Shown here: one piece after another, positions 1-64,000 of the stretch
How positions within the stretch are numbered: the first letter of the stretch is position 1
How the letters are laid out: each line of letters begins with the position of its first letter
Assembly: GCF_024137025.1 (NCBI RefSeq)
Contig: NZ_JAMYJR010000029.1
Location: forward strand, 1-64,000
DNA length: 64,000 nucleotides
Reading direction: 5' to 3'
From: Paractinoplanes aksuensis
GTDB taxonomy: Bacteria > Actinomycetota > Actinomycetes > Mycobacteriales > Micromonosporaceae
Made by a program: the position numbers and the translations under genes
The notes under the pieces: generated by a model
What the model was told of the DNA's origin: nothing
Databases searched by the model: none
The model's input: only the letters and a program-made list of their open reading frames with translations

Positions 1-60
1 GCGCCGCCCGCCTGCCGCCGGCTGCGCGCCGCCCGCCGGCTGCGCGCCGCCCGCCGGCTG
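1..60. repeat. 18-bp direct repeat
   Basis: An 18-bp unit (GCCGGCTGCGCGCCGCCC) starts at 17 and 35 and again in part at 53; bases 1-16 look like a degraded earlier copy. It lies downstream of the stop codon of the MerR gene. I see no gene in 1-147. It may be cut by the window edge. Confidence 0.7.
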
Positions 61-147
61 TCTGCCCCCCTGTACGCGGCCCGCCGCCCGGGCGCGGTGT
101 TCGGCTGTCCGCACGGCTCTGCTGATGCGCGCGGTGCTGGTCGTGGG

Positions 148-888
148 TCAGGGCAGGCCGGCGGCTAGTTCACCGATGCGGGCCCACGCGGGGGAGGCGG
201 CGCTGGTCGTAGCCGCAGCCAGGGCGGCTGTGGCCGGGTCGTTCGGCGGCGCTTCCTCGGCGGACCCGGCCTGGGACTCGAACCAGCGCCGCGTGCGTTG
301 GGCCAGCCCAACCAGGCGCGGGTCGTCGGCCGACCAGTCGAACGCGGCGTCGTACTCCACATAGAGTTCGCAGAACTCCGGATCAGCGACGGCGGCCAAC
401 TTGTCAGCGATCCAGACCTCAGCCTGCTTCGGCGCCGCCGACTGCAGCATGATCCAGAGATCACGTTCGAGCCGAACGGTCCGTTCGCTGACCCCGATCT
501 CCCGCAGGCGGCCGAGATAGTCGGCGACCTCGCCCGACACGAAGAGCCGATCCCCGCTTTGCAACTGAGCGATCCGCCGCCGCGCCTGCCGGATCTCCTC
601 GGCCCGCGTGCGCAGATTCCGATCGATCTCGTCAACCGCCGCCGCGAACTCCTCCGCCCCCGCTCCGAGCAGCTCCCCGACCCGGGCCAGCGGCACCCCC
701 GCCTCGGCCAGCGTCCGAATCTTGACGAGCTGAATCGCGTGCTCCGCCCCGTACCCCCGATATCCCGAGGAATCCCGCGGCGGCTCGGCCAGCAAACCGC
801 GCTCGTGGTAAACGCGGACCGCTTTGATCGTCACCCCGGCGTACCCGGCAAGCTGCCCGATCGTCAGTAGCCGGCGCTCATCGCTCAT
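148..888 (-). CDS. MerR family transcriptional regulator
   Basis: A DNA-binding activator/repressor of the MerR family, 246 aa from the ATG at 888 (a second ATG three codons upstream, at 897, is possible). Residues about 5-72 form the winged HTH: TIGQLAGYAGVTIKAVRVYH is the helix-turn-helix and recognition region, followed by the ERGLL and GYRGYG wing typical of the family. A coiled-coil dimerisation helix follows (about 75-120, rich in Arg/Glu with RTRAEEIRQARRRIAQL). The C-terminal 125 residues match no effector domain I know and have no Cys pair for metal sensing. Its targets are unknown; a MerR-type palindrome lies 1.5 kb away before the serine hydrolase gene. Confidence 0.9.
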   Translation of the reverse strand: MSDERRLLTIGQLAGYAGVTIKAVRVYHERGLLAEPPRDSSGYRGYGAEHAIQLVKIRTLAEAGVPLARVGELLGAGAEEFAAAVDEIDRNLRTRAEEIRQARRRIAQLQSGDRLFVSGEVADYLGRLREIGVSERTVRLERDLWIMLQSAAPKQAEVWIADKLAAVADPEFCELYVEYDAAFDWSADDPRLVGLAQRTRRWFESQAGSAEEAPPNDPATAALAAATTSAASPAWARIGELAAGLP

Positions 889-955
889 GCCCCGCATCGT
901 GTCAGCCCGCCGTGATCTCGTCCGCCCCTGACGGAACGCCTCGTGACCTGTCCGG

Positions 956-997
956 CTCTCGATTATCGACTATCGCGAGTCTCCTCTCGATTATCGA
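956..997. promoter_or_regulatory. Paired direct repeat upstream of the MerR gene
   Basis: The 14-mer CTCTCGATTATCGA occurs at 956-969 and again at 984-997, exactly 28 bp apart, each followed within a few bases by TCGCGAG. The pair sits 70-110 bp upstream of the MerR start and past the 3' end of the serine hydrolase gene. Spacing near a whole number of helical turns fits a tandem operator, but no protein can be assigned. Confidence 0.4.
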
Positions 998-1047
998 TTC
1001 GCGAGGGCGGTGCCGCCGCGTTGTGGGTGGTGCCGCCGGGTTACTGG

Positions 1048-2388
1048 TCATGCCGGTGTGCGGCGGGTCATGCGGCCGCCGGAGCTGCGGTAGGCCGCGT
1101 TGCCGTGATACGACACCAGGTAGTACGAGGGCAGCCCGTCCAGCGGAATGCCGTCCGGCGCGAAGAGGCCCTCACCGACCGCCACGTAGCGCATCGGCGG
1201 CGCCGCGAACGGGCCGCCCACGAAACCAGTGAAGATCCGCTTCTGGTCCGCGTCGGCCGGCTCGTAGGTCACCGTCTCTTCCAGCCCGCCGTCGACCACC
1301 CGCACGTCGATTTGCAGCTGATTCGAGCGATAAGTTCCCGCGTACGGCCGGAGGTCGATCTCCTGGGCCGTGTACCCGGCGTCCGGGGTCCCGTCGAGCA
1401 GCCACAACAGCAGCTCGTCGTGCAGTTCCAAAGCCCGGGCGTCATTCCCGTACGCCGCGAAGGCCAGCCCTCGGGCCGGCACGACGGCCAGCACCGCTAT
1501 CCCGCCCGGCGACGCCCCCGTCATGGTCAGCACGGTCGTCCCCGCCACCTCCCGCAGCAGCCAGCCCAACCCGACCGGCGACGAGTCCGGCGTGCCGTTG
1601 TCCTGCTCGACCACCTGCATGCGCGCCACCGACTCCGCGCTCAGCACCGACGGCAGCTCCCCGAGATGCACCCGCCCGAAGGCCAGCAGATCATCGATGG
1701 TTCCGATCGCTGTAGACCCCGCCGGAGCCCAGGTCGGCGGCAGCATGAACATCTCGGTGGGCCGGGCGGCGCCGGTGGCCGGGTCCGGGAAGTGCCCGAT
1801 CGCCGTGGACCGCAGGATCGCCCGCTCGGCCGACGTGCAGGCGGTGCTCATCCCCGCCGCCTCGAAGACTTCCCGCTCGAGCAGCTCGTGATAGCTGAGC
1901 CCGGTGACGACTTCGAGCAGCCGCCCCGCCACGATCATCCCGCCGTTCGAGTAGCTGACGTACGCACCCGGCTCGAACAGCTGCCCACATTCCGGGCCGA
2001 GTCGTTCCACGTACGTCGCGAGCGCCTCCCGCCCCGCCGCGTCCGGAAAGAAGAGGTCGGCGTCGATCCCGCTGCTGTGCGAGAGCAGGTGCCGCACGCG
2101 CAACCCCGGCACCCCGATCGATGGCAGATAATCGATTACCGATGCCTCCAGATCGATCGTTCCCCGCTCGACCTGCCGCATCACCAGCGTGGTCGTCATG
2201 ATCTTCGTGATCGACCCGAACAGGAACCCGGTGTCCTCCCGCATGGGAGCGCCCGTCCCCAGGTTGGCCACGCCGTACGCCGCCACGCCGGCCTCGCCCC
2301 GGCGGTGAACGCCGGCCACGAACCCCGGCACCCCCGCCGCGTCACAGAACTCGGCGGCCCGCTTGCTGATGTGCTCGATTTCGTTCAT
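1048..2388 (-). CDS. Serine hydrolase, beta-lactamase/PBP-like (class C fold)
   Basis: A 446-aa member of the beta-lactamase-related serine hydrolases (DD-peptidase/esterase type EstB). The catalytic SxxK tetrad is Ser59-Ile-Thr-Lys62 (FGSITKIM) and the second motif is Tyr146-Ser-Asn148 (YVSYSNGG). The region RHLLSHSSGI is also typical. After about residue 330 comes an extra beta-rich domain of the type seen in long family members. I see no signal peptide, so the protein is probably cytoplasmic, which argues for an esterase or peptidase rather than a secreted beta-lactamase. The substrate cannot be read from sequence. The promoter region holds a near-perfect 21-bp MerR-type palindrome just upstream of the start. 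Confidence 0.85.
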   Translation of the reverse strand: MNEIEHISKRAAEFCDAAGVPGFVAGVHRRGEAGVAAYGVANLGTGAPMREDTGFLFGSITKIMTTTLVMRQVERGTIDLEASVIDYLPSIGVPGLRVRHLLSHSSGIDADLFFPDAAGREALATYVERLGPECGQLFEPGAYVSYSNGGMIVAGRLLEVVTGLSYHELLEREVFEAAGMSTACTSAERAILRSTAIGHFPDPATGAARPTEMFMLPPTWAPAGSTAIGTIDDLLAFGRVHLGELPSVLSAESVARMQVVEQDNGTPDSSPVGLGWLLREVAGTTVLTMTGASPGGIAVLAVVPARGLAFAAYGNDARALELHDELLLWLLDGTPDAGYTAQEIDLRPYAGTYRSNQLQIDVRVVDGGLEETVTYEPADADQKRIFTGFVGGPFAAPPMRYVAVGEGLFAPDGIPLDGLPSYYLVSYHGNAAYRSSGGRMTRRTPA

Positions 2389-2402
2389 GCACCGATCGTC
2401 GG

Positions 2403-2423
2403 ACCTTGACCCTGGGGCAAGGT
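2403..2423. promoter_or_regulatory. MerR-type operator palindrome
   Basis: A 21-bp interrupted palindrome with half-sites ACCTTGxCCC and GGGxCAAGGT around a central T; nine of ten positions pair. On the minus strand TTGACC forms a -35 and the dyad fills the spacer, the arrangement used by MerR activators, ending 15 bp before the ATG of the serine hydrolase. No regulator gene adjoins it; the MerR gene at 148-888 is the nearest candidate. Confidence 0.6.
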
Positions 2424-2426
2424 CAA

Positions 2427-2940
2427 CCCCGAGCCACCAGAAAACCCAGCACAGCCATCACCACCCCGAACGGCGCCCGGCTCGCCCCGTCCGACCGACT
2501 CCGCGACGCCGATCGACGCCTTCACGCGCACCGAGCCGAAGCCGCGGCGCACACCGTCCGTCCGGTCGCGGATCTCGTCGGATTTCGAGGCCGGGATCGG
2601 GTGCGGGCCGGCCTGCGCCCCCGCCTGCAGCAGAGCGCTCAGCGCGAACGACCCGGTCAACACCGAGACACCGCACAACGCGACACCGTGCGGCACCACC
2701 CCGACCGAATGATCGGCCCTCGCAGCACCAGTAGCCAGATACGCATCCAGCGCCTGCGACGCCGACTCGGTCAACCCGCGCCGCCGCCGCAATCGTCCGC
2801 ACCGCAAAGCAGGAGACTGGTCACCCGCAAGCTCGTAGGCGTCGCCCGGTCTGGGCACCACCGCGCGCGGCTTGGTTTGACGGAGGAGCGGCCGCGCGTA
2901 TCTGCCGATGAAGTTGCACCTGATCCGGCCGGTTGGGAAA
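2427..2940. other. Gene-poor stretch
   Basis: About 500 bp without a convincing gene. Minus-strand frames stay open through much of it, but codon use is poor, no start has a ribosome binding site and the translations are Arg/Gly-rich without recognisable motifs. A decayed membrane-protein gene is possible but I cannot show it. Confidence 0.4.
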
Positions 2941-3378
2941 TCACCAGAAGGCGGCGACTGTGGCCACCAACGCGACCGCTGACGCCGCGGCGCGGATGCG
3001 GTCGACGCGCAGGAGGGCCGCGATCCGATCCGGATCGTGCCGCGCGCCCAGCCGCGCGTGGGCCGGCGCCGCCGCAACCGCGGTGACGGTGAACGCCACC
3101 GCGGTCGCCGCCAGCGCCACCAGCGTCCAGGCGCTGGGGCCTGACCACAGCGCCCAAGCCCCGGTTGACACCAACGCGCCGTAGATGATGACGACAAGCC
3201 TGGTGATGGCCCGGGAATGAGCTTGGTGGGCGACCGGCCATTGCGCGGCGGGGACCTTGGCCAAGGCCGGATACACCACTGCCGTGACCGTCGCCTGGAA
3301 GCCGAAATGGGCCGCGGTCGACGCCAGCAGAGCGCTCTCGGAAGTGATCACGTCTGCGAGCGAATCATGCTCGACCAC
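2941..3378 (-). CDS. Four-helix integral membrane protein (DUF1772-like)
   Basis: A 145-aa membrane protein with four predicted hydrophobic segments: about 15-38, 55-77, 83-105 and 128-145. The pattern FQATVTAVVYPALAKVP followed by a His-containing loop (AHQAHSRAITR) resembles DUF1772-type membrane proteins, whose members include anthrone-oxygenase-like enzymes, but the match is weak and I would not assign a reaction. It stands alone, transcribed toward the serine hydrolase, with an open 180 bp upstream. Confidence 0.65.
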   Translation of the reverse strand: MVEHDSLADVITSESALLASTAAHFGFQATVTAVVYPALAKVPAAQWPVAHQAHSRAITRLVVIIYGALVSTGAWALWSGPSAWTLVALAATAVAFTVTAVAAAPAHARLGARHDPDRIAALLRVDRIRAAASAVALVATVAAFW

Positions 3379-3556
3379 CGGGCCGCCCGGCGGAACGCGC
3401 TGATGACGCTCGGCTCAACTCCTGGGCCGTCTGGCGAGTAGGCCAACGCGTACAAAATGGGCATGGCCTATTGTCCGCACAGGCGGCGATCCGACTGTGC
3501 CGCGGCCGCCGTGTCAGGGGCCTCCCTGTTGAGAGTCAACGCGTTGGGACCAGCAT

Positions 3557-4132
3557 TCAAGTGCCCAAGCCGGGGGCTGTCGCGGTGGTGATCGTCGTAC
3601 CGTCCGTAGCGCGTGCGGTCAACCGGGCGCCGCCGACCGCGGTGCCCGGCGCCCAGATCAGGAACAGGTCGCGGTCGGTCGAGCCGGTGAGGGTGGCGCC
3701 GGACGGCAGTGACGCCGTGATCGAGCTCGCCCGGGCGGGCAGGCGCCCGATCAGCAGATGAGCCTTCAACACCGCGTCGGCCCCGCCGTAGAAGATGATC
3801 TTGTCTTGCGGTCCGTCGTCCGTCCTCGTGGCGAACGTCTCCTCCACCCCGGAAGCGCCGAGCCGGCAGGTGCTGATCCGCTCGTCGGGTTCGGAGACGT
3901 AGACGCGGATCTGCCCGTCACCGTCGCGGGCCACGAACCGCTGCTCCAGCCGGTCGGCGATCTCGCCGTTGAGTTCGGCGAGATCGCGCCGGCACGCCGC
4001 GCCCGCCTGCTCGTCGGTCAGCGGCCGCGCCATCTCGTCGGTGGTGGACGCGGCGCGGCACCCGGGCGCGGCGGCCAGGACCGCCAGGACAGCGGTCACC
4101 GTGGGTGCCCATCGACGGAACGAACTCGGCAT
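3557..4132 (-). CDS. Putative lipoprotein, unknown function
   Basis: A 191-aa exported protein. The start at 4132 is chosen because GGAGGAG lies six bases upstream. The N-terminus has a basic Arg-Arg, a hydrophobic core and a lipobox ending APGC, so it should be lipid-anchored outside the membrane. The mature part has two further Cys residues (in GAACRRD and STCRLG) that could form a disulfide. No family is recognised. It may belong with the next small membrane protein on the same strand. Confidence 0.7.
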   Translation of the reverse strand: MPSSFRRWAPTVTAVLAVLAAAPGCRAASTTDEMARPLTDEQAGAACRRDLAELNGEIADRLEQRFVARDGDGQIRVYVSEPDERISTCRLGASGVEETFATRTDDGPQDKIIFYGGADAVLKAHLLIGRLPARASSITASLPSGATLTGSTDRDLFLIWAPGTAVGGARLTARATDGTTITTATAPGLGT

Positions 4133-4241
4133 GGTGGCTCCTCCAGGCGTCCGGCCACCCGGCATTCGATCACGAGCGGCTCCGCACTGTACGCCACCGA
4201 TCTCCGCAGGCTCGATGAGCTGACGATGTCTTCACGGCCGG

Positions 4242-4454
4242 TCAGCCGAACAGGGTTCGGAAGTCCGTGCCGAAGAGCCCCAACAGGCCGACGACCGCGA
4301 GGAATGCCCCGACGATCACGGCAAAGGCCCGAGACACCTTGACCTGCGTGCTGTGGGCGGATCCCTTCCTGGCCCCGGGAGGAACGAACCGGCGGTTCAT
4401 CACGATCGCGGTGATGCCCATGAGCAGCACGATGCCTGCGATGGCCCTGTCCAC
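4242..4454 (-). CDS. Small two-helix membrane protein
   Basis: A 70-aa protein starting at a GTG with AGGAG eight bases upstream. It has two hydrophobic segments (about residues 3-19 and 43-62) joined by a basic, Ser/Gly-rich loop (NRRFVPPGARKG). It resembles small conserved actinobacterial membrane proteins of unknown role. It lies just downstream of the ROK regulator gene, separated by 110 bp. Confidence 0.65.
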   Translation of the reverse strand: MDRAIAGIVLLMGITAIVMNRRFVPPGARKGSAHSTQVKVSRAFAVIVGAFLAVVGLLGLFGTDFRTLFG

Positions 4455-4564
4455 TCGTTTCTCCTCAGTACGCGCCGAAGGTGTTGCTGCGCAGGTGCCG
4501 ATCCCGCCGCCCAGCCCGGACGTGCCGCCGGAGCCGGCAATGATCCCCCGCGCTGCAACCGGCT

Positions 4565-5818
4565 TCAGCGTGGCGTGGGGAGGAGGCCGGCGTCGATGGC
4601 GTCGAGGACTCGGGTGGCGCCGCCGGCGGCGGCTGCGCTGGAGTCGAGGGCGGAGGCGACGATGATGGTGCCTCCGCTGTCGGCGGCGGCTGAGCGGGCT
4701 GCCAGCTCGCTCGAAGCCGCCGGGATCAGCCACGGCGCCAGTTCGGTGAAGTAGCCGCCCAGCACCACGCAGGCCGGGTTGATGAGGTTGGCCAGGATGG
4801 CTATGCCGTGGCCCAGGTGGCCGCCCGTTTCGGTCAGGGCGGCCAGCACGTGGGGGTCGTCCGATTTGGCCAGGCGCTGGATCTCGTCCATGTGGGGGCC
4901 GAACTCCGAGGGCGACAGGGCCGTCTCGATCCCCACGTCGGGGAGGGCCCGCCTGATCACCGCGCCCACCCCGGCGTACGCCTCCAGGCAGCCCCGCCGG
5001 CCGCAGCCGCACGCGGGGCCGGCCGGGTCGAGGGGCAGATGCCCGAACTCGCCGGCGAAGCCCCGCGCGCCCCGCAGCAGGCGGAAGTCGCTGATGATGC
5101 CCGCGCCGATGCTGGCCCCACCGGTCAGATACACGAGGTCGCCCGCCCCCGACTGATCGCCCAACCTCTGCTCGGCCAGCACGGCCAGGTTCGCGTCGTT
5201 CTCGACCAGCAGGGGATAGCCCGGCTCGCCCAGCGCCGCCAGCAGAGATTTGCGTACGTCGACCCGTTGCCACCCGAGGCCGGCCGCGAGCTCGACCACG
5301 CCGTCCGCGTCGACCAGGCCCGGCACGGCGACCGTCAGGCCGAGGACCCGGCGGCCGTCGTGGGACAGCTTGGACACCGTACGCCGGGCCAGGGCCGCGA
5401 GGGCCGCTATCGCCTGGCCGGGCTGTCCCGCCGTACCGGTGAAGGCTCTTCGCCACGACAGCAGGCGCTCGCCGGCGAGGTCGAGCGCCACGGCCGTCAG
5501 GTAGTCGGTGTTGATCTCGAGGCCGACCGCGGCGTAGGGGGAGCCGTCGAGGACGAGCATCACCGCGGGGCGGCCGATGCGGTTCTCGGTCATGCCGACC
5601 TCGCGCACCAGGCGCCGGTCGATGAGGTCGGTGACCAGGCTGGAAACGGTGGCCTTGTTGAGGCCGGTGGTGGCCGCGATGTCGGCCCGGGAGCACGGCG
5701 CGTGGGTGCGCAGGTGGCGCAGCACGACGGCCAGATTGGTCGCCCGGACGTCGGCGAAATCGGCCGGTTGTGGCCCGTTCTCCCTGGTGAGCACCGACGA
5801 CCCCCGCCCCACGAACAT
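4565..5818 (-). CDS. ROK family transcriptional repressor
   Basis: A 417-aa sugar-responsive regulator. The start at 5818 is supported by GGAGG just upstream. Residues about 15-80 form a winged helix (ADIAATTGLNKATVSSLVTD), and the rest is the ROK sugar-kinase-like fold with ENDANLAVLAE and the zinc-binding signature CGCGRRGCLEAYAG. In this family binding of a sugar or sugar phosphate relieves repression. It is divergent from an oligosaccharide ABC importer and GH42 gene; an inverted repeat in the shared promoter is its probable operator, so it likely represses this locus and itself. Confidence 0.93.
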   Translation of the reverse strand: MFVGRGSSVLTRENGPQPADFADVRATNLAVVLRHLRTHAPCSRADIAATTGLNKATVSSLVTDLIDRRLVREVGMTENRIGRPAVMLVLDGSPYAAVGLEINTDYLTAVALDLAGERLLSWRRAFTGTAGQPGQAIAALAALARRTVSKLSHDGRRVLGLTVAVPGLVDADGVVELAAGLGWQRVDVRKSLLAALGEPGYPLLVENDANLAVLAEQRLGDQSGAGDLVYLTGGASIGAGIISDFRLLRGARGFAGEFGHLPLDPAGPACGCGRRGCLEAYAGVGAVIRRALPDVGIETALSPSEFGPHMDEIQRLAKSDDPHVLAALTETGGHLGHGIAILANLINPACVVLGGYFTELAPWLIPAASSELAARSAAADSGGTIIVASALDSSAAAAGGATRVLDAIDAGLLPTPR

Positions 5819-5870
5819 TCCCTCCGGCAGCGTACGGCACCGATCCCCGTCAGGTCTTGCCGGGCCGCAC

Positions 5871-5895
5871 TTAGTTCGTTTACCGTCCCAACTAA
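5871..5895. promoter_or_regulatory. Probable ROK operator
   Basis: The inverted repeat TTAGTT (5871-5876) and AACTAA (5890-5895), separated by 13 bp, is an AT-rich island in GC-rich DNA. It lies 18 bp before the start of the importer's binding-protein gene and 52 bp before the ROK start, where a repressor could shut both promoters. ROK/NagC-type regulators use sites of this form. Confidence 0.6.
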
Positions 5896-5912
5896 AGACG
5901 GAGGAGTCAACG

Positions 5913-7574
5913 ATGAAACTCGATAGAAGGCAATTGCTCGCGCTGACCGGGCTGGGGGCGGCGTCGTCGGTGCTGGCGGCCTGCGGCGACGCCAAGACGT
6001 CCAGCGGGCCCGGCACGACCACTCAGGACCAGCTGACCAAGCTGCTGCCGGCCTACACGCCGAACGAGCTCGTGAAGGCCGACATCCCCAGCGTCCAGGG
6101 CGCCAACGGCTTCTTCAGCAACCCGGCCTTCCTCAAATATCCGGCCAACCCCGTGACGACGGTGACGGGCGTGCCGGGCAAGGGCGGCAACTACACGACC
6201 ATGACGCCGCTGTGGGGCGCCATTCCGTCGGCGAGCGGCAACGCCTACTACGCCGCCGTCAACAAGGCGATCGGCGCCACGCTCAAGCTGCAGCCGGCCG
6301 ACGGCAACAACTACGACAAGGTTCTGCCGACGTTGTTCGCCGGGGACAAGCTGCCCGACTGGGTGCAGATCCCGGGCTGGAACATGGGCAACCTGGGCTT
6401 CGCCGACGCGGTCAACAAGTTCGCCGACCTGGGGCCCTACCTGTCCGGGGACGCCATCAAGGCGTACCCCAATCTGGCCGCCATCCCCACCAGCGCCTGG
6501 CAGTGCTGTATCTGGAACGGCAAGCTGTTCGGCCTGCCCGTCTACTACAGCGGCGCGACGATCGCCGGCACGCTCTTCCACCGCAAGGACATCCTGGCCA
6601 AGGAGGGCATCAACCCGGACGACATCAAGACGCCGGACGACCTGGCCGCTTTGGGCCAGCAGCTCACGAGCGCCTCGGCCGGCCGGTGGGCGTTCGACGA
6701 CGTCTTCGACGCGATCGGCCAGATCTTCAAGTTCCCGGTCGACCCGAACCGCTGGGTCATCGACGAGGGCGGCAAGATCATCCACCGGTGGGAGACGCCG
6801 GGGCTGATCGAGGCGCTCAACTGGTACCAGACCCAGGCCAAGGCCGGGCACGTGCACCCGGACGCGCTGGCCGACAAGACCCAGGACGCCAAGCAGCGCT
6901 TCTGGAGCGGCAAGGTGGCCATCACCGGCGACGGTCCGGGCGCGTGGAAGGGCGACGACGCCAAGAGCGGCAAGGCGGCCAATCCGTCGTACGAACGTCA
7001 GGCCTTCAAATTGCTGTCGACCGACGGCAAGCCGCAGATCTGGATGAACCCCAGCGCCGGCATGTACAGCTTCCTCAACGCCAAGCTCAGCGGCGACCAG
7101 ATCAAGGAGTGCCTGGCCATCGCGAACTACCTGGCCGCACCGTACGGGTCGAAAGAGTATTTGACCGTCAACTTCGGGGTCGAGGGCACCGATTACACGA
7201 TGGTCGACGGCAACCCGGTGCTGACCGAGCGCGGCAGCAAAGAGGTGGCCACCACCTACCAGTTCCTCATCACGCCGATCAGCCCGACCACCGTCATCGC
7301 CGGGCAGACCCAGGTCGTCAAGGACTACGCCGCCTGGGAGGCCGACATGGTGAAGTACGCGGCCAAGCCCGCCTTCTACGGCATGAACGTCACCGAGCCC
7401 GCGCAGTACGCGAGCATCAACCAGCCCATGGTCGATCTGGTCAAGGACATCCGCTTCGGCCGTAAGCCCGTGTCGGCGTACCAGGAAGGGTTGAAGACCT
7501 GGAAGGCGCAGGGCGGCGACCAGTTGCGCGCGTTCTACGAGGACATCCGCAGCAAGTACGGCACGGGCCAGTGA
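5913..7574 (+). CDS. Oligosaccharide ABC transporter, solute-binding lipoprotein (LplA type)
   Basis: A 553-aa extracellular sugar-binding lipoprotein. The start has GGAGGAG seven bases upstream. The N-terminus carries a twin arginine (DRRQLLALTG) and a lipobox LAAC with Cys24 as lipidation site, so it is probably exported by Tat and anchored outside. The length and the adjacent LplB/LplC-type permeases place it with the LplA/YtcQ class, which bind complex oligosaccharides. No ATPase is encoded here, as is usual for this class, which shares an MsmK-like ATPase. It overlaps the next gene by 4 bp. Confidence 0.92.
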   Translation: MKLDRRQLLALTGLGAASSVLAACGDAKTSSGPGTTTQDQLTKLLPAYTPNELVKADIPSVQGANGFFSNPAFLKYPANPVTTVTGVPGKGGNYTTMTPLWGAIPSASGNAYYAAVNKAIGATLKLQPADGNNYDKVLPTLFAGDKLPDWVQIPGWNMGNLGFADAVNKFADLGPYLSGDAIKAYPNLAAIPTSAWQCCIWNGKLFGLPVYYSGATIAGTLFHRKDILAKEGINPDDIKTPDDLAALGQQLTSASAGRWAFDDVFDAIGQIFKFPVDPNRWVIDEGGKIIHRWETPGLIEALNWYQTQAKAGHVHPDALADKTQDAKQRFWSGKVAITGDGPGAWKGDDAKSGKAANPSYERQAFKLLSTDGKPQIWMNPSAGMYSFLNAKLSGDQIKECLAIANYLAAPYGSKEYLTVNFGVEGTDYTMVDGNPVLTERGSKEVATTYQFLITPISPTTVIAGQTQVVKDYAAWEADMVKYAAKPAFYGMNVTEPAQYASINQPMVDLVKDIRFGRKPVSAYQEGLKTWKAQGGDQLRAFYEDIRSKYGTGQ

Positions 7575-8527
7575 CAGCCCTCCACGAGGCGCCACCGGCT
7601 CTTCGGCCGCCGGACGAGAAGCCGGTCAAGAAGAGCCGGTTCAAGCGCGACCGCTCGCTGCTGCTCATGGTGATCCCGGCCGTGCTGCTGCTGATCGTCT
7701 TCAACTACGTGCCCATGTTCGGCACAGCGACGGCGTTCCAGCGCTACAGCATCTACGCCGGGTTCTGGCACAGCCCGTGGGTCGGCTTCGAGACGTTCCG
7801 GCAGCTGTTCTCGGATCCGCTGTTCTGGAGCGCGCTCGGCAACACGCTCATGCTCAGCCTGGTCCAGCTGGTCTTCTACTTCCCGATCCCGATCGCGCTG
7901 GCCCTGCTGCTGCACTCGATCATGAGCACCAAGATTCGTACGATCGTGCAGTCGGTGGTCTACCTGCCGCACTTCTTCTCGTGGGTGCTGGCCGTGACCA
8001 TCTTCCAGCAGATGCTGGGCGGGGCCGGGGCGCTCAACCAGTTCCTGCGGCAGAACGGGCTGGGCACGTTCGACGCGATGACCAACCCCGACACGTTCGC
8101 GCTCCTGGTCACCTCGCAGGTGATCTGGAAGGAAGCGGGCTGGGGCATCATCGTCTTCCTGGCCGCGCTGGCCGCGATCGACACCCAGTTGTACGAGGCC
8201 GCGGCGGCCGACGGCGCCGGGCGCTGGCGGCGGCTGTGGCACATCACGCTGCCCGGCATCCGCGGGGTCATCGTGCTCATGCTCGTGCTGCGCCTGGGCA
8301 ACGTGCTCACCGTCGGGTTCGAGCAGATGCTCATCCAGCGCGGTGCGGTCGGGCGTGATGCGGCCGAAGTGCTCGACACGTACGCCTACTTCTACGGCGT
8401 CGTGAACGCGAACTTCAGCCTCGGCGCAGCCGCCTCGCTGTTCAAGGGCGTGCTGTCGCTGCTCTTCCTGTTGGCCGCCAACAAAATCGCGCACCTGCTG
8501 GGCGAGGACGGACTGTATCGGCGATGA
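7571..8527 (+). CDS. Oligosaccharide ABC transporter permease, LplB type
   Basis: A 318-aa inner-membrane permease with a long cytoplasmic N-terminus and six hydrophobic segments, the first at about 34-56 (LLLMVIPAVLLLIVFNYVPM). The EAA loop that docks the ATPase is present as YEAAAADGAGRWRRLWHITLP. It starts at a GTG overlapping the binding-protein stop codon (GTGA) and ends overlapping the second permease, so the three genes are translationally coupled. Confidence 0.93.
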   Translation: MTALHEAPPALRPPDEKPVKKSRFKRDRSLLLMVIPAVLLLIVFNYVPMFGTATAFQRYSIYAGFWHSPWVGFETFRQLFSDPLFWSALGNTLMLSLVQLVFYFPIPIALALLLHSIMSTKIRTIVQSVVYLPHFFSWVLAVTIFQQMLGGAGALNQFLRQNGLGTFDAMTNPDTFALLVTSQVIWKEAGWGIIVFLAALAAIDTQLYEAAAADGAGRWRRLWHITLPGIRGVIVLMLVLRLGNVLTVGFEQMLIQRGAVGRDAAEVLDTYAYFYGVVNANFSLGAAASLFKGVLSLLFLLAANKIAHLLGEDGLYRR

Positions 8528-9465
8528 CTGTCGTGACCCCGCCGGCGGACCCGAACCGCCGCAACCCCAACCGGCCCAACTGGGAAGAGCCGCCGACCGT
8601 GGCCGGGCAGACCGGCAAGGGCGTGGTGCTCTTCCTGGTCGTGGCCGTGGTCGCCATCCCGCTGTGGATGGTGCTGCTGACCAGCCTGTCCACCCAGAGC
8701 GCGGTCAACGAGGCCGGCGGCATGGTGCTCGTGCCCGACGGCATCACGTTCGCGGCGTACGAACAGATCTTCACCAATCAGCTGGTGATGCACTCGCTCG
8801 TGGTCAGCCTGGGCATCACGATCGTCGGCACGCTCATCTCGATGGTGGTGACGATCCTGTGCGCGTACGGGTTGTCCCGGCACGGCTCGTTCGCCCACCG
8901 CCCGATCCTGTTGCTGCTGGTGGCGACCATGTTCTTCAGCGGCGGCATCATCCCGACGTTCCTGGTCGTCTCGGCCCTGGGCGGGTACGACAGCTACTGG
9001 TCGATGATCCTTCCGACCGCGGTGAGCGTGTTCAACATCCTGGTCGTGCGCGCGTTCTTCTCGAACACCGCGCAGGACCTGATCGACGCGGCCGCCATCG
9101 ACGGCGCGGGGGAGTGGCGGACGCTGTGGTCCGTGGTGCTGCCGACGTCACGAGCGGTCACGGCGGTGGTGGCGCTGTTCTACGCGGTCGGCTACTGGAA
9201 CACGTTCTTCAACGCGCTGCTGTTCCTGCCCGACAACCAGAAGTGGCCGCTGCAGATGGTCATCTACACGTACACGTTGCAGGGCAACGCGATGCCCGGC
9301 TCGGGTCAGAACACGACAGGCCAATATTTCGGTACGCAGGAGATCACGCCCCTGGCCATCCAGATGGCCGTGGTCACGCTGACCCTGATCCCGATCCTGT
9401 TGGTGTACCCGTTCGTGCAACGCCACTTCACCAAGGGCGTCCTGCTCGGGGCGATCAAGGGATGA
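8524..9465 (+). CDS. Oligosaccharide ABC transporter permease, LplC type
   Basis: A 313-aa permease of the LplC/YtcP class, partner of the preceding LplB. Six membrane segments are visible, the first at about 35-60. The EAA loop reads DAAAIDGAGEWRTLWSVVLP. The C-terminus VLLGAIKG is the standard ending of this class. Its TGA stop overlaps an ATG (ATGATC) that opens the first of two mini-ORFs in the repeated junction before the GH42 gene. Confidence 0.93.
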   Translation: MTVVTPPADPNRRNPNRPNWEEPPTVAGQTGKGVVLFLVVAVVAIPLWMVLLTSLSTQSAVNEAGGMVLVPDGITFAAYEQIFTNQLVMHSLVVSLGITIVGTLISMVVTILCAYGLSRHGSFAHRPILLLLVATMFFSGGIIPTFLVVSALGGYDSYWSMILPTAVSVFNILVVRAFFSNTAQDLIDAAAIDGAGEWRTLWSVVLPTSRAVTAVVALFYAVGYWNTFFNALLFLPDNQKWPLQMVIYTYTLQGNAMPGSGQNTTGQYFGTQEITPLAIQMAVVTLTLIPILLVYPFVQRHFTKGVLLGAIKG

Positions 9466-9527
9466 TCTCGTCAGCACGCCACACCTCCTGTTCCCCGCGG
9501 TCAGCCCTCATCAAGGAACAACGATGA
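9462..9527 (+). CDS. Mini-ORF 1 in duplicated junction
   Basis: A 21-codon reading frame (begins MISSARHT) whose ATG overlaps the permease stop codon as ATGA and whose TGA overlaps the next ATG as ATGA. Its value may lie in translational coupling rather than in the peptide. It could also be a silent by-product of the repeat. Confidence 0.25.
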   Translation: MISSARHTSCSPRSALIKEQR

Positions 9528-9577
9528 TCTGGTCAGCACGCCAATCCCCCTGTTCCGCGCGGCCGAACTGCTCATGA
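9524..9577 (+). CDS. Mini-ORF 2 in duplicated junction
   Basis: A 17-codon frame (begins MIWSARQS) preceded by AAGGAACAACG. It shares its first three residues, MIW, with the GH42 enzyme and stops ten bases before that start. It probably arose from a copy of the GH42 translation start. Whether it is translated is unknown. Confidence 0.25.
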   Translation: MIWSARQSPCSARPNCS

Positions 9578-9587
9578 AGGAACAGCG

Positions 9588-11318
9588 ATGATCTGGTTCG
9601 GCGGTGATTGGAATCCGGAGCAGTGGCCGTCGTCGGTGTGGCTCTCTGACGTGGAGCTCATGCGCCGGGCGCACGTCAACCTGGTGACGGTCGGCGTGTT
9701 CTCTTGGTCGCGGCTGCAGCCGACCCCGGAGAAGTTCGAGTTCGGTTGGCTCGACGAGGTGCTCGATCTGCTGCGGGACAACGGGATCGGGGCCTGCCTG
9801 GCCACGCCGACCGCGTCACCGCCGCCGTGGTTCACCGACGGGCTGCCGGTGACGGCGGACGGTGTCGCGTTGACGTACGGCTCGCGGGACACCTACTGCG
9901 TCAACGCTCCGGCTTATCTGGAAGCCAGTTCGCGTATCGCTTCGGCGCTGGCTTCGCGCTACGCGGACCATCCGGCGGTGCGGATGTGGCATGTTCACAA
10001 CGAGTACGGCACGACGTGTTACTGCGAGCATTGCGCGGTCGCCTTCCGGGGGTGGCTCTTCCGCGCGTACGGGGATCCGGAGGCGCTCAATGCGGCCTGG
10101 GGCACCGATTTCTGGTCACAGCGGTACGCGTCGTTCGCCGAGGTGCGGCCGCCCCGCAAGACCCAGTATCTGAGCAATCCCGCCCACGTGCTGGACTACC
10201 GCCGCTTCGTGTCGGACGCGATGCTCGACCACTACGTGCGGCAGCGCGAGATTGTCCGACCGTCGGGCAAGCCGGTGACAACGAACTTCGCCCTGGGCGG
10301 CTGGGTGCCGGTCGACCACGCCCGCTGGTCCCGCGAGGTCGACGTCGTGGCGGTCGACGACTACCCAACCTCGGTCGCCGGCCACCTCGACGACCGCGCC
10401 TTCGTCGCCGACCTGGCCCGCGGCTGGGCCAATTCCGCCGGCCCGCCCAATTCCGCCGGCCCGCGAGCTTCTGCTGATGCGTACGCCGGAGCTGGGCCTG
10501 ATGGCATGGCCGGGGTGGCTGGGGGCAGGCCGTGGATGGTTATGGAGCATGCGCCGGGTGCTGTGCTGGAGCAGGGTGTCGTGCGGGCGCTGGCCGAGGG
10601 CGAGGCGATGGCGGCCGCCCAGGCCTATGTCGAGCGCGGAGCCGTCGGCGTCATGTACTTCCAGTGGCGGGCCAGCCGGAGTGGCGCCGAACAGTGGCAC
10701 CCGGCGGTCGTGCCGCACGAGGGCCCGGACACCCCGGTCTTCCACGAGATCGCGGCCGTCGGCGCCGCAATCGTGGGCCGGATGCCGGAGAGCCCCGCCG
10801 ATACCCGTGCACTGTTGTATGACGAACAGACGATGTGGGCTTGGCAGTCCCCGCACCTGCCCACGAACCAGATCGACTACGAGGCGACCTGCCGCCGCTG
10901 GCACCGCGCGCTCGGCTCGCCGGTCGACGTCCTTCCGGTCGACGCCCCGCTCGACGGCTACCGGATGGTGGCCGCGCCGCTGCTCCACCTCATGTCGGCG
11001 GCCACCCACGCCGCCCTGCGCTCCTACGTCCGAGCCGGCGGCACACTCGTCCTCACCTTCGCGTCCGCCCTGACCGACGAACATTGCCGGGTCACGCCGC
11101 AGGCCCTCGACGACCTGCTCGGCGTCCGGATCGTCCGCCGTCGCCCCGGGGACGGTCACGTCTGGCTCGACGAGGTCGAGCCCACCACCGCCAAGGTGCA
11201 GCTGCGCGACCCCGAAGACCGGCCGCTCGTGACCGAACACTCCTATGGCGAGGGCCTCGTCCGCTTCCTCGCCACCGACCTGCCCGACCTCGACCCCTGG
11301 CTCACCCCGGCCCGCTGA
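9588..11318 (+). CDS. Beta-galactosidase, GH42 family
   Basis: A 576-aa cytoplasmic enzyme that hydrolyses terminal beta-galactosides, probably products brought in by the upstream importer. The TIM barrel holds the acid/base Glu139 (HVHNEYG) and the nucleophile Glu320 (VMEHAPG). The zinc-site cysteines of GH42 are present (Cys104, Cys144, Cys146, Cys149). A trimerisation domain follows to about residue 540. The protein ends at FLATDLPDLDPWLTPAR and is about 90 residues shorter than usual, so the small C-terminal beta domain is missing or reduced. Residues 282-313 are a Gly/Ala/Ser-rich insert that includes a DNA-level duplication (NSAGPP/NSAGPR). The start has AAGGAA five bases upstream. Confidence 0.93.
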   Translation: MIWFGGDWNPEQWPSSVWLSDVELMRRAHVNLVTVGVFSWSRLQPTPEKFEFGWLDEVLDLLRDNGIGACLATPTASPPPWFTDGLPVTADGVALTYGSRDTYCVNAPAYLEASSRIASALASRYADHPAVRMWHVHNEYGTTCYCEHCAVAFRGWLFRAYGDPEALNAAWGTDFWSQRYASFAEVRPPRKTQYLSNPAHVLDYRRFVSDAMLDHYVRQREIVRPSGKPVTTNFALGGWVPVDHARWSREVDVVAVDDYPTSVAGHLDDRAFVADLARGWANSAGPPNSAGPRASADAYAGAGPDGMAGVAGGRPWMVMEHAPGAVLEQGVVRALAEGEAMAAAQAYVERGAVGVMYFQWRASRSGAEQWHPAVVPHEGPDTPVFHEIAAVGAAIVGRMPESPADTRALLYDEQTMWAWQSPHLPTNQIDYEATCRRWHRALGSPVDVLPVDAPLDGYRMVAAPLLHLMSAATHAALRSYVRAGGTLVLTFASALTDEHCRVTPQALDDLLGVRIVRRRPGDGHVWLDEVEPTTAKVQLRDPEDRPLVTEHSYGEGLVRFLATDLPDLDPWLTPAR

Positions 11319-11612
11319 CTTCGACTCGCCGCCGGCCGTCCGAGCGCAGCTCATCCAGAACGGCGCCGTCGGCGGTCGGCCGAGCGTGGCTGGACCGGAC
11401 ACGACGCCGTTGGTGGGTGGCCGGGTGCGCGCTGGTCCATTGACAGCACGGGCTGGGGCCCGGTCGGGTGCGCTCGTGCAAGCCTCGCTCTGCGCATTCG
11501 TGGGAGCGGATGGTCCAAAACGGCAGCGTCGGCTCGTGCCGGGTCCCGCCACGCCGACCACGCAGATTGTCGGACAACCGGACAATCAGACGGTCAGATG
11601 GTCGGACCTCGT
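11319..11612. other. Intergenic stretch between convergent genes
   Basis: About 290 bp between the convergent GH42 and sigma-factor genes. I see no supported gene and no U-tailed hairpin. Short CGGACAA/GGTCGGAC repeats near 11570-11610 are the only visible structure. Confidence 0.5.
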
Positions 11613-12140
11613 TCAGGTGGTTTCGGTCAGGGTGAAGGCGTCGGTCAGGGTAACTGTGCGGCGCATCGTGGCGATGGCTCGGCTGGCCCGGCTCTTCACC
11701 GTGCCGGTCGAGCAGCCCAATTGCGCCGCGATCTCTTGTTCCGAGAGGCCGGCCCAATAGCGCAGCACGAGCACGACCCGCTGGCCGGGTGGCAGTTCGC
11801 GTAGGGCGGCCAGCACCACCTCGGCGGTGTCGTGACGGTCGTATGCGTTCCCGGCGGCGGCCCGGTCCGGTGGAGCGGCCGCCGGAAGCTCGCGCCGCCA
11901 CATCCGTCGGCCCGCCCGCCAGGCCGCGCGGGCCATCACCTGGCGGGTGTACGCCTCGGGGTCGCCGCCGGCCGGGAAGCCCAGCCGTTGCCAGCCGCGA
12001 TACGTCTTCACGAGGGCGTCCTGGGTCAGGTCCTCGCCGTGCCCGAGGTCGCCGGTGAGCAGCGTGCCGTAACGGACCAGCGCCGGATAGCGGGCGCTGA
12101 CGAACTCGGTGAACCCGGGCGGTGCCGTCCCTGCGTTCAC
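11613..12140 (-). CDS. RNA polymerase sigma factor, SigE family (ECF)
   Basis: A 175-aa extracytoplasmic-function sigma factor. Region 2 lies at about 12-75 (ARYPALVRYGTLLTGDLGHG then EDLTQDALVKTYRGW) and region 4 at about 108-160 (LRELPPGQRVVLVLRYWAGLSEQEIAAQ split across the helix, then GTVKSRASRA for -35 recognition). It belongs to the actinobacterial SigE-like subfamily often paired with a single-pass membrane protein rather than a zinc anti-sigma. The GTG start overlaps the stop codon of a 62-codon mini-ORF (GTGA) that fills the gap to the membrane-protein gene upstream. Confidence 0.93.
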   Translation of the reverse strand: MNAGTAPPGFTEFVSARYPALVRYGTLLTGDLGHGEDLTQDALVKTYRGWQRLGFPAGGDPEAYTRQVMARAAWRAGRRMWRRELPAAAPPDRAAAGNAYDRHDTAEVVLAALRELPPGQRVVLVLRYWAGLSEQEIAAQLGCSTGTVKSRASRAIATMRRTVTLTDAFTLTETT

Positions 12141-12325
12141 TTCTCGATCCCGATCAGCCTTTGGGGCCAGGTGAGTCCGGCGGGCGCGGTCGCGGCGTTC
12201 GGTTCTCGACCCCGAGCAGCGTTTCGAGCGCGTTGAGTCCGGCGGGCGCGGTTCCGGCGTTCAATCGCGGTCCCGATCCGCTCTTCGGGCCCGGTGAGCC
12301 CGGCGGGTACGGTCGCGGCGTTCAC
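12137..12325 (-). CDS. 62-aa mini-ORF bridging a duplicated operon junction
   Basis: An open frame that begins at a GTG overlapping the stop of the membrane-protein gene (GTGA) and ends at a TGA overlapping the GTG of the sigma gene. Its start (VNAATVPAGLT) copies the sigma N-terminus (MNAGTAPPGFT), and its end (RLIGIEK) copies the C-terminus of the upstream protein (TLFGIEK). It is therefore built from repeated copies of the junction. The middle is Arg-rich and in other frames of the repeat. It may serve only to carry ribosomes across the gap; a product is unproven. Confidence 0.4.
   Translation of the reverse strand: MNAATVPAGLTGPEERIGTAIERRNRARRTQRARNAARGREPNAATAPAGLTWPQRLIGIEK
12141..12325 (-). 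repeat. Three tandem copies of a gene junction (62 bp units)
   Basis: Three imperfect units, 12141-12202, 12203-12264 and 12265-12325, of 62, 62 and 61 bp. On the minus strand each joins a copy of the sigma gene's first about 30 bases (GTGAACGC...CCCGCCGGGCTCACC) to a copy of the last about 30 bases of the upstream gene (GAAACGCTGTTCGGGATCGA). The flanking half-copies are the real gene ends. The unit phase shows that the ancestral genes overlapped as GTGA. Confidence 0.85.
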
Positions 12326-13329
12326 TTCTCGATCCCGAACAGCGTTTCGAGCTCGGTCACCGCGTCGTTGCTGAAGTGGACGCGGCCGCCGAGGGACGAC
12401 ACTGCCTCCTGGCAGTGGGGGCCGAGGGCGACGACCACGTGGGCCGTTCCGATGTCGAGCCGCAGGCCTTTCTGAGCGGGGCCCGCGCAGGCCTTGTTGT
12501 CGGGCACGGCCTTTGTCTGGTCCCGCAACACCCGTACGACCTCGAAGATTTTGGCTGTTTCTGTGGTTTTGCCGTGCCGGACGGAGTCCTGGTCGGGGGC
12601 GATCAGCTCCGCGACGGCCGGGACGTCGGGCACGAGCAGGCGGCCGGCGTCGATCGGTTCGGTGCGGATGGTGGCGAGGATCCGCTGGGTGTCGGCGAGG
12701 CTCATCCGGAAGAAGACGGTGGTGCGGGACCAGGGCAGCACCAGGTGCAGGTCGTACGCGCCTCCGATGGTGTCGGCGGCGGAGATCCGGTTCGACAGCC
12801 AGGCCGGCTCGCCACCCGGCAGCGTCATCGAGATCGGCGGTGCCGCGACGAGACCGTCCTCGGCCACGAGACCGCGCGCGGGAGCCGACATCTCCTCGTC
12901 CCGGACCGACACGGTGATGGCGGCGAGACGGCAGGCCGGCGCCGTGTCCTCCGGGATACCGTCCAGGCGGTCGGCGATGAGGATGGTGCGCTTCGAGTCG
13001 GCGCACGACCGGTCGCGGGTCTCGGTGGCGGCCTGCCAACCGGGCGGCACCGGCAGGCGCAGGCCACCGGACACCAGCACTCCGTCAGCGAAGTGCGGCA
13101 CCGGCAGTGGCCGGTCGGGAACGGCGACCGGAACCGGCGGATCCTTCTGCAGCTGCGGCACGACCAGCCCACCGCCGGCCAGCACAGCCAGCACCGCGAA
13201 TCCGCCGGCCACGAGCGTCCGGCGCCGCTGGGCCCGTCGGCGCCGGGCGACGGCCGCCGCCGGGTCGAGCGTGCGCGGCTCCACCCGGGACACCGCCTCG
13301 TCCAGCAGATCTTTGATGCGCTCGGTCAT
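12322..13329 (-). CDS. Single-pass membrane protein, putative sigma-factor partner
   Basis: A 335-aa protein with a basic cytoplasmic N-terminus (residues 1-40, RRRRAQRRR just before the membrane), one membrane segment at about 41-60 and an extracytoplasmic C-terminal region of about 270 residues with several Cys. It matches no domain I know. In actinobacteria SigE-type sigma genes often sit with such proteins, so a role in anchoring or sensing for the sigma factor is reasonable. Here it lies upstream of the sigma gene, which is the less common order. The ATG at 13329 is preceded by GGGGTACGGG. Confidence 0.7.
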   Translation of the reverse strand: MTERIKDLLDEAVSRVEPRTLDPAAAVARRRRAQRRRTLVAGGFAVLAVLAGGGLVVPQLQKDPPVPVAVPDRPLPVPHFADGVLVSGGLRLPVPPGWQAATETRDRSCADSKRTILIADRLDGIPEDTAPACRLAAITVSVRDEEMSAPARGLVAEDGLVAAPPISMTLPGGEPAWLSNRISAADTIGGAYDLHLVLPWSRTTVFFRMSLADTQRILATIRTEPIDAGRLLVPDVPAVAELIAPDQDSVRHGKTTETAKIFEVVRVLRDQTKAVPDNKACAGPAQKGLRLDIGTAHVVVALGPHCQEAVSSLGGRVHFSNDAVTELETLFGIEK

Positions 13330-13431
13330 CCCGTACCCCAATTGGTCTTTCGCCTGTGAAGCCCCGACATCCTCCTCAAAGACATCGACCGTCCTTTCGG
13401 TTCCCCGTGTGTCCGGACGAAGCTGATACGT

Positions 13432-14379
13432 ATGCAGAAGCGGATCGCCGTCGTCGGGGCGGGCATCGTCGGGGCCGGCATCGCCTATGAGATCGCGCGG
13501 GCCGGCGGCGATGTCGTGCTGGTCGACCAGGGGGAGCCCGGGTCGGGCGTCACTGCCCGTTCGTTCGCCTGGATCGGTGAGCCCCGCGACGGTGATCCGG
13601 TCGACGCGAGCACGCCCCTGCGGCGGGGTGCGCTGACCGACTGGCACCGCTGGGAGGACGAGGTGCCCGGCGTTCGGGTGCAGTGGCGCGGCGCGTTGCT
13701 GTGCGGCGAGGACGGTGACGCCGACGCGTCGCAGCTCGAGCCTCACCTCCGGCAGCCGCCTCCGCGTTCCGTCTTCCTGGAGAGCCACGGCGCCGTGGAT
13801 CCCGTCGCCGTGACGCGAGCCCTGGTGAGCGGGGCCCAGAGTTACGGAGCACGATTGTCAACGCATACACCCGTCTCGCCGGCGGCGGTGCGGGCCGGCC
13901 TCGACGCGGACGTCGTGGTGATCGCCGCCGGAACGGGTGCTCCCGCGCTGCTGGGACTCGAGCTGCCCGTGACATCGTCGCCCGCCCTGCTCGTGCGCTT
14001 CGCGGCGCCCCCGGGTCTGGTGCGCACCATTTTCGTCACCCCGGACCTGGAGGTTCGTGAGGCGGCCGAGGGCGAGTTGCTGGTCGCTGCCGCCGGCGAC
14101 ACGCGAGATCCGGGGCCGGAGATGCTGCGGCGCCTCACCGCCACCTTCGACGCCCCCGGCGTGCGGCTGCTGGACGTGCGAGTCGGCGCGCGCCCCATGC
14201 CGGCCGACGGAATGCCGCTGATCGGTCCCGTCCCGGGCCTCGAGCGGGCCTACGTGGCCGTGATGCATTCCGGCATCACCCTGGCCCCGAAAGCGGCCCG
14301 GCTCATCGCCGGCGAGCTCGTCGACGACACCGAAGCCGACGAGCTGGCCGGGCTGCGTCTCAGCGCCGCACCTCGATGA
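13432..14379 (+). CDS. FAD-dependent amino-acid-type oxidoreductase (DAO family)
   Basis: A 315-aa flavoprotein of the DAO/glycine-oxidase fold. The dinucleotide-binding site is at the N-terminus, VVGAGIVGAGIAYEIARAGG, with acidic residue at the strand end (VLVDQGEPGSG). The C-terminal block ARPMPADGMPLIGPVPG and MHSGITLAPKAARLIAGEL is the family's second FAD-contacting region. At 315 residues it is shorter than most members (about 370), so the substrate domain is compact and the substrate cannot be named. The last 20 bases overlap the convergent oxidoreductase gene. Confidence 0.85.
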   Translation: MQKRIAVVGAGIVGAGIAYEIARAGGDVVLVDQGEPGSGVTARSFAWIGEPRDGDPVDASTPLRRGALTDWHRWEDEVPGVRVQWRGALLCGEDGDADASQLEPHLRQPPPRSVFLESHGAVDPVAVTRALVSGAQSYGARLSTHTPVSPAAVRAGLDADVVVIAAGTGAPALLGLELPVTSSPALLVRFAAPPGLVRTIFVTPDLEVREAAEGELLVAAAGDTRDPGPEMLRRLTATFDAPGVRLLDVRVGARPMPADGMPLIGPVPGLERAYVAVMHSGITLAPKAARLIAGELVDDTEADELAGLRLSAAPR

Positions 14380-15271
14380 TGGTCCGGCCGGCGGCCCGGG
14401 TCACGAAGGCGTCGGCCGTCTCTTCCAGCGGCCGCACCGCGCCGACCACGGGGGCGAGGACGCCGGCGCTCACCCGCTGGGCCAGTTCGGTCAGGCGGCT
14501 GCGGTCGGCCTCGACGATGAAGAAGATGGCCTCCCCGTTCTGGGGCCGGACGGCCGGCGGCTCCGGGATCGTGACGATGCGGCCGCCCGGGCGCAGCACC
14601 TCCAGGGACTTCATATAGATCTCGCCCCCGATGACGTCGAGGACCAGATCGGCTTCCTCGCCCTTCTCCCACGGGTCGTGCCGCAGGTCGAGGAAGGCGT
14701 CCGCGCCGAGGTCGAGGGCCTTGTCGCGGTGGTCGGTGCGGCCGGTGGCGATCACCCTGGCCCCGGCGGTGCGGGCGAGCTGGATGGCGAGCGAGCCGAC
14801 GCCGCCGGTCGCGCCGTGGACGAGCACCGTCTGGCCGACCTGGAGGCGGCCGTGATCGAAGAGCGCCTCCCATGCGGTGAGCCCCGAGACCGGGAGCGCG
14901 GCGGCGGTGACGAAGTCGACGGAAGCGGGCAGGGGCGCCAGATTGCGGGCCTCGACCGCCACGTACTCGGCGAGCGAGCCGTTACGGGTCCAGTCGGTGA
15001 GGCCGAAGACCCGCTGGCCCACAGTCAGGCCGGTAGTGCCGTAACCCAGCTCGGCCACGATCCCGGCCACCTCGTGCCCGGGCACGCTCGGGGTGCGGTC
15101 GTGGCCGTTGCGGTCGGTCCAGGTGCCGGGCCAGTCCAGCTCGCCGGTGGTGAAGCCCGCCGCGTGCACTTCGACCACGACATCGTTCTCCGACGGCTTC
15201 GGATGCTCGATCTCGGTCAGGGTCAGACCCCGGGCGCCCGCGTCACGGTCGGTCACAGTTATGGCTCGCAT
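14360..15271 (-). CDS. NADP-dependent quinone-oxidoreductase-type MDR enzyme
   Basis: A 303-aa medium-chain dehydrogenase/reductase. The GroES-like domain spans about 1-130, and the nucleotide site is VHGATGGVGSLAIQLARTAG at about 150-170, with the family's AxxGxxG pattern. The catalytic zinc ligands of alcohol dehydrogenases are absent, which puts it with the zinc-free quinone oxidoreductases that reduce enones or quinones with NADPH. A partner pathway is not evident from neighbours. It overlaps the convergent DAO-family gene by 20 bases. Confidence 0.9.
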   Translation of the reverse strand: MRAITVTDRDAGARGLTLTEIEHPKPSENDVVVEVHAAGFTTGELDWPGTWTDRNGHDRTPSVPGHEVAGIVAELGYGTTGLTVGQRVFGLTDWTRNGSLAEYVAVEARNLAPLPASVDFVTAAALPVSGLTAWEALFDHGRLQVGQTVLVHGATGGVGSLAIQLARTAGARVIATGRTDHRDKALDLGADAFLDLRHDPWEKGEEADLVLDVIGGEIYMKSLEVLRPGGRIVTIPEPPAVRPQNGEAIFFIVEADRSRLTELAQRVSAGVLAPVVGAVRPLEETADAFVTRAAGRTIIEVRR

Positions 15272-15328
15272 GTCCCCACTCCCTCATCGTCGAGGCGGCC
15301 AACAGTTCATTCTGTGCGGCCACCCCGA

Positions 15329-15404
15329 CGACGGGAACGCCAAGTGGTGCGGACCTTCCCGTGCTCGGTTGCTACAGCGACGGGAACGCCAGGTGGGGCA
15401 GACC
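15329..15404. repeat. 27-bp imperfect direct repeat at a gene 3' end
   Basis: The sequence CGACGGGAACGCCA followed by AGTGGTGCGGACC (15329-15355) recurs with four changes at 15378-15404, period 49 bp, immediately past the stop codon of the GH99-like gene. It looks like a local tandem duplication. I see no other structure in 15272-15406. Confidence 0.6.
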
Positions 15405-15406
15405 GG

Positions 15407-17494
15407 TCAGGTCGCGTACACCTCCACGGCTGAGAGCTGGCCGGCGGGCCAGCCGCTGTTGGCAGTCACGGTGACCCGGACAAAGCGCGCCTGGGTCGAG
15501 GAGCCGCTGACCGTCACCGTGTTGCCGGCGGCCGGGTCGAAGGCTCGGGCCGCGGCGGCCGCGAAGGTCGTGAACGAGGTGCCGTTCGTGCTGGTGGCGA
15601 CGGCGATCGTCTGCGAGCGCGAGCCCCAGCCGGGCGGCAGCTTGAGGGCGACCCGGCCCACCGCGGTCGTCGCGCCGAGGTCGACCTGGATCCACTGCGG
15701 GAAGGCGTTGTTCGTGCTCTCCCAATACGTTCCGGCCTCGCCATCCACGACATTTCCCGGCGCGTACGACTGGGTGTGGCCACTCGAGGAGGCCGGCTTG
15801 CCCCGGGCGAGGTCGCCGGCCGGTGGCGGTGGCGTGCTTTCCGCGTACGCCTGTAGTTGCGCGAGCTGAGCCGCCGGCCACCCGGTGTTGGCCGCGAAGC
15901 TCAGCCGAAGGTAACGAACCGTGGCATTCGACAGCGTGACTGTCGAAGTGTTCCCGGAGGCCGGATCGAACACATAACCGGCCGGCCCGGCCAGCGTGGT
16001 GAAGGTCGTGCCATTCGTGCTGCCCTGCACCGTCAGGGTCTGCGTGCGCCGCTCCCAACCCGCAGGCAGCCGCAGCACGAGCCGGTTGACCGCGTGCCCG
16101 GCGCCCAGGTCGACCTGGAACCACTGCGGCAACGCGCCCGAGCTCTCCCAGTAGGTCGAGGTGCTGGCATCGACCGCGTTAACCGCCGCGTACGGGCCGT
16201 TGACGCTGCTCGCGGTGGCCGGCTTGCCCGCGGCGAGGTCGCCGGTGGGCGGCGGGGGAGTGCCGGTGACGGGCGGGGTCGGCCGGACGGCGGTGAGGGC
16301 GAGCTGGCCCTTCAACATCCGGCCGCCGTCCTGAGTGATGCGCAGGTAGTAGTCGGACGAGCAGAACGTGCCGTCCTCGTCGAGCGGCCGGATCCCGCTG
16401 CCGGCCGGGACCGAGGCGGCCGTCTCGGCGGTCTTGGCGATCTGGTTGCCCTCGTTGAACTCGTCGAACATCGACACGTAGAGGCCCTGAGCGCCCAGTT
16501 TGATCATGTTGTAGAGGCTGCGCCAGTAGAAGTCGCCGTGGTGGCGGGCGCCGGTCGAGAGATCACCCGGCAGCACACAGGGCTGATAATCGATCCCGTA
16601 CGCGTTGCAGTCGGCCTGATCGGCCGTGTTCACATTGGCCAGGAACCAGTCGAGCCCGTCGAGTGTGCCGGTCCGCCCGACCATCCACGGCGAGATCATG
16701 TTGAACGCGTGGTAGACGTCGGAAAAGCCGGTCCGGCTGTCGTTCTTGCCCTCGCGCCAGTACGTGGGCACGCCGCCGATGACGTAGCAGCCCTGGGCCT
16801 TGAACCAGTTCACGACGTCGAGGCACGGGCCCGGGGCGAACGGGCGGGCGTCGTCGGAGAAGCCGAAACCCCAGATGCAGACGACCGGCTTGCCGTTCTG
16901 CCGGGCATACGCGGACGACGCCGTGTGACTCGACATCCTGGCTGTCCAATCGGCCTTGATCTCGCTCTGCATCGCCGTCCAGCTCGTGACGTCGTACATG
17001 ACGTAGAACTTGCGGCCGGTGGCCTCGGCCGCCGCCCGCACCTTGACCGTCATGGCGTCGCGGGTCGGGCCCTCGTCGCCCATCGGGTTGAAGCGCTGCA
17101 GCGCGGCCGTGTCGATGCCGTACGTACGCATCCACTGGAAGTGCGTGTCGACTGTCTGCTGGTCATACGAAGAGAACAAAGTCGCAGGTCGGCCGTCACC
17201 GAGGTTCGGGTACGCCGTGGGGTAGGCGTGGGTGAAGTCGCGCATGTCGGGCCACGACACGATCGTCGTGTTGGTCGGCGAGGGCGGCTGGAAGCGGTCA
17301 CGGCTCCAGTGCCACCAGCCGCCGATCGGCGCACCGTCGCCCGGGCACGAGAACCAGCCCTGATAGCCAACGCTGATCTTGCCGACGACGTCCCCCGGCG
17401 GCGACGCCGCCGAGGCCGGACCGGGTCTGGCGAGTAACGCGGCCGCCGAGCCGAGGGCCGCTGTGGACAGAAGGGTGCGACGCGAGACGGGCAT
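15407..17494 (-). CDS. Exported GH99/GH71-like glycosidase with two F5/8-C (discoidin) domains
   Basis: A 695-aa secreted enzyme. The start has AGGAG upstream and the N-terminus is a Tat signal (SRRTLLSTAALG, cleavage after about residue 28). Residues about 35-395 resemble the GH99/GH71-like barrel found in actinobacteria, with KISVGYQGWFSCPGD at the start and the acidic cluster MFDEFNEGNQI late in the barrel. Two Pro-rich linkers lead to two galactose-binding-like F5/8-C (CBM32-like) domains, at 418-559 and 560-695, each with GK-P-A-S start and YWES...PQW-QVDLG core. The target is probably an alpha-mannan or similar polysaccharide; this is inference from the family. Confidence 0.85.
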   Translation of the reverse strand: MPVSRRTLLSTAALGSAAALLARPGPASAASPPGDVVGKISVGYQGWFSCPGDGAPIGGWWHWSRDRFQPPSPTNTTIVSWPDMRDFTHAYPTAYPNLGDGRPATLFSSYDQQTVDTHFQWMRTYGIDTAALQRFNPMGDEGPTRDAMTVKVRAAAEATGRKFYVMYDVTSWTAMQSEIKADWTARMSSHTASSAYARQNGKPVVCIWGFGFSDDARPFAPGPCLDVVNWFKAQGCYVIGGVPTYWREGKNDSRTGFSDVYHAFNMISPWMVGRTGTLDGLDWFLANVNTADQADCNAYGIDYQPCVLPGDLSTGARHHGDFYWRSLYNMIKLGAQGLYVSMFDEFNEGNQIAKTAETAASVPAGSGIRPLDEDGTFCSSDYYLRITQDGGRMLKGQLALTAVRPTPPVTGTPPPPTGDLAAGKPATASSVNGPYAAVNAVDASTSTYWESSGALPQWFQVDLGAGHAVNRLVLRLPAGWERRTQTLTVQGSTNGTTFTTLAGPAGYVFDPASGNTSTVTLSNATVRYLRLSFAANTGWPAAQLAQLQAYAESTPPPPAGDLARGKPASSSGHTQSYAPGNVVDGEAGTYWESTNNAFPQWIQVDLGATTAVGRVALKLPPGWGSRSQTIAVATSTNGTSFTTFAAAAARAFDPAAGNTVTVSGSSTQARFVRVTVTANSGWPAGQLSAVEVYAT

Positions 17495-17610
17495 GGGGAA
17501 CTCCTGTCGATCCGGGGGATGCGGGGAACGGATCGACGGTCATCGTGACAGTTCCGTTCACGAGAACGCAATACTTGAACCATCGCCTGAAATAATGCGA
17601 CCGTTAGTCG

Positions 17611-17895
17611 ATGCTCGCTAATCGATTCGCGGTCCGATGGATCGACTCGGCGGTGCCAGGGGCTTTGGTCCCGGGTGGACGGGCACTGACGCTCTGCCCT
17701 CGACGGCCGCGGCTGCTCGAGATGGCCCGCGACGCCGAACTGCTCGTGGTGGGCAATCCCGGCCGGAGCGGCCTGGCCGCCCTCCGGCCGGACTCCCTGA
17801 GCCGCCGCATCGCTACCCATGCCCCCGGCTCGGTAGTCCTGGTGCGCGCCCACTCGGCCCCCGAGCAGGTGAGCCGGGAGCACAGCCGGTGCTGA
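17611..17895 (+). pseudogene. Universal stress protein, C-terminal remnant
   Basis: Only the last about 55 residues of a UspA-fold protein remain: ARDAELLVVGNPGRSGL (normally the G-x2-G-x9-G(S/T) nucleotide loop) followed by SLSRRIATHAPGSVVLVRA. Residues before about 30 do not match the family, and the ATP-loop spacing is altered. The fragment adjoins a CBS-BON protein; Usp and CBS genes often occur together in redox or dormancy loci, which supports a local deletion. Confidence 0.6.
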
Positions 17896-17902
17896 TCCCC
17901 GG

Positions 17903-18499
17903 TTATGAGGGCTCGATCCGCACGTCGGCGACGCCGGGGACGGTTCGGGCCAGGACGGCCGCGATTTCTCGTTCGGTGGAGTCGGTGAAGGCGCCCGACA
18001 CCGTGGCCGCGCCCTGGTGGACCGTGGCCGTCCAGCGGCCCCGGGCGTACTCGTCGAGGCGATGTTGCACCTCGCGGACCAGGGTCTCGTCGGTGCGGAC
18101 CATCGCGCGCAGAATGTCGCGGCGGCTGACTATGCCGACCAGGACGTCGTTGTCCAGCACAGGCATGCTGCGGACGTCGTACATCAGCATCGTCTCGGCG
18201 ACCTCGGCCAGGTCGGCGTCGGGCCGGGTGGTGATCGGGGAGCGTGACATCACCTCGGCCACCTGACCGGGGCGGATGGCCGGGGCCGCGGGCCGGCGAC
18301 TCAGCTGGGCCGTCGGGTCGGCCGGCACCCGGCGCCACAGCAGGTCGCCCTCGCTGACGATGCCGACCAGGTGGCCCGAACCGTCCACCACCGGCAGCGC
18401 CGTCACCGCGCGGGCGGCCATCAGCGCCGCCGCGTCCTCGACCGGGGCGCCGGGCTCGACAGTGTGCACGGGGCTGCTCATGATGTCCTTGGCTCGCAC
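17903..18499 (-). CDS. CBS-domain pair with C-terminal BON domain
   Basis: A 198-aa cytoplasmic protein. Two CBS motifs bind adenine nucleotides: about 4-60 (AKDIMSSPVHTVEPGA to LVGIVSEGDLLWR) and about 80-138 (AEVMSRSPITTRPDAD to GIVSRRDILRAM). A BON domain follows at about 140-198 (VREVQHRLDEY to VRIEPS). The start is taken at one of two adjacent GTG codons (18502/18499); a longer frame would run into the divergent lycopene cyclase gene. Family members respond to energy state, but no target is shown. Confidence 0.88.
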   Translation of the reverse strand: MRAKDIMSSPVHTVEPGAPVEDAAALMAARAVTALPVVDGSGHLVGIVSEGDLLWRRVPADPTAQLSRRPAAPAIRPGQVAEVMSRSPITTRPDADLAEVAETMLMYDVRSMPVLDNDVLVGIVSRRDILRAMVRTDETLVREVQHRLDEYARGRWTATVHQGAATVSGAFTDSTEREIAAVLARTVPGVADVRIEPS

Positions 18500-18573
18500 C
18501 ACTTCAGCATCGCGCTTGGCGGCCGCGTGGGGCAGAGGCCGAAGTCCCGCGGTCGCATGACAGGCTGGGCCGT

Positions 18574-19737
18574 GTGAGCGCACCCGTGGACGTGGACCTG
18601 GCCCTGGTCGGAGGGGGTGGCGCGGCCTCGCTCGTCCTGGCCGCGCTGGGCCGGTACAACCCGGGCGTACGAGTGGCGATCGTCGACCCGGTGCACAAGC
18701 GCGGTCAGGATCGTACCTGGGCGTTCTGGGGCACTCCGGGCACGTTCCTCGACCCGCTGCTGAGCGCGACCTGGTCCGAGGCTGACGTCGTGACCCCGGC
18801 CGGCCGCCGGGTGCTGCCGCTCCAGCCGCTGCGGTACGCGATGTTGCGCTCGGCGCCCCTCTACGAGCTCGCCGGTCAGGCCGAGAAACTGCTTTCCGCC
18901 GTACGGGTCACCGAGCGCGCCGAGCAGGCCGTCGACGACGGTTCGCGGGTGGTGATCAGCGGGCCCGACGGCGAGCCCCTGGTCCGCGCGGCCTGGGCGC
19001 TCGACTCGCGCCCGCGTCCACCTCGGCGGCCCGGGCGCACGAGCTGGCTGCAGCACTTCCGGGGCTGGTGGCTGGAGTCGGACCGCCCGGTGTTCGACCC
19101 CGGCCGGGCCGTGCTGATGGACTTCCGCACGCCCCAACCGGCCCGCGGAGTGTCGTTCGGTTACGTGCTGCCGGTCAGCGACCGGTTCGCGCTCGTCGAG
19201 TACACCGAGTTCTCCCCGGCCGTGCTCAGCAGCGACGAGTACGACGCGGCGCTGCGCGGCTACGCCGACCTGCTCGGCCTCGACCTGGGCGAACTGCGGG
19301 TGCGCGAGATCGAGGACGGCGTCATCCCGATGACCGACGGGCCGTTCGACCCGCACCCGTCGCCGCGCGTGGTACGCCTCGGCACCGCGGGCGGCGCGAC
19401 CCGGCCGTCGACCGGGTTCACGTTCTCGGCCATGGCCCGCCAGGCCGACGACATCGCGCAAGCGGTCGCCGCCGGTCGCCCGCCCGTGCCGTCCCCGCCG
19501 TACCCGGCCCGGCACCTCTGGATGGACGCCGTGCAGTTGCGCGCGCTCGACCGGGGCCTGGTCGACGGGGTCGCGTTCTTCGACCGCCTGTTCGCCCGCA
19601 ACCCGGCCGAGCGGGTGCTGCGCTTCCTCGACGGCACCACGACCCTGCGCGAGGACCTGACACTGATGTCGTCGACCCCGCTCCTGCCCATGACTCGAGC
19701 CGCCTTCGGCGACGCGATCGGCCGCCTACGGCGCTGA
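18574..19737 (+). CDS. crtY: Lycopene beta-cyclase, CrtY type
   Basis: A 387-aa flavoprotein that cyclises the ends of lycopene to beta-ionone rings in carotenoid synthesis. The N-terminal dinucleotide fold reads LALVGGGGAASLVLAALGR, followed by RTWAFWGTPG, the bacterial CrtY W-x-F-W block. The C-terminal LGTAGGATRPSTGFTFSAM is the conserved CrtY motif. Size fits the family (about 380-400). No phytoene synthase or desaturase gene lies in this window, so the enzyme is separated from the usual crt cluster. It starts at a GTG, divergent from the CBS-BON gene. Confidence 0.9.
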   Translation: MSAPVDVDLALVGGGGAASLVLAALGRYNPGVRVAIVDPVHKRGQDRTWAFWGTPGTFLDPLLSATWSEADVVTPAGRRVLPLQPLRYAMLRSAPLYELAGQAEKLLSAVRVTERAEQAVDDGSRVVISGPDGEPLVRAAWALDSRPRPPRRPGRTSWLQHFRGWWLESDRPVFDPGRAVLMDFRTPQPARGVSFGYVLPVSDRFALVEYTEFSPAVLSSDEYDAALRGYADLLGLDLGELRVREIEDGVIPMTDGPFDPHPSPRVVRLGTAGGATRPSTGFTFSAMARQADDIAQAVAAGRPPVPSPPYPARHLWMDAVQLRALDRGLVDGVAFFDRLFARNPAERVLRFLDGTTTLREDLTLMSSTPLLPMTRAAFGDAIGRLRR

Positions 19738-19745
19738 TGCCGTGG

Positions 19746-20561
19746 TCAGCCGGTCAGGCCGACGGCGGTGAGGCTGGACTGCCACAGGCGGGCGGCTCGG
19801 GCCGGGCTGGTCGAGCGCGGACTGGCCCGGAAAGGCGCCCGCCAGGCGAAGTAGCCACCCGGAACGAGGGCCGCCGGCTCGGTGGCCAGCCAGGTCAGCG
19901 TGTCGGCGCCTTCGTCCGGACCGCGGAAGAGCAGCCGGGCCACACTGAAAGCCGGGCTGGTGCTGCCGAACCCGCTGCGGATCAGGCCCGGGAAGTAGGC
20001 CGTCGGCACGATCCCGTACGACGCCCAGCGCCGGGCGGCCTCGATCGTGAACAGGATGTTGGCCTGTTTGCTCGCCCCGTAGGCCAGCCAGCGCAACTGC
20101 TGCCGCCGACCGGGCCGATCCACGTCCAGCGCACCCCACGCCTCCGCCGCCGAAGCGGTGGTGATGATCCGAGCGGGAGCCGCAGCCCGCAGCCGATCGA
20201 GCAGCAGATGCGTCAGCAGGAAGCCGCCCAGATGGTTGATCTGCATCGTCGGGTCGAGGCCGTCCACCGTCAGCCGGCGTGCGCCCGCCAGCCTTCCCGC
20301 ATTGTTGGCCAGCACGTGAATCTGTTCGTGCTCGGCCGCTATCCGCTCACCGGCAGCGCGCACTTCATCGAGTACGGCGAAATCCGCCCGATAGGTCGGC
20401 GGCGTGCTCCCACCCGCCGCGCGCACCTCGTCCGCCGCCGCCGCGAGCCGCCCCGGGTCGCGACCCAGCAGGATCACCCGATCCCCACGGCGAGCCAGGG
20501 CCACGGCGGCCGCCCGGCCGATCCCCGAGCTGGCGCCGGTCACGACCACGGTTCGAGGCAT
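19746..20561 (-). CDS. Short-chain dehydrogenase, retinol-dehydrogenase-like
   Basis: A 271-aa NAD(P)-dependent SDR. The cofactor motif TGASSGIG is at residues 8-15, the structural NNAG at about 91, and the catalytic pair in YGASKQAN, with the preceding Ser region TTASAA. The C-terminal extension with a Trp-rich segment resembles the retinol dehydrogenase/WWOX-like SDRs. It follows the lycopene cyclase gene convergently, but there is no direct evidence for a carotenoid substrate. Confidence 0.9.
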   Translation of the reverse strand: MPRTVVVTGASSGIGRAAAVALARRGDRVILLGRDPGRLAAAADEVRAAGGSTPPTYRADFAVLDEVRAAGERIAAEHEQIHVLANNAGRLAGARRLTVDGLDPTMQINHLGGFLLTHLLLDRLRAAAPARIITTASAAEAWGALDVDRPGRRQQLRWLAYGASKQANILFTIEAARRWASYGIVPTAYFPGLIRSGFGSTSPAFSVARLLFRGPDEGADTLTWLATEPAALVPGGYFAWRAPFRASPRSTSPARAARLWQSSLTAVGLTG

Positions 20562-20590
20562 GGGTCGACCCTATCGATCATGATGGAGGG

Positions 20591-21211
20591 GTGACGAGAC
20601 TTGCGGCGATCGCCGGGGCGCTGGCGGTGACCGCGGGCGCCGTCGTCATGTTGGTCGCGTTGGTCGCGCCGCCAGGCAGCTGGTGGGACGGCTATGTCAG
20701 CGAGGCCGGCACGGCCGGTCAGCCGTACGCCGTTCCGTACCGAACCGGTCTGGTCGTGCTCGCGGCGGGTGTGGCCCTGGTCGGCTGGGCGTTGCGCGAC
20801 CTGCGCCTGGTCGGCGGGAGCCTGTTGCTCTCGTCGGTGCTGGCCGCCACCTCGGGCCTCGTCGCGTGCAGCGACACGTGTCCGCTGCCGCCCTACGAGC
20901 CCGCCACCGCGGCCGACATCATCCACGCCTCGGCCAGCGTCCTCGGCATGATCGTGCTGGCCGGGGCGATGGCCGCCGTCTGGTGGGCGAACCCACGCCC
21001 CGCGCTGACCCGGCTGGCCGCCGTGGGGGTGGTGCTGATCGTCCCGGTCGGCGCGGCGCTCGGCCTGACCATGCTGTTCATCGGGCGCAGCGACTTCGGC
21101 GCCTACGTCGAGCGCCTCGCGCTGGTGATCGCGGTCGGCTGGCTGGTCGGCTCGGCCCTGGTCGTGGCGCTCAGCCCGGCCCGTCGACGAGTGCCCCGGC
21201 CGACGTCGTGA
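20591..21211 (+). CDS. DUF998-type membrane protein
   Basis: A 206-aa integral membrane protein with six hydrophobic stretches. The loop WWDGYVSEAGTAGQPYAVPY after the first helix and DIIHASASVLGM before the fourth match the DUF998 pattern. The start is the GTG at 20591 behind GGAGG; upstream in-frame ATGs run into TGA. The function of the family is unknown. The 3' end overlaps the convergent diguanylate cyclase gene by 41 bases. Confidence 0.8.
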   Translation: MTRLAAIAGALAVTAGAVVMLVALVAPPGSWWDGYVSEAGTAGQPYAVPYRTGLVVLAAGVALVGWALRDLRLVGGSLLLSSVLAATSGLVACSDTCPLPPYEPATAADIIHASASVLGMIVLAGAMAAVWWANPRPALTRLAAVGVVLIVPVGAALGLTMLFIGRSDFGAYVERLALVIAVGWLVGSALVVALSPARRRVPRPTS

Positions 21212-22772
21212 CCGCGATCGTGTAGCGGTTCTTGCCGGCCGCCTTGGCCGCGTACATCGCCTCGTCGGCCGCGTGGATCAGCTGCTCGGCGTCGGCCGGT
21301 CCGGCATCGGCCACGACCACCCCCACACTGCAGCTGATGGTCACCGGCTGGCCGTCGATGTCGAACGGCGCGCGCAGGCTGGTCACGATGCGCTCGGCGA
21401 ACGACGTCGCGGCCGGGGTGGCGGCCAGGATGGCGAACTCGTCGCCGCCCAGGCGGGCCACCGTGTCGCCGGTGCGGGCGCACTGGGACAGACGGCGGGC
21501 CACCTCGACCAGCAGGCGGTCGCCGGCGCTGTGGCCGAGGCCGTCGTTGACCGCCTTGAAGCCGTCCAGGTCGATGAAGAACACGGCCCGGGGCTGGTCG
21601 GGGGCGGCCTGGTCGATCCGTTCCCGGAACAGGGCCCGGTTGGGCAGGGAGGTCAGCGCGTCATGCATGGCCAGGTGGCGGAGCTCGTCCTCGCGGTCGA
21701 GGAGCCGGGCCTCGACGGTCTTGCGCCGTTCGATGTCGTGGCGCAGCAGGGCGGTCGCGTCGGCCACCCGCTTCAGGGCGCGGCGGCGGGAGTCGGCCAG
21801 CACCCCGGTCAGCAGGGTGACCAGCAGGCCGATGCCGAGGGTGGCCAGCGGCAGCCGGCGATCGGTGTCGCTGATCAGGCGCTCGGTCGGCTGGATGTTC
21901 AGCTGCCATTCGCGTTCGCCGACGACGACCGTGCGGACCCGGCGCAGGTCCGGATCGCGCAACGTGGCCGCGGACGTCTTCGTGGAGGCGACAGCGGTGG
22001 CGGGCGTTCCGCTCAGGTCGCTCAGCGTGACTTTGACGAGCTTTCCGGCGTACGTCTGAAGGGTTTCCTCGACGAAGTCGCCGCCCCGCATCGACAGGAA
22101 CATCCAGCCCAGAAATTCCCCGGCGGCCGGTGTGCCCGGGGTTCCGGTGACCGGCGCGGCCAGGACGAACGACTGCTGGCGGTGCGTGAGCGGCAGATCG
22201 CGGTCCTTCAGCAGGATGTACGGGTGACTGGCCGTGACCTGGCCGCTGGCGCGAGCGAAGCGCAGCGCGTCGGCCGGCTCGATGGCCTGGGTGATGTCCC
22301 GTCCGGCCGCGAACGGGATGTGGTCGAGGGAGCGGTTGAAGATGAGGTACTGGTGCTCGTAGGCGTCACCGACGGTCTGCAGCCGCAGATTTGTCGCACC
22401 GTGTCCTCGCCAGTAGCGCTGCACCTCGGCCGTCTCGTCGGCCCGGGCCGGCACGATGAACCCGACCATGCTGGCTCCGGGCAGCCGGGAGCGGCTCAGG
22501 CGCGAGGTGATGGCCTCGAAATCGGTGGCGTTGAACTGGGTCTGCGAGCCGACGGCCACCGCCATGTCGGCCAGGGTCTCGGTGTATCGGGCGGCCTCGT
22601 TGGCCACCGCGCGCTGGATGGCGTCGGCGTTGTGGTCCATCAGCAGCGAGGCTTGTTGCCGCTGCACCCGGGACACCCCGGCCATGGCCGCCACCGAGGC
22701 GGCCGTCCCGCCCACCAGCACGGCCAGGACCACGGCGATGCCGATCCAGCGGCTCAGGCCGGTTGCCTTCAT
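21171..22772 (-). CDS. Diguanylate cyclase with CHASE sensor domain
   Basis: A 533-aa membrane signalling protein that makes cyclic di-GMP. It has a first membrane helix at about 8-32, an extracytoplasmic CHASE-like domain at about 60-270 (MVGFIVPARADE, LIFNRSLDHIPFAAGRD), a second helix at about 305-325 and a GGDEF domain at about 365-525. The active-site loop is intact (RLGGDEFA), and the inhibitory I-site RTGD lies five residues before it, so product feedback is expected. The linker RRKTVEARLLDREDELRHLA is a coiled coil. The chosen ATG removes an upstream basic extension with no family match. Confidence 0.92.
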   Translation of the reverse strand: MKATGLSRWIGIAVVLAVLVGGTAASVAAMAGVSRVQRQQASLLMDHNADAIQRAVANEAARYTETLADMAVAVGSQTQFNATDFEAITSRLSRSRLPGASMVGFIVPARADETAEVQRYWRGHGATNLRLQTVGDAYEHQYLIFNRSLDHIPFAAGRDITQAIEPADALRFARASGQVTASHPYILLKDRDLPLTHRQQSFVLAAPVTGTPGTPAAGEFLGWMFLSMRGGDFVEETLQTYAGKLVKVTLSDLSGTPATAVASTKTSAATLRDPDLRRVRTVVVGEREWQLNIQPTERLISDTDRRLPLATLGIGLLVTLLTGVLADSRRRALKRVADATALLRHDIERRKTVEARLLDREDELRHLAMHDALTSLPNRALFRERIDQAAPDQPRAVFFIDLDGFKAVNDGLGHSAGDRLLVEVARRLSQCARTGDTVARLGGDEFAILAATPAATSFAERIVTSLRAPFDIDGQPVTISCSVGVVVADAGPADAEQLIHAADEAMYAAKAAGKNRYTIAVTTSAGALVDGPG

Positions 22773-22871
22773 GCGGGCGGTCCTCGGGGTCGCGGGCGGG
22801 CGTCCCCTACTTAATCGGCGGGAAGAACCGCCGTATGAGGGTGCCGCCCGTAGCGGCACCCTCGAAAACGG

Positions 22872-23804
22872 TCAGACCAGGCCGTTCTCCGTCAGCCAGG
22901 CCTTGGCCACGGACGCCGTGTCCTGCTTGTCGACCTGAACCTTGGCCAGCGTGGTGGTCAGGTTCTCGGTGGTCAGCTTGGCCGAGACGGCGTTGAGCGC
23001 GCCGCTCACGGTCGGGTTGTTGGCCGTCGTGCGGATGAGCGGGATGATGTTCTCGGCCAGGTACAGGCTCTTCGGGTCCTCGAGGACGACGAACTTGTTG
23101 ACCGTGATCGACGAGTCGGTGGAGAAGATGTTGCCGACCTGGATCTGACCCTTGACCAGCGCGTTGACGGTCAGCGGGCCACCGGCGTCGAGCGGCTTGA
23201 ACTCCTTGAACTTGACCCCGTAGACCGCCTCCAGGCCCTTGAGACCCTGGTAGCGCTCCTGCCACTCGGGGCCGGCGCCGATGACGAGGTCCTTGGCCAC
23301 CGGCTTGAGGTCCTCGATCGACTTGAGGCTGTACTTGGTCGCCGTCTCCTGGGTGACGGTGAGCGTGTCCTTGTCCTCGGCCGGGGACTGCTCGAGCACC
23401 TCGGTGCCCGCGGGCAGCACCTTCTTGAGCGCGCCCAGCACGTCCTCGGGCTTGCTCACACCCTCGGGCGCGCCACCCGGGGTCAGCGCCGACAGCAGGG
23501 CGCCGTTGTACTCGGGCAGCAGGTCGATCGAGCCGTCCTGCAGCGCCTTGAGGTAGAGCTCGCGGGCGCCGATGTTGAACTGCCGCTTGACCTGCACGCC
23601 CTTGGCCTCGATGGCCTGCGAGTAGATCTCGGCGAGCAGCTCGCTCTCGGCGAAGTTGGCCGAGCCGATGGTGATGGTGCCAGGGGCGGCGCTGCCGCCG
23701 CCGTTGTCGTTGGCCAGCGGGTCTTCGTCGGCGCCGCAGGCGGTGAGGGCAACGGTGAGAGCCAGGGCGGCTGTCACTGCGGTGAATCGACCGAAACGCA
23801 TCAT
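22872..23804 (-). CDS. Osmoprotectant ABC transporter, substrate-binding lipoprotein (OpuCC/ProX type)
   Basis: A 310-aa lipoprotein of the glycine-betaine/choline-binding class. The start at 23804 has AAAGG upstream; an alternative ATG at 23819 overlaps the permease stop codon. The lipobox is ALTACG. The mature part begins TITIGSANFAESELLAEIYS and contains ELYLKALQDGSIDLLPEYNG, both typical of OpuCC-like proteins that bind quaternary ammonium compounds in an aromatic box. It is the last gene of a four-gene operon. Confidence 0.92.
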   Translation of the reverse strand: MMRFGRFTAVTAALALTVALTACGADEDPLANDNGGGSAAPGTITIGSANFAESELLAEIYSQAIEAKGVQVKRQFNIGARELYLKALQDGSIDLLPEYNGALLSALTPGGAPEGVSKPEDVLGALKKVLPAGTEVLEQSPAEDKDTLTVTQETATKYSLKSIEDLKPVAKDLVIGAGPEWQERYQGLKGLEAVYGVKFKEFKPLDAGGPLTVNALVKGQIQVGNIFSTDSSITVNKFVVLEDPKSLYLAENIIPLIRTTANNPTVSGALNAVSAKLTTENLTTTLAKVQVDKQDTASVAKAWLTENGLV

Positions 23805-23815
23805 CAACGAACCTT

Positions 23816-24475
23816 TCATCGGGATACCCGGAGACCGGGCGAGACGATCCAGCGCTGTGCGAACGCCAGAACCAGATCGAGCAATACGGCCAGCACCGCG
23901 ACGACAATGGCGCCGGCCAGCACACGGGAGTAGTCGTTGACGGCCAGGCCGTCGATCAGCAGGCGGCCCAGGCCACCCAGGCCGACCGCGGCGGCCACCG
24001 TCGCCGTGGCCACCACCTGCAGGGCGGCGCTGCGGAAGCCGCTCATCAACACCGGCAGCGCCATCGGCAGCTCGACGCGGGTGAGCACCTGCCACGGCCG
24101 CATGCCGACCCCGCGGGCGGCGTCGACGACCCGCTGGTCGAGCGAGCGCAGACCGGCGTACGCGGAGGTCAGGATGGGCGGGATGACCAGGACGGTCAGG
24201 GCGATCAGCACCGGGAGCAGACCCAGCCCGAGCAGGGTCACCATCAGCATCAGCAGGCCCAGCGTCGGCAGCGAGCGCCCGGCGTTGCCGGCGTTGATGG
24301 CGATGAACGAGCCGCGGCCGGTGTGCCCGATGTAGAGGCCGATCGGCAACGCGATCACGGTGCCGATGGCCAGGGCCAGCACGACGTACCAGAGGTGGGA
24401 GAGCAGCAGCTGCGGGATGCTGCCCGAGGTGCCGAACTCCCAGTGCGCCGCGTCGAACAGGTAGTCGAGGTTCAT
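23816..24475 (-). CDS. Osmoprotectant ABC transporter permease (OpuCD-like)
   Basis: A 219-aa permease with five or six membrane helices. The start ATG at 24475 overlaps the stop codon of the preceding permease (ATGA). The EAA loop is DAARGVGMRPWQVLTRVELP, followed by the LMSGFRSAALQVVATATVAA segment conserved in ProW/OpuC permeases. It pairs with the other permease to form the pore of the importer. Confidence 0.92.
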   Translation of the reverse strand: MNLDYLFDAAHWEFGTSGSIPQLLLSHLWYVVLALAIGTVIALPIGLYIGHTGRGSFIAINAGNAGRSLPTLGLLMLMVTLLGLGLLPVLIALTVLVIPPILTSAYAGLRSLDQRVVDAARGVGMRPWQVLTRVELPMALPVLMSGFRSAALQVVATATVAAAVGLGGLGRLLIDGLAVNDYSRVLAGAIVVAVLAVLLDLVLAFAQRWIVSPGLRVSR

Positions 24476-25122
24476 GCCCGGCCCCCTTGGAATCGGGTCC
24501 ACGGCGTGACCGCCCGCTGGATGATCACGATGATCAGGTCGGCCACGCCCGCCAGCAGCACCGAGAGGATGACGCCGACCAGGATGGGCTCGAGGTAGAA
24601 GAGCTGGAAGCCCCGGGTGAACAGCTGCCCGAGACCGCCCACGCCGATCAGCGCGCCCACGCTGACCAGGCTGATGTTGGACACCGTGGCCACCCGCAGA
24701 CCGGCCAGGATGACCGGGAGGGCCACCGGCAGCTCGACGTCGATCAGGCGGCGGAACCGGCGGTAGCCCATGGCGGTGGCCGACTCGGTGATCAGGTGGT
24801 CGACCGAGCGCAGACCGTCGGCGACCGTACGGGCCAGCAGCGCGACGGTGTAGATGGTGAGCGCCACGACGATGTTGAGCGGCGACAGGATCTTCGTGCC
24901 CAGCACCACCGGCAGGAACACGAACAGGGCCAGCGACGGGATCGAGTAGAGCACCCCGGCCACGTTGACCAGCGGGTGGTAGAGCCACGGGAAGCGGACA
25001 CCCAGATAGCCGATCGGCAGCGCGATCAGGAACCCGAGCACCACCGGGAGCAGCGCGAGCCAGATGTGCTGCCGCAACGCGGTCAGCACGGCGTCGGAGT
25101 TGTTCTGCAGGTAATTGATCAT
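24472..25122 (-). CDS. Osmoprotectant ABC transporter permease (OpuCB-like)
   Basis: A 216-aa permease beginning MINYLQNNSDAVLTALRQHI, the amphipathic start seen in OpuCB homologues. The EAA loop reads ESATAMGYRRFRRLIDVELP, and LAGLRVATVSNISLVSVGAL follows. Its ATG shares one base with the ATPase stop codon (TGATG), and its own stop overlaps the next permease, so all are coupled. Confidence 0.92.
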   Translation of the reverse strand: MINYLQNNSDAVLTALRQHIWLALLPVVLGFLIALPIGYLGVRFPWLYHPLVNVAGVLYSIPSLALFVFLPVVLGTKILSPLNIVVALTIYTVALLARTVADGLRSVDHLITESATAMGYRRFRRLIDVELPVALPVILAGLRVATVSNISLVSVGALIGVGGLGQLFTRGFQLFYLEPILVGVILSVLLAGVADLIIVIIQRAVTPWTRFQGGRA

Positions 25123-26132
25123 CAGCCGCGCCGCGCCGCCAGGTAGTCGGCCAGGTCGTGGTGGGGGGTGATGCCGTCGGCCTTGCCGTCGCCGTCGACC
25201 CGCACGGCGATGCCGACGGGGGACAGGATGGCCAGGTCGGCGACCAGGCGCAGCGTGTCGGCGCTGGTGAAGGTGCCGCCGGTGGGCCGCACGTCGTCGG
25301 CGCCGGTGCGCCAGCCGACCGGGCGCCCGGCCTCGTCGAGAACCAGCTCCGCCGGTACGGGAAGGACCGGAAGTTCGGCCGCGGTGTCGAACGAGAGGCT
25401 GCGCAGCCCGCGGTCGCGGCCCACGAACTCGGCCACGAACTCGTCGGCCGGGTCGGCCAGCAGCTCCTGCGGGGTGCCGACCTGGGCCACCACGCCGCCC
25501 TGACGGAAGATCACGACCACGTCGCCCAGCTTGATGGCCTCGTCGATGTCGTGCGTGACCATGGCGATGGTCTTGCCCAGGTCTTGCTGCAGGCGCAGGA
25601 ACTCGCGGTGCAACTGCTCCCGGACGACCGGGTCGACCGCGCTGAACGGCTCGTCCATCAGCATGACGGGCGGGTCGGCGGCCAGGGCCCGGGCCACGCC
25701 CACGCGCTGCTGCTGGCCGCCAGAGAGCTGAGCGGGGTAGCGCTTGGCGAACTCGGGGGCCAGGCCCACCCGCTCGAGCAGCTCGAGGGCGGCGGCGCGG
25801 GCCTCACGGCGGGTCTTGCCCAGGAGCACCGGCACGGTGGCGACGTTGTCGAGGACCGTACGGTGCGGGAAGAGGCCCGCGTGCTGGATCACATAGCCGA
25901 TGCCGCGGCGCAGCAAGGCCTCGTCCTGGCCGGCGACGTCCTGGCCGTCGATGAGCACGCGGCCCGAGGTCGGGCTGATCATTCGGTTGATCATGCGGAG
26001 GGAAGTGGTCTTTCCGCAGCCTGACGGCCCGACGAACACCGTAGTTTTGCCGGTGGGGAGTTCGAGCGAGACGTGATCGACTGCGGTGCCGCCGCCGGGA
26101 TAGACCTTCACGACGTCATCGAATGTGATCAT
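25122..26132 (-). CDS. Osmoprotectant ABC transporter ATPase (OpuCA-like)
   Basis: A 336-aa ATPase that powers the importer. Walker A is GPSGCGKTT, the Q-loop QHAGLF, the signature LSGGQQQRVGVARAL, Walker B VMLMDEP, and the H-loop VTHD. The region after about 245 is a CBS-like regulatory extension, degenerate compared with OpuCA. I start it at the ATG of MITFDDVVKVYPGG; an in-frame ATG 12 codons upstream lacks a binding site and runs into the operator region. It is the first gene of the operon. Confidence 0.93.
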   Translation of the reverse strand: MITFDDVVKVYPGGGTAVDHVSLELPTGKTTVFVGPSGCGKTTSLRMINRMISPTSGRVLIDGQDVAGQDEALLRRGIGYVIQHAGLFPHRTVLDNVATVPVLLGKTRREARAAALELLERVGLAPEFAKRYPAQLSGGQQQRVGVARALAADPPVMLMDEPFSAVDPVVREQLHREFLRLQQDLGKTIAMVTHDIDEAIKLGDVVVIFRQGGVVAQVGTPQELLADPADEFVAEFVGRDRGLRSLSFDTAAELPVLPVPAELVLDEAGRPVGWRTGADDVRPTGGTFTSADTLRLVADLAILSPVGIAVRVDGDGKADGITPHHDLADYLAARRG

Positions 26133-26152
26133 GGCGCTCCAGGCTAGCGATT

Positions 26153-26188
26153 GAATACCACTATTCATACTTCAGGGGTAGTGAATAG
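26153..26188. promoter_or_regulatory. Nested inverted repeats in the opuC/lyase divergent promoter
   Basis: GAATACCACTATTC (26153-26166) is a 5+5 bp palindrome, and CTATTCA (26161-26167) also pairs with TGAATAG (26182-26188) across 14 bp. The elements are AT-rich against a GC-rich background and lie 21-56 bp upstream of the transporter ATPase start and 59-94 bp upstream of the divergent lyase. They are probable repressor sites; a GbsR/MarR-type regulator would be usual for such transporters but none is encoded nearby. Confidence 0.55.
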
Positions 26189-26246
26189 GATGTCAACGGC
26201 CCGGGGGAGCCGTTACGGGTCCGAAACACGGTGATGGTGGGGCACT

Positions 26247-27704
26247 ATGCAGGTGGAACGACTCGACGGTCGCAGTCTGTCGGTGGCCGCGCTGCTGGCC
26301 GTGGCGGCCGGCCGGTCCGGGGTCGAGGCCGATCCGGCCGCGCTGCGCCGGGTCGAGGGACGGCATGCGCGTCTGCAGCAAGCACGGGCGCATGGCGCAG
26401 TCTATGGGGCCAACACGGGTGTCGGCGCCAATCGGCACGAACGCGCGGCCGAGGACGAAGAGCGCGGCTTGCGCCTTCTGCGCAGCCACTGCGCGGCCGT
26501 CGGGCCCCTGGAGGACGACGTCACGGCGCGGGCGATGATGGCCGTCCGGCTCAACCAGATCCTGGCCGGCGGCTCGGGCGTGTCCCGCCGGGTCGCGGAG
26601 GCGCTGGCCGAGGCGCTGCACGACGGGGCGGTGCCGGCGATCCACTCGTGGGGCGCCATCGGCACCGGCGACCTGGCCGCGCTGGCCGAGCTCAGCCTCA
26701 CGCTGGCCGGGGAGCGGCCCTGGCGCGACGGCAAAGGGCCGGTCACCACGTTCGGCGCCACCGATGCGCTGCCGATGATCAGTTCCAGCGCGCTGACCGT
26801 GGCCACGGCGGCGCTCGCGCTCGACCGGGTGCAGAGCCAGTTGCGCGCCTCCATCGTCGTGGCCGCGCTCAGCTTCCTCGCCCTGCGGGGCAACCCCGAG
26901 GCGTACGACGTGACCGTGCACCGCAACCGCGCCCACCCGGGCCAGGTCGAGGTGGCCCGGCTGCTCAGCCGCCTGGTCGCCGGCGGGGTGGCCCCGGTGC
27001 GCATCCAGGACCCGTTCGGTCTGCGGGTGCTGCCCCAGGTCACCGCGCCCGCCATCCACGCCGCCCGCACCCTGGACGACGCGGTCACCGCCGAGATCAA
27101 CGCGGCCGTGGAGAACCCCCTGGTCACCCCCGACGGCGTACGCCACCACGGGCAGTTCCACACGGCCACGCTCGCGTCCCAGCTGGATGCGGCGCGTGGC
27201 GCCTTCCTGCCCGTGCTCTCGCTCTCGACGGCCCGGCTCGGGTTGCTCATGCGACCCGACCTGACCGGCCTGCGGGCGTTCCTGGCCGCCGGACCGGCCG
27301 GCAGCTCGGGCCTGATGATCAGCGAGTACGTCGTCCAGGACCTGCTCACCGAGCTCCGCGTCGGCATGACCCCGACCGCGGCCGGCACGCTCAGCATCTC
27401 GCTCGGCCTGGAGGAGCACGCCAGCTTCGCCACTCAGGGCGCCCGCTCGCTGCGCAACATGACCCAGCTCGCGCCGACCCTGCTGGCGGCCGAACTGCTG
27501 GCCGCCGTGCGGGCGCTGCGGATGGCCCCGGGCCGGTTGACGGCCGGGCCGCTGCGGGACGCCTTCGAGATGGCGTCCGAGGCGATCGACCCGTCGGAGG
27601 AGGACCGGCCGCTGGGCGGCGACCTGGAACGAGCGGCCGACCTGCTGCCCCGGCTGGGGGCGGTGCTCGACTACTCGTCGATGGGCCTGAGCTCGTCGGC
27701 GTAG
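26247..27704 (+). CDS. Aromatic amino acid ammonia-lyase family protein with altered MIO triad
   Basis: A 485-aa homologue of histidine/phenylalanine ammonia-lyases. The catalytic Tyr53 lies in VYGANTGVGAN. Other family blocks are present: DALPMISSSALT, the RNRAHPGQ segment, RIQDPFGLRVLPQV and AVENPLVTPDG. The prosthetic MIO group normally forms from Ala-Ser-Gly in GSVGASGDL. Here the block reads GAIGTGDL, one residue shorter, with Gly139-Thr140-Gly141 at the triad, so cofactor formation is uncertain. The protein could be an unusual lyase or aminomutase. It is divergent from the osmoprotectant importer and convergent with the cupin gene (34-bp overlap). Confidence 0.85.
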   Translation: MQVERLDGRSLSVAALLAVAAGRSGVEADPAALRRVEGRHARLQQARAHGAVYGANTGVGANRHERAAEDEERGLRLLRSHCAAVGPLEDDVTARAMMAVRLNQILAGGSGVSRRVAEALAEALHDGAVPAIHSWGAIGTGDLAALAELSLTLAGERPWRDGKGPVTTFGATDALPMISSSALTVATAALALDRVQSQLRASIVVAALSFLALRGNPEAYDVTVHRNRAHPGQVEVARLLSRLVAGGVAPVRIQDPFGLRVLPQVTAPAIHAARTLDDAVTAEINAAVENPLVTPDGVRHHGQFHTATLASQLDAARGAFLPVLSLSTARLGLLMRPDLTGLRAFLAAGPAGSSGLMISEYVVQDLLTELRVGMTPTAAGTLSISLGLEEHASFATQGARSLRNMTQLAPTLLAAELLAAVRALRMAPGRLTAGPLRDAFEMASEAIDPSEEDRPLGGDLERAADLLPRLGAVLDYSSMGLSSSA

Positions 27705-28165
27705 CTGACCGCCTTGCGGCGCAGCACGCCCGAGCGGCTGATCGAGTACTGGCCCATCCGCCACAGCGGCGGCGAGTACGCGTGGATCGTGACCGAGCCG
27801 TCGACCGCCCCGCCCATCCGGTGGATGTGATCGGGCCCGAACGCGAACGTGCGTCCCGCCTCGACGACGCGGGTCACCGGCTCGCCGCCCATCCGCGGGG
27901 TGGCCTCGGTGACCGCGCCCCGGGTGACCGCGACGGCGCCGGAGGACGTGTCGTGGTCGTGCCAGCCGGTGTCGTCGGCGGTGTTCCAGCAGAGCACCCA
28001 GACGTCGATGTCGCTGTCGCGGTAGACCGACGCGTAGTGCCGGCCGCCGGTGTCGTGCCGCACGTGCTCTTGCCACATCTCGGGGTGGGCGGCGAAATCG
28101 CTCACCCAGCGCTTCAGTTCCTGCGTGTCCAGCACGCGACCGGGCGGGGCCGGCAACACGGTCAT
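27671..28165 (-). CDS. Cysteine-dioxygenase-like cupin
   Basis: A 164-aa cupin. The metal-binding block is GWHDHDTSSGAVAVTRG (His-x-His) and the second motif GPDHIHRMGG supplies another His. This arrangement and VLCWNTADDTGWHDHD resemble the cysteine dioxygenase/3-mercaptopropionate dioxygenase family, which bind Fe(II) and oxidise thiols. The substrate is not evident. Its ATG overlaps the stop of the amidohydrolase gene (ATGA), so the two are one operon, probably under the LacI-type sites upstream. Confidence 0.8.
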   Translation of the reverse strand: MTVLPAPPGRVLDTQELKRWVSDFAAHPEMWQEHVRHDTGGRHYASVYRDSDIDVWVLCWNTADDTGWHDHDTSSGAVAVTRGAVTEATPRMGGEPVTRVVEAGRTFAFGPDHIHRMGGAVDGSVTIHAYSPPLWRMGQYSISRSGVLRRKAVSYADELRPIDE

Positions 28166-29049
28166 CGGGCGTCTCCTGTTAAAAAGTGGTGCGGGTTGGC
28201 GGTGAACAACGCGTGGGTGAAGGCCGGGCCCAGACCAGGGTCGACGGCCTGCGCGTACGGACGGTCGGAGCCCGACACGATCGGGTCGACCCCGACGACG
28301 CGGGTCATGGCGTCGACCGCCCGCGTGCCGTACGACGAGGTCTCGTAGAAGACGTTGGGATCGAGCGCACCGAGGCCGCCGCCGCGCGCGGCCAGGCGTT
28401 CGTGGTGCAGCGGGGCCAGGCCGGCCAGCGCGACGAAACCGATGCGCAGGGCCGGGTGCTGCCGGCGCCCGGCGACGTGCCAGGCCAGCCAGCTCTGGTG
28501 CAGTTGCGACACGTACGGGACCAGGGCCGGCCACCACGACGGCAGGCCGGGGTCGCACGCGGGTGCGGGGCCGGGGTGCACGAGCACGGGCTTGTCGGCC
28601 CGCTCGGCCTCGGCCAGCAGCGGGGCGACGTGGGCGATGCCGGCCGGGTCGGCCAGCGCGGTGGCGGGCAGCTGCAGGCCGGCGATCCTGTCCTCGCGCA
28701 GGATCTTGGCCAGCCCGTCCGGGTCGAGCTCGGTGACCGGGGCGGCGGCCCAGACGTGGAACGGTTCGCCCAGCTCGAGCGCGCTCTCGTGCCAGATGGT
28801 GATCAGCTCGGCGCCGTCGTGGGCGGGCAGGTGCTCGATGCCGAGCGGGCTCGACAGGGAGATCAGCGCGCGCTCGCTCCGCTCGGTGCGACGGCGGAGC
28901 TCGATGTCGTGGTGGGCGGGGTCGCACTCGTACGGATCCTCGCCCGGCAGGTGCAGCGTCCAACCGCGCAGGTAGGGGTAGCTCTGGCGGCGGCGGAGGG
29001 CCTCGACCAGGCGCGGCGGCCACAGGTGCTGGTGGCAGTCGATCACCAT
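28162..29049 (-). CDS. Amidohydrolase-2 family metal-dependent hydrolase
   Basis: A 295-aa TIM-barrel hydrolase/decarboxylase of the ACMSD-like amidohydrolase-2 group. It begins MVIDCHQHLWPP with the first metal-binding HxH, and later carries VLVHPGPAP (metal His) and SGSDRPYAQ (catalytic Asp). Members hydrolyse lactones or decarboxylate aromatic acids; the exact reaction here is unknown. It heads a two-gene operon with the cysteine-dioxygenase-like cupin, behind two LacI-type operators. Confidence 0.85.
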   Translation of the reverse strand: MVIDCHQHLWPPRLVEALRRRQSYPYLRGWTLHLPGEDPYECDPAHHDIELRRRTERSERALISLSSPLGIEHLPAHDGAELITIWHESALELGEPFHVWAAAPVTELDPDGLAKILREDRIAGLQLPATALADPAGIAHVAPLLAEAERADKPVLVHPGPAPACDPGLPSWWPALVPYVSQLHQSWLAWHVAGRRQHPALRIGFVALAGLAPLHHERLAARGGGLGALDPNVFYETSSYGTRAVDAMTRVVGVDPIVSGSDRPYAQAVDPGLGPAFTHALFTANPHHFLTGDAR

Positions 29050-29067
29050 CGGCCCTCCTCACGGCTA

Positions 29068-29107
29068 GGGAAGCGCTTCACATCCGGGCACAAGTGAAGC
29101 GCTTCCC
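29068..29107. promoter_or_regulatory. Double LacI-family operator
   Basis: GGGAAGCGCTTCAC (29068-29081) and its exact reverse complement GTGAAGCGCTTCCC (29094-29107) lie 26 bp apart, centre to centre. Each contains the palindrome GAAGCGCTTC with the central CG of LacI/GalR operators. They sit 19-58 bp upstream of the amidohydrolase start, and the LacI-type gene is divergent, so autoregulation and control of the operon are likely. Confidence 0.8.
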
Positions 29108-29375
29108 TCCCCACTTTGGCAATGTGTTCCCGGGCACCGGGATGAACTGTCGGCGCCCGCCTTCTCGTTCCCGGCTGTCCCGGGCGGTCGGAGCCGGACC
29201 GCGATGGGTGGTCTGGGCCGAAATCCGGCGCGGGCTGTGACTCGGCGCGGGTCGGGAGGTGACGGGTCGGCTGGGTCGGTATGCCGGCGGGTGGGCGAGG
29301 TCGGGGCGCGTGGGCGGGCGGTGGGTGAGGCGGCTGCGGGCGTCCGGGCGGGCCGGCCGGTGTTACTGTCGGCCG

Positions 29376-30359
29376 GTGTCGAGGCAGCCCGGGCGACGGA
29401 CGCTGCAGGACCTGGCCACCGCGGCGGGCCTGTCGCTGGCGGCCACCTCGTACGCGTTGCGGGGTCTGCGCGGTTCGCCGGCGACCATCCAGCGGGTCCG
29501 TGAGCTGGCCGACGAGCTCGGCTACACGGTCGACCCGATCGCCCGCGCCCTGGCCTCCGGCCGGACCGGATGGGTCGGGGTCTCGGGCTCCTTGCGTGAC
29601 CTCTGGCAACAGGACTTCTCGGTGCTGCTGACCCGGGCCCTGCGCCGCGAGGGCCGGTTCGCGACAATCGCCGACGCCGATGCCGACCCGGAACTCGAAC
29701 GCCGCATCGTCGAGCAGTTCGCCGCCCAGCGGGTCGACGGCGCGCTGGTCTCGCCGGTCGACCCCACAGCCGACTACTGGCGGCTGCTGGATCCGTCGGT
29801 CGCGGTCGTCTCGATCGGCGACGCGCTGATCGGTCGCCCGGGCTCGAGCAGCGTGCTGTTCGACAACGAGTACGGAGTGCGGACAGCATTCGCCCACCTG
29901 GCCGAGCTCGGCCATCGGCGGGTCGGCCTGCTCGCACCCGCGCTCCCGTCCACGCCCGGACGCCCGGCCCAGCTGCTGGCCCCGTCGATCGCCGACGCGC
30001 TCGGCATCGAGCTGGTCGCCATCGCCGCGCCCGCCGCCACCGCGGACGCCATCGACGTGGTGTCGTCGCTGCTGGCCGCCCGTGACCGCCCGACCGGCGT
30101 GTTCTGCCTGAGCGACTCGCTGGCGTTCGCCGTCTACCGGGCCGCCCGCGACGCCGGCCTACGCATACCCGACGACCTCTCGGTGATCGGCTACGACGAC
30201 CACCAGCTCGCCGTCCTGGTCGAACCGGGCCTCACCACCATGGCCTGGGACGAGGACGCCATCGTGACCGCCGCCGTCGAACAGCTCGACTCACCCGGCG
30301 GCGCCCCCCTGTTCCGCCCCGACCTGGTAGTCCGCGGCTCCACTTGCGCCCTCCGCTGA
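29376..30359 (+). CDS. LacI family transcriptional regulator
   Basis: A 327-aa repressor. The N-terminal HTH reads TLQDLATAAGLSLAATSYAL with the hinge ELGYTVDPIARALASGRTG, and the rest is the periplasmic-binding-like ligand domain (HLAELGHRRVGLLAP, VIGYDDHQLAVLVEPGLTT). The GTG start at 29376 places the HTH at the usual distance from the N-terminus. The inducer is unknown. A pair of LacI-type operators upstream of the divergent amidohydrolase-cupin operon is its probable target. The 270 bp between them hold no gene. Confidence 0.92.
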   Translation: MSRQPGRRTLQDLATAAGLSLAATSYALRGLRGSPATIQRVRELADELGYTVDPIARALASGRTGWVGVSGSLRDLWQQDFSVLLTRALRREGRFATIADADADPELERRIVEQFAAQRVDGALVSPVDPTADYWRLLDPSVAVVSIGDALIGRPGSSSVLFDNEYGVRTAFAHLAELGHRRVGLLAPALPSTPGRPAQLLAPSIADALGIELVAIAAPAATADAIDVVSSLLAARDRPTGVFCLSDSLAFAVYRAARDAGLRIPDDLSVIGYDDHQLAVLVEPGLTTMAWDEDAIVTAAVEQLDSPGGAPLFRPDLVVRGSTCALR

Positions 30360-30401
30360 GCACTTCACCCGGCGCCTACCAGGCCCCCGTGCTCGCGCCG
30401 C

Positions 30402-30450
30402 GGGCGGTGAAGGGCGCGGGCGGTGAAGGGCGCGGGCGGCGAGCGGGCGG
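30402..30450 (+). repeat. 16-bp tandem repeat at a pseudogene border
   Basis: The unit GGGCGGTGAAGGGCGC occurs at 30402-30417 and 30418-30433 and again in degenerate form (GGGCGGCGAGCGGGCGG) to 30450. It sits where the ABC transporter fragment begins, so it may mark the deletion or recombination border. Confidence 0.6.
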
Positions 30451-30751
30451 CTGGCGGCGAGCGCTCACCCGGCTGCTGCTGGCCGACCCGGAGCTCGCCG
30501 TCCTCGACGAGGCGACCGCCGAGGCCGGATCCACCCAGGCGGGTCCGCTCGATCGGGCCTCCCGGGCCGCTCTGGCCGGCCGCACCGGGCTGGTCATCGC
30601 CCATCGCCTGTCCCAGGCGGCCGAGTGCGACCGCATCGTCGTCATGGACCACGGCCGGATCGTCGAGACCGGTACGCACGACGAACTGGTCGGGTCGGGC
30701 GGCACCTACGCCGAGCTGTGGAAGGCGTTCAGCCGGCGGGCAGATGGTTGA
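30434..30751 (+). pseudogene. ABC exporter ATPase, C-terminal remnant
   Basis: About 100 residues of an ABC-exporter nucleotide-binding domain survive: a worn signature region (RRALTRLLLADPEL), Walker B and D-loop (AVLDEATAEAGS), the H-loop (GLVIAHRLSQAAECDRIVVM) and the usual C-terminus (GRIVETGTHDELVGSGGTYA). The membrane domain and Walker A are absent, and no start suits the fragment. Its end overlaps the convergent lyase gene by 23 bp. Confidence 0.75.
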
Positions 30752-32120
30752 CGATGTGGTCGAGGTCGCGGCCGAACGGACGGTCGGCGGTGCCCGGCGG
30801 CAGGCCGGCGTCGAGCTCGTCCAGCGCCGCGCCGGACGGCGCGCCGAGGCGCCGGGCCTGAACGACGGCCAGCAGTTCGCAGGCGAGCACGTCACGCAGG
30901 CCGGTGAGCACCTCGTCCAGGCACTCGGCGGCCTCGAAGCCGAAGCTCTGCACGTCCTCCTGGCCCAGCGAGGTCTCGACGGCGCCGGTCAGCGCCGGGA
31001 TCGCGAAGCGCCGCAACCGGTGGGTCACCCCGGCCGCTCGCTTGTGGACAGCGGCCATCCCCACGTGCAGGCCGGGGGAGTGAGAGAGCTGCGGGGCCAG
31101 ACCGGTGACCCGGGCGTCGAGCAGGCGGTGCAGGCGGGCCGCGCCCACCTCGGCCAGGTGCACGAGGACCGTGGTCAACGCGCCCAGCGCGGCGGTGATC
31201 TCGGTGCCGGCGAAGCCGAACGTGCCCACGAACTCGCCGTCGAGATGGGCCGGGGAGTCGGTCACCGCGTTCAGGGAACGGTCGATCGCCGCGTCCAGGG
31301 TGTCGACCGCCCGCAGCGCGACGGCCAGGGCCGGTGCGGTGACCCGGAACGACACGGGCGCCTGCAACGCGCCCGGCTCGCCACCGTCGCGGCCGTCCCG
31401 CAGGCTTTCCAGTACGGCCCGCAGCTCCGCGCTGTCGGCCAGCGCCGGGTGCAGGGGGTCGAGGCTGGCCCGGATCGCGGTGTGCGAGGCGGCCGCGCCC
31501 ACGACGACCTGGTGGATCAGCGCCCGGGCGTCGGCGCTGCCGAGCACGGCCAGCCCGGTCAGGCCCGGGACGCCCTCCAGGAACGCGACGCCCTCCTTGG
31601 GGCCGAACGAGTAGGGGGCCGGCTCGGGCCCGGCGAGCAGCTGCCCCCGGCCGAGCAGGGCCGAGCCGGCGTGGGCGAGCGGGATGATCTCGCCCGCCGC
31701 GCCGCTGCCCCGGGCCGGGACGGCCGGCACGACGTCCGCGTTGAGCAGGTCGGCCAGGGCCAGGCAGAGCTCGGGCGAGACGCCGGCGGCCGGGTCCAGG
31801 AACGAGCGCAGACGCGCGGCCAGCAGCGCCCGGGCCTGGTCGCGCCGCAGCCAGGGGGCGGAGCCGACTGCTCGTCCGACCATGAGGTTGTCCTGGTGGC
31901 GGCGCTGGGCCTCGGCGTCGAGGCGGAGGCCCGACATCGCGCCCATGCCGGTGTTCACCCCGTACACGATCTTGCCGTCGAGGTCGGCCAGCGTGGCCCG
32001 GCGACTCTCGGCCAGGGAGTCGACCAGACCTTCGGCCAGTTCGAGGTGGCAGCCGGCCCGGGCGACGGCGGCGATGACCGTACGGTCGAGGTCTTCGCGT
32101 TGCTGCAGCAGAACCTTCAT
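30729..32120 (-). CDS. Histidine ammonia-lyase family protein with an Ala-Ala-Gly triad
   Basis: A 463-aa homologue of MIO-dependent ammonia-lyases, shorter than HutH (about 510). Tyr53 is conserved in IVYGVNTGMGAMS. Family segments YSFGPKEGVAFLEGVPGLTG and TFGFAGTEITA are recognisable. The MIO block reads GSGAAGEIIPLAH where GSVGASGDLAPLAH is standard: the residue before the triad is lost and Ser is replaced by Ala142, which cannot give the dehydroalanine of MIO in the usual way. It may use another mechanism or be non-catalytic. Its ATG overlaps the stop of the ornithine-cyclodeaminase-like gene, so they form an operon. Confidence 0.82.
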   Translation of the reverse strand: MKVLLQQREDLDRTVIAAVARAGCHLELAEGLVDSLAESRRATLADLDGKIVYGVNTGMGAMSGLRLDAEAQRRHQDNLMVGRAVGSAPWLRRDQARALLAARLRSFLDPAAGVSPELCLALADLLNADVVPAVPARGSGAAGEIIPLAHAGSALLGRGQLLAGPEPAPYSFGPKEGVAFLEGVPGLTGLAVLGSADARALIHQVVVGAAASHTAIRASLDPLHPALADSAELRAVLESLRDGRDGGEPGALQAPVSFRVTAPALAVALRAVDTLDAAIDRSLNAVTDSPAHLDGEFVGTFGFAGTEITAALGALTTVLVHLAEVGAARLHRLLDARVTGLAPQLSHSPGLHVGMAAVHKRAAGVTHRLRRFAIPALTGAVETSLGQEDVQSFGFEAAECLDEVLTGLRDVLACELLAVVQARRLGAPSGAALDELDAGLPPGTADRPFGRDLDHIVNHLPAG

Positions 32121-33142
32121 CGGTAGCGCAGCATCGTGCCCACGTCGGCGGCCTCGGCGCGGGTCAGGATCAGGTGGGCCAGGGCCACGTCGAGGATCGA
32201 CAGGCCGCGGTGCCAGAACAGGATGCGCTCTTCGTCGCGCTCGCGGCCCGGCTTCTGCCCGCTGACGACCTCGCCGATCTGCGCGTACAGGCTGTCCTCG
32301 CTCAGCCGCCCGGTATCGACGTGCGCGCGCAGGCTGCCGAAGCGCCCCGACCGGGACTCGCGCCAGTCGTCGACGACCACCTTGTCCATCACGTCGAGCA
32401 GGTCGAGTTCCACCGCACTGATCGTGCCGTAGGGAACGACGAACGCGCCGGGCTTCACGGCCGCCGTACGCAATAGCGGTTCGGGTCTTTCCAGCCGGGA
32501 CGCCTCGACCAGGATGTCGGCGCCGTCGAACACCTCGTCGGCGGTCGCCACCGCGCGCACCGGCGTATCGGTGACCTCGCGCAGCCGGGCCGCGAAGGCC
32601 TCGCGCGACTCGGGCCGGCGGCTGGTGACCCGGATCTCCTCGAGCGGGAACAGGCTGTCGAGCATGGTGACGTTGGCGAACGCCGTGCCCCGCGCGCCGA
32701 CGTGCCCGAGGACCTTCGAATCCTTCCGGGCCAGATACTTCGCGCCCACGGCGGTCATGGCGCCCGTGCGCACCTCGGTGATCAGCGTCGCGTCCATGAT
32801 TGCCAGCGGCACGCCGTTGGTCGGATCGAAAACGGTCATCAGCGCGAGCTCGCTGGGCAGGCCCTGCTGGTAGTTCGGCACGAAGTCGCCGACCACCTTG
32901 ACCCCGCTCAGCCCCCGCTCGCCCAGGCTGTCGACGTGGCCCCGCAGCACGTTGAAGTGGCCCGTGCCCCCGTTGTTGGGGACGAGATGCGTACGGGGTT
33001 CGAACACGGTCTCGCCGCGGCCGTGCGCGGCCACCACGTCCTCGACGGCGCCGATCACGTCGGCCGCGCCCAGGTTCAGGGCGTCGATGTCGGCGCCGTT
33101 GAGAAACCGGAGCCAGATCTCCTGAATCATGTCATGCACCAT
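32117..33142 (-). CDS. Ornithine cyclodeaminase/mu-crystallin family protein
   Basis: A 341-aa NAD(P)-dependent enzyme of the OCD/mu-crystallin fold, which includes cyclodeaminases, ketimine reductases and alanine dehydrogenase. Conserved stretches are the substrate Arg/Lys region (LSGVKVVGDFVPN), MDATLITEVRTGAMTAVGAK and the dinucleotide loop LGHVGARGTAFANV. The start at 33142 follows AAGG by four bases. Overlap with the downstream lyase-family gene suggests that one product handles an imine or amino acid made by the other. A divergent RpiR regulator probably controls both. Confidence 0.88.
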   Translation of the reverse strand: MVHDMIQEIWLRFLNGADIDALNLGAADVIGAVEDVVAAHGRGETVFEPRTHLVPNNGGTGHFNVLRGHVDSLGERGLSGVKVVGDFVPNYQQGLPSELALMTVFDPTNGVPLAIMDATLITEVRTGAMTAVGAKYLARKDSKVLGHVGARGTAFANVTMLDSLFPLEEIRVTSRRPESREAFAARLREVTDTPVRAVATADEVFDGADILVEASRLERPEPLLRTAAVKPGAFVVPYGTISAVELDLLDVMDKVVVDDWRESRSGRFGSLRAHVDTGRLSEDSLYAQIGEVVSGQKPGRERDEERILFWHRGLSILDVALAHLILTRAEAADVGTMLRYR

Positions 33143-33155
33143 ATAGCCTTGGTGT

Positions 33156-33169
33156 TTCAGCGTATTCAG
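33156..33169. promoter_or_regulatory. Possible RpiR operator
   Basis: TTCAG occurs at 33156-33160 and 33165-33169, in TTTCAGCGTATTCAG, within the 46-bp gap between the divergent RpiR and OCD-like genes. RpiR-family sites are commonly short repeats of this type. The gap is so small that one bound protein would block both promoters. Confidence 0.35.
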
Positions 33170-33188
33170 GTTCTCTCTAGGCGGTGTT

Positions 33189-34004
33189 GTGACGTTTCGC
33201 GCCGAGGACTGGTTGCTCGACCTCGCGCAGCGCAACCGCCTGTCGCCCAGCCAGCGCCAGATCGTGCAGCGGATGCTCGGCATGTTCCCCGAGGTGGCGT
33301 TCCTGTCCACCATCGAGATCGCCGAGCGGGCCGGGGTCAGCCAGCCCACTGTCACGCGCCTGGCCACCGCGCTCGGCTTCGCCGGTTACCCCGAATTCCG
33401 TACGGCGATGCGGGAAGTGGTTCTGTCGGCGCCGGTCGCCCCGCGGCAGGGGGCCGTCGACTCGGTCGGGCAAGAGATCGACAACGTCACGGGCCTGCGG
33501 CGTGAGCTCGGCGGGGAGGCGATGGCCACGGCCGTACGCCTGCTCGCCGCGACCTCCCCGCTCGGCGTGATCGGCCTGCGGGCCTCGGCCGCGCTGGCCG
33601 ACTACTTCGGCTACTTCGCGCGCCGGGCCCTGCCCGCCGTGTCCGTGCACACCGACGCCGGCACCCTCGACGACGCCGTGCTGCAGTTGCACGAGCAGGG
33701 GGCGAGCGCGGTGCTGGTGTTCGCCATGCCGCGCTACCCGGCCGCCACCGTCGCCGCCATCGGCCTGGCCCGGCAGCTCGGACTGGCCACGGTGGTCGTG
33801 GCCGACAGCCCGCTGGTCCCGTTCGCCGACGACGCCGACGCGCTGCTGGTGGCCCCCGTCGGCACCGGCCTCGTCTTCGACTCGCACGCGGCGGTCGTGG
33901 TGCTCGCGGTCAGCCTGCTCGACGCGATCGCCGGCACCGACCCGCAGCGCACCCAGCAGCGGCTCGAGGCCCACGAGTCGCTCATCGACCGGTGGGCCCT
34001 GTGA
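33189..34004 (+). CDS. MurR/RpiR family transcriptional regulator
   Basis: A 271-aa regulator. The N-terminal HTH-6 domain (about 1-80) includes FLSTIEIAERAGVSQPTVTR. The SIS domain (about 100-250) normally binds a phosphosugar, but in many actinobacterial members senses amino-acid-related metabolites; GLRASAALADYFGYFARRAL and VLVFAMPRYPAATVA are its recognisable parts. The GTG start is 46 bp from the divergent OCD-like/lyase operon, its probable target. Confidence 0.9.
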   Translation: MTFRAEDWLLDLAQRNRLSPSQRQIVQRMLGMFPEVAFLSTIEIAERAGVSQPTVTRLATALGFAGYPEFRTAMREVVLSAPVAPRQGAVDSVGQEIDNVTGLRRELGGEAMATAVRLLAATSPLGVIGLRASAALADYFGYFARRALPAVSVHTDAGTLDDAVLQLHEQGASAVLVFAMPRYPAATVAAIGLARQLGLATVVVADSPLVPFADDADALLVAPVGTGLVFDSHAAVVVLAVSLLDAIAGTDPQRTQQRLEAHESLIDRWAL

Positions 34005-34007
34005 CTG

Positions 34008-34682
34008 CTACTCGCACTTCTCGCCCGGACCCCAGTCCCGCCAGACCAGCTTGAACCCGTCGCCCTGGTGCTCGTAGCGGTAGAAGAGCTTCAGGTCGGG
34101 GCAGGCCCGGGTGCCCTTCGGGCTGGTGCCGTACGCCTTGACCCCGATCATGCCGGCGTTGATGCTCAGCCCGGTCACGACCGGCTCGTCCTCCTTGTGC
34201 CGCTCGGTCAGCAGCGGCTGCCCGATCCGCTTCGGACGCACCGGGTCGGACGCCCCGTCGAACACCTCGATCGTCGACGGCCAGTACGAGGTCGACGCCT
34301 CACAGGTGCGCGCGACGATCGTGTCGGCCCGGCCGTCGCCGGTGACGTCACCCTCGAGGACCTGCTGGATCTCGACCTTCTGCCCCTTGTTCGGGCACGC
34401 CTCGACGAGCCGGGCCCAGGCCGGTCTCGCCTCTTCCGTCTCCTTCGGCGGCGGCGGCGCCGTCGTCGTCGTCTTCTTGACAGGCGCCGGCTTGGTCGTG
34501 GTGGGAGCGGCCGCGCCGGCTCCACCGGTGGCCGGGTTCCGGCCGATGCCGCTGTCGGCACTGGCCGTCGTCCTCGGCGCCGCGTTGTCGTTGGTGCTGC
34601 CGGCCTGCGCGCATCCCGCCGTGGCCAGGACGGCGACCGCCGCCAGCAGTACTGATCCCCGTGTGACATCCATGCCGGTCAC
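34008..34682 (-). CDS. Lipoprotein with FG-GAP/VCBS-like repeat
   Basis: A 224-aa exported protein with a signal peptide and lipobox LATAGC, then a long Thr/Pro/Ala-rich spacer (about 30-85) and a globular domain. The motif GDVTGDGRADTIVAR resembles an FG-GAP or VCBS calcium-loop repeat. Three further Cys in the globular domain may pair. Function is unknown. An internal ATG three codons downstream is an equally good start. Its 3' end is three bases from that of the RpiR gene. Confidence 0.65.
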   Translation of the reverse strand: MTGMDVTRGSVLLAAVAVLATAGCAQAGSTNDNAAPRTTASADSGIGRNPATGGAGAAAPTTTKPAPVKKTTTTAPPPPKETEEARPAWARLVEACPNKGQKVEIQQVLEGDVTGDGRADTIVARTCEASTSYWPSTIEVFDGASDPVRPKRIGQPLLTERHKEDEPVVTGLSINAGMIGVKAYGTSPKGTRACPDLKLFYRYEHQGDGFKLVWRDWGPGEKCE

Positions 34683-34786
34683 GCTACGGAGAGCCGCGGG
34701 AACTCTGATCCCCCCTTCATGCCACCCCGTCCGGGATCGGCTGGGCGGTGGATGCTGCGGCGGCGGAAGGGTCTTATGGTGATCGC

Positions 34787-35134
34787 GTGAGTGAACAGCC
34801 GGTGACCACTGGCGGTTCGGCCGGCGTGGTCGAGGTGCGCACGGCGGACGACGGCAGTGTGATCATCCTGCTGCGCGGCGGCGTCGGCCCGGAGTGCGCG
34901 GTCGAGCTGCGCCAGCTGGTCGTGCGCACGGTCCGGCGGGTCCGGCCGTTGCGGCTGGTCGTCGATCTGACCGAGGTCGTCACGCTCGACCCGATCAACG
35001 TGGGCACGCTGATCGCGGCCTGCCTGCTCGGCGAGGACCACGCGGTGGCCGTCTTCCTGGTCAACCCGGGCCCCGAACTCGCCTCGCGCCTGGCCCTGGC
35101 CGGCGTGCCCGAGGGGTCGGTCATCCGAGGCTGA
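34787..35134 (+). CDS. STAS domain protein (anti-anti-sigma-like)
   Basis: A 115-aa single STAS domain, as in anti-sigma-factor antagonists. The beta-alpha pattern is clear: VIILLRGGVGPECAVELRQL then RLVVDLTEVVTLDPINVGTL. In typical antagonists the helix after DLT begins with a phosphorylated Ser (DSSG). Here the site reads LDPINVG without Ser or Thr, so this protein is probably not controlled by phosphorylation there. No anti-sigma kinase gene is adjacent. The GTG start is chosen over an upstream ATG. Confidence 0.75.
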   Translation: MSEQPVTTGGSAGVVEVRTADDGSVIILLRGGVGPECAVELRQLVVRTVRRVRPLRLVVDLTEVVTLDPINVGTLIAACLLGEDHAVAVFLVNPGPELASRLALAGVPEGSVIRG

Positions 35135-35157
35135 CCAGGGACGGGCTGACAGCCTGA

Positions 35158-36816
35158 TCAGTGGCCGCGGAACGCCTCCTCCAGCCACCAGGACGGGCGG
35201 CCGGCGGCGACCTTGGCGTCGACCAGCATCGGGACCTCGCGCGGGCCGGCCAGCCAGGCGGCGACCGGGGCCAGATCGGCCGGATGGCGTACGGTCACGG
35301 CCTCGCAGCCATAACCGCGGGCGATCGCGGCCAGGTCGGTCTCGGGGAACGTAACCGTGGCCAAGGGGTGGCCGTGCGGCCCGAAGTGGTGCACCTCGGC
35401 CCCGTACGCCTCATCGTTGTAGATCACGATCAGCAGGCCCAGGCCGAGGCGGCGCACCGTTTCCAGCTCGGCGATGCTCATCAGGAAGCCGCCGTCGCCG
35501 CAGGCCGCCACGGGCACGCGGCCGGGTGCGGCCAGGGCGGCGCCGAGCGCGCTGGCCAGGCCCAGGCCGATCGACTGGAACGCCTGGGTGAAGCAGAAGC
35601 CGCGCTGATCCGGAACGGACAGGTACGTCGACGGGTAGCCCATGAAGTTGCCGGAGTCGACGGCCACGACGCGTTCGCGCGGGATCAGGTCGTCGAGCGC
35701 GATGCTCAACGTCCGCGGGTCGATGTGGGTGGCGTCGCCGTCGTCGTCGTACGACACGTCGCGCCACCGGCCCTCGGCGACGATCCGCTCCAGGACATCG
35801 GCGGTGCGGTAACCGGCCCTCTCTCCCGGCACCGACGGAAACCGCGATTCCGGCGGCTCCACACCCGCCGTGGCGTTCAGCAGGGCCTGGGCCGTGGCGG
35901 CGACATCGCCGGTGACGCCCAGGGTGACTGCATGGTGGGTGCCCGGCTCGAGGTCGACCTGCACGACCGTCGCCCTTTCGAGCAGCCGACCGTGCCGGGT
36001 GGTCCACATGTTCAGCGATGCGCCCCACGCCACCACGACGTCGGCGGCTCCGATCAGATCGGCCGCCAGCGGGGTGGCGAAACCGCCCGACACGTCCAGG
36101 CTCCACGGGTTTCCCGCGAACAACCCGCGGGCCACGGCTGAGGTGGCGAGCAGCGCCCCGTAGGCGGCGGCCAGCGCCTCCAGCGGCGCACGCGCGTCGA
36201 GGGCGCCCCGGCCCGCGATGAACACCGGCCGTTCCGCGCCGGCCAACAGGTCGCGCAGCTCGCCGACGGCCTCGTCGGACGCGCGGGGTGGCGAGATCCG
36301 GACAGGCTCCGGCGGGGCGGTCAACTCGGCGGGCGTGGCCTGCACGTCCAGGGGCAGGTTGAGGACGACGGTTCGGCGCTCGTCGGCCGCCACGCGCCAG
36401 GCTCGTACGGTGTCGGCAACGGCGGTGGCCGCGCTGCGCACCCGCTCGCTCGACGCCCCCACGGCCACAGCCAGCGCGTCCTGGTCGACCCGGAAGTTCG
36501 ACCGCAGGGCCGAGGCAGCCGGCTCGGCGGCCAGAACAATCATCGGCGTACGGCTCTTGGCCGCCTCGGCCAGCCCGGTCATCGCGTTCGTGAGGCCACA
36601 CCCCTGATGCACGCTGACCAGCCCGACCTGCCCCGACACCCGGGCGAAGGCGTCGGCCGCGGTGGCCGCCCCGCCCTCGTGCCGGGTCGCCACGAACCGG
36701 ACGCCGTGCGCGACCAGCGCGTTGGTCACGTGGAAGTTGCCGCTGCCGACCACCCCGAACACGTGCGTCGCGCCGAGCCCGGCCAGGGTGGCCCCGACGA
36801 CCTCGGCGACGTTCAC
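35158..36816 (-). CDS. Thiamine-pyrophosphate enzyme, acetolactate-synthase-like
   Basis: A 552-aa TPP-dependent decarboxylase/lyase with three domains. The N-terminal PYR domain has the activating Glu in ATRHEGGAATAADAF. The central domain spans about 185-320. The C-terminal PP domain has the cofactor motif GDGGFLMSIAELETV ending in IYNDEAYGAE. It resembles the benzoylformate-decarboxylase/acetolactate-synthase group; the FAD-site residues of true acetolactate synthases are not evident. Its GTG overlaps the stop codon of the cyclase-family gene (GTGA), linking the two reactions. Confidence 0.88.
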   Translation of the reverse strand: MNVAEVVGATLAGLGATHVFGVVGSGNFHVTNALVAHGVRFVATRHEGGAATAADAFARVSGQVGLVSVHQGCGLTNAMTGLAEAAKSRTPMIVLAAEPAASALRSNFRVDQDALAVAVGASSERVRSAATAVADTVRAWRVAADERRTVVLNLPLDVQATPAELTAPPEPVRISPPRASDEAVGELRDLLAGAERPVFIAGRGALDARAPLEALAAAYGALLATSAVARGLFAGNPWSLDVSGGFATPLAADLIGAADVVVAWGASLNMWTTRHGRLLERATVVQVDLEPGTHHAVTLGVTGDVAATAQALLNATAGVEPPESRFPSVPGERAGYRTADVLERIVAEGRWRDVSYDDDGDATHIDPRTLSIALDDLIPRERVVAVDSGNFMGYPSTYLSVPDQRGFCFTQAFQSIGLGLASALGAALAAPGRVPVAACGDGGFLMSIAELETVRRLGLGLLIVIYNDEAYGAEVHHFGPHGHPLATVTFPETDLAAIARGYGCEAVTVRHPADLAPVAAWLAGPREVPMLVDAKVAAGRPSWWLEEAFRGH

Positions 36817-37586
36817 CGTTCGACCAGGGCCAGCACCCGCGTCGGACTGCCCGAGCCGCCCACGATGGGCAGCGGCGCGGCGATCACGACAGCGCCGGTG
36901 GGCGGGAGGACGGCCAGATTCTGCAGCTGGGTCAGGCCGTACTTGCCCGCCCCGAGCACGTACGAATGGCAGGGGAACGCCGGGTCGAACCCGAACGCCT
37001 GCCCCGCATCGGTGCCGACCGTCTCGACCCCGACGCCGATGACCGGCGCCTCCTCGGCCAGCCACTTGGCACACTCGACCGAGATGCCCGGCGTGTGCGG
37101 CCCGGTGTCGTTCGCGTTGAGATAGTCGGCCTGGCCGGCGGAACGGGCGTCCCACCCCGTACGCACCAGAAGCCACCCACCGGCCGGAAGCGCCCCGTGC
37201 GTGGCCTCCCAGGCCCGGACATCGGCGATCTCGAGCAAAAAGTCGTGGTCGTCGGCCACCCGCTCCGACACGTCGATGACCGCCGCCGGCGCGACCAGTT
37301 CCATGGGCGGGATCTGCGAGACGTCCCGGCCGTCCTTGGCAGTCACCCAATGCACCGGCGCATCGAGGTGCGTGCCGGTGTGCTCCCCCGTGTGAATGTT
37401 GTTCCAGTACCAGGCCGGCCCCCGGTCGTCGTACCGGCTGATCTCCTCCAGACCAAACGGGATCGTGTTCGCGAACGGCGGCGGCAACTGCAGAATCGGC
37501 GTCTCACTGGACAACGGCGCAGTCAGGTCCACAACCTCCACCGACCCGGTCCGCACCGCGTCCACCAGCTGACTGAGAATGCCCAC
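36813..37586 (-). CDS. Cyclase family protein (kynurenine-formamidase-like)
   Basis: A 257-aa metal-dependent hydrolase of the cyclase/KynB family. The motif HTGEHTGTHLDAPVHW carries the metal ligands HxGTHxDxP. Further conserved parts are LLVRTGWDAR and HTPGISVECAKWLAE. KynB cleaves N-formylkynurenine, but many relatives hydrolyse isatin or other amides. It is the first gene of a pair with the TPP enzyme, so a short acid-degrading pathway is plausible. No tryptophan dioxygenase is in the window. Confidence 0.85.
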   Translation of the reverse strand: MGILSQLVDAVRTGSVEVVDLTAPLSSETPILQLPPPFANTIPFGLEEISRYDDRGPAWYWNNIHTGEHTGTHLDAPVHWVTAKDGRDVSQIPPMELVAPAAVIDVSERVADDHDFLLEIADVRAWEATHGALPAGGWLLVRTGWDARSAGQADYLNANDTGPHTPGISVECAKWLAEEAPVIGVGVETVGTDAGQAFGFDPAFPCHSYVLGAGKYGLTQLQNLAVLPPTGAVVIAAPLPIVGGSGSPTRVLALVER

Positions 37587-37635
37587 GACTGCTCCGCCCT
37601 GTGATCACCGCCACGACGCGAGCAGACTACGACGC

Positions 37636-38247
37636 TCACTGGCCGGCTGGGTAGGGCGTCGCGGCCAGGGCGTGGGCCAGGTGGGCGGCGTTGGCGGCGA
37701 GGTCCTTGACCGAGGCGCCGGTGGTGTCGGGCTTGGGGCCGGCGTCTTTGTAGTCGACTTTGCCCAGGGCCTCGCCGACCCAGTAGGCGGAGCCGGCGGC
37801 GGGGATGGTGAAGCCGACGTCGTTGAGGGCCTGGATGACCTCGGCGACGGTGTGGTGGGCGCCGTCCTCGTTGCCGACGACGCCGACTGCGGCGACCTTG
37901 TCGTACATGGAGGGGCGGCCGCGGGCGTCGGTCTCCGACAGTTCGGCGTCGAGGCGTTCCAGCACCATTTTGGCCACGCTGGAAGGCTGGCCCAGCCAGA
38001 TGGGGGTGGCGATGACCAGGATCTGGGCGGCCAGGATCTTTTCCCGGACGGCGGGCCAGCCGTCGCCGTCGCCCTCGTCGGTGCTCACGCCGAACTTGAT
38101 GTTCTGGTCGGCCACGCGGATCAGGTCGCCGTCCACGTCGTGGTCGGCCAGGGCGTCGAGGATCTGGCGGCCCAGCAGGTCGCTGCTCGATTCCTGCGGG
38201 CCCGACTTGAGGGAACAGCCCAGCACCAGGGCACGCAACGTTGTCAT
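37636..38247 (-). CDS. NADPH-dependent FMN reductase / flavodoxin-fold protein
   Basis: A 203-aa flavodoxin-like reductase. The N-terminal phosphate loop region is VLGCSLKSGPQESSSD, and the flavin-contacting loop ATPIWLGQPSSVAK matches the NADPH-dependent FMN reductase family. GVVGNEDGAHH is the second flavin loop. It stands alone, 30 bp upstream of nothing on its strand and following the exporter operon, and may supply reduced flavin or reduce quinones. Confidence 0.85.
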   Translation of the reverse strand: MTTLRALVLGCSLKSGPQESSSDLLGRQILDALADHDVDGDLIRVADQNIKFGVSTDEGDGDGWPAVREKILAAQILVIATPIWLGQPSSVAKMVLERLDAELSETDARGRPSMYDKVAAVGVVGNEDGAHHTVAEVIQALNDVGFTIPAAGSAYWVGEALGKVDYKDAGPKPDTTGASVKDLAANAAHLAHALAATPYPAGQ

Positions 38248-38276
38248 GGTCCGGTGCGTGCCCGGTGCGGGGGCGA

Positions 38277-39428
38277 TCAAACTCCCTGCAGGGCCTCGGT
38301 GGGCAGCAACCGGGCCGCGCGCATGGCCGGGTAGAGGCCGGCCACCACCCCGATGACCAGGGCGCCGGCCAGGCCTGCGACGACGGTCCAAGCCGGTACG
38401 ACCGGGGGCCAGCCCTGGTACCACGCGTACCCCGCCGTCGCCGCCAGGCCGGCGGCCGCGCCGGTGATGCCGCCCAGCAGGGACAGGATTGTCGATTCGG
38501 TGAGGAACTGCAGGCGGATGTGGCTGCGGTGCGCGCCCAGGGCCCGGCGCAGGCCGATCTCGCGGCGGCGTTCCAGCACGGCGACGATCATCGTGTTGGC
38601 CACGCCGACACCGCCGACGAGCAGGGACACCCCGGCCAGGGCCAGCAGCAGGGAGCCGAACGTCTCGGCGGCCGCCCGCTTGGCTGTGAGGGCGTCCGAG
38701 GGGCGGCTGACCTGCACCAGTCCGGGCAACGCGGGGTTGATGGTGGCGGGCAGGACCGCGCGCACGTCCTCCAGGGCGCGCTCCTGGCAGCGTACGTAAA
38801 GCACTGTGGGGTGGCCGTCGAAGGCGAGCAGGCTGCGCGCGGCGGCCCAGCCGACGATCACCGACTGGTCGAGGTCGGGGGCCAGCGGCACCGGCTCGAG
38901 CGTGCCGATCACGGTGAACCAGCGGTTGCCGATGCTCACCTGCGGGGGTGAGCCCAGGCGGGCGGCGGCCTCGGCGCCCAGTACGACCGTCGGGAACGCC
39001 GCGGTCGAGGCCGTGAGGAAGCTGCCGCGGGCGACCTGGCCGTTGACCGCGGCCAGCAGGTCGGTGCGGCCGGCCAGCACCGTGAGGCCCGAGCCGTCGA
39101 ACGGGTCGACCAGATCCGAGCGGCGCACCACGGCGTGCACGTTGGCCACCGCGCTGACCTCGGTCACGGGAGCCACCCGGGCGACCATGTCGACCGACTC
39201 GGCCGGCAGCGGCGACGGTTGACCGCCGGCCGAGACGGGGGCGGCCCGCAGCATGTTGCTGCCCAGGGCGGCCAGGCGGTCGTCGAGCGCCTTCTGGCTG
39301 GCGGCCGGGATGCCGGTGACGACGATCATCGTGGCCACGCCGATGGCGATGCCCAGCGCGGACATGGCGGCCCGGGCCTTGCGGGCGCGCACCCCCTGCA
39401 GGCCCAGGTCGAGCAGGTCGAGGATCAC
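38277..39428 (-). CDS. MacB-like ABC exporter permease (FtsX domain)
   Basis: A 383-aa permease of the MacB/FtsX type. It has one N-terminal helix (about 20-40), a large extracytoplasmic domain (about 45-250) and three C-terminal helices (about 265-290, 310-335, 345-370). [20 protein letters not shown] is the conserved cytoplasmic loop before the last helices. Its start overlaps the ATPase stop by 4 bp. The likely role is export of a peptide, lipid or drug across the membrane with the neighbouring ATPase and adaptor. Confidence 0.92.
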
Positions 39429-40087
39429 CGAATCACCCGGCCGTCGTGCATGACCACCTGGCGGGGGAGGCGGGCCGCGATGTCGCGGTCGTGGGTGATC
39501 ACCACGATGGTCGCGCCCTCGGCGTTGAGCGTGGTCAGCAGGGCGAGCACGGCCTCGCCGTTGGCCGAGTCGAGCGCGCCGGTGGGCTCGTCGGCCAGCA
39601 CCAGGTCGGGCGAGCCGGCCAGGGCACGGGCGATGGCCACCCGCTGTTTCTCGCCGCCGGAGAGCTGGTGCGGGCGGTGGCCGAGCCGGTGGGTGAGGCC
39701 GACCCGGTCCAGGGCCTGGGTCGCGAGCTCCCGCCGGCGGCGGCGCGGCACACCGGCGTACAGCAGACCGGTCTGGACGTTCTCGACCGCGGTGAGCGTG
39801 TCGGCCAGGTGGAACTGCTGGAAGACGAACCCGAGGCGGCGGGCCCGCAGCGTGGAGAGAGCGCCGTCTTTGTACGTCGTCACATCGTCGCCGCCGAGGC
39901 GGATCGTGCCGGTCGTCGGACGGTCGAGCGTGCCCATGACGTTGAGCAGCGTCGATTTGCCGGAGCCGGACGGGCCGACCACTCCCACCAGTTCGCCGCG
40001 GCTGATCGTCAATGTGACGTCGTCGAGGGCTTTCACGCCGCCGGGGTAGACCCGGCTGACCCCGGCGAGATCCAGGACGGCGGTCAC
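39425..40087 (-). CDS. MacB/LolD-type ABC exporter ATPase
   Basis: A 220-aa stand-alone ATPase. Walker A is GPSGSGKST, the Q-loop [10 protein letters not shown], the signature [15 protein letters not shown], Walker [13 protein letters not shown] and the H-loop VVITHDRD. It couples to the FtsX-domain permease downstream. Both its ends overlap neighbours by 4 bp, consistent with an operon of adaptor, ATPase and permease. Confidence 0.93.
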
Positions 40088-41106
40088 GGCGTGGTCACCA
40101 CGGTCGCGCCTTCGGTCAGCGCGGAACCGCTGACCTCGACCAGACCGCGCGCGAAGACACCGATCTTGGCCGGGACCAGCGAACCGTCGGGGCGTTGCAG
40201 GGCATATCCGCCCTCGCGCAGCGCCACCAGCGCGCCGACCGGGACGGCCAGCACGTTCCGGCGGGTGATCGTGGTCAGCCGCACCTGGACCGGGGCCGCG
40301 TCGTGATCGGCCTTCGCGGGCTTCACGACCACGGTCACTTCGGGTGGCGCGCCGTCCTGGGACTCACTCACCGTACGGCTGACGGCGGTGACACTGCCGG
40401 CCACCGACTTCCCGTCGGGCATCACGACAGTCACCTTCGTTCCCGTACGCACCGTGCCGGCTTCGGTCGGGCTCATGGGCACGGTGACGACCTTGGTCGT
40501 GCTTGTCATCGTCAGCACCGGCTCGGCCGCCGGATCGCCCAGCGCGGCGGTCACTGTGTCGACCCGCCCCGGGCCGTCGACGACGACCACCTGACCCGGT
40601 CGCAGGACGCCCGGCGTGGGCAGATCGAGGTGCTTCTGCCAGCGCTTCAGCGCGTCGAGCAACGGCTGATCGACTTCGGACGAATCGCGGGCCCAGGTGC
40701 GGTAACCGAGCGCGTTCAGGTTCCGCCGCAGCTGGCGGACGTCGCTGCCGGTCAGCCCGACCTTGTCGATCGCCCGGAACATCGGCGTGCTGCCGTAGAA
40801 CACGACCACCGGCTGGTCGTCGACGCGGAACAGCTTCTTTCCCCGCGTCACCGACGTGCCGGCCGCGGGGAGCTTGGTGATCACCCCGTCGCCCGCGCCC
40901 TTGAGCGTGCGCGCCGAGCCGAACCCGAGCGTGCCCGGCAGCAGTCGCGCGTCGGTCAGGTCGACCCGTTCGATCTGTGTTGTGGCCAGGACCGGCTCGA
41001 CCTCGGACGAGGCCGGCGCCGGCCGGTGGCGCACCACGGCGTACGCCCCGCCGCCGACCAGCAGCACCGCCGCCACGACCGGGGCGACGACCCTACTTCT
41101 TCCCAC
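40084..41106 (-). CDS. Efflux adaptor with peptidoglycan-binding domain
   Basis: A 340-aa MacA/HlyD-like adaptor. An N-terminal membrane anchor (about 4-22, [18 protein letters not shown]) is followed by a short barrel, then a PG_binding_1 domain ([20 protein letters not shown]) around residues 130-190 in place of the long coiled coil of Gram-negative adaptors, and C-terminal beta domains. This form is typical of actinobacterial MacB partners. The GTG start lies within the last codons of the upstream lipoprotein gene (14-bp overlap). Confidence 0.88.
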
Positions 41107-41620
41107 CGAACGCCTCCAGCAGGCAGGACTTCTCCAGCTCGTCCTGGTTGGCGGGGATCGGGTGGTCGCCGTCGTCGTACGTCCACGAACCCGGCTCGGT
41201 CGCGTGCACCATGAGCCCGTGCGCGCGCAGGCACCGCACGTTGTCGTTCCACTGGGCGGCGTACTGCGGGTTGATCTGGTCGTCCAGCTCCGGCGGCTGC
41301 AACGGCAGCTTTCCCTTGCAGGCCACGTACGCCGACTTGGGCTCGCCGCTCTGGTCGAGGCGCCGCCCCGGCCCGGCCGGTCCCGGCTGGTCGACCGGGT
41401 TGACCTTGACCCCATTGGCGACCAGGCAGTCGTCGTACGCGGTCCAGAAGCGCTGGGCCTCCTCGTCGCTGGTGTCGAGTCGCAGCTGAGGGCGGCCCGC
41501 ATCAGCGGCGGGCGCGCCGGCGACCGGAGGCGCGCTCGCCAGCGTGGCAACTTGATCTTGCTCGACCGGCGTGGAACAGGCCCCGAGCAGCACGACGGCG
41601 AGCAGAAGGTATCGAGACAT
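41093..41620 (-). CDS. Lipoprotein of a two-component-linked exporter locus
   Basis: A 175-aa lipoprotein starting at the ATG before SRYLLLAVVLLGACS, with lipobox LLGAC. The mature domain has paired Cys residues in DDCLVANGVKV, ACKGK, VRCLRAHGL and KSCLLEAF. Small lipoproteins of this kind regularly accompany MacB-type exporters and a two-component system in actinobacteria, and may sense or bind the substrate. It is the first gene of the exporter operon and divergent from the response regulator. Confidence 0.78.
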   Translation of the reverse strand: MSRYLLLAVVLLGACSTPVEQDQVATLASAPPVAGAPAADAGRPQLRLDTSDEEAQRFWTAYDDCLVANGVKVNPVDQPGPAGPGRRLDQSGEPKSAYVACKGKLPLQPPELDDQINPQYAAQWNDNVRCLRAHGLMVHATEPGSWTYDDGDHPIPANQDELEKSCLLEAFGGKK

Positions 41621-41708
41621 GGCCGGGACTCTGGCCGCCACTTGTCAGAGACCTGTTGTGATCCGGTAGTACTGCCGTTCTCACCCGATTCGGCTCGCCG
41701 GCCCGGCC

Positions 41709-41714
41709 TAGACT
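41709..41714 (+). promoter_or_regulatory. -10 element of a probable leaderless promoter
   Basis: TAGACT ends seven bases before the GTG of the response-regulator gene, the spacing at which transcription begins on the start codon. Actinobacteria use such leaderless messages widely. No Shine-Dalgarno sequence precedes the GTG, which agrees. Confidence 0.5.
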
Positions 41715-41721
41715 CGCCGCC

Positions 41722-42408
41722 GTGTGCGCATATCTGCTGGTCGCGGAGGACGATCCCAAGCAGGCCGAGCTGCTGCGGCGCTACCTCGAGCACGAGAACC
41801 ACGCCGTGCTGGTCGTCCCCGACGGCCGGGCCGCGCTCGACGAGGCCCGCCGCAACCCGCCCGACCTGCTGATCCTCGACGTCATGATGCCGCGGGTGGA
41901 CGGGCTCGACGTGTGCCGGATCCTGCGCCGCGACTCCGACCTGCCGATCCTCGTGCTGACCGCGCGCGGCGGCGAGGACGACCTGCTGCTCGGGCTCGAC
42001 CTCGGGGCCGACGACTACATGACCAAGCCGTACAGCCCGCGCGAGCTCGCGGCCCGGGTGCGAACTCTGCTGCGCCGGAGCCGGCCCACCGACCGGCCCG
42101 CCGATCCGGTGCTGCGGCAGGGAAATCTTCAGGTCGATCCCGTACGCCATGAGGTGCGGGCCGACGGCAGGCCGATCACCTGCACACCCGGTGAGTTCCA
42201 GTTGCTGCACGCCCTGGTCGCCGAGCCCGGGCGGGTCTTCACACGCGAGCAGCTGCTGCGGCACCTGCACGGCTACGACTCGTACGTGACCGCCCGCACG
42301 GTCGACGTGCACGTGATGAATCTGCGCCGCAAGATCGAGGCCGACCCGCAGAATCCCGTACGGCTACTGACCGTCTACGGCGTCGGCTACAAACTCGCCG
42401 ATGCGTAG
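41722..42408 (+). CDS. Response regulator, OmpR/PhoB family
   Basis: A 228-aa two-component regulator. The receiver domain (about 1-120) has the acidic pocket AEDDPK, the phospho-acceptor Asp53 (LILDVMMPR) and the Thr/Lys switch (LTARGG, MTKPYS). The winged-helix DNA-binding domain (about 135-228) includes EPGRVFTREQLLRHLHG and the C-terminal TVYGVGYKL. It overlaps the histidine kinase gene by 8 bp. The divergent exporter operon is its likely target. Confidence 0.94.
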   Translation: MCAYLLVAEDDPKQAELLRRYLEHENHAVLVVPDGRAALDEARRNPPDLLILDVMMPRVDGLDVCRILRRDSDLPILVLTARGGEDDLLLGLDLGADDYMTKPYSPRELAARVRTLLRRSRPTDRPADPVLRQGNLQVDPVRHEVRADGRPITCTPGEFQLLHALVAEPGRVFTREQLLRHLHGYDSYVTARTVDVHVMNLRRKIEADPQNPVRLLTVYGVGYKLADA

Positions 42409-44260
42409 CCACTTGCTGCTACGGCTGCTCGCGTTGTCGGTCGTGGTCTCGGTGCTCTCCGTGGCCGCGACCGCGTGGCTGGCCGTCCGCACCACGACCC
42501 GGGCCATCCAGCAGGAGCAGGTGCAGGCGCTCACCGACGACGCGCGGATCTACGACGCGCTGCTCGGCTACGCTGCCACCCACCGGGACTGGTCCGGCGT
42601 CGGCCCCCTGGTCGACGACCTCGCTTCCCGTACGGGCCATCGCATCGCCCTGACCGACCGGGTCCGGGGGCCGCTGGCCGATTCCGCGTCGGGCGCGCTG
42701 CCGCCCCGCGTCTCGGCGACGGTCGACGCGCTCGGCGTCGACCCCGACCTGCTGCCCTCGGCCCACGACGACCGCATCGACGACCGGGCCGTGGGCCCGT
42801 TCCGGCTGACCGCGGCCGAGCGGGCCGACCTGCGGATCGTCGCCGACCGGGTGGCCGGTTGCCTGCGCGAGCCACCGGCCGGCCCGGCCGCCGAACAGCA
42901 AGAGTCCGTCTTCCGGACGGCCGTGGTCGTCGACCAGCCCAGCGGCCGCCCCCGCATCGACACTCCCGGCACCGATCTCTCGACCGATCTGGCCTGCGCC
43001 CGTCCCCGAGCCGCGCTGGCCGAGCCGACCGCGACCGAGAAGCGGGCCCTCGGCCGTCTGAACACGCTGGTCGGGGCCTGTCTGAAACGTCAACGGCTGC
43101 CCGCCGTACGGGTCGGTCTGGACAACACCTGGACCTGGGCCGACCAGGCCGCAGCGCGGGCCGGGGAGAGCCGGGCCGGGGCGGTCGCCGACTGCCTGGC
43201 GGCGTCGCGTCGCGAGCAGTTGGCCGGTTACGTGGCCCCGGCGGCGTTGCTCTTCGTCACCACCCCGGGCGCACCCGCGGGGCCCAGCTTCGACCTGTCG
43301 CCGGGCAACCGGAACCGGGTCATCGGCGTCGCGGGCCTGGTGCTGCTGCTCGCGGTGGGCGTGACGGCGCTGGTCGGCGTGCGGATGGTCCGGCCGTTGC
43401 GGGCGCTGACGGCGGCGGCCGGGCGGATGCGCGACGGCGACGACGGCACCCGGGTCGCGGTGACCGGCCGCGACGAGATCGCCCGGCTCGGCACGGCCTT
43501 CAACGCCATGGCCGAGCGCCGGCACGAGGTCGAACAGCTGCGGCGGGCCATGGTCGGCGACGTGGCGCACGAGATGCGCACGCCGGTGACCAACATCCGG
43601 GGCTGGCTCGAGGCGGCCGACGAGGGCGTGGTGCCGCTCGACCGGGAGCTGACCTCGTCCCTGCTCGAGGAAGCGCTTTTGCTACAGCATGTCATCGACG
43701 ACTTGCAGGACCTGGCCGCGTTCGACGCCGGGGAGTTGCGGCTGACACGGTCGGCGGTTGCGGTGGACGACCTGCTGCGGTCGACGGCCGACGCGTTCGC
43801 GGCTTCGGCCGACCGGGCCGGGGTCGAGCTGGTGGTCGAACCGTCGGCGGGGATCCTGCAGGCCGACCCGGTGCGGTTGCGGCAGGCCGTCGGGAACCTC
43901 GTGGCCAACGCCATTCGGCACACTCCGGCCGGTGGACGGGTGACGCTTTCCGCGCGTACCGAAAAGGGTTTGACCTCGATCAATGTCGCGGACACCGGGG
44001 AGGGCATCGCGGCCGAGCACCAGGAGCTGATTTTCGAGCGCTTCTGGCGGGCCGACAAGAGCCGCAACCGGCGTACGGGCGGAAGTGGCCTGGGTCTCTC
44101 GATCGTGCGCAAACTGGCCGAGGCGCACGGCGGGAAAGCCACCGTGACCAGCACATACGGGCGCGGCTCGAGCTTCACGATAAGTCTTGGAGAGGGTGGA
44201 AATAACCGGGGTGGGTCCGTGGTTGAGACCAACGCACTCCCCAGGAGGACAGAGACATGA
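42401..44260 (+). CDS. Sensor histidine kinase
   Basis: A 619-aa membrane kinase. It has a first helix at about 4-28, a large extracytoplasmic sensor region of about 270 residues without recognisable family, a second helix at about 305-325 and a HAMP linker. The HisKA domain has His390 ([16 protein letters not shown]). The ATPase domain has the N box [17 protein letters not shown] and [17 protein letters not shown]. About 23 residues after the usual end of the ATPase domain carry the ribosome binding site of rpmE2, whose ATG overlaps the kinase stop codon. Confidence 0.93.
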
Positions 44261-44508
44261 AGAACGGCATTCACCCCGCCTACAACACCGTCGTCTACCG
44301 TGACCGCAACGCCGACTACGCGTTCCTCACCCGGTCCACCGAGACCAGCGAGAAGACGGTCGAGTGGAGCGACGGGAACACCTATCCGGTGATCGACGTG
44401 CAGATCTCGGCGGCGAGCCACCCGTTCTGGACCGGTCGGACCCGGGTCATGGACACCGAGGGCCGAGTCCAGAAGTTCCGCAACAAGTACGCGAAGTTCG
44501 CTAAGTAA
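44257..44508 (+). CDS. rpmE2: 50S ribosomal protein L31 type B
   Basis: An 83-aa ribosomal protein. It begins [20 protein letters not shown] and contains [20 protein letters not shown], the hallmark of L31. It lacks the CxxC zinc ligands, which makes it the zinc-independent type B paralogue, normally induced by zinc shortage. A perfect AGGAGG precedes the ATG. I see no clear Zur box upstream, and the start overlaps the kinase gene stop, so part of its expression may come from the two-component operon. Confidence 0.96.
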
Positions 44509-44517
44509 CACAGCATC

Positions 44518-44552
44518 AACGCCCGGCGTCCTTGCGACGTCGGGCGTTTTTT
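44518..44552 (+). terminator. Intrinsic terminator after rpmE2
   Basis: A 13-bp stem (AACGCCCGGCGTC with GACGTCGGGCGTT, one mismatch) with a five-base loop is followed by a run of T. It starts ten bases after the L31 stop codon. It is the clearest rho-independent terminator in the window. Confidence 0.92.
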
Positions 44553-44580
44553 ATCGCCTTCATAGGGCAAAATGCGCTGT

Positions 44581-45513
44581 ATGAGGGCAATCGCGCTGGA
44601 CGAGTTCGGTGACGTCGACGTCATGACCCTGCGGGAGCTTCCCGACCCGCCGGTCGGGCCGGACACGGTCCGCATCCGGGTGCGGGCGGCCGGCGTCAAC
44701 CCGGTCGACCACATCATGCGGGCCGGGTACCTCGAAGGCGCCTACCCTCACCACTTCCCGCTCATCCCCGGCTGGGACGCGGCCGGCATCGTCGACCAGG
44801 TCGGGCCCGCGGTCACCCGGTTCGCGCCCGGCGACGAGGTCATGGCGTACGCCCGAAAGGACCACGTGCAGGACGGCACCTACGCCGAGCTGGTCTCGGT
44901 CAACGAGCGCGCGGTCGCCCACGTGCCGGCGGCGATGTCGCTGGTCGAGGCGGGCGGGCTGCCGCTGGCCGGGCTGACGGCGTTGCAGGCGCTGTCGGCG
45001 ATCGGCGTCAGCCACGGCGACGTGGTGCTGGTGCACGCGGCGGCCGGGGGAGTGGGGCACCTGGCGGTCCAGATCGCCCGCGCGGTCGGCGCGGCCCGGG
45101 TGATCGGCACGGCCTCGGCCGGCAACCACGAGTTCATCCGGTCGCTGGGGGCCGAGCCGATCGAGTACGGTGACGACCTCCCCAAACGGCTGGCCGACCT
45201 GGTCGGCGGGGACGGGCGGGTCGACGCGGTGGCCGACTTCCACGGGGGCGAAGCACTGACTCAGAGCCCGGCGCTGGTGCGGCACCCGGTGCGGCACTGC
45301 TCGGTGGTCGACACCGCGGTCAAGGAACAGGGCGGTCGGTACGTGTTCGTGCGCCCCGACGGGGCCGAGTTGAGCACGCTGGGCGCGCTGGCCGCCAACG
45401 GCCGGCTGCGCGTCCACGTCTCCCAGGAACTGCCGTTCACCTCGGCCGCCGAGGCCCACCGCCAGATCTTCGACGGCCACGTCAACGGCAAAATCGTCCT
45501 CACCGTCGATTAG
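44581..45513 (+). CDS. NADP-dependent quinone-oxidoreductase-type MDR enzyme
   Basis: A 310-aa zinc-free MDR reductase. The substrate domain opens MRAIALDEFGDVDVMTLREL and contains AAGVNPVDHIMRAGYL. The cofactor loop is HAAAGGVGHLAVQIARAVG. The start at 44581 fits the family; an ATG three codons upstream lacks support. It lies just past the rpmE2 terminator and is a separate unit. A redox or electrophile detoxification role is likely from the family. Confidence 0.9.
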   Translation: MRAIALDEFGDVDVMTLRELPDPPVGPDTVRIRVRAAGVNPVDHIMRAGYLEGAYPHHFPLIPGWDAAGIVDQVGPAVTRFAPGDEVMAYARKDHVQDGTYAELVSVNERAVAHVPAAMSLVEAGGLPLAGLTALQALSAIGVSHGDVVLVHAAAGGVGHLAVQIARAVGAARVIGTASAGNHEFIRSLGAEPIEYGDDLPKRLADLVGGDGRVDAVADFHGGEALTQSPALVRHPVRHCSVVDTAVKEQGGRYVFVRPDGAELSTLGALAANGRLRVHVSQELPFTSAAEAHRQIFDGHVNGKIVLTVD

Positions 45514-45913
45514 AGCTGCCTGTCTCGGGGCCTCGCCTGGCTCAGCTCTTTGGCCGGGCTTTCGGCTGGCTCGAGTATCGGCTCGGGCGGCGACTCGGGC
45601 GTCGGCAGGAGCGGTTGCTCGGGCGTCGGCTCGAGCGGTAGCTCGTGGGCGTCTGTTTGGTGGTAGCTCCGGGCGCCGGTTCAGGCGGTGGTTCGGCGTC
45701 GGTTCGGTCGGTGGGCTCGGGCCGGCTTGCCGTTGGCCCGGTGCGGAGGCGTCGGCGTCGTTGGCTCGGGCGACGGCTCGTTTCGTTGGCTCGGGCGGTG
45801 GGCGCGGAGCGGCGTCGTTGGCTTGGCGTCGGCTTGGGCCGGCTTGGTGTTGGCCCGGGTGGCGGCTCGGTTCGTTGGCTCGGGTGGTGGGCTGGGGTCG
45901 GCTTGGCGTTGGC
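45514..45913. repeat. Low-complexity GGCTCGG-rich intergenic region
   Basis: About 400 bp made of degenerate GGCTCGGGCGGTGG-like words. A 30-bp block that begins CGGCTCGTTTCGTTGGCTCG at 45774 recurs at 45863 with two or three changes (period 89 bp). Plus-strand frames stay open here only because of skewed composition; I see no gene. It lies between an oxidoreductase gene and the 3' end of the GlxA-type regulator. Confidence 0.6.
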
Positions 45914-46903
45914 TCAGGCGGTGGCTGGGGTGTCGGTTTTGGCGGTGGTGAAGCGGCGGCGGTAGTCGGCCGGGCTGATGCCGAGGTGGCGCTTGAACAG
46001 GGCGCGCATGTTGGCCCCGGTGCCCAGGCCGGATCGGCGCGCGACGGTTTCCAGGCCCGGGGCGCCCTGCTCGATCAGGCGGCAGGCCAGGGTGACCCGT
46101 TCGACGGTCAGCCAGGCCAGCGGGGTGGTGCCCAGTTCGGCCCGGAATCGGCGGTGCAGGCTCCCGGTGCTCATCCCGGCCCGGCGGGCCAGGTCGGCGA
46201 CGGTGATCGGCTCGTCCAGGCGCTGCTGGGCCCAGGCCACCACCGCGCCGAGCGAATCGTCGACGGCCGGCGGCATCGGCCGCTCGACGAACTGCTGTTG
46301 GCCCCCGTCGCGGTAAGCCGCGAACACCAGCCGGCGGCTGACGTGGTTGGCGACCTCGGCGCCGTGGTCGAGCCGCACGATGTGCAGCCCGAGATCGAGC
46401 GCGGCGGCGCTGCCGGCCGAGGTGAGCAGGTCCCCGTCGTCCACGAACAGGACGTCGGGCTGAAGATCGACTGCGGGGAAGCGCTGCCGGAACTCATCGG
46501 CCAGATTCCAGTGGACCGCGGCCCGGCGCCCGTCGAGCAGTCCCGCCTCGGCCAGCGTGAACGCACCCGTGCAGAGCCCGACCAGCCGCGCACCCCGCTC
46601 GTGAGCGCGGCGCAGGGCGGCGAGCAGCGCCGGCCGCGACGGCGTCTCGACATACGGCCGGTTGGGCACGATCACCGTCCGCGCGTGCTCGATCTCGTCG
46701 AGCCGCCCGACCGCCCCGATGCTGAACAACGAATCACGCATCGGCGTGGACCGGCGCGGTGCGACCACGCGCAGGTCGTACAGCGGGTATCCGATCTCGG
46801 GCCGCAGCGGCCCACCGAAGATCTCGCAGGCGCAGCCGACCTCGAACGGATTGGACTGCTCATCGACGACCAGGACGACCCGGTGTGAGGATCCTTGCGG
46901 CAC
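45914..46903 (-). CDS. GlxA family transcriptional regulator (DJ-1/PfpI plus AraC HTH)
   Basis: A 329-aa regulator with an N-terminal DJ-1/PfpI-like domain (about 8-180), including the nucleophile-elbow region VGLCTGAFTLAEAGLLDGR, and a C-terminal AraC-type double HTH (about 215-320: ITVADLARRAGMSTGSLHRR, then RRSGLGTGANMRALFKRHLG). Such regulators often respond to amides or amino-acid derivatives. The divergent cupin gene starts 52 bp away and is a likely target. Confidence 0.92.
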   Translation of the reverse strand: MPQGSSHRVVLVVDEQSNPFEVGCACEIFGGPLRPEIGYPLYDLRVVAPRRSTPMRDSLFSIGAVGRLDEIEHARTVIVPNRPYVETPSRPALLAALRRAHERGARLVGLCTGAFTLAEAGLLDGRRAAVHWNLADEFRQRFPAVDLQPDVLFVDDGDLLTSAGSAAALDLGLHIVRLDHGAEVANHVSRRLVFAAYRDGGQQQFVERPMPPAVDDSLGAVVAWAQQRLDEPITVADLARRAGMSTGSLHRRFRAELGTTPLAWLTVERVTLACRLIEQGAPGLETVARRSGLGTGANMRALFKRHLGISPADYRRRFTTAKTDTPATA

Positions 46904-46954
46904 TGGTCATTTCTAGCAGGGCCGCTTCCGGTGCGGGCGGTCCAGGATCGATGC

Positions 46955-47314
46955 ATGCTCAATAAGTTCGCTGTCGCCTCGGAAGCGGCCGCCCTCACCG
47001 AGTTCTGGTCCCAGCGCGTCCTCGCCACCGCTAACGGCAACCTGCTCAAGGTGGCCAAGGGCACCCGTTCGACGAACTGGCACGCCCACGACGACCAGGA
47101 CGAGACGTTCCTGCTCCTGTCGGGCGATATGACAATCCAACTGCGCGACGGCGACGTCCACCTGACCCCCGGCGACCTGCTGGTGATCCCGCGCGGCGTA
47201 GAACACTGCCCCCGGGTCAACGGCGACGAGGCCCACTTCCTGCTGATCGGCCCCGAAATCACGTCGAACGCGGCCGGCGGCAAGCCGGACTGGAGCCACC
47301 GCGACCCCGACTAG
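46955..47314 (+). CDS. Small cupin domain protein
   Basis: A 119-aa single cupin. The metal-binding first motif is NWHAHDDQDETFLLLSGDM and the second GDLLVIPRGVEHCPRV, giving the His/His/Glu/His set. The family includes mannose-6-phosphate isomerase-like and regulatory cupins, and no reaction can be assigned. It is divergent from the GlxA-type regulator, which probably controls it. Confidence 0.85.
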   Translation: MLNKFAVASEAAALTEFWSQRVLATANGNLLKVAKGTRSTNWHAHDDQDETFLLLSGDMTIQLRDGDVHLTPGDLLVIPRGVEHCPRVNGDEAHFLLIGPEITSNAAGGKPDWSHRDPD

Positions 47315-47700
47315 CGCTGACTCCGGTGATCGGGCCGGCAGTGCGACTCACCCCGACGAGACGAGCGGCCGGAACCTGGGCACACGATGGACCACTACGT
47401 GGAGGCGCAGATCCGCGCCTGCGCTCGGATGCGAACGCCATCTGCCCGGCCAACAGGCCCGCCCGCTTCGCCCCGGGGGCCGCTCACCCACACCTGATCG
47501 TTTCCCGTCACGAGGCACGACCACCTCGGCCAGGCCTCGTGGTGGTGGGGCCGGGCCGTGTCGAACGCGCAAGCCGCCCGCAGCGCCTCCACCACCAGCG
47601 CGTGATCTCGGCCGGCTATCGAGGGTGGGCGCGTTGTTCCACCCGCAGGGTCCTGTCGCGGGGGCCGGCCCTCCGTTTCCACAGCTCTCAGCACCCGGCC
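47315..47700. other. Intergenic stretch before the palindrome array
   Basis: About 385 bp downstream of the cupin gene with no supported gene. Frames are open on both strands but lack start signals and recognisable motifs. Confidence 0.45.
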
Positions 47701-48010
47701 GAGACGATACGTTTCGCCTCGACCGCTCGTGAGGCGAAACGTATCGTCTCGCGTCCGGTCGAGGTGGTGACTGCTTTGGTCGCTGCTCGCGACGGTTCGT
47801 GAGGCGAAACGTATCGTCTCGCGTCCGGTCGAGGTGGTGACTGCTTTGGTCGCTGCTCGCGACCGTTCGTGAGGCGAAACGTATCGTCTCGCGTCCGGTC
47901 GAGGTTGTGACTGCTCTGGCCTCCGCTCGCGACCGGTGGCGAGACGAAACGGTTCGTCTCGCCTCGGGTCTTGGTGGTGACCGCTCCGCCCTTCGCTCGA
48001 ACCGTTGTGG
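47701..48010. repeat. Array of five 20-bp near-palindromes with 70-bp period
   Basis: Near-palindromes of consensus GAGACGAWACGTWTCGTCTC lie at 47701, 47731, 47801, 47871 and 47941, that is at steps of 30, 70, 70 and 70 bp. From 47731 the whole 70-bp unit is repeated: units 1 and 2 are almost identical, while units 3 and 4 diverge. The first element is the exact reverse complement of the second. The array lies between the 3' ends of the cupin and MFS genes. The half-site resembles TetR-family operators, but each element could also form an RNA hairpin. Confidence 0.85.
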
Positions 48011-48038
48011 AGACGTCCGCGCGGAGGCGGAGCAGGGG

Positions 48039-49220
48039 TCAGGGGATGGCGGGTTCCTTGTCGGGGGTGGGGCGGCGGTTGAGGGCGGGCGCGCACGCCG
48101 CGGCCAGGGCGAGCAGGGCCAGCACGACGATCATGGCGTTGCGTAGGCCGTAGTGTTCGCCCAGGAAGCCCAGGGCGGGTGGGCCGACCAGGAAGGCGAC
48201 GTAGCCGGCGGTGGCGACCAGCGACACGCGGGCCGTCGGGTTGGGGCCGGAGTCGCCGGCTGCGGAGAGGGCGACCGGGAAGCCCAGCGCGGCGCCGACG
48301 CCCCACAGCAGGACGGCCGCGCCGGCCACGAGCTGGTTGTCGACGGCGATGACCAGCAGCAGGCCGATGCCGCCCAGCACGGCGCTGGCGCCCAGCACGG
48401 TGGCTCGTCCGAAACGGTTGAGGAACCAGCCGCCGCCGAAGCGGCCGATGGTCATGGCGGCGGCGAAGGCGGTGTAGACGGCCGAACCCCACGCGGCGTC
48501 GAGGTCGTGGCCGTCGACCATGATGAGCGGCAGCCAGTCGTTGGCGGCGCCCTCGGCCAGGGCCATGGCCAGCACGATCACGCCGATGAGCCACAGGCGT
48601 TTGTCGCGCCGGACCGGCTCTTGGCCGGCCTCGTGAGCGCTGCCGGTCGGGGTCAGGCCCACGCCGTACGGGACGTGACGGATCGCGGCCAGAGCGACCG
48701 GCACGCTGATCAGGCCGATCAGCACCAGATGCCACAGCACCGGGAACGCCACCGCGGTCAGGACCATGCCGATGGCGGCGCCGACCACCGTGCCCAGGCT
48801 GAAGAAGCCGTGCATGGTGGGTAGCACTGCTTTTTCGGTGATGCGTTCGACGTCGGCGCCCTCGATGTTCATGGCGACCTCGCCGCTGCCCATTCCGAAG
48901 CCGAACAGGAACAGGCCGGCCGTGACCAGGGCGGTCTGGTGCAGGCCGGCGCCGGCCCCGATGACCGGGATGCTGAGGACCGTGGTCAGGATGCCGGCCG
49001 CGACGACCGGGCGGGTGCCGAAGCGGGAGACGACGCGGCCGGAGCCGAGGATGCCCAGCATCGAGCCCGCGGACAGGCCGAACAGCACCAGGCCCATCTG
49101 CGCGGTGGACGCGCCGAGCAGGTCGCGGATGTCGGGGGTGCGGGTCACCCACGACGAGATGCCCAGGCCGGGCAGGAAGAAGAGAGCGAACAGGGCGAGG
49201 CGGCGGCGTGCGGTGTTCAT
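48039..49220 (-). CDS. MFS transporter
   Basis: A 393-aa major facilitator with 12 hydrophobic segments. The start is the ATG at 49220. The loop between helices 2 and 3 reads GSGRVVSRFGTRPV, the MFS motif A region, with its counterpart GGGWFLNRFGRATV in the second half. HGFFSLGTVVGAAIG in helix 5 and the size resemble the FucP/YbjJ-like group. The cargo is not clear. A perfect 12-bp palindrome just upstream of the start is a probable operator. Confidence 0.88.
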   Translation of the reverse strand: MNTARRRLALFALFFLPGLGISSWVTRTPDIRDLLGASTAQMGLVLFGLSAGSMLGILGSGRVVSRFGTRPVVAAGILTTVLSIPVIGAGAGLHQTALVTAGLFLFGFGMGSGEVAMNIEGADVERITEKAVLPTMHGFFSLGTVVGAAIGMVLTAVAFPVLWHLVLIGLISVPVALAAIRHVPYGVGLTPTGSAHEAGQEPVRRDKRLWLIGVIVLAMALAEGAANDWLPLIMVDGHDLDAAWGSAVYTAFAAAMTIGRFGGGWFLNRFGRATVLGASAVLGGIGLLLVIAVDNQLVAGAAVLLWGVGAALGFPVALSAAGDSGPNPTARVSLVATAGYVAFLVGPPALGFLGEHYGLRNAMIVVLALLALAAACAPALNRRPTPDKEPAIP

Positions 49221-49223
49221 TGC

Positions 49224-49235
49224 GTACGAACGTAC
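49224..49235. promoter_or_regulatory. 12-bp palindrome in the MFS/SDR divergent promoter
   Basis: GTACGAACGTAC is a perfect palindrome four bases upstream of the MFS start codon and 53 bp upstream of the divergent SDR. Its form suits a TetR-type dimer. No regulator is encoded beside it. Confidence 0.45.
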
Positions 49236-49287
49236 ACACCGGGCCCCGGCCGTGTTAGCGGCGCGGGAGTGGGGAAAGCTCACACTT

Positions 49288-50070
49288 ATGCGCCTTGATC
49301 TTGCTGGAAAGACGGCTCTCGTGACCGGATCCACCCAGGGCATCGGCCGGGCCATCGCGGCCGGGCTGGCCTCGGCCGGAGCCCGGGTCGGAGTCAACGG
49401 CCGCTCTCCGGAGTCGGTCGACCGGGCTCTGTCCGAGCTGGGCGAGGGGGACTTCGTGCCGGTTCCGGCCGACGTGAGCACGGCCGAGGGTGCCGCAGCC
49501 GCGCTCGAGGCGGTCGGATCGGTCGACATCCTCGTCAACAACCTGGGCATCTTCGGCGCCCAGCCCGCACTCGAGATCACCGACGACGACTGGCGGCGTT
49601 ATTTCGAGGTCAACGTGCTGGCCGCAGTCCGCCTGACCCGTGAAGTGCTGCCGGGCATGCGGGAGCGCGGCTGGGGCCGCGTGCTCTACATCGCCAGCGA
49701 CTCGGCCGTCGTCACCCCGGTCGAGATGATCCACTACGGCATGTCCAAGACGGCTCTGCTGGCCGTGTCGCGCGGTTTCGCCAAGGAGGCGGCCGGCACC
49801 GGCGTGACCGTCAACAGCGTCATCGCCGGCCCGACCCACACCGGTGGCGTCGAGGACTTCGTCTACTCGCTGGTCGACAAGGATCTGCCGTGGGACGAGG
49901 CGCAGCGCGAGTTCATGCGGGCCCACCGGCCGCAGTCGCTGCTGCAGCGCCTCATCGAGCCCGAGGAGATCGCCAACATGGTCGTCTACCTGTCGTCGCC
50001 GCTCGCCTCGGCCACCACCGGCGGCGCGCTCCGCGTCGACGGCGGCTACGTCGACGCGATCCTGCCCTAG
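49288..50070 (+). CDS. SDR family oxidoreductase (FabG-like)
   Basis: A 260-aa classical SDR. It carries the cofactor motif TGSTQGIG, the structural NNLG (variant of NNAG), the catalytic Ser in IASDSAVV, and Tyr/Lys in YGMSKTAL. The insert with DFVYSLVDKDLPWDEAQREF near the C-terminus is typical of one actinobacterial oxidoreductase subgroup. The substrate is unknown. Its last 4 bases overlap the convergent aquaporin gene. It is divergent from the MFS transporter. Confidence 0.92.
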   Translation: MRLDLAGKTALVTGSTQGIGRAIAAGLASAGARVGVNGRSPESVDRALSELGEGDFVPVPADVSTAEGAAAALEAVGSVDILVNNLGIFGAQPALEITDDDWRRYFEVNVLAAVRLTREVLPGMRERGWGRVLYIASDSAVVTPVEMIHYGMSKTALLAVSRGFAKEAAGTGVTVNSVIAGPTHTGGVEDFVYSLVDKDLPWDEAQREFMRAHRPQSLLQRLIEPEEIANMVVYLSSPLASATTGGALRVDGGYVDAILP

Positions 50071-50804
50071 GCCTTCAAGACCTTTTCATACAGGTACGTG
50101 GCCACGGCGCCGCCGAGCAGCGGGCCGATGAGGTACGCCCACCAGTCCGTGAACCGGGCGGCGGCGATCATCGGCCCGAGGGCCCGGGCCGGGTTGACGC
50201 CGGCCCCCGTGACCGGCCCGCTGATCAGGATGGCCACGGTCAGCGCGAGCCCGATGGCCAGCGCCGCCGCGCCCCGCCCGACCCGGGCGTCGTTGGCCAC
50301 CAGCACCACGACCAGCACCAGCACGAACGTCACCAGCGCTTCCACGAACAGCACGCGCAGGCTGCCGACCTCGGCGGCGGGACCGGTCGCGCCCAGGTTC
50401 GCCACGGTGCGGGCCTGATCCCCGTACGCACCCCAGGCCGCCACCGCCGCCAGCAGCGCCCCCGCCAGCTGGGCCACGACGTAGGCCGGCACCCGCCCCC
50501 ACGGGAACCGCCCGGTCAGCGCGAGCGCAACCGTCACCGCCGGATTGAGATGGGCCCCGCTCAGCGGTCCCAGCGCCGCCACGACCAGGGCCAGCGCCCC
50601 GCCGCCGGCCAGGGCCACCGTCTCCGAGCTGTACGCCCCACCGGCCACCGGCGTGTTCAGCGTGGCCGCCACGGCCACGCTGACGATCGCCAGCACCAGC
50701 ACGAACGTCCCCGCCACCTCGGCCACCGCGGCGCGCCCGGTCTCGCTGTGCAGTTCGTGCCCGTGCAGCCCCAGTTCCCGCCGCTGCGCTGTCTCTGTCG
50801 CCAT
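50067..50804 (-). CDS. Aquaporin / glycerol-facilitator family channel
   Basis: A 245-aa MIP channel with six helices and both half-helix motifs, GAHLNPAVT and GAGVNPARA. The Arg of the selectivity filter follows the second NPA. The size and the residues near the filter are closer to water-specific aquaporins than to GlpF, but I would not insist. The ATG at 50804 removes an N-terminal extension that lacks family similarity. Confidence 0.92.
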   Translation of the reverse strand: MATETAQRRELGLHGHELHSETGRAAVAEVAGTFVLVLAIVSVAVAATLNTPVAGGAYSSETVALAGGGALALVVAALGPLSGAHLNPAVTVALALTGRFPWGRVPAYVVAQLAGALLAAVAAWGAYGDQARTVANLGATGPAAEVGSLRVLFVEALVTFVLVLVVVLVANDARVGRGAAALAIGLALTVAILISGPVTGAGVNPARALGPMIAAARFTDWWAYLIGPLLGGAVATYLYEKVLKA

Positions 50805-50958
50805 TTTCCGGCCCCCCAGCCTCGCATCCCTGTATTTCGAGGGTGCGACGGCCGCAGCCGGGAAGCATCGGTCGAATGACTCGTAGGTCGTCGGAGCCGG
50901 TGTGACGTCGCTCGCACTCACCATGCAAATAGTCCGATGTGGAGGCGCGGTCATCCAC

Positions 50959-50964
50959 TATGAT
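50959..50964 (+). promoter_or_regulatory. -10 element of a probable leaderless promoter
   Basis: TATGAT lies six bases before the GTG of the methyltransferase gene. No Shine-Dalgarno sequence is suitably placed, so transcription probably begins at or next to the start codon. Confidence 0.5.
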
Positions 50965-50970
50965 CCGCAC

Positions 50971-51777
50971 GTGGGCGAGGCAGGGGAGACCATCGATACG
51001 TCGGTGCCGCATCCAGCACGGCGTTACAACTACTGGCTGGGCGGCAAGGACCACTTCGCGGCCGACCGCGCCTCGGGCGACGCCATCGCCAAGGCGTTCC
51101 CGATCGTCGTCGACCTGGCCCGGGCCAACCGCAAGTTCCTCGGGCGGGCCGTACGCTTCCTGGCCGCCGAGGGCATCCGGCAGTTCCTCGACGTCGGCAC
51201 CGGCCTGCCCGCCCCCGACAACACGCACGAGGTCGCCCAGCGGGTCGCCCCCGAGGCGCGCGTCGTCTACGTCGACAACGACCCGATCGTCATGACCCAC
51301 GCCCGGGCCCTGCTGCAGGGCGACCCCCGCGGTCGCACGGCCTACATCGAGGCCGACGTGCGTGATCCCGGCGCGGTGCTGAAGCACGAGGCCCTGCGCG
51401 ACACCCTCGACCTGGGGCAACCGGTCGGGCTGCTGCTCATCGCCGTCCTGCATTTCGTGCACGACGACGGGCAGGCTGCCACCTCCGTGCGCACCCTGGT
51501 CGACGCCCTGCCGCCGGGCAGCTTCGTGGCCCTCACCCACGGCACGATGGATGTCAGCTCGGCCGAGGGGGTGGCCCGGTACGAGAAGATGTTCGCCGCG
51601 GGTGGCACCGACGTCCGCGCCCGCGGTCGCGAGCAGATCCTGGGCTGGTTCGACGGCCTCGAGATCGTCGAGCCCGGCCTCACCCTGGTCAGCGACTGGT
51701 GGGCCGACGACGACCCGGCCGGCCGCCCGGTCAGCGACGACCTCGGCATCTACGCCGTGGTGGCCCGGAAGAACTAG
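50971..51777 (+). CDS. SAM-dependent methyltransferase (actinobacterial DUF574 family)
   Basis: A 268-aa protein of a family that is strongly expanded in Streptomyces and relatives. It begins with IDTSVPHPARRYNYWLGGKD and FAADRASGDAI, the family hallmark. The SAM-binding region is IRQFLDVGTGLPAPDNTHEV, followed by VVYVDNDPIV and EADVRDP. Targets of the family are unknown. The GTG at 50971 is preferred because of the -10 element just upstream. Its stop overlaps the convergent RelA-like gene. Confidence 0.9.
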   Translation: MGEAGETIDTSVPHPARRYNYWLGGKDHFAADRASGDAIAKAFPIVVDLARANRKFLGRAVRFLAAEGIRQFLDVGTGLPAPDNTHEVAQRVAPEARVVYVDNDPIVMTHARALLQGDPRGRTAYIEADVRDPGAVLKHEALRDTLDLGQPVGLLLIAVLHFVHDDGQAATSVRTLVDALPPGSFVALTHGTMDVSSAEGVARYEKMFAAGGTDVRARGREQILGWFDGLEIVEPGLTLVSDWWADDDPAGRPVSDDLGIYAVVARKN

Positions 51778-52478
51778 CGGCGCGGCCCGTGTATCTCGCG
51801 GTGGAGCAGTTCCATGCGGCGGTCGAGGCGGGCGGCGTCCTCGGCGGCCGCGGCGAGTTCGTCGCGCAGGGACTCGGGCACCCGGGGGTCGTACTTGTAA
51901 TGGATCTTGTGTTCGAGGCTGGCCCAGAAGTCCATGGCCGCGGTGCGCAGCTGGATCTCGACCGGCACCTGGACCACGCGCTCGGACAGGAAGACCGGGA
52001 TCTCGACGATCAGATGCAGGCTGCGGTAGCCGTTGGCCTTGGGCTGGGCGATGTAGTCCTTGGTCTGCAGCATCGTGATGTCGGGCTGGCGGGTCAGCAT
52101 CTCGGCCACGGTGTAGACGTCCGAGACGAAGCTGCACACGATGCGGATGCCGGCGATGTCGCGGATCCGGGCCCGCAGGTCGTCGAAGGCGAGCGGGCAG
52201 CCGATCCGCCGGGCCTTGGCGCTGATGCTGGCCGGGGTCTTGAGCCGGGGGAGCACGTGCTCGATCGGGTTGCCCCGGCCGCGGTGGGCCAGCTCCTCGG
52301 ACAGGATGCTGATCTTGGTGCCGATCTCGGCCAGACCGAACTTGTAGACCAGCATGAAATGGGTCAACTCGTCGGTCATGCCCCGGAACGGGTCGAATTC
52401 CCCCGTGGTGGTCGCCGGTAGCGGGTGGCCGGCGCCGCTCCAGCGCGCGACCTGCCGATCGCTGTCCTCGGTCGTCAA
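51774..52478 (-). CDS. Small alarmone synthetase-like protein (RelA/SpoT domain)
   Basis: A 234-aa single-domain (p)ppGpp synthetase-like protein of the YjbM/YwaC group. The synthetase core includes DLRARIRDIAGIRIVCSF (catalytic Asp region), YIAQPKANGYRSLHLIVEIP and VEIQLRTAAMDFWASLEHKI (catalytic Glu). There is no hydrolase, TGS or ACT domain. A TTG at 52478 with GGAG upstream gives the N-terminus expected for the family; an ATG pair near 52545 is the alternative. C-terminal residues after 200 form a charged helix. Confidence 0.9.
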   Translation of the reverse strand: MTTEDSDRQVARWSGAGHPLPATTTGEFDPFRGMTDELTHFMLVYKFGLAEIGTKISILSEELAHRGRGNPIEHVLPRLKTPASISAKARRIGCPLAFDDLRARIRDIAGIRIVCSFVSDVYTVAEMLTRQPDITMLQTKDYIAQPKANGYRSLHLIVEIPVFLSERVVQVPVEIQLRTAAMDFWASLEHKIHYKYDPRVPESLRDELAAAAEDAARLDRRMELLHREIHGPRR

Positions 52479-52560
52479 GGTTCCAGTCTCCGCCGTTGAG
52501 ATCCACTCGCGCCGTTCCCCACCGTAAGGGCCCGGCGCCACCATCATCCCGGAGACACAA

Positions 52561-52594
52561 GAAGTGGGCGGACCAGGGTCGGCCCGCCCACTTC
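52561..52594 (-). terminator. Hairpin downstream of the metalloprotease gene
   Basis: An 11-bp perfect stem (GAAGTGGGCGG with CCGCCCACTTC) and a 12-base loop lie ten bases past the protease stop codon. The U-run is weak, as is common in GC-rich actinobacteria. Confidence 0.75.
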
Positions 52595-52603
52595 GAGGTG
52601 AAA

Positions 52604-55528
52604 CTACTTCGCGTACGCCTGGAACTCGGACACCCGGACGTTGAGCGCCTGCGGACTGGCCGTGGCACAGTCCGTGTTCGCCCGCGGGTCGGCGTCCTGC
52701 TCGCCGGCGTAGTCGGGCGCGCCGGTGCACTGGTTGGTCACGACCTCGAGGCGCAGATGCGTGGCCTTGGTGTCGCGGATGTCGAACGACTTCACGACCA
52801 GGTCCTTCACGCGCGGCCGCGGGGCGCCCGACGGGAAGGCATCCGGCTTGCTCGTGAACACGGTCTTGAACTCGGCCGCGTTCGAGCAGGTCACCGTGGC
52901 CGTCGCGGTGCACGCGAGCACCTTGAACTGCCGCAGTGCCGTGTACCGGTTCTGGGTGCCGGCGTCGACGTCACCGGTCACCGGCGGTCGCAGCTGGGCG
53001 CTGACCTGCACCCGGCGTACGGTCTGGGCCCCACCGGTCAGGTCGACGGTGACCTGCTTGCCGGCCACCGCGCTGCCCAGCGAGGCCCAGTTCGTGGCCT
53101 CGTCGTCGTCGGTGATCCGGGCCAGGTTGACGCCGTCGCCCGTGGCCACCGCGCCGGTCGTCGTCGAGGCCAGGTTGGCCGGCATCGAGACGAACAGCGG
53201 CAGGGTCAGACCGGGCAGCACCAGCTTCGGGCTGATCCGGGTGTGACCGTGGCCGGGGGCCTGGGCGATGAAGCCGTACGTGCCCGGCACCAGCTTGACC
53301 TCGTCGGTCAGCGGCGTGGCCGGGTCGGTGTCGGCCACCGCGACCGCCCGCGCCTGGTAGTCGCCGACGAAGAGCTTGGCCCCGACGACGGGCTTGCCCT
53401 TCTCGTCGACCGGGCGGAACTTGAAGGTCCCTTCCTTGGCGTACGCCGACGAGAAGCTCGGCGTCGGGTCGGCGTCCCCGGCCCCCACGCTCACGGCGCC
53501 CTCGCCCAGACCGCGCTTGGCGAACGCGTTCCACATCAGGGACTGGTTGGCCCCGTTGAAGCGCACCAGGTCGGCCCCGAGCATGGCGTCGCGCGCGTCG
53601 ACCATGCTGTTCTGGCTGTTGGCCATCAGCAGGAACGAGTCGAACATCAGCTGGACCCAGCGCCGGTTGCCCGGGCACTTGGTGACCGGCGTCTTGCCGT
53701 TGGCGCACGACTTCTGCAGCGCCGGCGTGCCCGCGCCGTACTTGCGGATGAACGCCTGCCGGATGTCGTAGTTGGTGGCGCTCCACACCTCACCCGAGGC
53801 GTGCACCTGCAGCCCGACGAAGTCGTAGTCGACGCTCGAGTAGTTCAGCGGGCTGTTGCTCATGTTGTAGTTGCGGATGCCCGCGACCTTGTCGGTGGTG
53901 ACGTACTCGCCGATGGTGAAGCCCCGCTCGCCCTTGGGCGCGTAGCCGTGCTCGGCCAGATACTCCACGGCCATCTGGTCGGACCAGCTCTCGCTCATGC
54001 CCTGTGGCGTGCTCACACCGGCGTCGGGCCCGGCGATCATGCGGCCGGTGATGGCGTGGCCGTACTCGTGCCCGATCACCGACATGTCGTAGTCGCCGTC
54101 GACGCACGCGCCGTAGAAGGCGGCCGCGATGGGCTGCCACAGGTACATGTTGGTGATCGGCGCCTCGCCGTCGGGCGGGGTGATCTGGTTGGCGTTGTTG
54201 CGGGCGGCGAAGCTCGGCGGGCCGCCGCTGATGCCGCCGGCCTGCGCGTTGCCTTGCTCGTAGTCGTCACCCAGACCGCCCGGGCGCAGGTTGTCGTCCT
54301 GCATGTTCCAGGTCGCTTCGGTGAAGCCCAGGTGGTACGACCAGTCGTGCATGCGGTTGTGCATGCCGAACAGGTTGGCCCGGGCCGCATCCAGGTCGTT
54401 GCGCTGCGGCGTGGTGTGGACGTCGGGCGAGCAACGCTCCCGGTACCACTGGTTGGTCCACTTGTAGTTGTAGTCGCGGTCCGGCTTCGCGGTCGCCGTC
54501 TCGGTGCCGACCGAGAACGCGTCGTTCGAGTTCAGATTTTCGACCGCGATCGCGTTGTTGCCCTTGGTGGTGAACGTCGGCTCGTTGGTGGCCGGGTCGA
54601 CGTCCCAGGCCAGCGGGGAGGCGGTGGTCGCGACGATCTCGTCACAGCCCCGCTGCGGCCCCCAGCACCACGTCTTGCGGGTGTCCCGCGACGAGTAGTC
54701 GGTGGGCGGCGAGTTCGGGAAGACGTCCCACGACGGGTTGTCGCTGTCGTGGTCGACGATGTCCTCGCGGACCAGGATGCCGCCGTCACGGGCATCGACG
54801 TACGAGGTGTACGCGACCGGCTCGACCCCGCTCAGGTCGGCGCCGAAGGTGACCTGCCAGGCGGCGCGGACCCCCTCGCTGGGCGTGGGCACGGCCACGA
54901 GCTTGTTGGCGATGACGGTCGGGTTCGTGACCCCGGCCTCGGCGGCGGCCGCGGTCACGGCCTGCTCGGCGGTCAGGGTGGCCGGCTCGGGCGCCACGGC
55001 GTCCCGGGCCAGCGACGAGCTCACGAACCACACCTTGCCGTCGCGCACGCCGACCGAGATCAGGCCGTCGCGCCCGGCGACCAGGTCACCGAACTTCTGC
55101 CGGAGGACGACCGCCGCGCCCTCCCCGATCGGCGAGGTGGTCAGGTGTTCCAAGGCCTGCGCGCCCCGGGCCGTGAGCCCGAGAACGTCCAAGTTCTTAT
55201 TGACGTACGCCCGGGCGGCCGCGACCGGATCGGCCGGCAACCCGGTCTCGAGGGCAGCGCCGGTGGCGGTGAGCGTGGCCGGCGTGCCGAGGGCGTTCCA
55301 GCGGGCCGAGGTGCCCACCGCGGCCGCCCGCTGGCCGGTGGTCGGGGCGACCCGGCCCTGCCTGTTGTCGACGACGTGCTCGTGGTGGTCGTCGCCCTGC
55401 ACCTTCTGGGTCGGGGCCGGGGCCGGTGTCGCGGGGGCCGCGTTGCCGCCGGATGAAGCGGTCAACACGATCGCGGCGGCCAAAAAGCCGGCAGCGGTTC
55501 CCGCCAACGCACGGGGTGGGGTGCGCAC
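52604..55528 (-). CDS. Secreted M36 (fungalysin-like) metallopeptidase
   Basis: A 974-aa exported zinc protease. The GTG start has GGAGG six bases upstream. A Sec signal peptide (about 1-35) is followed by an FTP propeptide (to about 250) and the M36 catalytic domain. The zinc site is VIGHEYGHAI, with His487, Glu488 and His491, and the third ligand is probably Glu513 (MSESWSDQ). A C-terminal extension of about 300 residues carries a carboxypeptidase-regulatory-like beta domain (RPVDEKGKPVVGAKLFVGDY) and a discoidin-like domain. Several Cys suggest disulfides. A stem-loop follows the gene. Confidence 0.9.
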   Translation of the reverse strand: MRTPPRALAGTAAGFLAAAIVLTASSGGNAAPATPAPAPTQKVQGDDHHEHVVDNRQGRVAPTTGQRAAAVGTSARWNALGTPATLTATGAALETGLPADPVAAARAYVNKNLDVLGLTARGAQALEHLTTSPIGEGAAVVLRQKFGDLVAGRDGLISVGVRDGKVWFVSSSLARDAVAPEPATLTAEQAVTAAAAEAGVTNPTVIANKLVAVPTPSEGVRAAWQVTFGADLSGVEPVAYTSYVDARDGGILVREDIVDHDSDNPSWDVFPNSPPTDYSSRDTRKTWCWGPQRGCDEIVATTASPLAWDVDPATNEPTFTTKGNNAIAVENLNSNDAFSVGTETATAKPDRDYNYKWTNQWYRERCSPDVHTTPQRNDLDAARANLFGMHNRMHDWSYHLGFTEATWNMQDDNLRPGGLGDDYEQGNAQAGGISGGPPSFAARNNANQITPPDGEAPITNMYLWQPIAAAFYGACVDGDYDMSVIGHEYGHAITGRMIAGPDAGVSTPQGMSESWSDQMAVEYLAEHGYAPKGERGFTIGEYVTTDKVAGIRNYNMSNSPLNYSSVDYDFVGLQVHASGEVWSATNYDIRQAFIRKYGAGTPALQKSCANGKTPVTKCPGNRRWVQLMFDSFLLMANSQNSMVDARDAMLGADLVRFNGANQSLMWNAFAKRGLGEGAVSVGAGDADPTPSFSSAYAKEGTFKFRPVDEKGKPVVGAKLFVGDYQARAVAVADTDPATPLTDEVKLVPGTYGFIAQAPGHGHTRISPKLVLPGLTLPLFVSMPANLASTTTGAVATGDGVNLARITDDDEATNWASLGSAVAGKQVTVDLTGGAQTVRRVQVSAQLRPPVTGDVDAGTQNRYTALRQFKVLACTATATVTCSNAAEFKTVFTSKPDAFPSGAPRPRVKDLVVKSFDIRDTKATHLRLEVVTNQCTGAPDYAGEQDADPRANTDCATASPQALNVRVSEFQAYAK

Positions 55529-55615
55529 GGTACCTCCTCTGTGGATTAATTCGTTACCACAGCCATCCGATCGCACCCCCGACCTGCGGAACATGGGCCA
55601 AACATCTAAATACAT

Positions 55616-56136
55616 CTATAACGACGTGATGCTTAGCGGGCTCAGGCCGAGCGTCCGGGCCGTGTGCTCGTACACCTCGGACGCCAGGGCGGGGTCCACC
55701 TCGACGCTCTTGCCGAAGATGGCGCCGCTGGGTTCGGGCGTGGCCGCCGTGGCCAGGCGGACAGGCGTGCGGGCGGCCTGCTGCGGCATGGTGGCGAACA
55801 GGTTGGTGACGGCCGAGGTGAGCCGGAGCAGGCCGCCCGCCTTGGCGTTGAAGCCGGTGCGCATCACTCCGGGGTTGGCGCTGTAGGCGGACATCCCGGC
55901 CGAAGCCGCTCGGCCAGGGCCGAGGTGGCCAGCACGGCCGCGAGCTTGGCTGTGCCGTGGACAGCGAGCTGCGAATATCTGGTACGCCAGGACGTGCCGG
56001 TGACGTCAGGCCGGGCGAGGTCGCGGCGGCCGCGGGTGACCAGGTCGCCGGCGATCGTGATGACGCGCGCCCCGGGGGCCAGCGTGCCGTCGGCCAGCAG
56101 CCGGCGGCGGTTGGTCGAGGCCGAAATCTGGACCAC
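55616..56136 (-). pseudogene. Frameshifted and N-terminally deleted SDR
   Basis: The middle and C-terminal parts of a short-chain dehydrogenase occupy two frames. One frame gives GARVITIAGD to AVHGTAKLAAVLATSALAER, with His where the catalytic Tyr should be. The other gives MSAYSANPGVMRTGFNAKAG to the C-terminus. They join near 55870-55900, where about one base is gained or lost. The cofactor-binding N-terminus is absent upstream. The AT-rich ACATCTA repeat at 55602-55618 lies at its 3' end. Confidence 0.75.
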
Positions 56137-56169
56137 TCCTTGCTCCAGCCCTCGCTACGAAGGCAGGCG

Positions 56170-57846
56170 CTAGTCCTCGTCGCCTTCGTCCTCGTCGTCG
56201 CCATGATGCTGGGGTTTCTCGGCCTTCGGCTTCGGCTTGGGGGCCGGGGGAGCGGGCCGGGTGGCCGTTTTCGTGACGGCCAGCGGTTGCACCGACATCT
56301 GGGCCTGACAGGCCGTGCCGTTCAGTCGGAACGTGACAGGCAAGGCCGCGACCTTGCCGTAGGTGGTGGAGAAGCTGGTGGCAGCCTTTCCGCCCGCGGG
56401 CAGGCGGCCGCCGGCGGCTTGGACGGTCCGGCCGTTCTGCTGCCAGGTGGCCGACCAGCCCTTGACCAGTCGCTGGTCCGAAGGCAGGGCGAAGGAGAGC
56501 TTCCAAGCGGGCACCGGGACCTTGCCGGTGTTGTGGATCGTCACCTTGGCCGCGGCCCGGCCGGTGGCCGTGCCTCGCAGGGCGTAATGGACGGTGCAGG
56601 CCTGCGGCTTGGTCGCGGCTGGTGAGGGGGTGACCGGGGCCGCTGCCGCCGCGGCCGGGCTGATCGGGGCGTCGGCGTCGCCCGAGCGCAGGGCGAGGCC
56701 GCCGGTGAGCACGGCGACGCCGGCTAGGGCGCCGACCGTGAGGCGGCGGCGGGCCGGGCTGGTCAAGGCAACAGATCGGCGGCGGGCCGGGGTGTTCAGT
56801 GCGGCGAATCGGCTGTGGGCCGGGGCGGTCAGGGCGGCAAATTGGCTGCGGGCCGCGCTGGTCAGGGCGGCGATCCGGCGGCGGGCCGCTTCGATCGGGG
56901 CGTTCGCCAGGGCGGCCGCGACAACCGGTTGCGTCGTGAGGCTGCTCGCCGACCGGCCGACTCGGTTCGGCCGGTCCGTCGACCAGCGGGCTCGGGTCGG
57001 TCGGTCGAACTCGGACACGTCGAGGAGCTTTGCCGGCGGCAGCCCGGCCACCTTGCCGAGACGCTCGGCCACCTCAGCCGCGCTCGGCCGGTCGTCCGGC
57101 CTCTTGGCCAGGCAGCGGCGCACCAGGCGGGTGACCGACGAGGGCAGTCCGGCCACCGACGGCAGCGGCTCCGGATCGGCGTACACGTGGGCGCGCAGCA
57201 TCTGCGTGACCGTCGACGTCTGCCAGCGTGGCTGGCCCGCGAGCGCCAGATGCAATAGCAAACCCACGGCGTACACATCGGTGGCAGCGACGACCGGCCC
57301 GCCGGCGATGCGCTCGGGGGAGAGGTAGGCCGGCGTGCCCAGCACCTCGGCCTCCGGGTCCTCGACCGCGCCGACCGCGGCCGCGATACCGAAGTCGACC
57401 AGCTTCACCCCGGCGTCGGTGACCATCACGTTGGCCGGCTTGACGTCACAGTGCACGAGCCCGCGCGCATGGGCCGCGGCGAGGGCGGCCGCTACCTGCG
57501 CGCCGATGGCGACGGCGGTCCGCCACGGCAGAGCGCCCCCACGGATCAGCTCGGCCAGGGTCCGGCCGTCGACGAGTTCCATCACCACGTACGGAAGAAG
57601 GTCCTCGCCGTAGTCGTAGACCTCCACGATGTGCAGATGCCGCAGCGCCGCCGCCGCCCGCGCCTCATCCCGCAGCCGTCTTAGGACCGTCGGATCGTCA
57701 GCCAATTGCGGCGCGAGCACCTTGACCGCGACGTCCCGGCCCAGCACCTCATCGGTGGCCCGCCACACGACAGACATCCCGCCGTGCCCGAGCCGCTCGC
57801 GCAGCCGATACCGCCCACCGGCCAGGTGCCCGCTCATCACGAGCAT
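56170..57846 (-). CDS. Serine/threonine protein kinase with extracellular CBM2 domain
   Basis: A 558-aa membrane kinase. Residues about 10-270 form a Hanks-type kinase with the Gly loop RLGHGGMSVVWRA, ATP-binding Lys in VAVKVLA, catalytic loop HCDVKPANVM, VDFGIA and activation segment EVLGTPAYLSPE. A juxtamembrane segment (326-369) has four 11-residue repeats of the type AALTSPARRRS. One membrane helix follows (about 369-387), then an Ala/Pro linker and a CBM2-like carbohydrate-binding domain (about 416-519: ACTVHYALRG to FRLNGTACQAQ), bounded by two Cys. An acidic tail ends the protein. It may sense extracellular polysaccharide. ATGs at 57846 and 57837 are both possible starts. Confidence 0.9.
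   Translation of the reverse strand: MLVMSGHLAGGRYRLRERLGHGGMSVVWRATDEVLGRDVAVKVLAPQLADDPTVLRRLRDEARAAAALRHLHIVEVYDYGEDLLPYVVMELVDGRTLAELIRGGALPWRTAVAIGAQVAAALAAAHARGLVHCDVKPANVMVTDAGVKLVDFGIAAAVGAVEDPEAEVLGTPAYLSPERIAGGPVVAATDVYAVGLLLHLALAGQPRWQTSTVTQMLRAHVYADPEPLPSVAGLPSSVTRLVRRCLAKRPDDRPSAAEVAERLGKVAGLPPAKLLDVSEFDRPTRARWSTDRPNRVGRSASSLTTQPVVAAALANAPIEAARRRIAALTSAARSQFAALTAPAHSRFAALNTPARRRSVALTSPARRRLTVGALAGVAVLTGGLALRSGDADAPISPAAAAAAPVTPSPAATKPQACTVHYALRGTATGRAAAKVTIHNTGKVPVPAWKLSFALPSDQRLVKGWSATWQQNGRTVQAAGGRLPAGGKAATSFSTTYGKVAALPVTFRLNGTACQAQMSVQPLAVTKTATRPAPPAPKPKPKAEKPQHHGDDEDEGDED
56740..56871 (-). repeat. 33-bp in-frame repeat in kinase gene
   Basis: Four units of 33 bp encode AALTSAARSQF, AALTAPAHSRF, AALNTPARRRS and VALTSPARRRL in front of the membrane helix. 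The positive charge on the cytoplasmic side fits the topology. The number of units could vary between strains. Confidence 0.75.
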
Positions 57847-58278
57847 CACCCCTGCCCGCGAACCCCCCACCCGAAACCGCCGACCGACGCCCGCCAGGAG
57901 CAAACCCGCCCCCGGCCACCATCGACCCGGTCGATTTGTGCGGTATCCGGCTTTCCCTACGGTCCGCAGTGCCACCAGCGCGTCGCACCGCAGGTCGTGA
58001 CAGCGGGAGCGGCGGGGCGGCCGGCGGCGGTGAACTTGGGCCCCCGCTCCGAGTTGGCCGGCTCGCGCCACAGATCCCGGCTGCGGGAGCGGAAGCGGCG
58101 GCCAACTCGGACGGCCCGCGCCGAGCTGCCCTGGTCGCGTTGCAGGTATCAGCTGCGGGCCGCGTTCAGTCCGGAGCCAAGCGGTTTCCGGCCAATACGA
58201 CGAGACTGCGGTGTGCCGCGGAGGAGTGGCGGCCGTTGAAGCGACTGCGGTGGGCCGCGGGCGAAGGCGGTTGACGGG
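57847..58278. other. Intergenic stretch
   Basis: About 430 bp between the start of the kinase gene and the 3' end of the MarR gene. I see no gene. GACTGCGGTGKGCCGCGG occurs twice, near 58205 and 58245, as a short direct repeat. The kinase promoter must lie in the part near 57850-57960. Confidence 0.45.
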
Positions 58279-58749
58279 TCAGGCGTCGAGGGCTTCGGTG
58301 ACTATCGCGCAGGCCTCGGCGGTGTGCAGGGGGCCGTTGCCGGCGGCCTTGGTGAGCAGGCGGCGGAAGATGACCCGTTCGCGGTCGTCGAGGTTGGCCA
58401 ATGCTGCCTCTTCGGCCTCGGCGACCTGGCCGCACAGGGAGGCGATGGCGGCTCGGCCACCGGGAGTGGCGACGATCTGGCGGCGGCGGCGGTCGTACGG
58501 GTCGGGCTGGCGTTCGACCAGGCCGGCGTCGGTCAGGTCGTCGATCAGGTAGGTCATCATCGTGCGGTCGATGCCGAGCTTCGCGGCCAGGGCGGCCTGG
58601 CTGGGCGGATTACCGGCGACGACCTCGCACAGGGTCTGGTAGCCGCGGGCGCCGTGCGGGAAGCCGTCGAGCTTGGGGCCGACCATCCCGCTGTACGACC
58701 GCAGCAAGGTGCCGAGGGCCGCCCCGAGGTCCGCTGTCGTCTCGCTCAC
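58279..58749 (-). CDS. MarR family transcriptional regulator
   Basis: A 156-aa winged-helix repressor. The DNA-binding region reads SQAALAAKLGIDRTMMTYLI then DDLTDAGLVERQPDPYDRRR, with the D-x-R-x-R wing typical of MarR. It is divergent from the FAD oxidase/luciferase-like operon, with a 15-bp palindrome in the shared promoter, and so probably represses that operon until a phenolic or similar ligand is bound. Confidence 0.92.
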   Translation of the reverse strand: MSETTADLGAALGTLLRSYSGMVGPKLDGFPHGARGYQTLCEVVAGNPPSQAALAAKLGIDRTMMTYLIDDLTDAGLVERQPDPYDRRRRQIVATPGGRAAIASLCGQVAEAEEAALANLDDRERVIFRRLLTKAAGNGPLHTAEACAIVTEALDA

Positions 58750-58760
58750 CTGTCCATCCT

Positions 58761-58775
58761 ATCTGTTGGCCAGAT
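58761..58775. promoter_or_regulatory. Probable MarR operator
   Basis: ATCTG (58761-58765) and CAGAT (58771-58775) form an inverted repeat across TTGGC, 12 bp upstream of the MarR start and 55 bp upstream of the divergent oxidase gene. Its size and position suit a MarR dimer. Confidence 0.55.
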
Positions 58776-58829
58776 CGTCTTTTCGCAATACTATCTCTGC
58801 AGACGACGATGGAAAGTGCGGAGGATCGC

Positions 58830-60437
58830 ATGACCGAGGGGATCGCGCTCGACCTGGCGGCGGCGCAGGCCGACCCCGACGGGTTCGCGGCGCTGGCCGA
58901 GCGGGCCGGGGGCACGGTGTTCCTGCACGAGAGCGACGACGGTGGCCTCGACCCGTGGACGACCGCGGTCTGGCTGGCCGGTCGCACGCAGGGGGTGCGG
59001 ATAGGTCTGCCCGGAACCGTGAGCGCGGCCTCGGCCCAGATGCGCGAGAAGTCGTACGAAAGCTTGGAGATTTTGGCTGGTCCGCGGCTCGCCGCGGCGA
59101 TTCAACGGCGCGACGGCATCGACTACGACGGCATTCCGGCCTCGCTCGCCGACGGGGCGGTCGCGCCGGGCGATCCGCGCTACCGCGGCCGCAAGTCGAC
59201 CTACATGCGCGGGGGCTCGCCGGGGCTCGTGCTGCGGCCGCGGACGGTGGCCGAGGTGGCCGACGCGCTGGCCTTCGCGAGCCGCCATCAGCATCTGCCG
59301 CTCGGGCTGCGCAGCGGTGGCCACGGCATCAGCGGACGGTCGACCAACGACGGCGGGCTGGTCATCGACGTCGGCCTGATGAACGACGTCCAGGTGCTCG
59401 ACGAGCCGCGCCGGCTGGTCCGGGTCGGGCCCGGCGCCACGTGGAAGCAGGTGGCGGCCGTGCTCGACAAGTACGACTGGGCGATCGGCTCGGGCGACTA
59501 CGGCGGGGTCGGCGTGGGCGGGCTGGCCACGGCGGGCGGCATCGGCTTCATGTCGCGCGAACACGGTCTGACGATCGACCAGCTGCGCGCGGTAGAGCTG
59601 GTGCTGGCCGACGGCACCGCGGTGCGGGCGAGCGCGGACGAGAATCAAGAGCTCTTCTGGGCCGTACGCGGGGCCGGTGCGAACTTCGGCGTGGCCACCG
59701 CCTTCGAGTTCGAGGCGGCGCCCGTCCACGAGGTCGGCTGGGCCCAGCTGGCGCTGGTCAGCCCCGACCTCGAGCAGACGCTGGTGCAGTTCGGCGAGGT
59801 CGCCCGCACCGCGCCGCGCGACACGACGGTCTTCTTCCTCACCGGCCCGCCGCGGCAGGGCCAGTCGGTCGTCCAGCTCTACGGCATGGTCGACTCGGGC
59901 GACCCCGACACGGTCGTCGAGCGGCTCACCCCGTTCGCCTCGACCGGTCTGCTCGCCCAGCAGCAGGTGGTCATCACCCGCTACGCCGACGTGATGGGCC
60001 AGGCCGCCGACGTCGGGCCGGGCGGTCACCACGGTCAGGGTGAGCCGGTCGCGCGCTCGGCCTTCCTGCCCCGGCTGACCCCCGAGTTCGCCCGCGACGT
60101 CGTCGAGCTGCTCGCATCGGGGCAGGTCTTCTTCTTCCAGTTGCGGCACATGGGCGGCGCGATCGCCGACACCCCGTCCGACGCGACGGCGTTCGCCCAC
60201 CGCACTCCCGAGTTCTCGGTGACGGCCATGGGCAGCTCCGGCGCGGTCGACGAGGCCTGGGACCGGCTGGCCCACCACTTCGACGGCCTCTATCTCAGCT
60301 TTGACACACGAACCGATCGTCAGACAGACGCGTTCCCGCCCGCTACCTTGGCCCGGCTGCGCACGCTGAAGCGCGAGCTCGACCCGGGCAACCTGTTCCG
60401 CGACAACTTCAACATCGATCCCGAGGTGCAGAAATGA
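58830..60437 (+). CDS. BBE-type FAD-linked oxidase with N-terminal luciferase-like segment
   Basis: A 535-aa flavoprotein. Residues about 110-535 are a berberine-bridge-enzyme-like oxidase: an FAD-binding PCMH domain with LRSGGHGISGRSTNDGGLV (flavin His), GGLATAGGIGFMSREHGL and the C-terminal NLFRDNFNI. Residues about 15-95 do not belong to that fold and instead resemble the start of luciferase-like monooxygenases (GGLDPWTTAVWLAGRTQGVR, then SLEILAGPRLAAAI). The ATG has GGAGG upstream. It overlaps the intact luciferase-like gene by 4 bp and is divergent from the MarR gene. Confidence 0.88.
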   Translation: MTEGIALDLAAAQADPDGFAALAERAGGTVFLHESDDGGLDPWTTAVWLAGRTQGVRIGLPGTVSAASAQMREKSYESLEILAGPRLAAAIQRRDGIDYDGIPASLADGAVAPGDPRYRGRKSTYMRGGSPGLVLRPRTVAEVADALAFASRHQHLPLGLRSGGHGISGRSTNDGGLVIDVGLMNDVQVLDEPRRLVRVGPGATWKQVAAVLDKYDWAIGSGDYGGVGVGGLATAGGIGFMSREHGLTIDQLRAVELVLADGTAVRASADENQELFWAVRGAGANFGVATAFEFEAAPVHEVGWAQLALVSPDLEQTLVQFGEVARTAPRDTTVFFLTGPPRQGQSVVQLYGMVDSGDPDTVVERLTPFASTGLLAQQQVVITRYADVMGQAADVGPGGHHGQGEPVARSAFLPRLTPEFARDVVELLASGQVFFFQLRHMGGAIADTPSDATAFAHRTPEFSVTAMGSSGAVDEAWDRLAHHFDGLYLSFDTRTDRQTDAFPPATLARLRTLKRELDPGNLFRDNFNIDPEVQK

Positions 60438-61297
60438 CCGACTACGGGCACAACCTGCTTTTCGGTACGTTCGTCACCCCCAACGGGCCCCAGGCCGTGG
60501 ACCTGGCGGTGACCGCCGACCGGGCCGGCCTCGACCTGGTGACGTTCCAGGACCACCCGTACCAGCCCGCCTTCGTCGACACGTGGACGCTGATGGCCTA
60601 CGTGGCGGCCAGGACCGAGCGCATCCGGATCACCGGCAACGTGCTCAACCTGCCGCTGCGCCCGCCGGCCGTGCTGGCCCGGGCCGCGGCCTCGCTCGAC
60701 ATCCTCAGCGGCGGCCGGATCGAGCTGGGCCTGGGCTCCGGCGCTTTCCCCGACGGCGTGGCCGCGATGGGCGGCCGCCGCCTGACCCCCGGCCAGAGCA
60801 TCGACGCGCTGTCCGAGGCGATCCCGATCATCCGCGACCTGTGGAACACCGACACCCGCGAGCGGGTCAACCACCAGGGCCGGTACTACCAGGTCGTCGG
60901 CGCGAAGCGCGGCCCGCGCCCGGCCCACGACATCGGCATCTGGATCGGCGCCTACAAGCCGAAAATGCTGGCCCTCACCGGCCGCCTCGGCGACGGCTGG
61001 CTCCCGTCGATGGACTATCTGCCCAAGGGCGCCGACTCGCTTCCGGAGATGAATGCCCGCATCGACGAGGGCGCTGAGTCGGCCGGTCGCGCCCCCGCCG
61101 ACATCCGCCGCCTGCTCAACTTCATGCGCCTCGACGGCGGCCCGGCCCAATTGGCCGAACAGTTCGCCGACCTGGCCCTCAACCACGGCATCAGCGGCTT
61201 CATCCTGGGCGGCGACGACCACGAACTGGCCGAGGTGCTGGCGGCCGAGGTCGCCCCGGCCACCCGCGAACTGGTCGAACGCGAACGCAGTCACTGA
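60434..61297 (+). CDS. LLM-class oxidoreductase (F420- or FMN-dependent)
   Basis: A 287-aa luciferase-like monooxygenase-fold enzyme. Conserved parts are VTFQDHPYQPAFVDTWTLMA, RTERIRITGNVLNLPLRPPA and ASLDILSGGRIELGLGSGAF. The DxHPYQP stretch resembles F420-dependent reductases of actinobacteria. The cofactor cannot be fixed from sequence alone. Translation is coupled to the preceding FAD oxidase (ATGA), so the two probably act in one redox step on the same compound. Confidence 0.9.
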   Translation: MTDYGHNLLFGTFVTPNGPQAVDLAVTADRAGLDLVTFQDHPYQPAFVDTWTLMAYVAARTERIRITGNVLNLPLRPPAVLARAAASLDILSGGRIELGLGSGAFPDGVAAMGGRRLTPGQSIDALSEAIPIIRDLWNTDTRERVNHQGRYYQVVGAKRGPRPAHDIGIWIGAYKPKMLALTGRLGDGWLPSMDYLPKGADSLPEMNARIDEGAESAGRAPADIRRLLNFMRLDGGPAQLAEQFADLALNHGISGFILGGDDHELAEVLAAEVAPATRELVERERSH

Positions 61298-61436
61298 CGG
61301 GCGTCAGGTCTGCACGCCGAGCAGGGCGTTCGCCCCGAACGCCTGGCCAACCTGGGGCGCGCTCAGCACACCGTTCGGTACGTCCATCGGCCGACAACCC
61401 GGGTCGAACCGGCGGCCCGGCCCTGAAGCTGATCGC

Positions 61437-61789
61437 TCACCAGGCGGGGCCGCGGGCCAGCCGGATCGGGCCGGCCGCGGTGGCTATGTCGACGTCGACG
61501 CCCTGTTGACGGACCACGATGGTGCCGGACCGGGCCAGCTCGGCGGCGACCTCGCGAGCGGTGTCCATCAGGTCGCGCCAGCCGTCGCCGCCGGTGGCGC
61601 GGGCGGCGTCACTCGGGCAGATCGTGGAGTCGGGGCGGCGATGCCATAGCAACGACCGCATTGCTGCAGCCAAACGCTCCCGAGGGTCACCCTCGGTTCC
61701 CAGGGCCAACTCCGCGTCCCGTACGCGGTCCGGGTCGGCCTGCGCTGCCGTCAGCTCGCTCTCCAGCTCGCGTCGCAGGGCGTCCGGCT

Positions 61790-61793
<4 letters not shown>
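61437..61793 (-). CDS. DUF3253 family protein
   Basis: A 118-aa protein. The block MRSLLWHRRPDSTICPSDAA followed by RATGGDGWRDLMDTAREVA is the DUF3253 core, probably a winged-helix-like nucleic-acid-binding fold. The start is the GTG at 61793, which overlaps the methyltransferase stop codon (GTGA). A longer frame upstream would read the hexanucleotide repeat as Asp-Ser repeats and is less likely. Confidence 0.75.
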
Positions 61794-62569
<776 letters not shown>

Positions 62570-62592
62570 CCCGGCCACTCTAATCTGCACGG

Positions 62593-63153
62593 ATGACCCA
62601 GCCGATTTTGCGTACGGAACGGCTTGTGATGGTTCCTCTGGCCGACCGGCATCTGGAGCTTGAGGTCGCGCTCGACGCCGACGCCGAAGTGCTGCGCTAT
62701 CTCTGGGGCCGGGCCCGCTCCCGCGACGAGGTCGTGGAAAGCCATGCGGAACGGATCGCGCTGGCCCGCCCGGTCGACGGCCTCGGTTACTGGATGGCTT
62801 TCCGGGAAACCGAATCCGACGACAATTTTGTCGGGTTGATGATGCTGCCGCCGGCCCACGACCACGACCCGCCCGTCGCTGAGCTCGGCTACCGCGTGGC
62901 CCGGCGCTGGTGGCGGCAGGGATTCGCGAGCGAGGCGTCTCGAGCCCTGCTGCGGCACGCTTTCGACACTGTGGGGCTGAACCGGGTGATCGCCCAGACC
63001 ATGGCCGTCAACGCCGGGTCGCGCGGCGTGATGAAAGCCGTCGGCCTGCGTTACGTACGCACGTTCTTCCCGACCTGGGACGACCCGCTGCCCGATTCGG
63101 ACCAGGGCGAAGTCGAGTACGAGATGACTCGCGAGATGTGGAGTGTCGGATAG
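62593..63153 (+). CDS. GNAT acetyltransferase, RimJ/RimL type
   Basis: A 186-aa N-acetyltransferase. It begins with LRTERLVMVPLADRHLE, the RimJ-like start. The acetyl-CoA loop is RVARRWWRQGFASEASRALL (pattern Q/R-x-x-G-x-A). GLNRVIAQTMAVNAGSRGVM and AVGLRYVRTF complete the fold. It may acetylate a protein N-terminus or a small amine. It is divergent from the methyltransferase gene. Confidence 0.92.
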   Translation: MTQPILRTERLVMVPLADRHLELEVALDADAEVLRYLWGRARSRDEVVESHAERIALARPVDGLGYWMAFRETESDDNFVGLMMLPPAHDHDPPVAELGYRVARRWWRQGFASEASRALLRHAFDTVGLNRVIAQTMAVNAGSRGVMKAVGLRYVRTFFPTWDDPLPDSDQGEVEYEMTREMWSVG

Positions 63154-63225
63154 TGCCGTCCCCGTTCGTGGAGAGGGTGGAGGGCGGCTGACCAGTCGCC
63201 CGCGACTACTCCGGAAGGAACCGAA

Positions 63226-63804
63226 ATGACTGCCGAATACACCTGGGACGTCTTCTCGACCCTCGACGGCTACGGCTCGTTCGTCGAAGGGGCCGACTGG
63301 GGTGGCTACTGGAGCAAGCAGGGCCCCGAACTGCTCGCGCGCCGGTCCGCCACTTTCGACACCGAGCAGCGCATGGTCTACGGCGCGACGACGTTCCGCG
63401 AGATGGCCGAGATCATGTCCTCCGGCATCGACCCGAACGCGCTCGACGAGTGGAACCTGCGCACGATGCGCTCCCCGGCCACTGTCATCTCGTCGACCCT
63501 GACCGACACGCTGGGCTGGCCCGACGCGACCATCGCGAGCGGCGACGCCGTCGACATCGTCCAGCGCCTCAAGCAGGAGTCGGACGTGCCGCTACGCTCC
63601 CAGGCCAGCCTCTCGCTGAACTGGGCCCTGATGACGGCCGGCCTGGTCGACCGCCTGCAGGTGACCGTCTTCCCGGTCGTCTCCGGCAAAACCGGCACCA
63701 GCCCCATCCTCGGCGGCGCCGGCGACTTCGACCTGGAACTGCTCGAGAGCCGCACGCTCGACGGCCACACCCTGGAACTGACCTACCGCCCCACCCCTCG
63801 GTAG
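63226..63804 (+). CDS. Dihydrofolate reductase-fold protein (RibD C-terminal family)
   Basis: A 192-aa NADPH-dependent reductase-fold protein. It starts behind GGAAGGAA. Features are FSTLDGYGSF near the N-terminus, RMVYGATTFREM, SQASLSLNWALMTAGLVDRL and VFPVVSGKTG, all typical of the RibD-C/DHFR-like group common in actinobacteria. Most members have no proven substrate. It stands alone after the GNAT gene, with 72 bp between them. Confidence 0.9.
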   Translation: MTAEYTWDVFSTLDGYGSFVEGADWGGYWSKQGPELLARRSATFDTEQRMVYGATTFREMAEIMSSGIDPNALDEWNLRTMRSPATVISSTLTDTLGWPDATIASGDAVDIVQRLKQESDVPLRSQASLSLNWALMTAGLVDRLQVTVFPVVSGKTGTSPILGGAGDFDLELLESRTLDGHTLELTYRPTPR

Positions 63805-63809
63805 GACCG

Positions 63810-63995
63810 TCATACAAACCCGAAACCGCCACTCCGGCGTACGAGGTCAACGGCCTCCCACAACGCAGCGCCGGCCGCCGTAGCCGCGGCCGTCGCCGTG
63901 AGGAGCGTCGGCCAGGGCCGCCACAGCCGCAGCTCCGTGGCCACCCACGCCAGCACCAGCAGCGGCAGCACGACCCGAACCATGTCGGCCACCAC
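63810..63995 (-). CDS. Small membrane protein, possibly cut by the window edge
   Basis: At least 61 residues with two hydrophobic helices (about 6-20 and 29-48). It begins at a GTG (63995) or ATG (63983), but the frame is open to the window end, so the true start may lie outside. No family is recognised. Confidence 0.4.
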   Translation of the reverse strand: MVADMVRVVLPLLVLAWVATELRLWRPWPTLLTATAAATAAGAALWEAVDLVRRSGGFGFV

Positions 63996-64000
63996 GGCGC

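Follow-up and report, generated by a model that had tools for sequence, protein, structure and literature searches.

Results

A tandem array between two co-directional genes

The window, a stretch of 64,000 nt at the start of a contig (C23:1-64000) of the 10.0-Mb genome of Paractinoplanes aksuensis (G000), encodes on its minus strand gene A and, downstream of it, an ECF sigma factor of the SigE family (Table 1). The sigma factor matches the NCBIfam model TIGR02983 with 163 bits (cut-off 141.55), as well as the Pfam Sigma70_r2 and r4_2 domains; among the best 80 of 152 matches in an alignment search (78 distinct), the nearest named records come from Paractinoplanes and Actinoplanes species, with the highest identity, 89%, observed in Paractinoplanes pyxinae. 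Gene A has no match in Pfam and retrieves from NCBIfam only SCO2400_fam, far under the cut-off; as the query in a scan of genome contigs, it yielded no relative.

The two genes are joined through a tandem array (12133-12357 in Tandem Repeats Finder, period 62, 3.6 copies, 75% matches), the unit of which is composed of the tail of gene A and the head of the sigma-factor gene, i.e., of the flanks of the array itself. The original prediction of three such units of 61-62 bp stands as far as the array and its period are concerned, but cutting the copies at the 10-mer that they share yields four, the fourth being gene A's own tail joined to the sigma gene's own head, and TTGA and CCGA now stand at the inner junctions. 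The pairwise likeness of the copies is 71-85%, and because they differ by 15-29%, an assembly error is unlikely to be the source of the array.

As had been predicted, the array contains a 62-codon mini-ORF that overlaps both neighbours as GTGA, such that it starts on the preceding stop and stops on the next start in the manner of a coupled cistron. The likeness of its ends to the neighbouring genes is borne out as well: it begins like the sigma factor (VNAATVPAGLT and VNAGTAPPGFT, respectively) and ends like gene A (IGIEK and FGIEK). With a -4 overlap and a unit of 62 bp (2 mod 3), each copy amounts to a frame of 21 aa, coupled in turn to its successor. Given that one copy is 1 bp shorter and that the inner junctions have become TTGA and CCGA, the three additional copies have ceased to couple singly and instead form one 62-aa frame across the insert, with GTGA at both ends. 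A frame of this length in an operon position could conceivably encode a functional small protein acting on the sigma factor or on the gene A product. Among the readings considered here, we hold this one to be the least probable, because the peptide has no Pfam or NCBIfam family match, is absent from 11 relatives and has the sequence of the neighbours' ends read over shifted copies.

Table 1. Features of the gene A-sigma factor junction and of the second junction array (positions in the window)
Feature	Coordinates	Strand	Description
Second junction array	9461..9597	+	period 62; ABC permease gene (8524-9465) to GH42 gene (9588-11318)
Mini-ORF 1, second array	9462..9527	+	21 aa; ATGA at both ends
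Mini-ORF 2, second array	9524..9577	+	17 aa; stop 10 nt before GH42 start
ECF sigma factor, SigE family	11613..12140	-	175 aa; downstream of gene A
ACCGAGTTCG in sigma gene	12101..12110	-	proposed breakpoint homology
Tandem array, A-end/sigma-start junction x4	12111..12357	-	62/61/62/62 bp; three more copies than relatives
Array copies	12357-12296, 12295-12235, 12234-12173, 12172-12111	-	62, 61, 62 and 62 bp, respectively
Bridging mini-ORF	12137..12325	-	62 aa + stop; starts on stop of gene A, ends on sigma start
Last junction, GTGA	12137..12140	-	mini-ORF stop / sigma start
Inner junction, now CCGA	12199..12202	-	
Inner junction, now TTGA	12261..12264	-	outside mini-ORF frame
First junction, GTGA	12322..12325	-	gene A stop / mini-ORF start
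Gene A	12322..13329	-	335 aa; N-terminal hydrophobic stretch (one-helix protein); upstream partner
ACCGAGCTCG in gene A	12348..12357	-	proposed breakpoint homology

Origin of the array

In all 11 genomes of relatives with both genes, the two genes overlap directly by NTGA (ATGA or GTGA), with neither an insert nor a repeat; therefore, the three junction copies were gained in this genome. This single-copy state in relatives is a feature of local tandem duplication by slippage or short homology, and so is a repeat unit whose length equals the distance between the two occurrences of the shared 10-mer. Gene A contains ACCGAGCTCG, and the sigma gene contains ACCGAGTTCG; these near-identical 10-mers (one mismatch) are 62 bp apart once the insert is removed and could have provided the breakpoints. 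The array exceeds chance expectation: it is absent in 11/11 relatives and is one of the eight hits of a screen that gave none in random pairings (see below). Together with the recurrence of such arrays elsewhere, the array-free relatives support the prediction that tandem duplication at a GTGA junction inserted a cistron that, judging by its placement, may be coupled on both sides.

Comparison with known systems

Minisatellites, or VNTRs, are made by slippage or short-homology recombination, and the array resembles them in being a local series of head-to-tail units, each a few tens of bp long, of a sort that is numerous in this genome; it differs in that the inserts kept at overlapping junctions are biased to one reading phase. 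Another class of repeats relevant in this context is the mycobacterial interspersed repetitive units (MIRUs), reportedly described by Supply et al. in 1997. According to two papers, MIRUs are short tandem units between co-directional genes (77-bp units in senX3-regX3), in which a small ORF is coupled to the following gene at -4 nt, and are apparently mobile and present in many mycobacteria (PMC12548453, PMC4213456). The contention that junction-derived mini-ORFs belong to no described class is therefore wrong, inasmuch as MIRUs share the layout, namely a small ORF with an NTGA overlap to both neighbours, as exemplified here by the 62-aa ORF, which meets each neighbour as GTGA.

A MIRU would, however, be expected to have homologous units dispersed at many loci and to be a foreign insertion, whereas the unit described here consists of the tail of gene A and the head of the sigma gene. 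Within its own genome, at E <= 0.001, the array unit matches the query locus only (40 of 153 first-look candidates scored). Across the genus, with 11 candidates scored per genome, matches were detected in 14 of 67 genomes; the 14 non-self places are pieces of 26-66 bp, two of which are the orthologous junction. No second copy was found within the scored candidates, and a dispersed or mobile element was accordingly rejected. The array works like a MIRU, yet is not classed as one.

Termination-reinitiation coupling at -4/-1 overlaps (PMC6728339) involves the same ATGA/GTGA and TGATG overlaps that constitute the state of the relatives at the A-sigma and other junctions; the difference is the extra short cistron inserted here between the coupled genes. 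Likewise, iraD is preceded by a short upstream ORF that is coupled in translation to the gene (PMC5574718), but this ORF precedes a single gene, whereas the one analysed here bridges two genes and was born from their junction. A literature search for junction-derived coupled mini-ORFs, with most subscription journals outside its coverage, brought up nothing beyond MIRUs.

The parallel with MIRUs also bears on the notion that the array carries a promoter of the sigma gene, since the MIRU-bearing senX3-regX3 spacer is reported to drive regX3 on its own (PMC4213456). For the A-sigma array, we consider a promoter function very improbable: a sigma-70-type scan of positions 11600-13500 (ECF promoters lie outside its model) detected neither a promoter nor a terminator, and the array RNA does not fold unusually well (z +1.18; 184 of 200 shuffles fold at least equally well). 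On the same shuffle test, a special RNA structure was rejected.

Duplicated junctions in the window and in three genomes

A second junction array, at a distance of 2.6 kb from the first one, links an ABC permease gene to a GH42 (beta-galactosidase) gene. At this junction, the second gene starts at -4 in 13 of the 14 relatives with both genes (five more loci are without the second gene); the array retains only the first coupled frame, with the last stop falling 10 nt short. Elsewhere in the window, positions 47720-47985 are occupied by an intergenic array of 3.8 copies of a 70-bp unit (89% matches), with a GAGACGATACGTTTCGCCTC-like motif on both strands.

For a broader view, three genomes of the genus were surveyed over a total of 2.39 Mb (G000, 1.59 Mb; G034, 0.40 Mb; G023, 0.40 Mb) with a simple home-made gene caller, which delineated 1,257 co-directional pairs, including 245 at -4 and 642 with a gap of 21-400. 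A frame-blind screen, in which the stop of the first gene is aligned in register with the start of the second gene regardless of reading frame (score of at least 14), detected eight of these 642 pairs, all with a score of at least 24, compared with none in 3 x 642 (1,926) random pairings. These are the A-sigma array, C24:220459 (cobaltochelatase-cobO), C24:506923, C24:347814, C1:319156, C44:65177, G034 C41:234153 and G023 C1:5262746. With the score relaxed to 12, the screen yielded 10 pairs (0.67 expected); the two additional ones are in phase 2, and one of them bridges whereas the other does not. Thus, the scan of related genomes that had been put forward with the original prediction did turn up similar junction-derived repeats at other junctions.

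Measured from start to start, the insert length is 2 mod 3 in seven of the eight frame-blind matches (binomial p 0.0026; the event counts are small), to be compared with 228/196/218 gaps in phases 0/1/2 over all 642 pairs. In all seven phase-2 matches, a bridging ORF begins on the stop of the first gene and extends 1-7 nt into the second gene, and several of these ORFs resemble the downstream protein at the start and the upstream one at the end (as illustrated by MPQGNVLMPLESLGRAA next to MPQGK and MPLESLGRAA). The remaining match, C44:65177, falls in phase 0 and looks like an N-terminal extension, in frame and starting on the first stop. An earlier alignment screen gave a similar picture, with 10 pairs at a score of at least 18 and none in the null set (phases 2/0/1 = 8/2/0).

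Of ten rows from a repeat-finder survey, G034 C41:358898 (phase 1) and locus L153 on another contig (phase 0) were dropped, and three loci were set aside from the earlier alignment screen (named below); because rows were dropped before counting, the resulting hand-picked set of ten arrays involves judgement, and the frame-blind screen serves as a check free of row selection. The hand-picked set comprises the seven phase-2 frame-blind matches along with the array at window position 9461, C24:81350 (81316) and C24:336026 (336001), three arrays that the frame-blind screen misses. Eight of these ten arrays bridge, compared with 0 to 1.3 of 10 after 1-2 bases are removed or added at random places. 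Among the other 632 pairs, a bridging ORF is present in 18, compared with 8.5-13.0 in shifted controls; the excess is weak at most, so that a bridging ORF alone is not diagnostic.

These controls bear on the alternative that the array is a neutral minisatellite, i.e., one of many tandem repeats in the genome, some of which happen to span junctions, with the sigma factor translated from its own start and the open frames being mere by-products of the rarity of stops in GC-rich DNA. Such an origin is possible, albeit unlikely in our assessment. Tandem repeats are indeed common, with 149 arrays of period 25-250 in a 1.19-Mb portion of this genome, and when neutral decay of three perfect copies was simulated (30-35% substitution plus small indels, 4,000 runs), a single bridging ORF was left in 10-11% of the runs and any relay chain in 24-25%, or about a quarter; at these rates, the A-sigma array by itself argues only weakly for selection. 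It is the prevalence of phase 2 in the frame-blind matches and the loss of the bridge in shifted controls that speak against neutrality.

At several of the other junctions, relatives have closely apposed genes as well. For C24:506923, the frames fit a -4 overlap in 11/11 relatives, with a start at -4 visible in eight; for C24:347814, the start is at -4 in 3/3; for C1:319156, the genes are at -1 in 5/11, a start at -4 is present in three more, and three differ. In five of the C24:506923 relatives (L266, L269, L270, L273 and L274), the homology-placed downstream start lies 83-1067 nt past the upstream stop in the -4 frame, a pattern that looks as if in-frame N-terminal insertions grew behind the overlap.

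The occurrence of similar inserts between unrelated genes also argues against a tuning device, whereby the number of units or the mini-ORF would set the ratio of the sigma factor to the gene A product via the number of arriving ribosomes. An inserted reinitiation step should alter downstream yield, and the mini-ORF appears to be positioned for coupling on both sides. Nevertheless, such a role is distinctly unlikely, considering that the array is present in this genome only, among the 12 in which the A-sigma junction was read, and that its diverged copies are unlike a frequently changing array.

Several other loci came to light in the survey. Three from the earlier alignment screen, at C24:571756, C1 (reverse 142895) and C1 (reverse 68829), were viewed and not taken as stop/start junction arrays. 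The last of these, in the 400 kb taken from C1 of G000, is a spacer with a 47-bp tandem array, beside which lies a stretch that may resemble a cobalamin riboswitch. Furthermore, G000 C24 at about 576195 (minus strand) and G034 C41:52560 (plus strand) contain similar bridging ORFs (LTHTAGILPETADPAREG... and LTHTAVLLPETADPGREP..., respectively) with no detected array; these ORFs sit between apparently orthologous gene pairs in the two species and may represent an older relay ORF that both have retained.

The cobaltochelatase-cobO junction across the genus

The gene upstream of cobO has as its best NCBIfam match a putative cobaltochelatase, below the cut-off for the 667-aa piece given. This junction was read in 42 of the 67 genomes of the genus, namely 12 best loci and 30 chosen genomes, a sample that for this reason leans toward closer, shorter-gap genomes. 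The gap is -1 (TGATG) in 28 genomes, 1, 5 and 5 in three, and expanded (31-202 bp) in 11. A single bridging ORF of 11-61 aa, whose start overlaps the first stop at -4 or -1 and whose end overlaps cobO at -1, is present in 8/11 expanded genomes, a further point against neutrality, and 10/11 expanded gaps have a length of 1 mod 3, the phase that permits bridging for -1. The bridging peptides vary between lineages; the frame is kept. On a two-protein tree, the expanded state requires seven changes and the bridged state six (gains or losses), and a second, quickly built tree agrees; 2/4 out-of-genus rows of this second tree fall within the genus, which makes its deep branching uncertain.

The three unbridged expanded genomes count against a relay. 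They form one clade (100/99), which two more unbridged genomes join (G074, gap 132, and G079, gap 488; SH-aLRT 99 in the quickly built tree). Among the 25 remaining genomes of the genus, 20 have cobO gaps of 93-728 in phases 6/6/8, i.e., with no preference, which likewise counts against a relay and favours the neutral reading for the longer spacers. These 20 gaps, including those of G074 and G079, were estimated from match coordinates (186 and 569 estimated for these two against 132 and 488 read, with the phase right in both); no usable estimate was obtained for G015, G072, G029, G090 and G035. Beyond the genus, where 59 of 101 genomes matched and 30 loci were cut, five of them from the genus, the 25 loci read represent 11 genera of the family and all have gaps of -1 to 6. 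A long cobaltochelatase-cobO spacer has opened up in one clade (read in G074, G079, G087, G014 and G065; estimated in others), in contrast to the remaining genomes of the genus that were read and to 25/25 other members of the family that were read.

Discussion

In this genus, overlapping gene junctions undergo occasional duplication. Among close genes, the duplications found here mostly keep the stop-to-start frame; in long-spacer lineages, phase no longer matters. We propose that the array probably arose as a tandem duplication of the stop/start overlap and was kept because ribosomes still passed from gene A to the sigma gene. Under this scenario, gene A and the sigma gene would have initially overlapped by GTGA, and slippage or recombination between ACCGAGCTCG and ACCGAGTTCG, 62 bp apart, would have added three junction copies, each with a short frame from one stop to the next start. 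Drift, together with the copy that is 1 bp shorter, would then have merged these into the one frame of 62 aa that extends from the stop of gene A to the start of the sigma gene. Ribosomes that finish gene A are predicted to reinitiate, translate a dispensable peptide across the insert and reinitiate again on the sigma gene, so that selection would target the relay and not the peptide: junctions would duplicate by chance, and those copies that still hand ribosomes on would be retained. A coupling filter, with the peptide as a passenger, is the simplest account, because the cobO bridging peptides vary by lineage and the array in the window comes without a family match, a sigma-70-type promoter or an unusual fold.

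More generally, we see roughly even chances that Actinoplanes-type genomes repeatedly gain new coupled cistrons through junction duplication followed by filtering for phase, with relay ORFs of 11-62 aa as raw material for small operon proteins. If so, the phase of an insert at a junction would be a natural readout of the dependence of the operon on coupling: where genes are coupled, most surviving inserts should be those in the relay-keeping phase, so that the need for translational coupling at a given operon junction could be tested from sequence alone. Such short frames are probably overlooked by standard gene calling. Junction-derived arrays would then represent a local, non-mobile counterpart to MIRUs and offer a simple route to the birth of a new, already positioned small ORF inside an operon.
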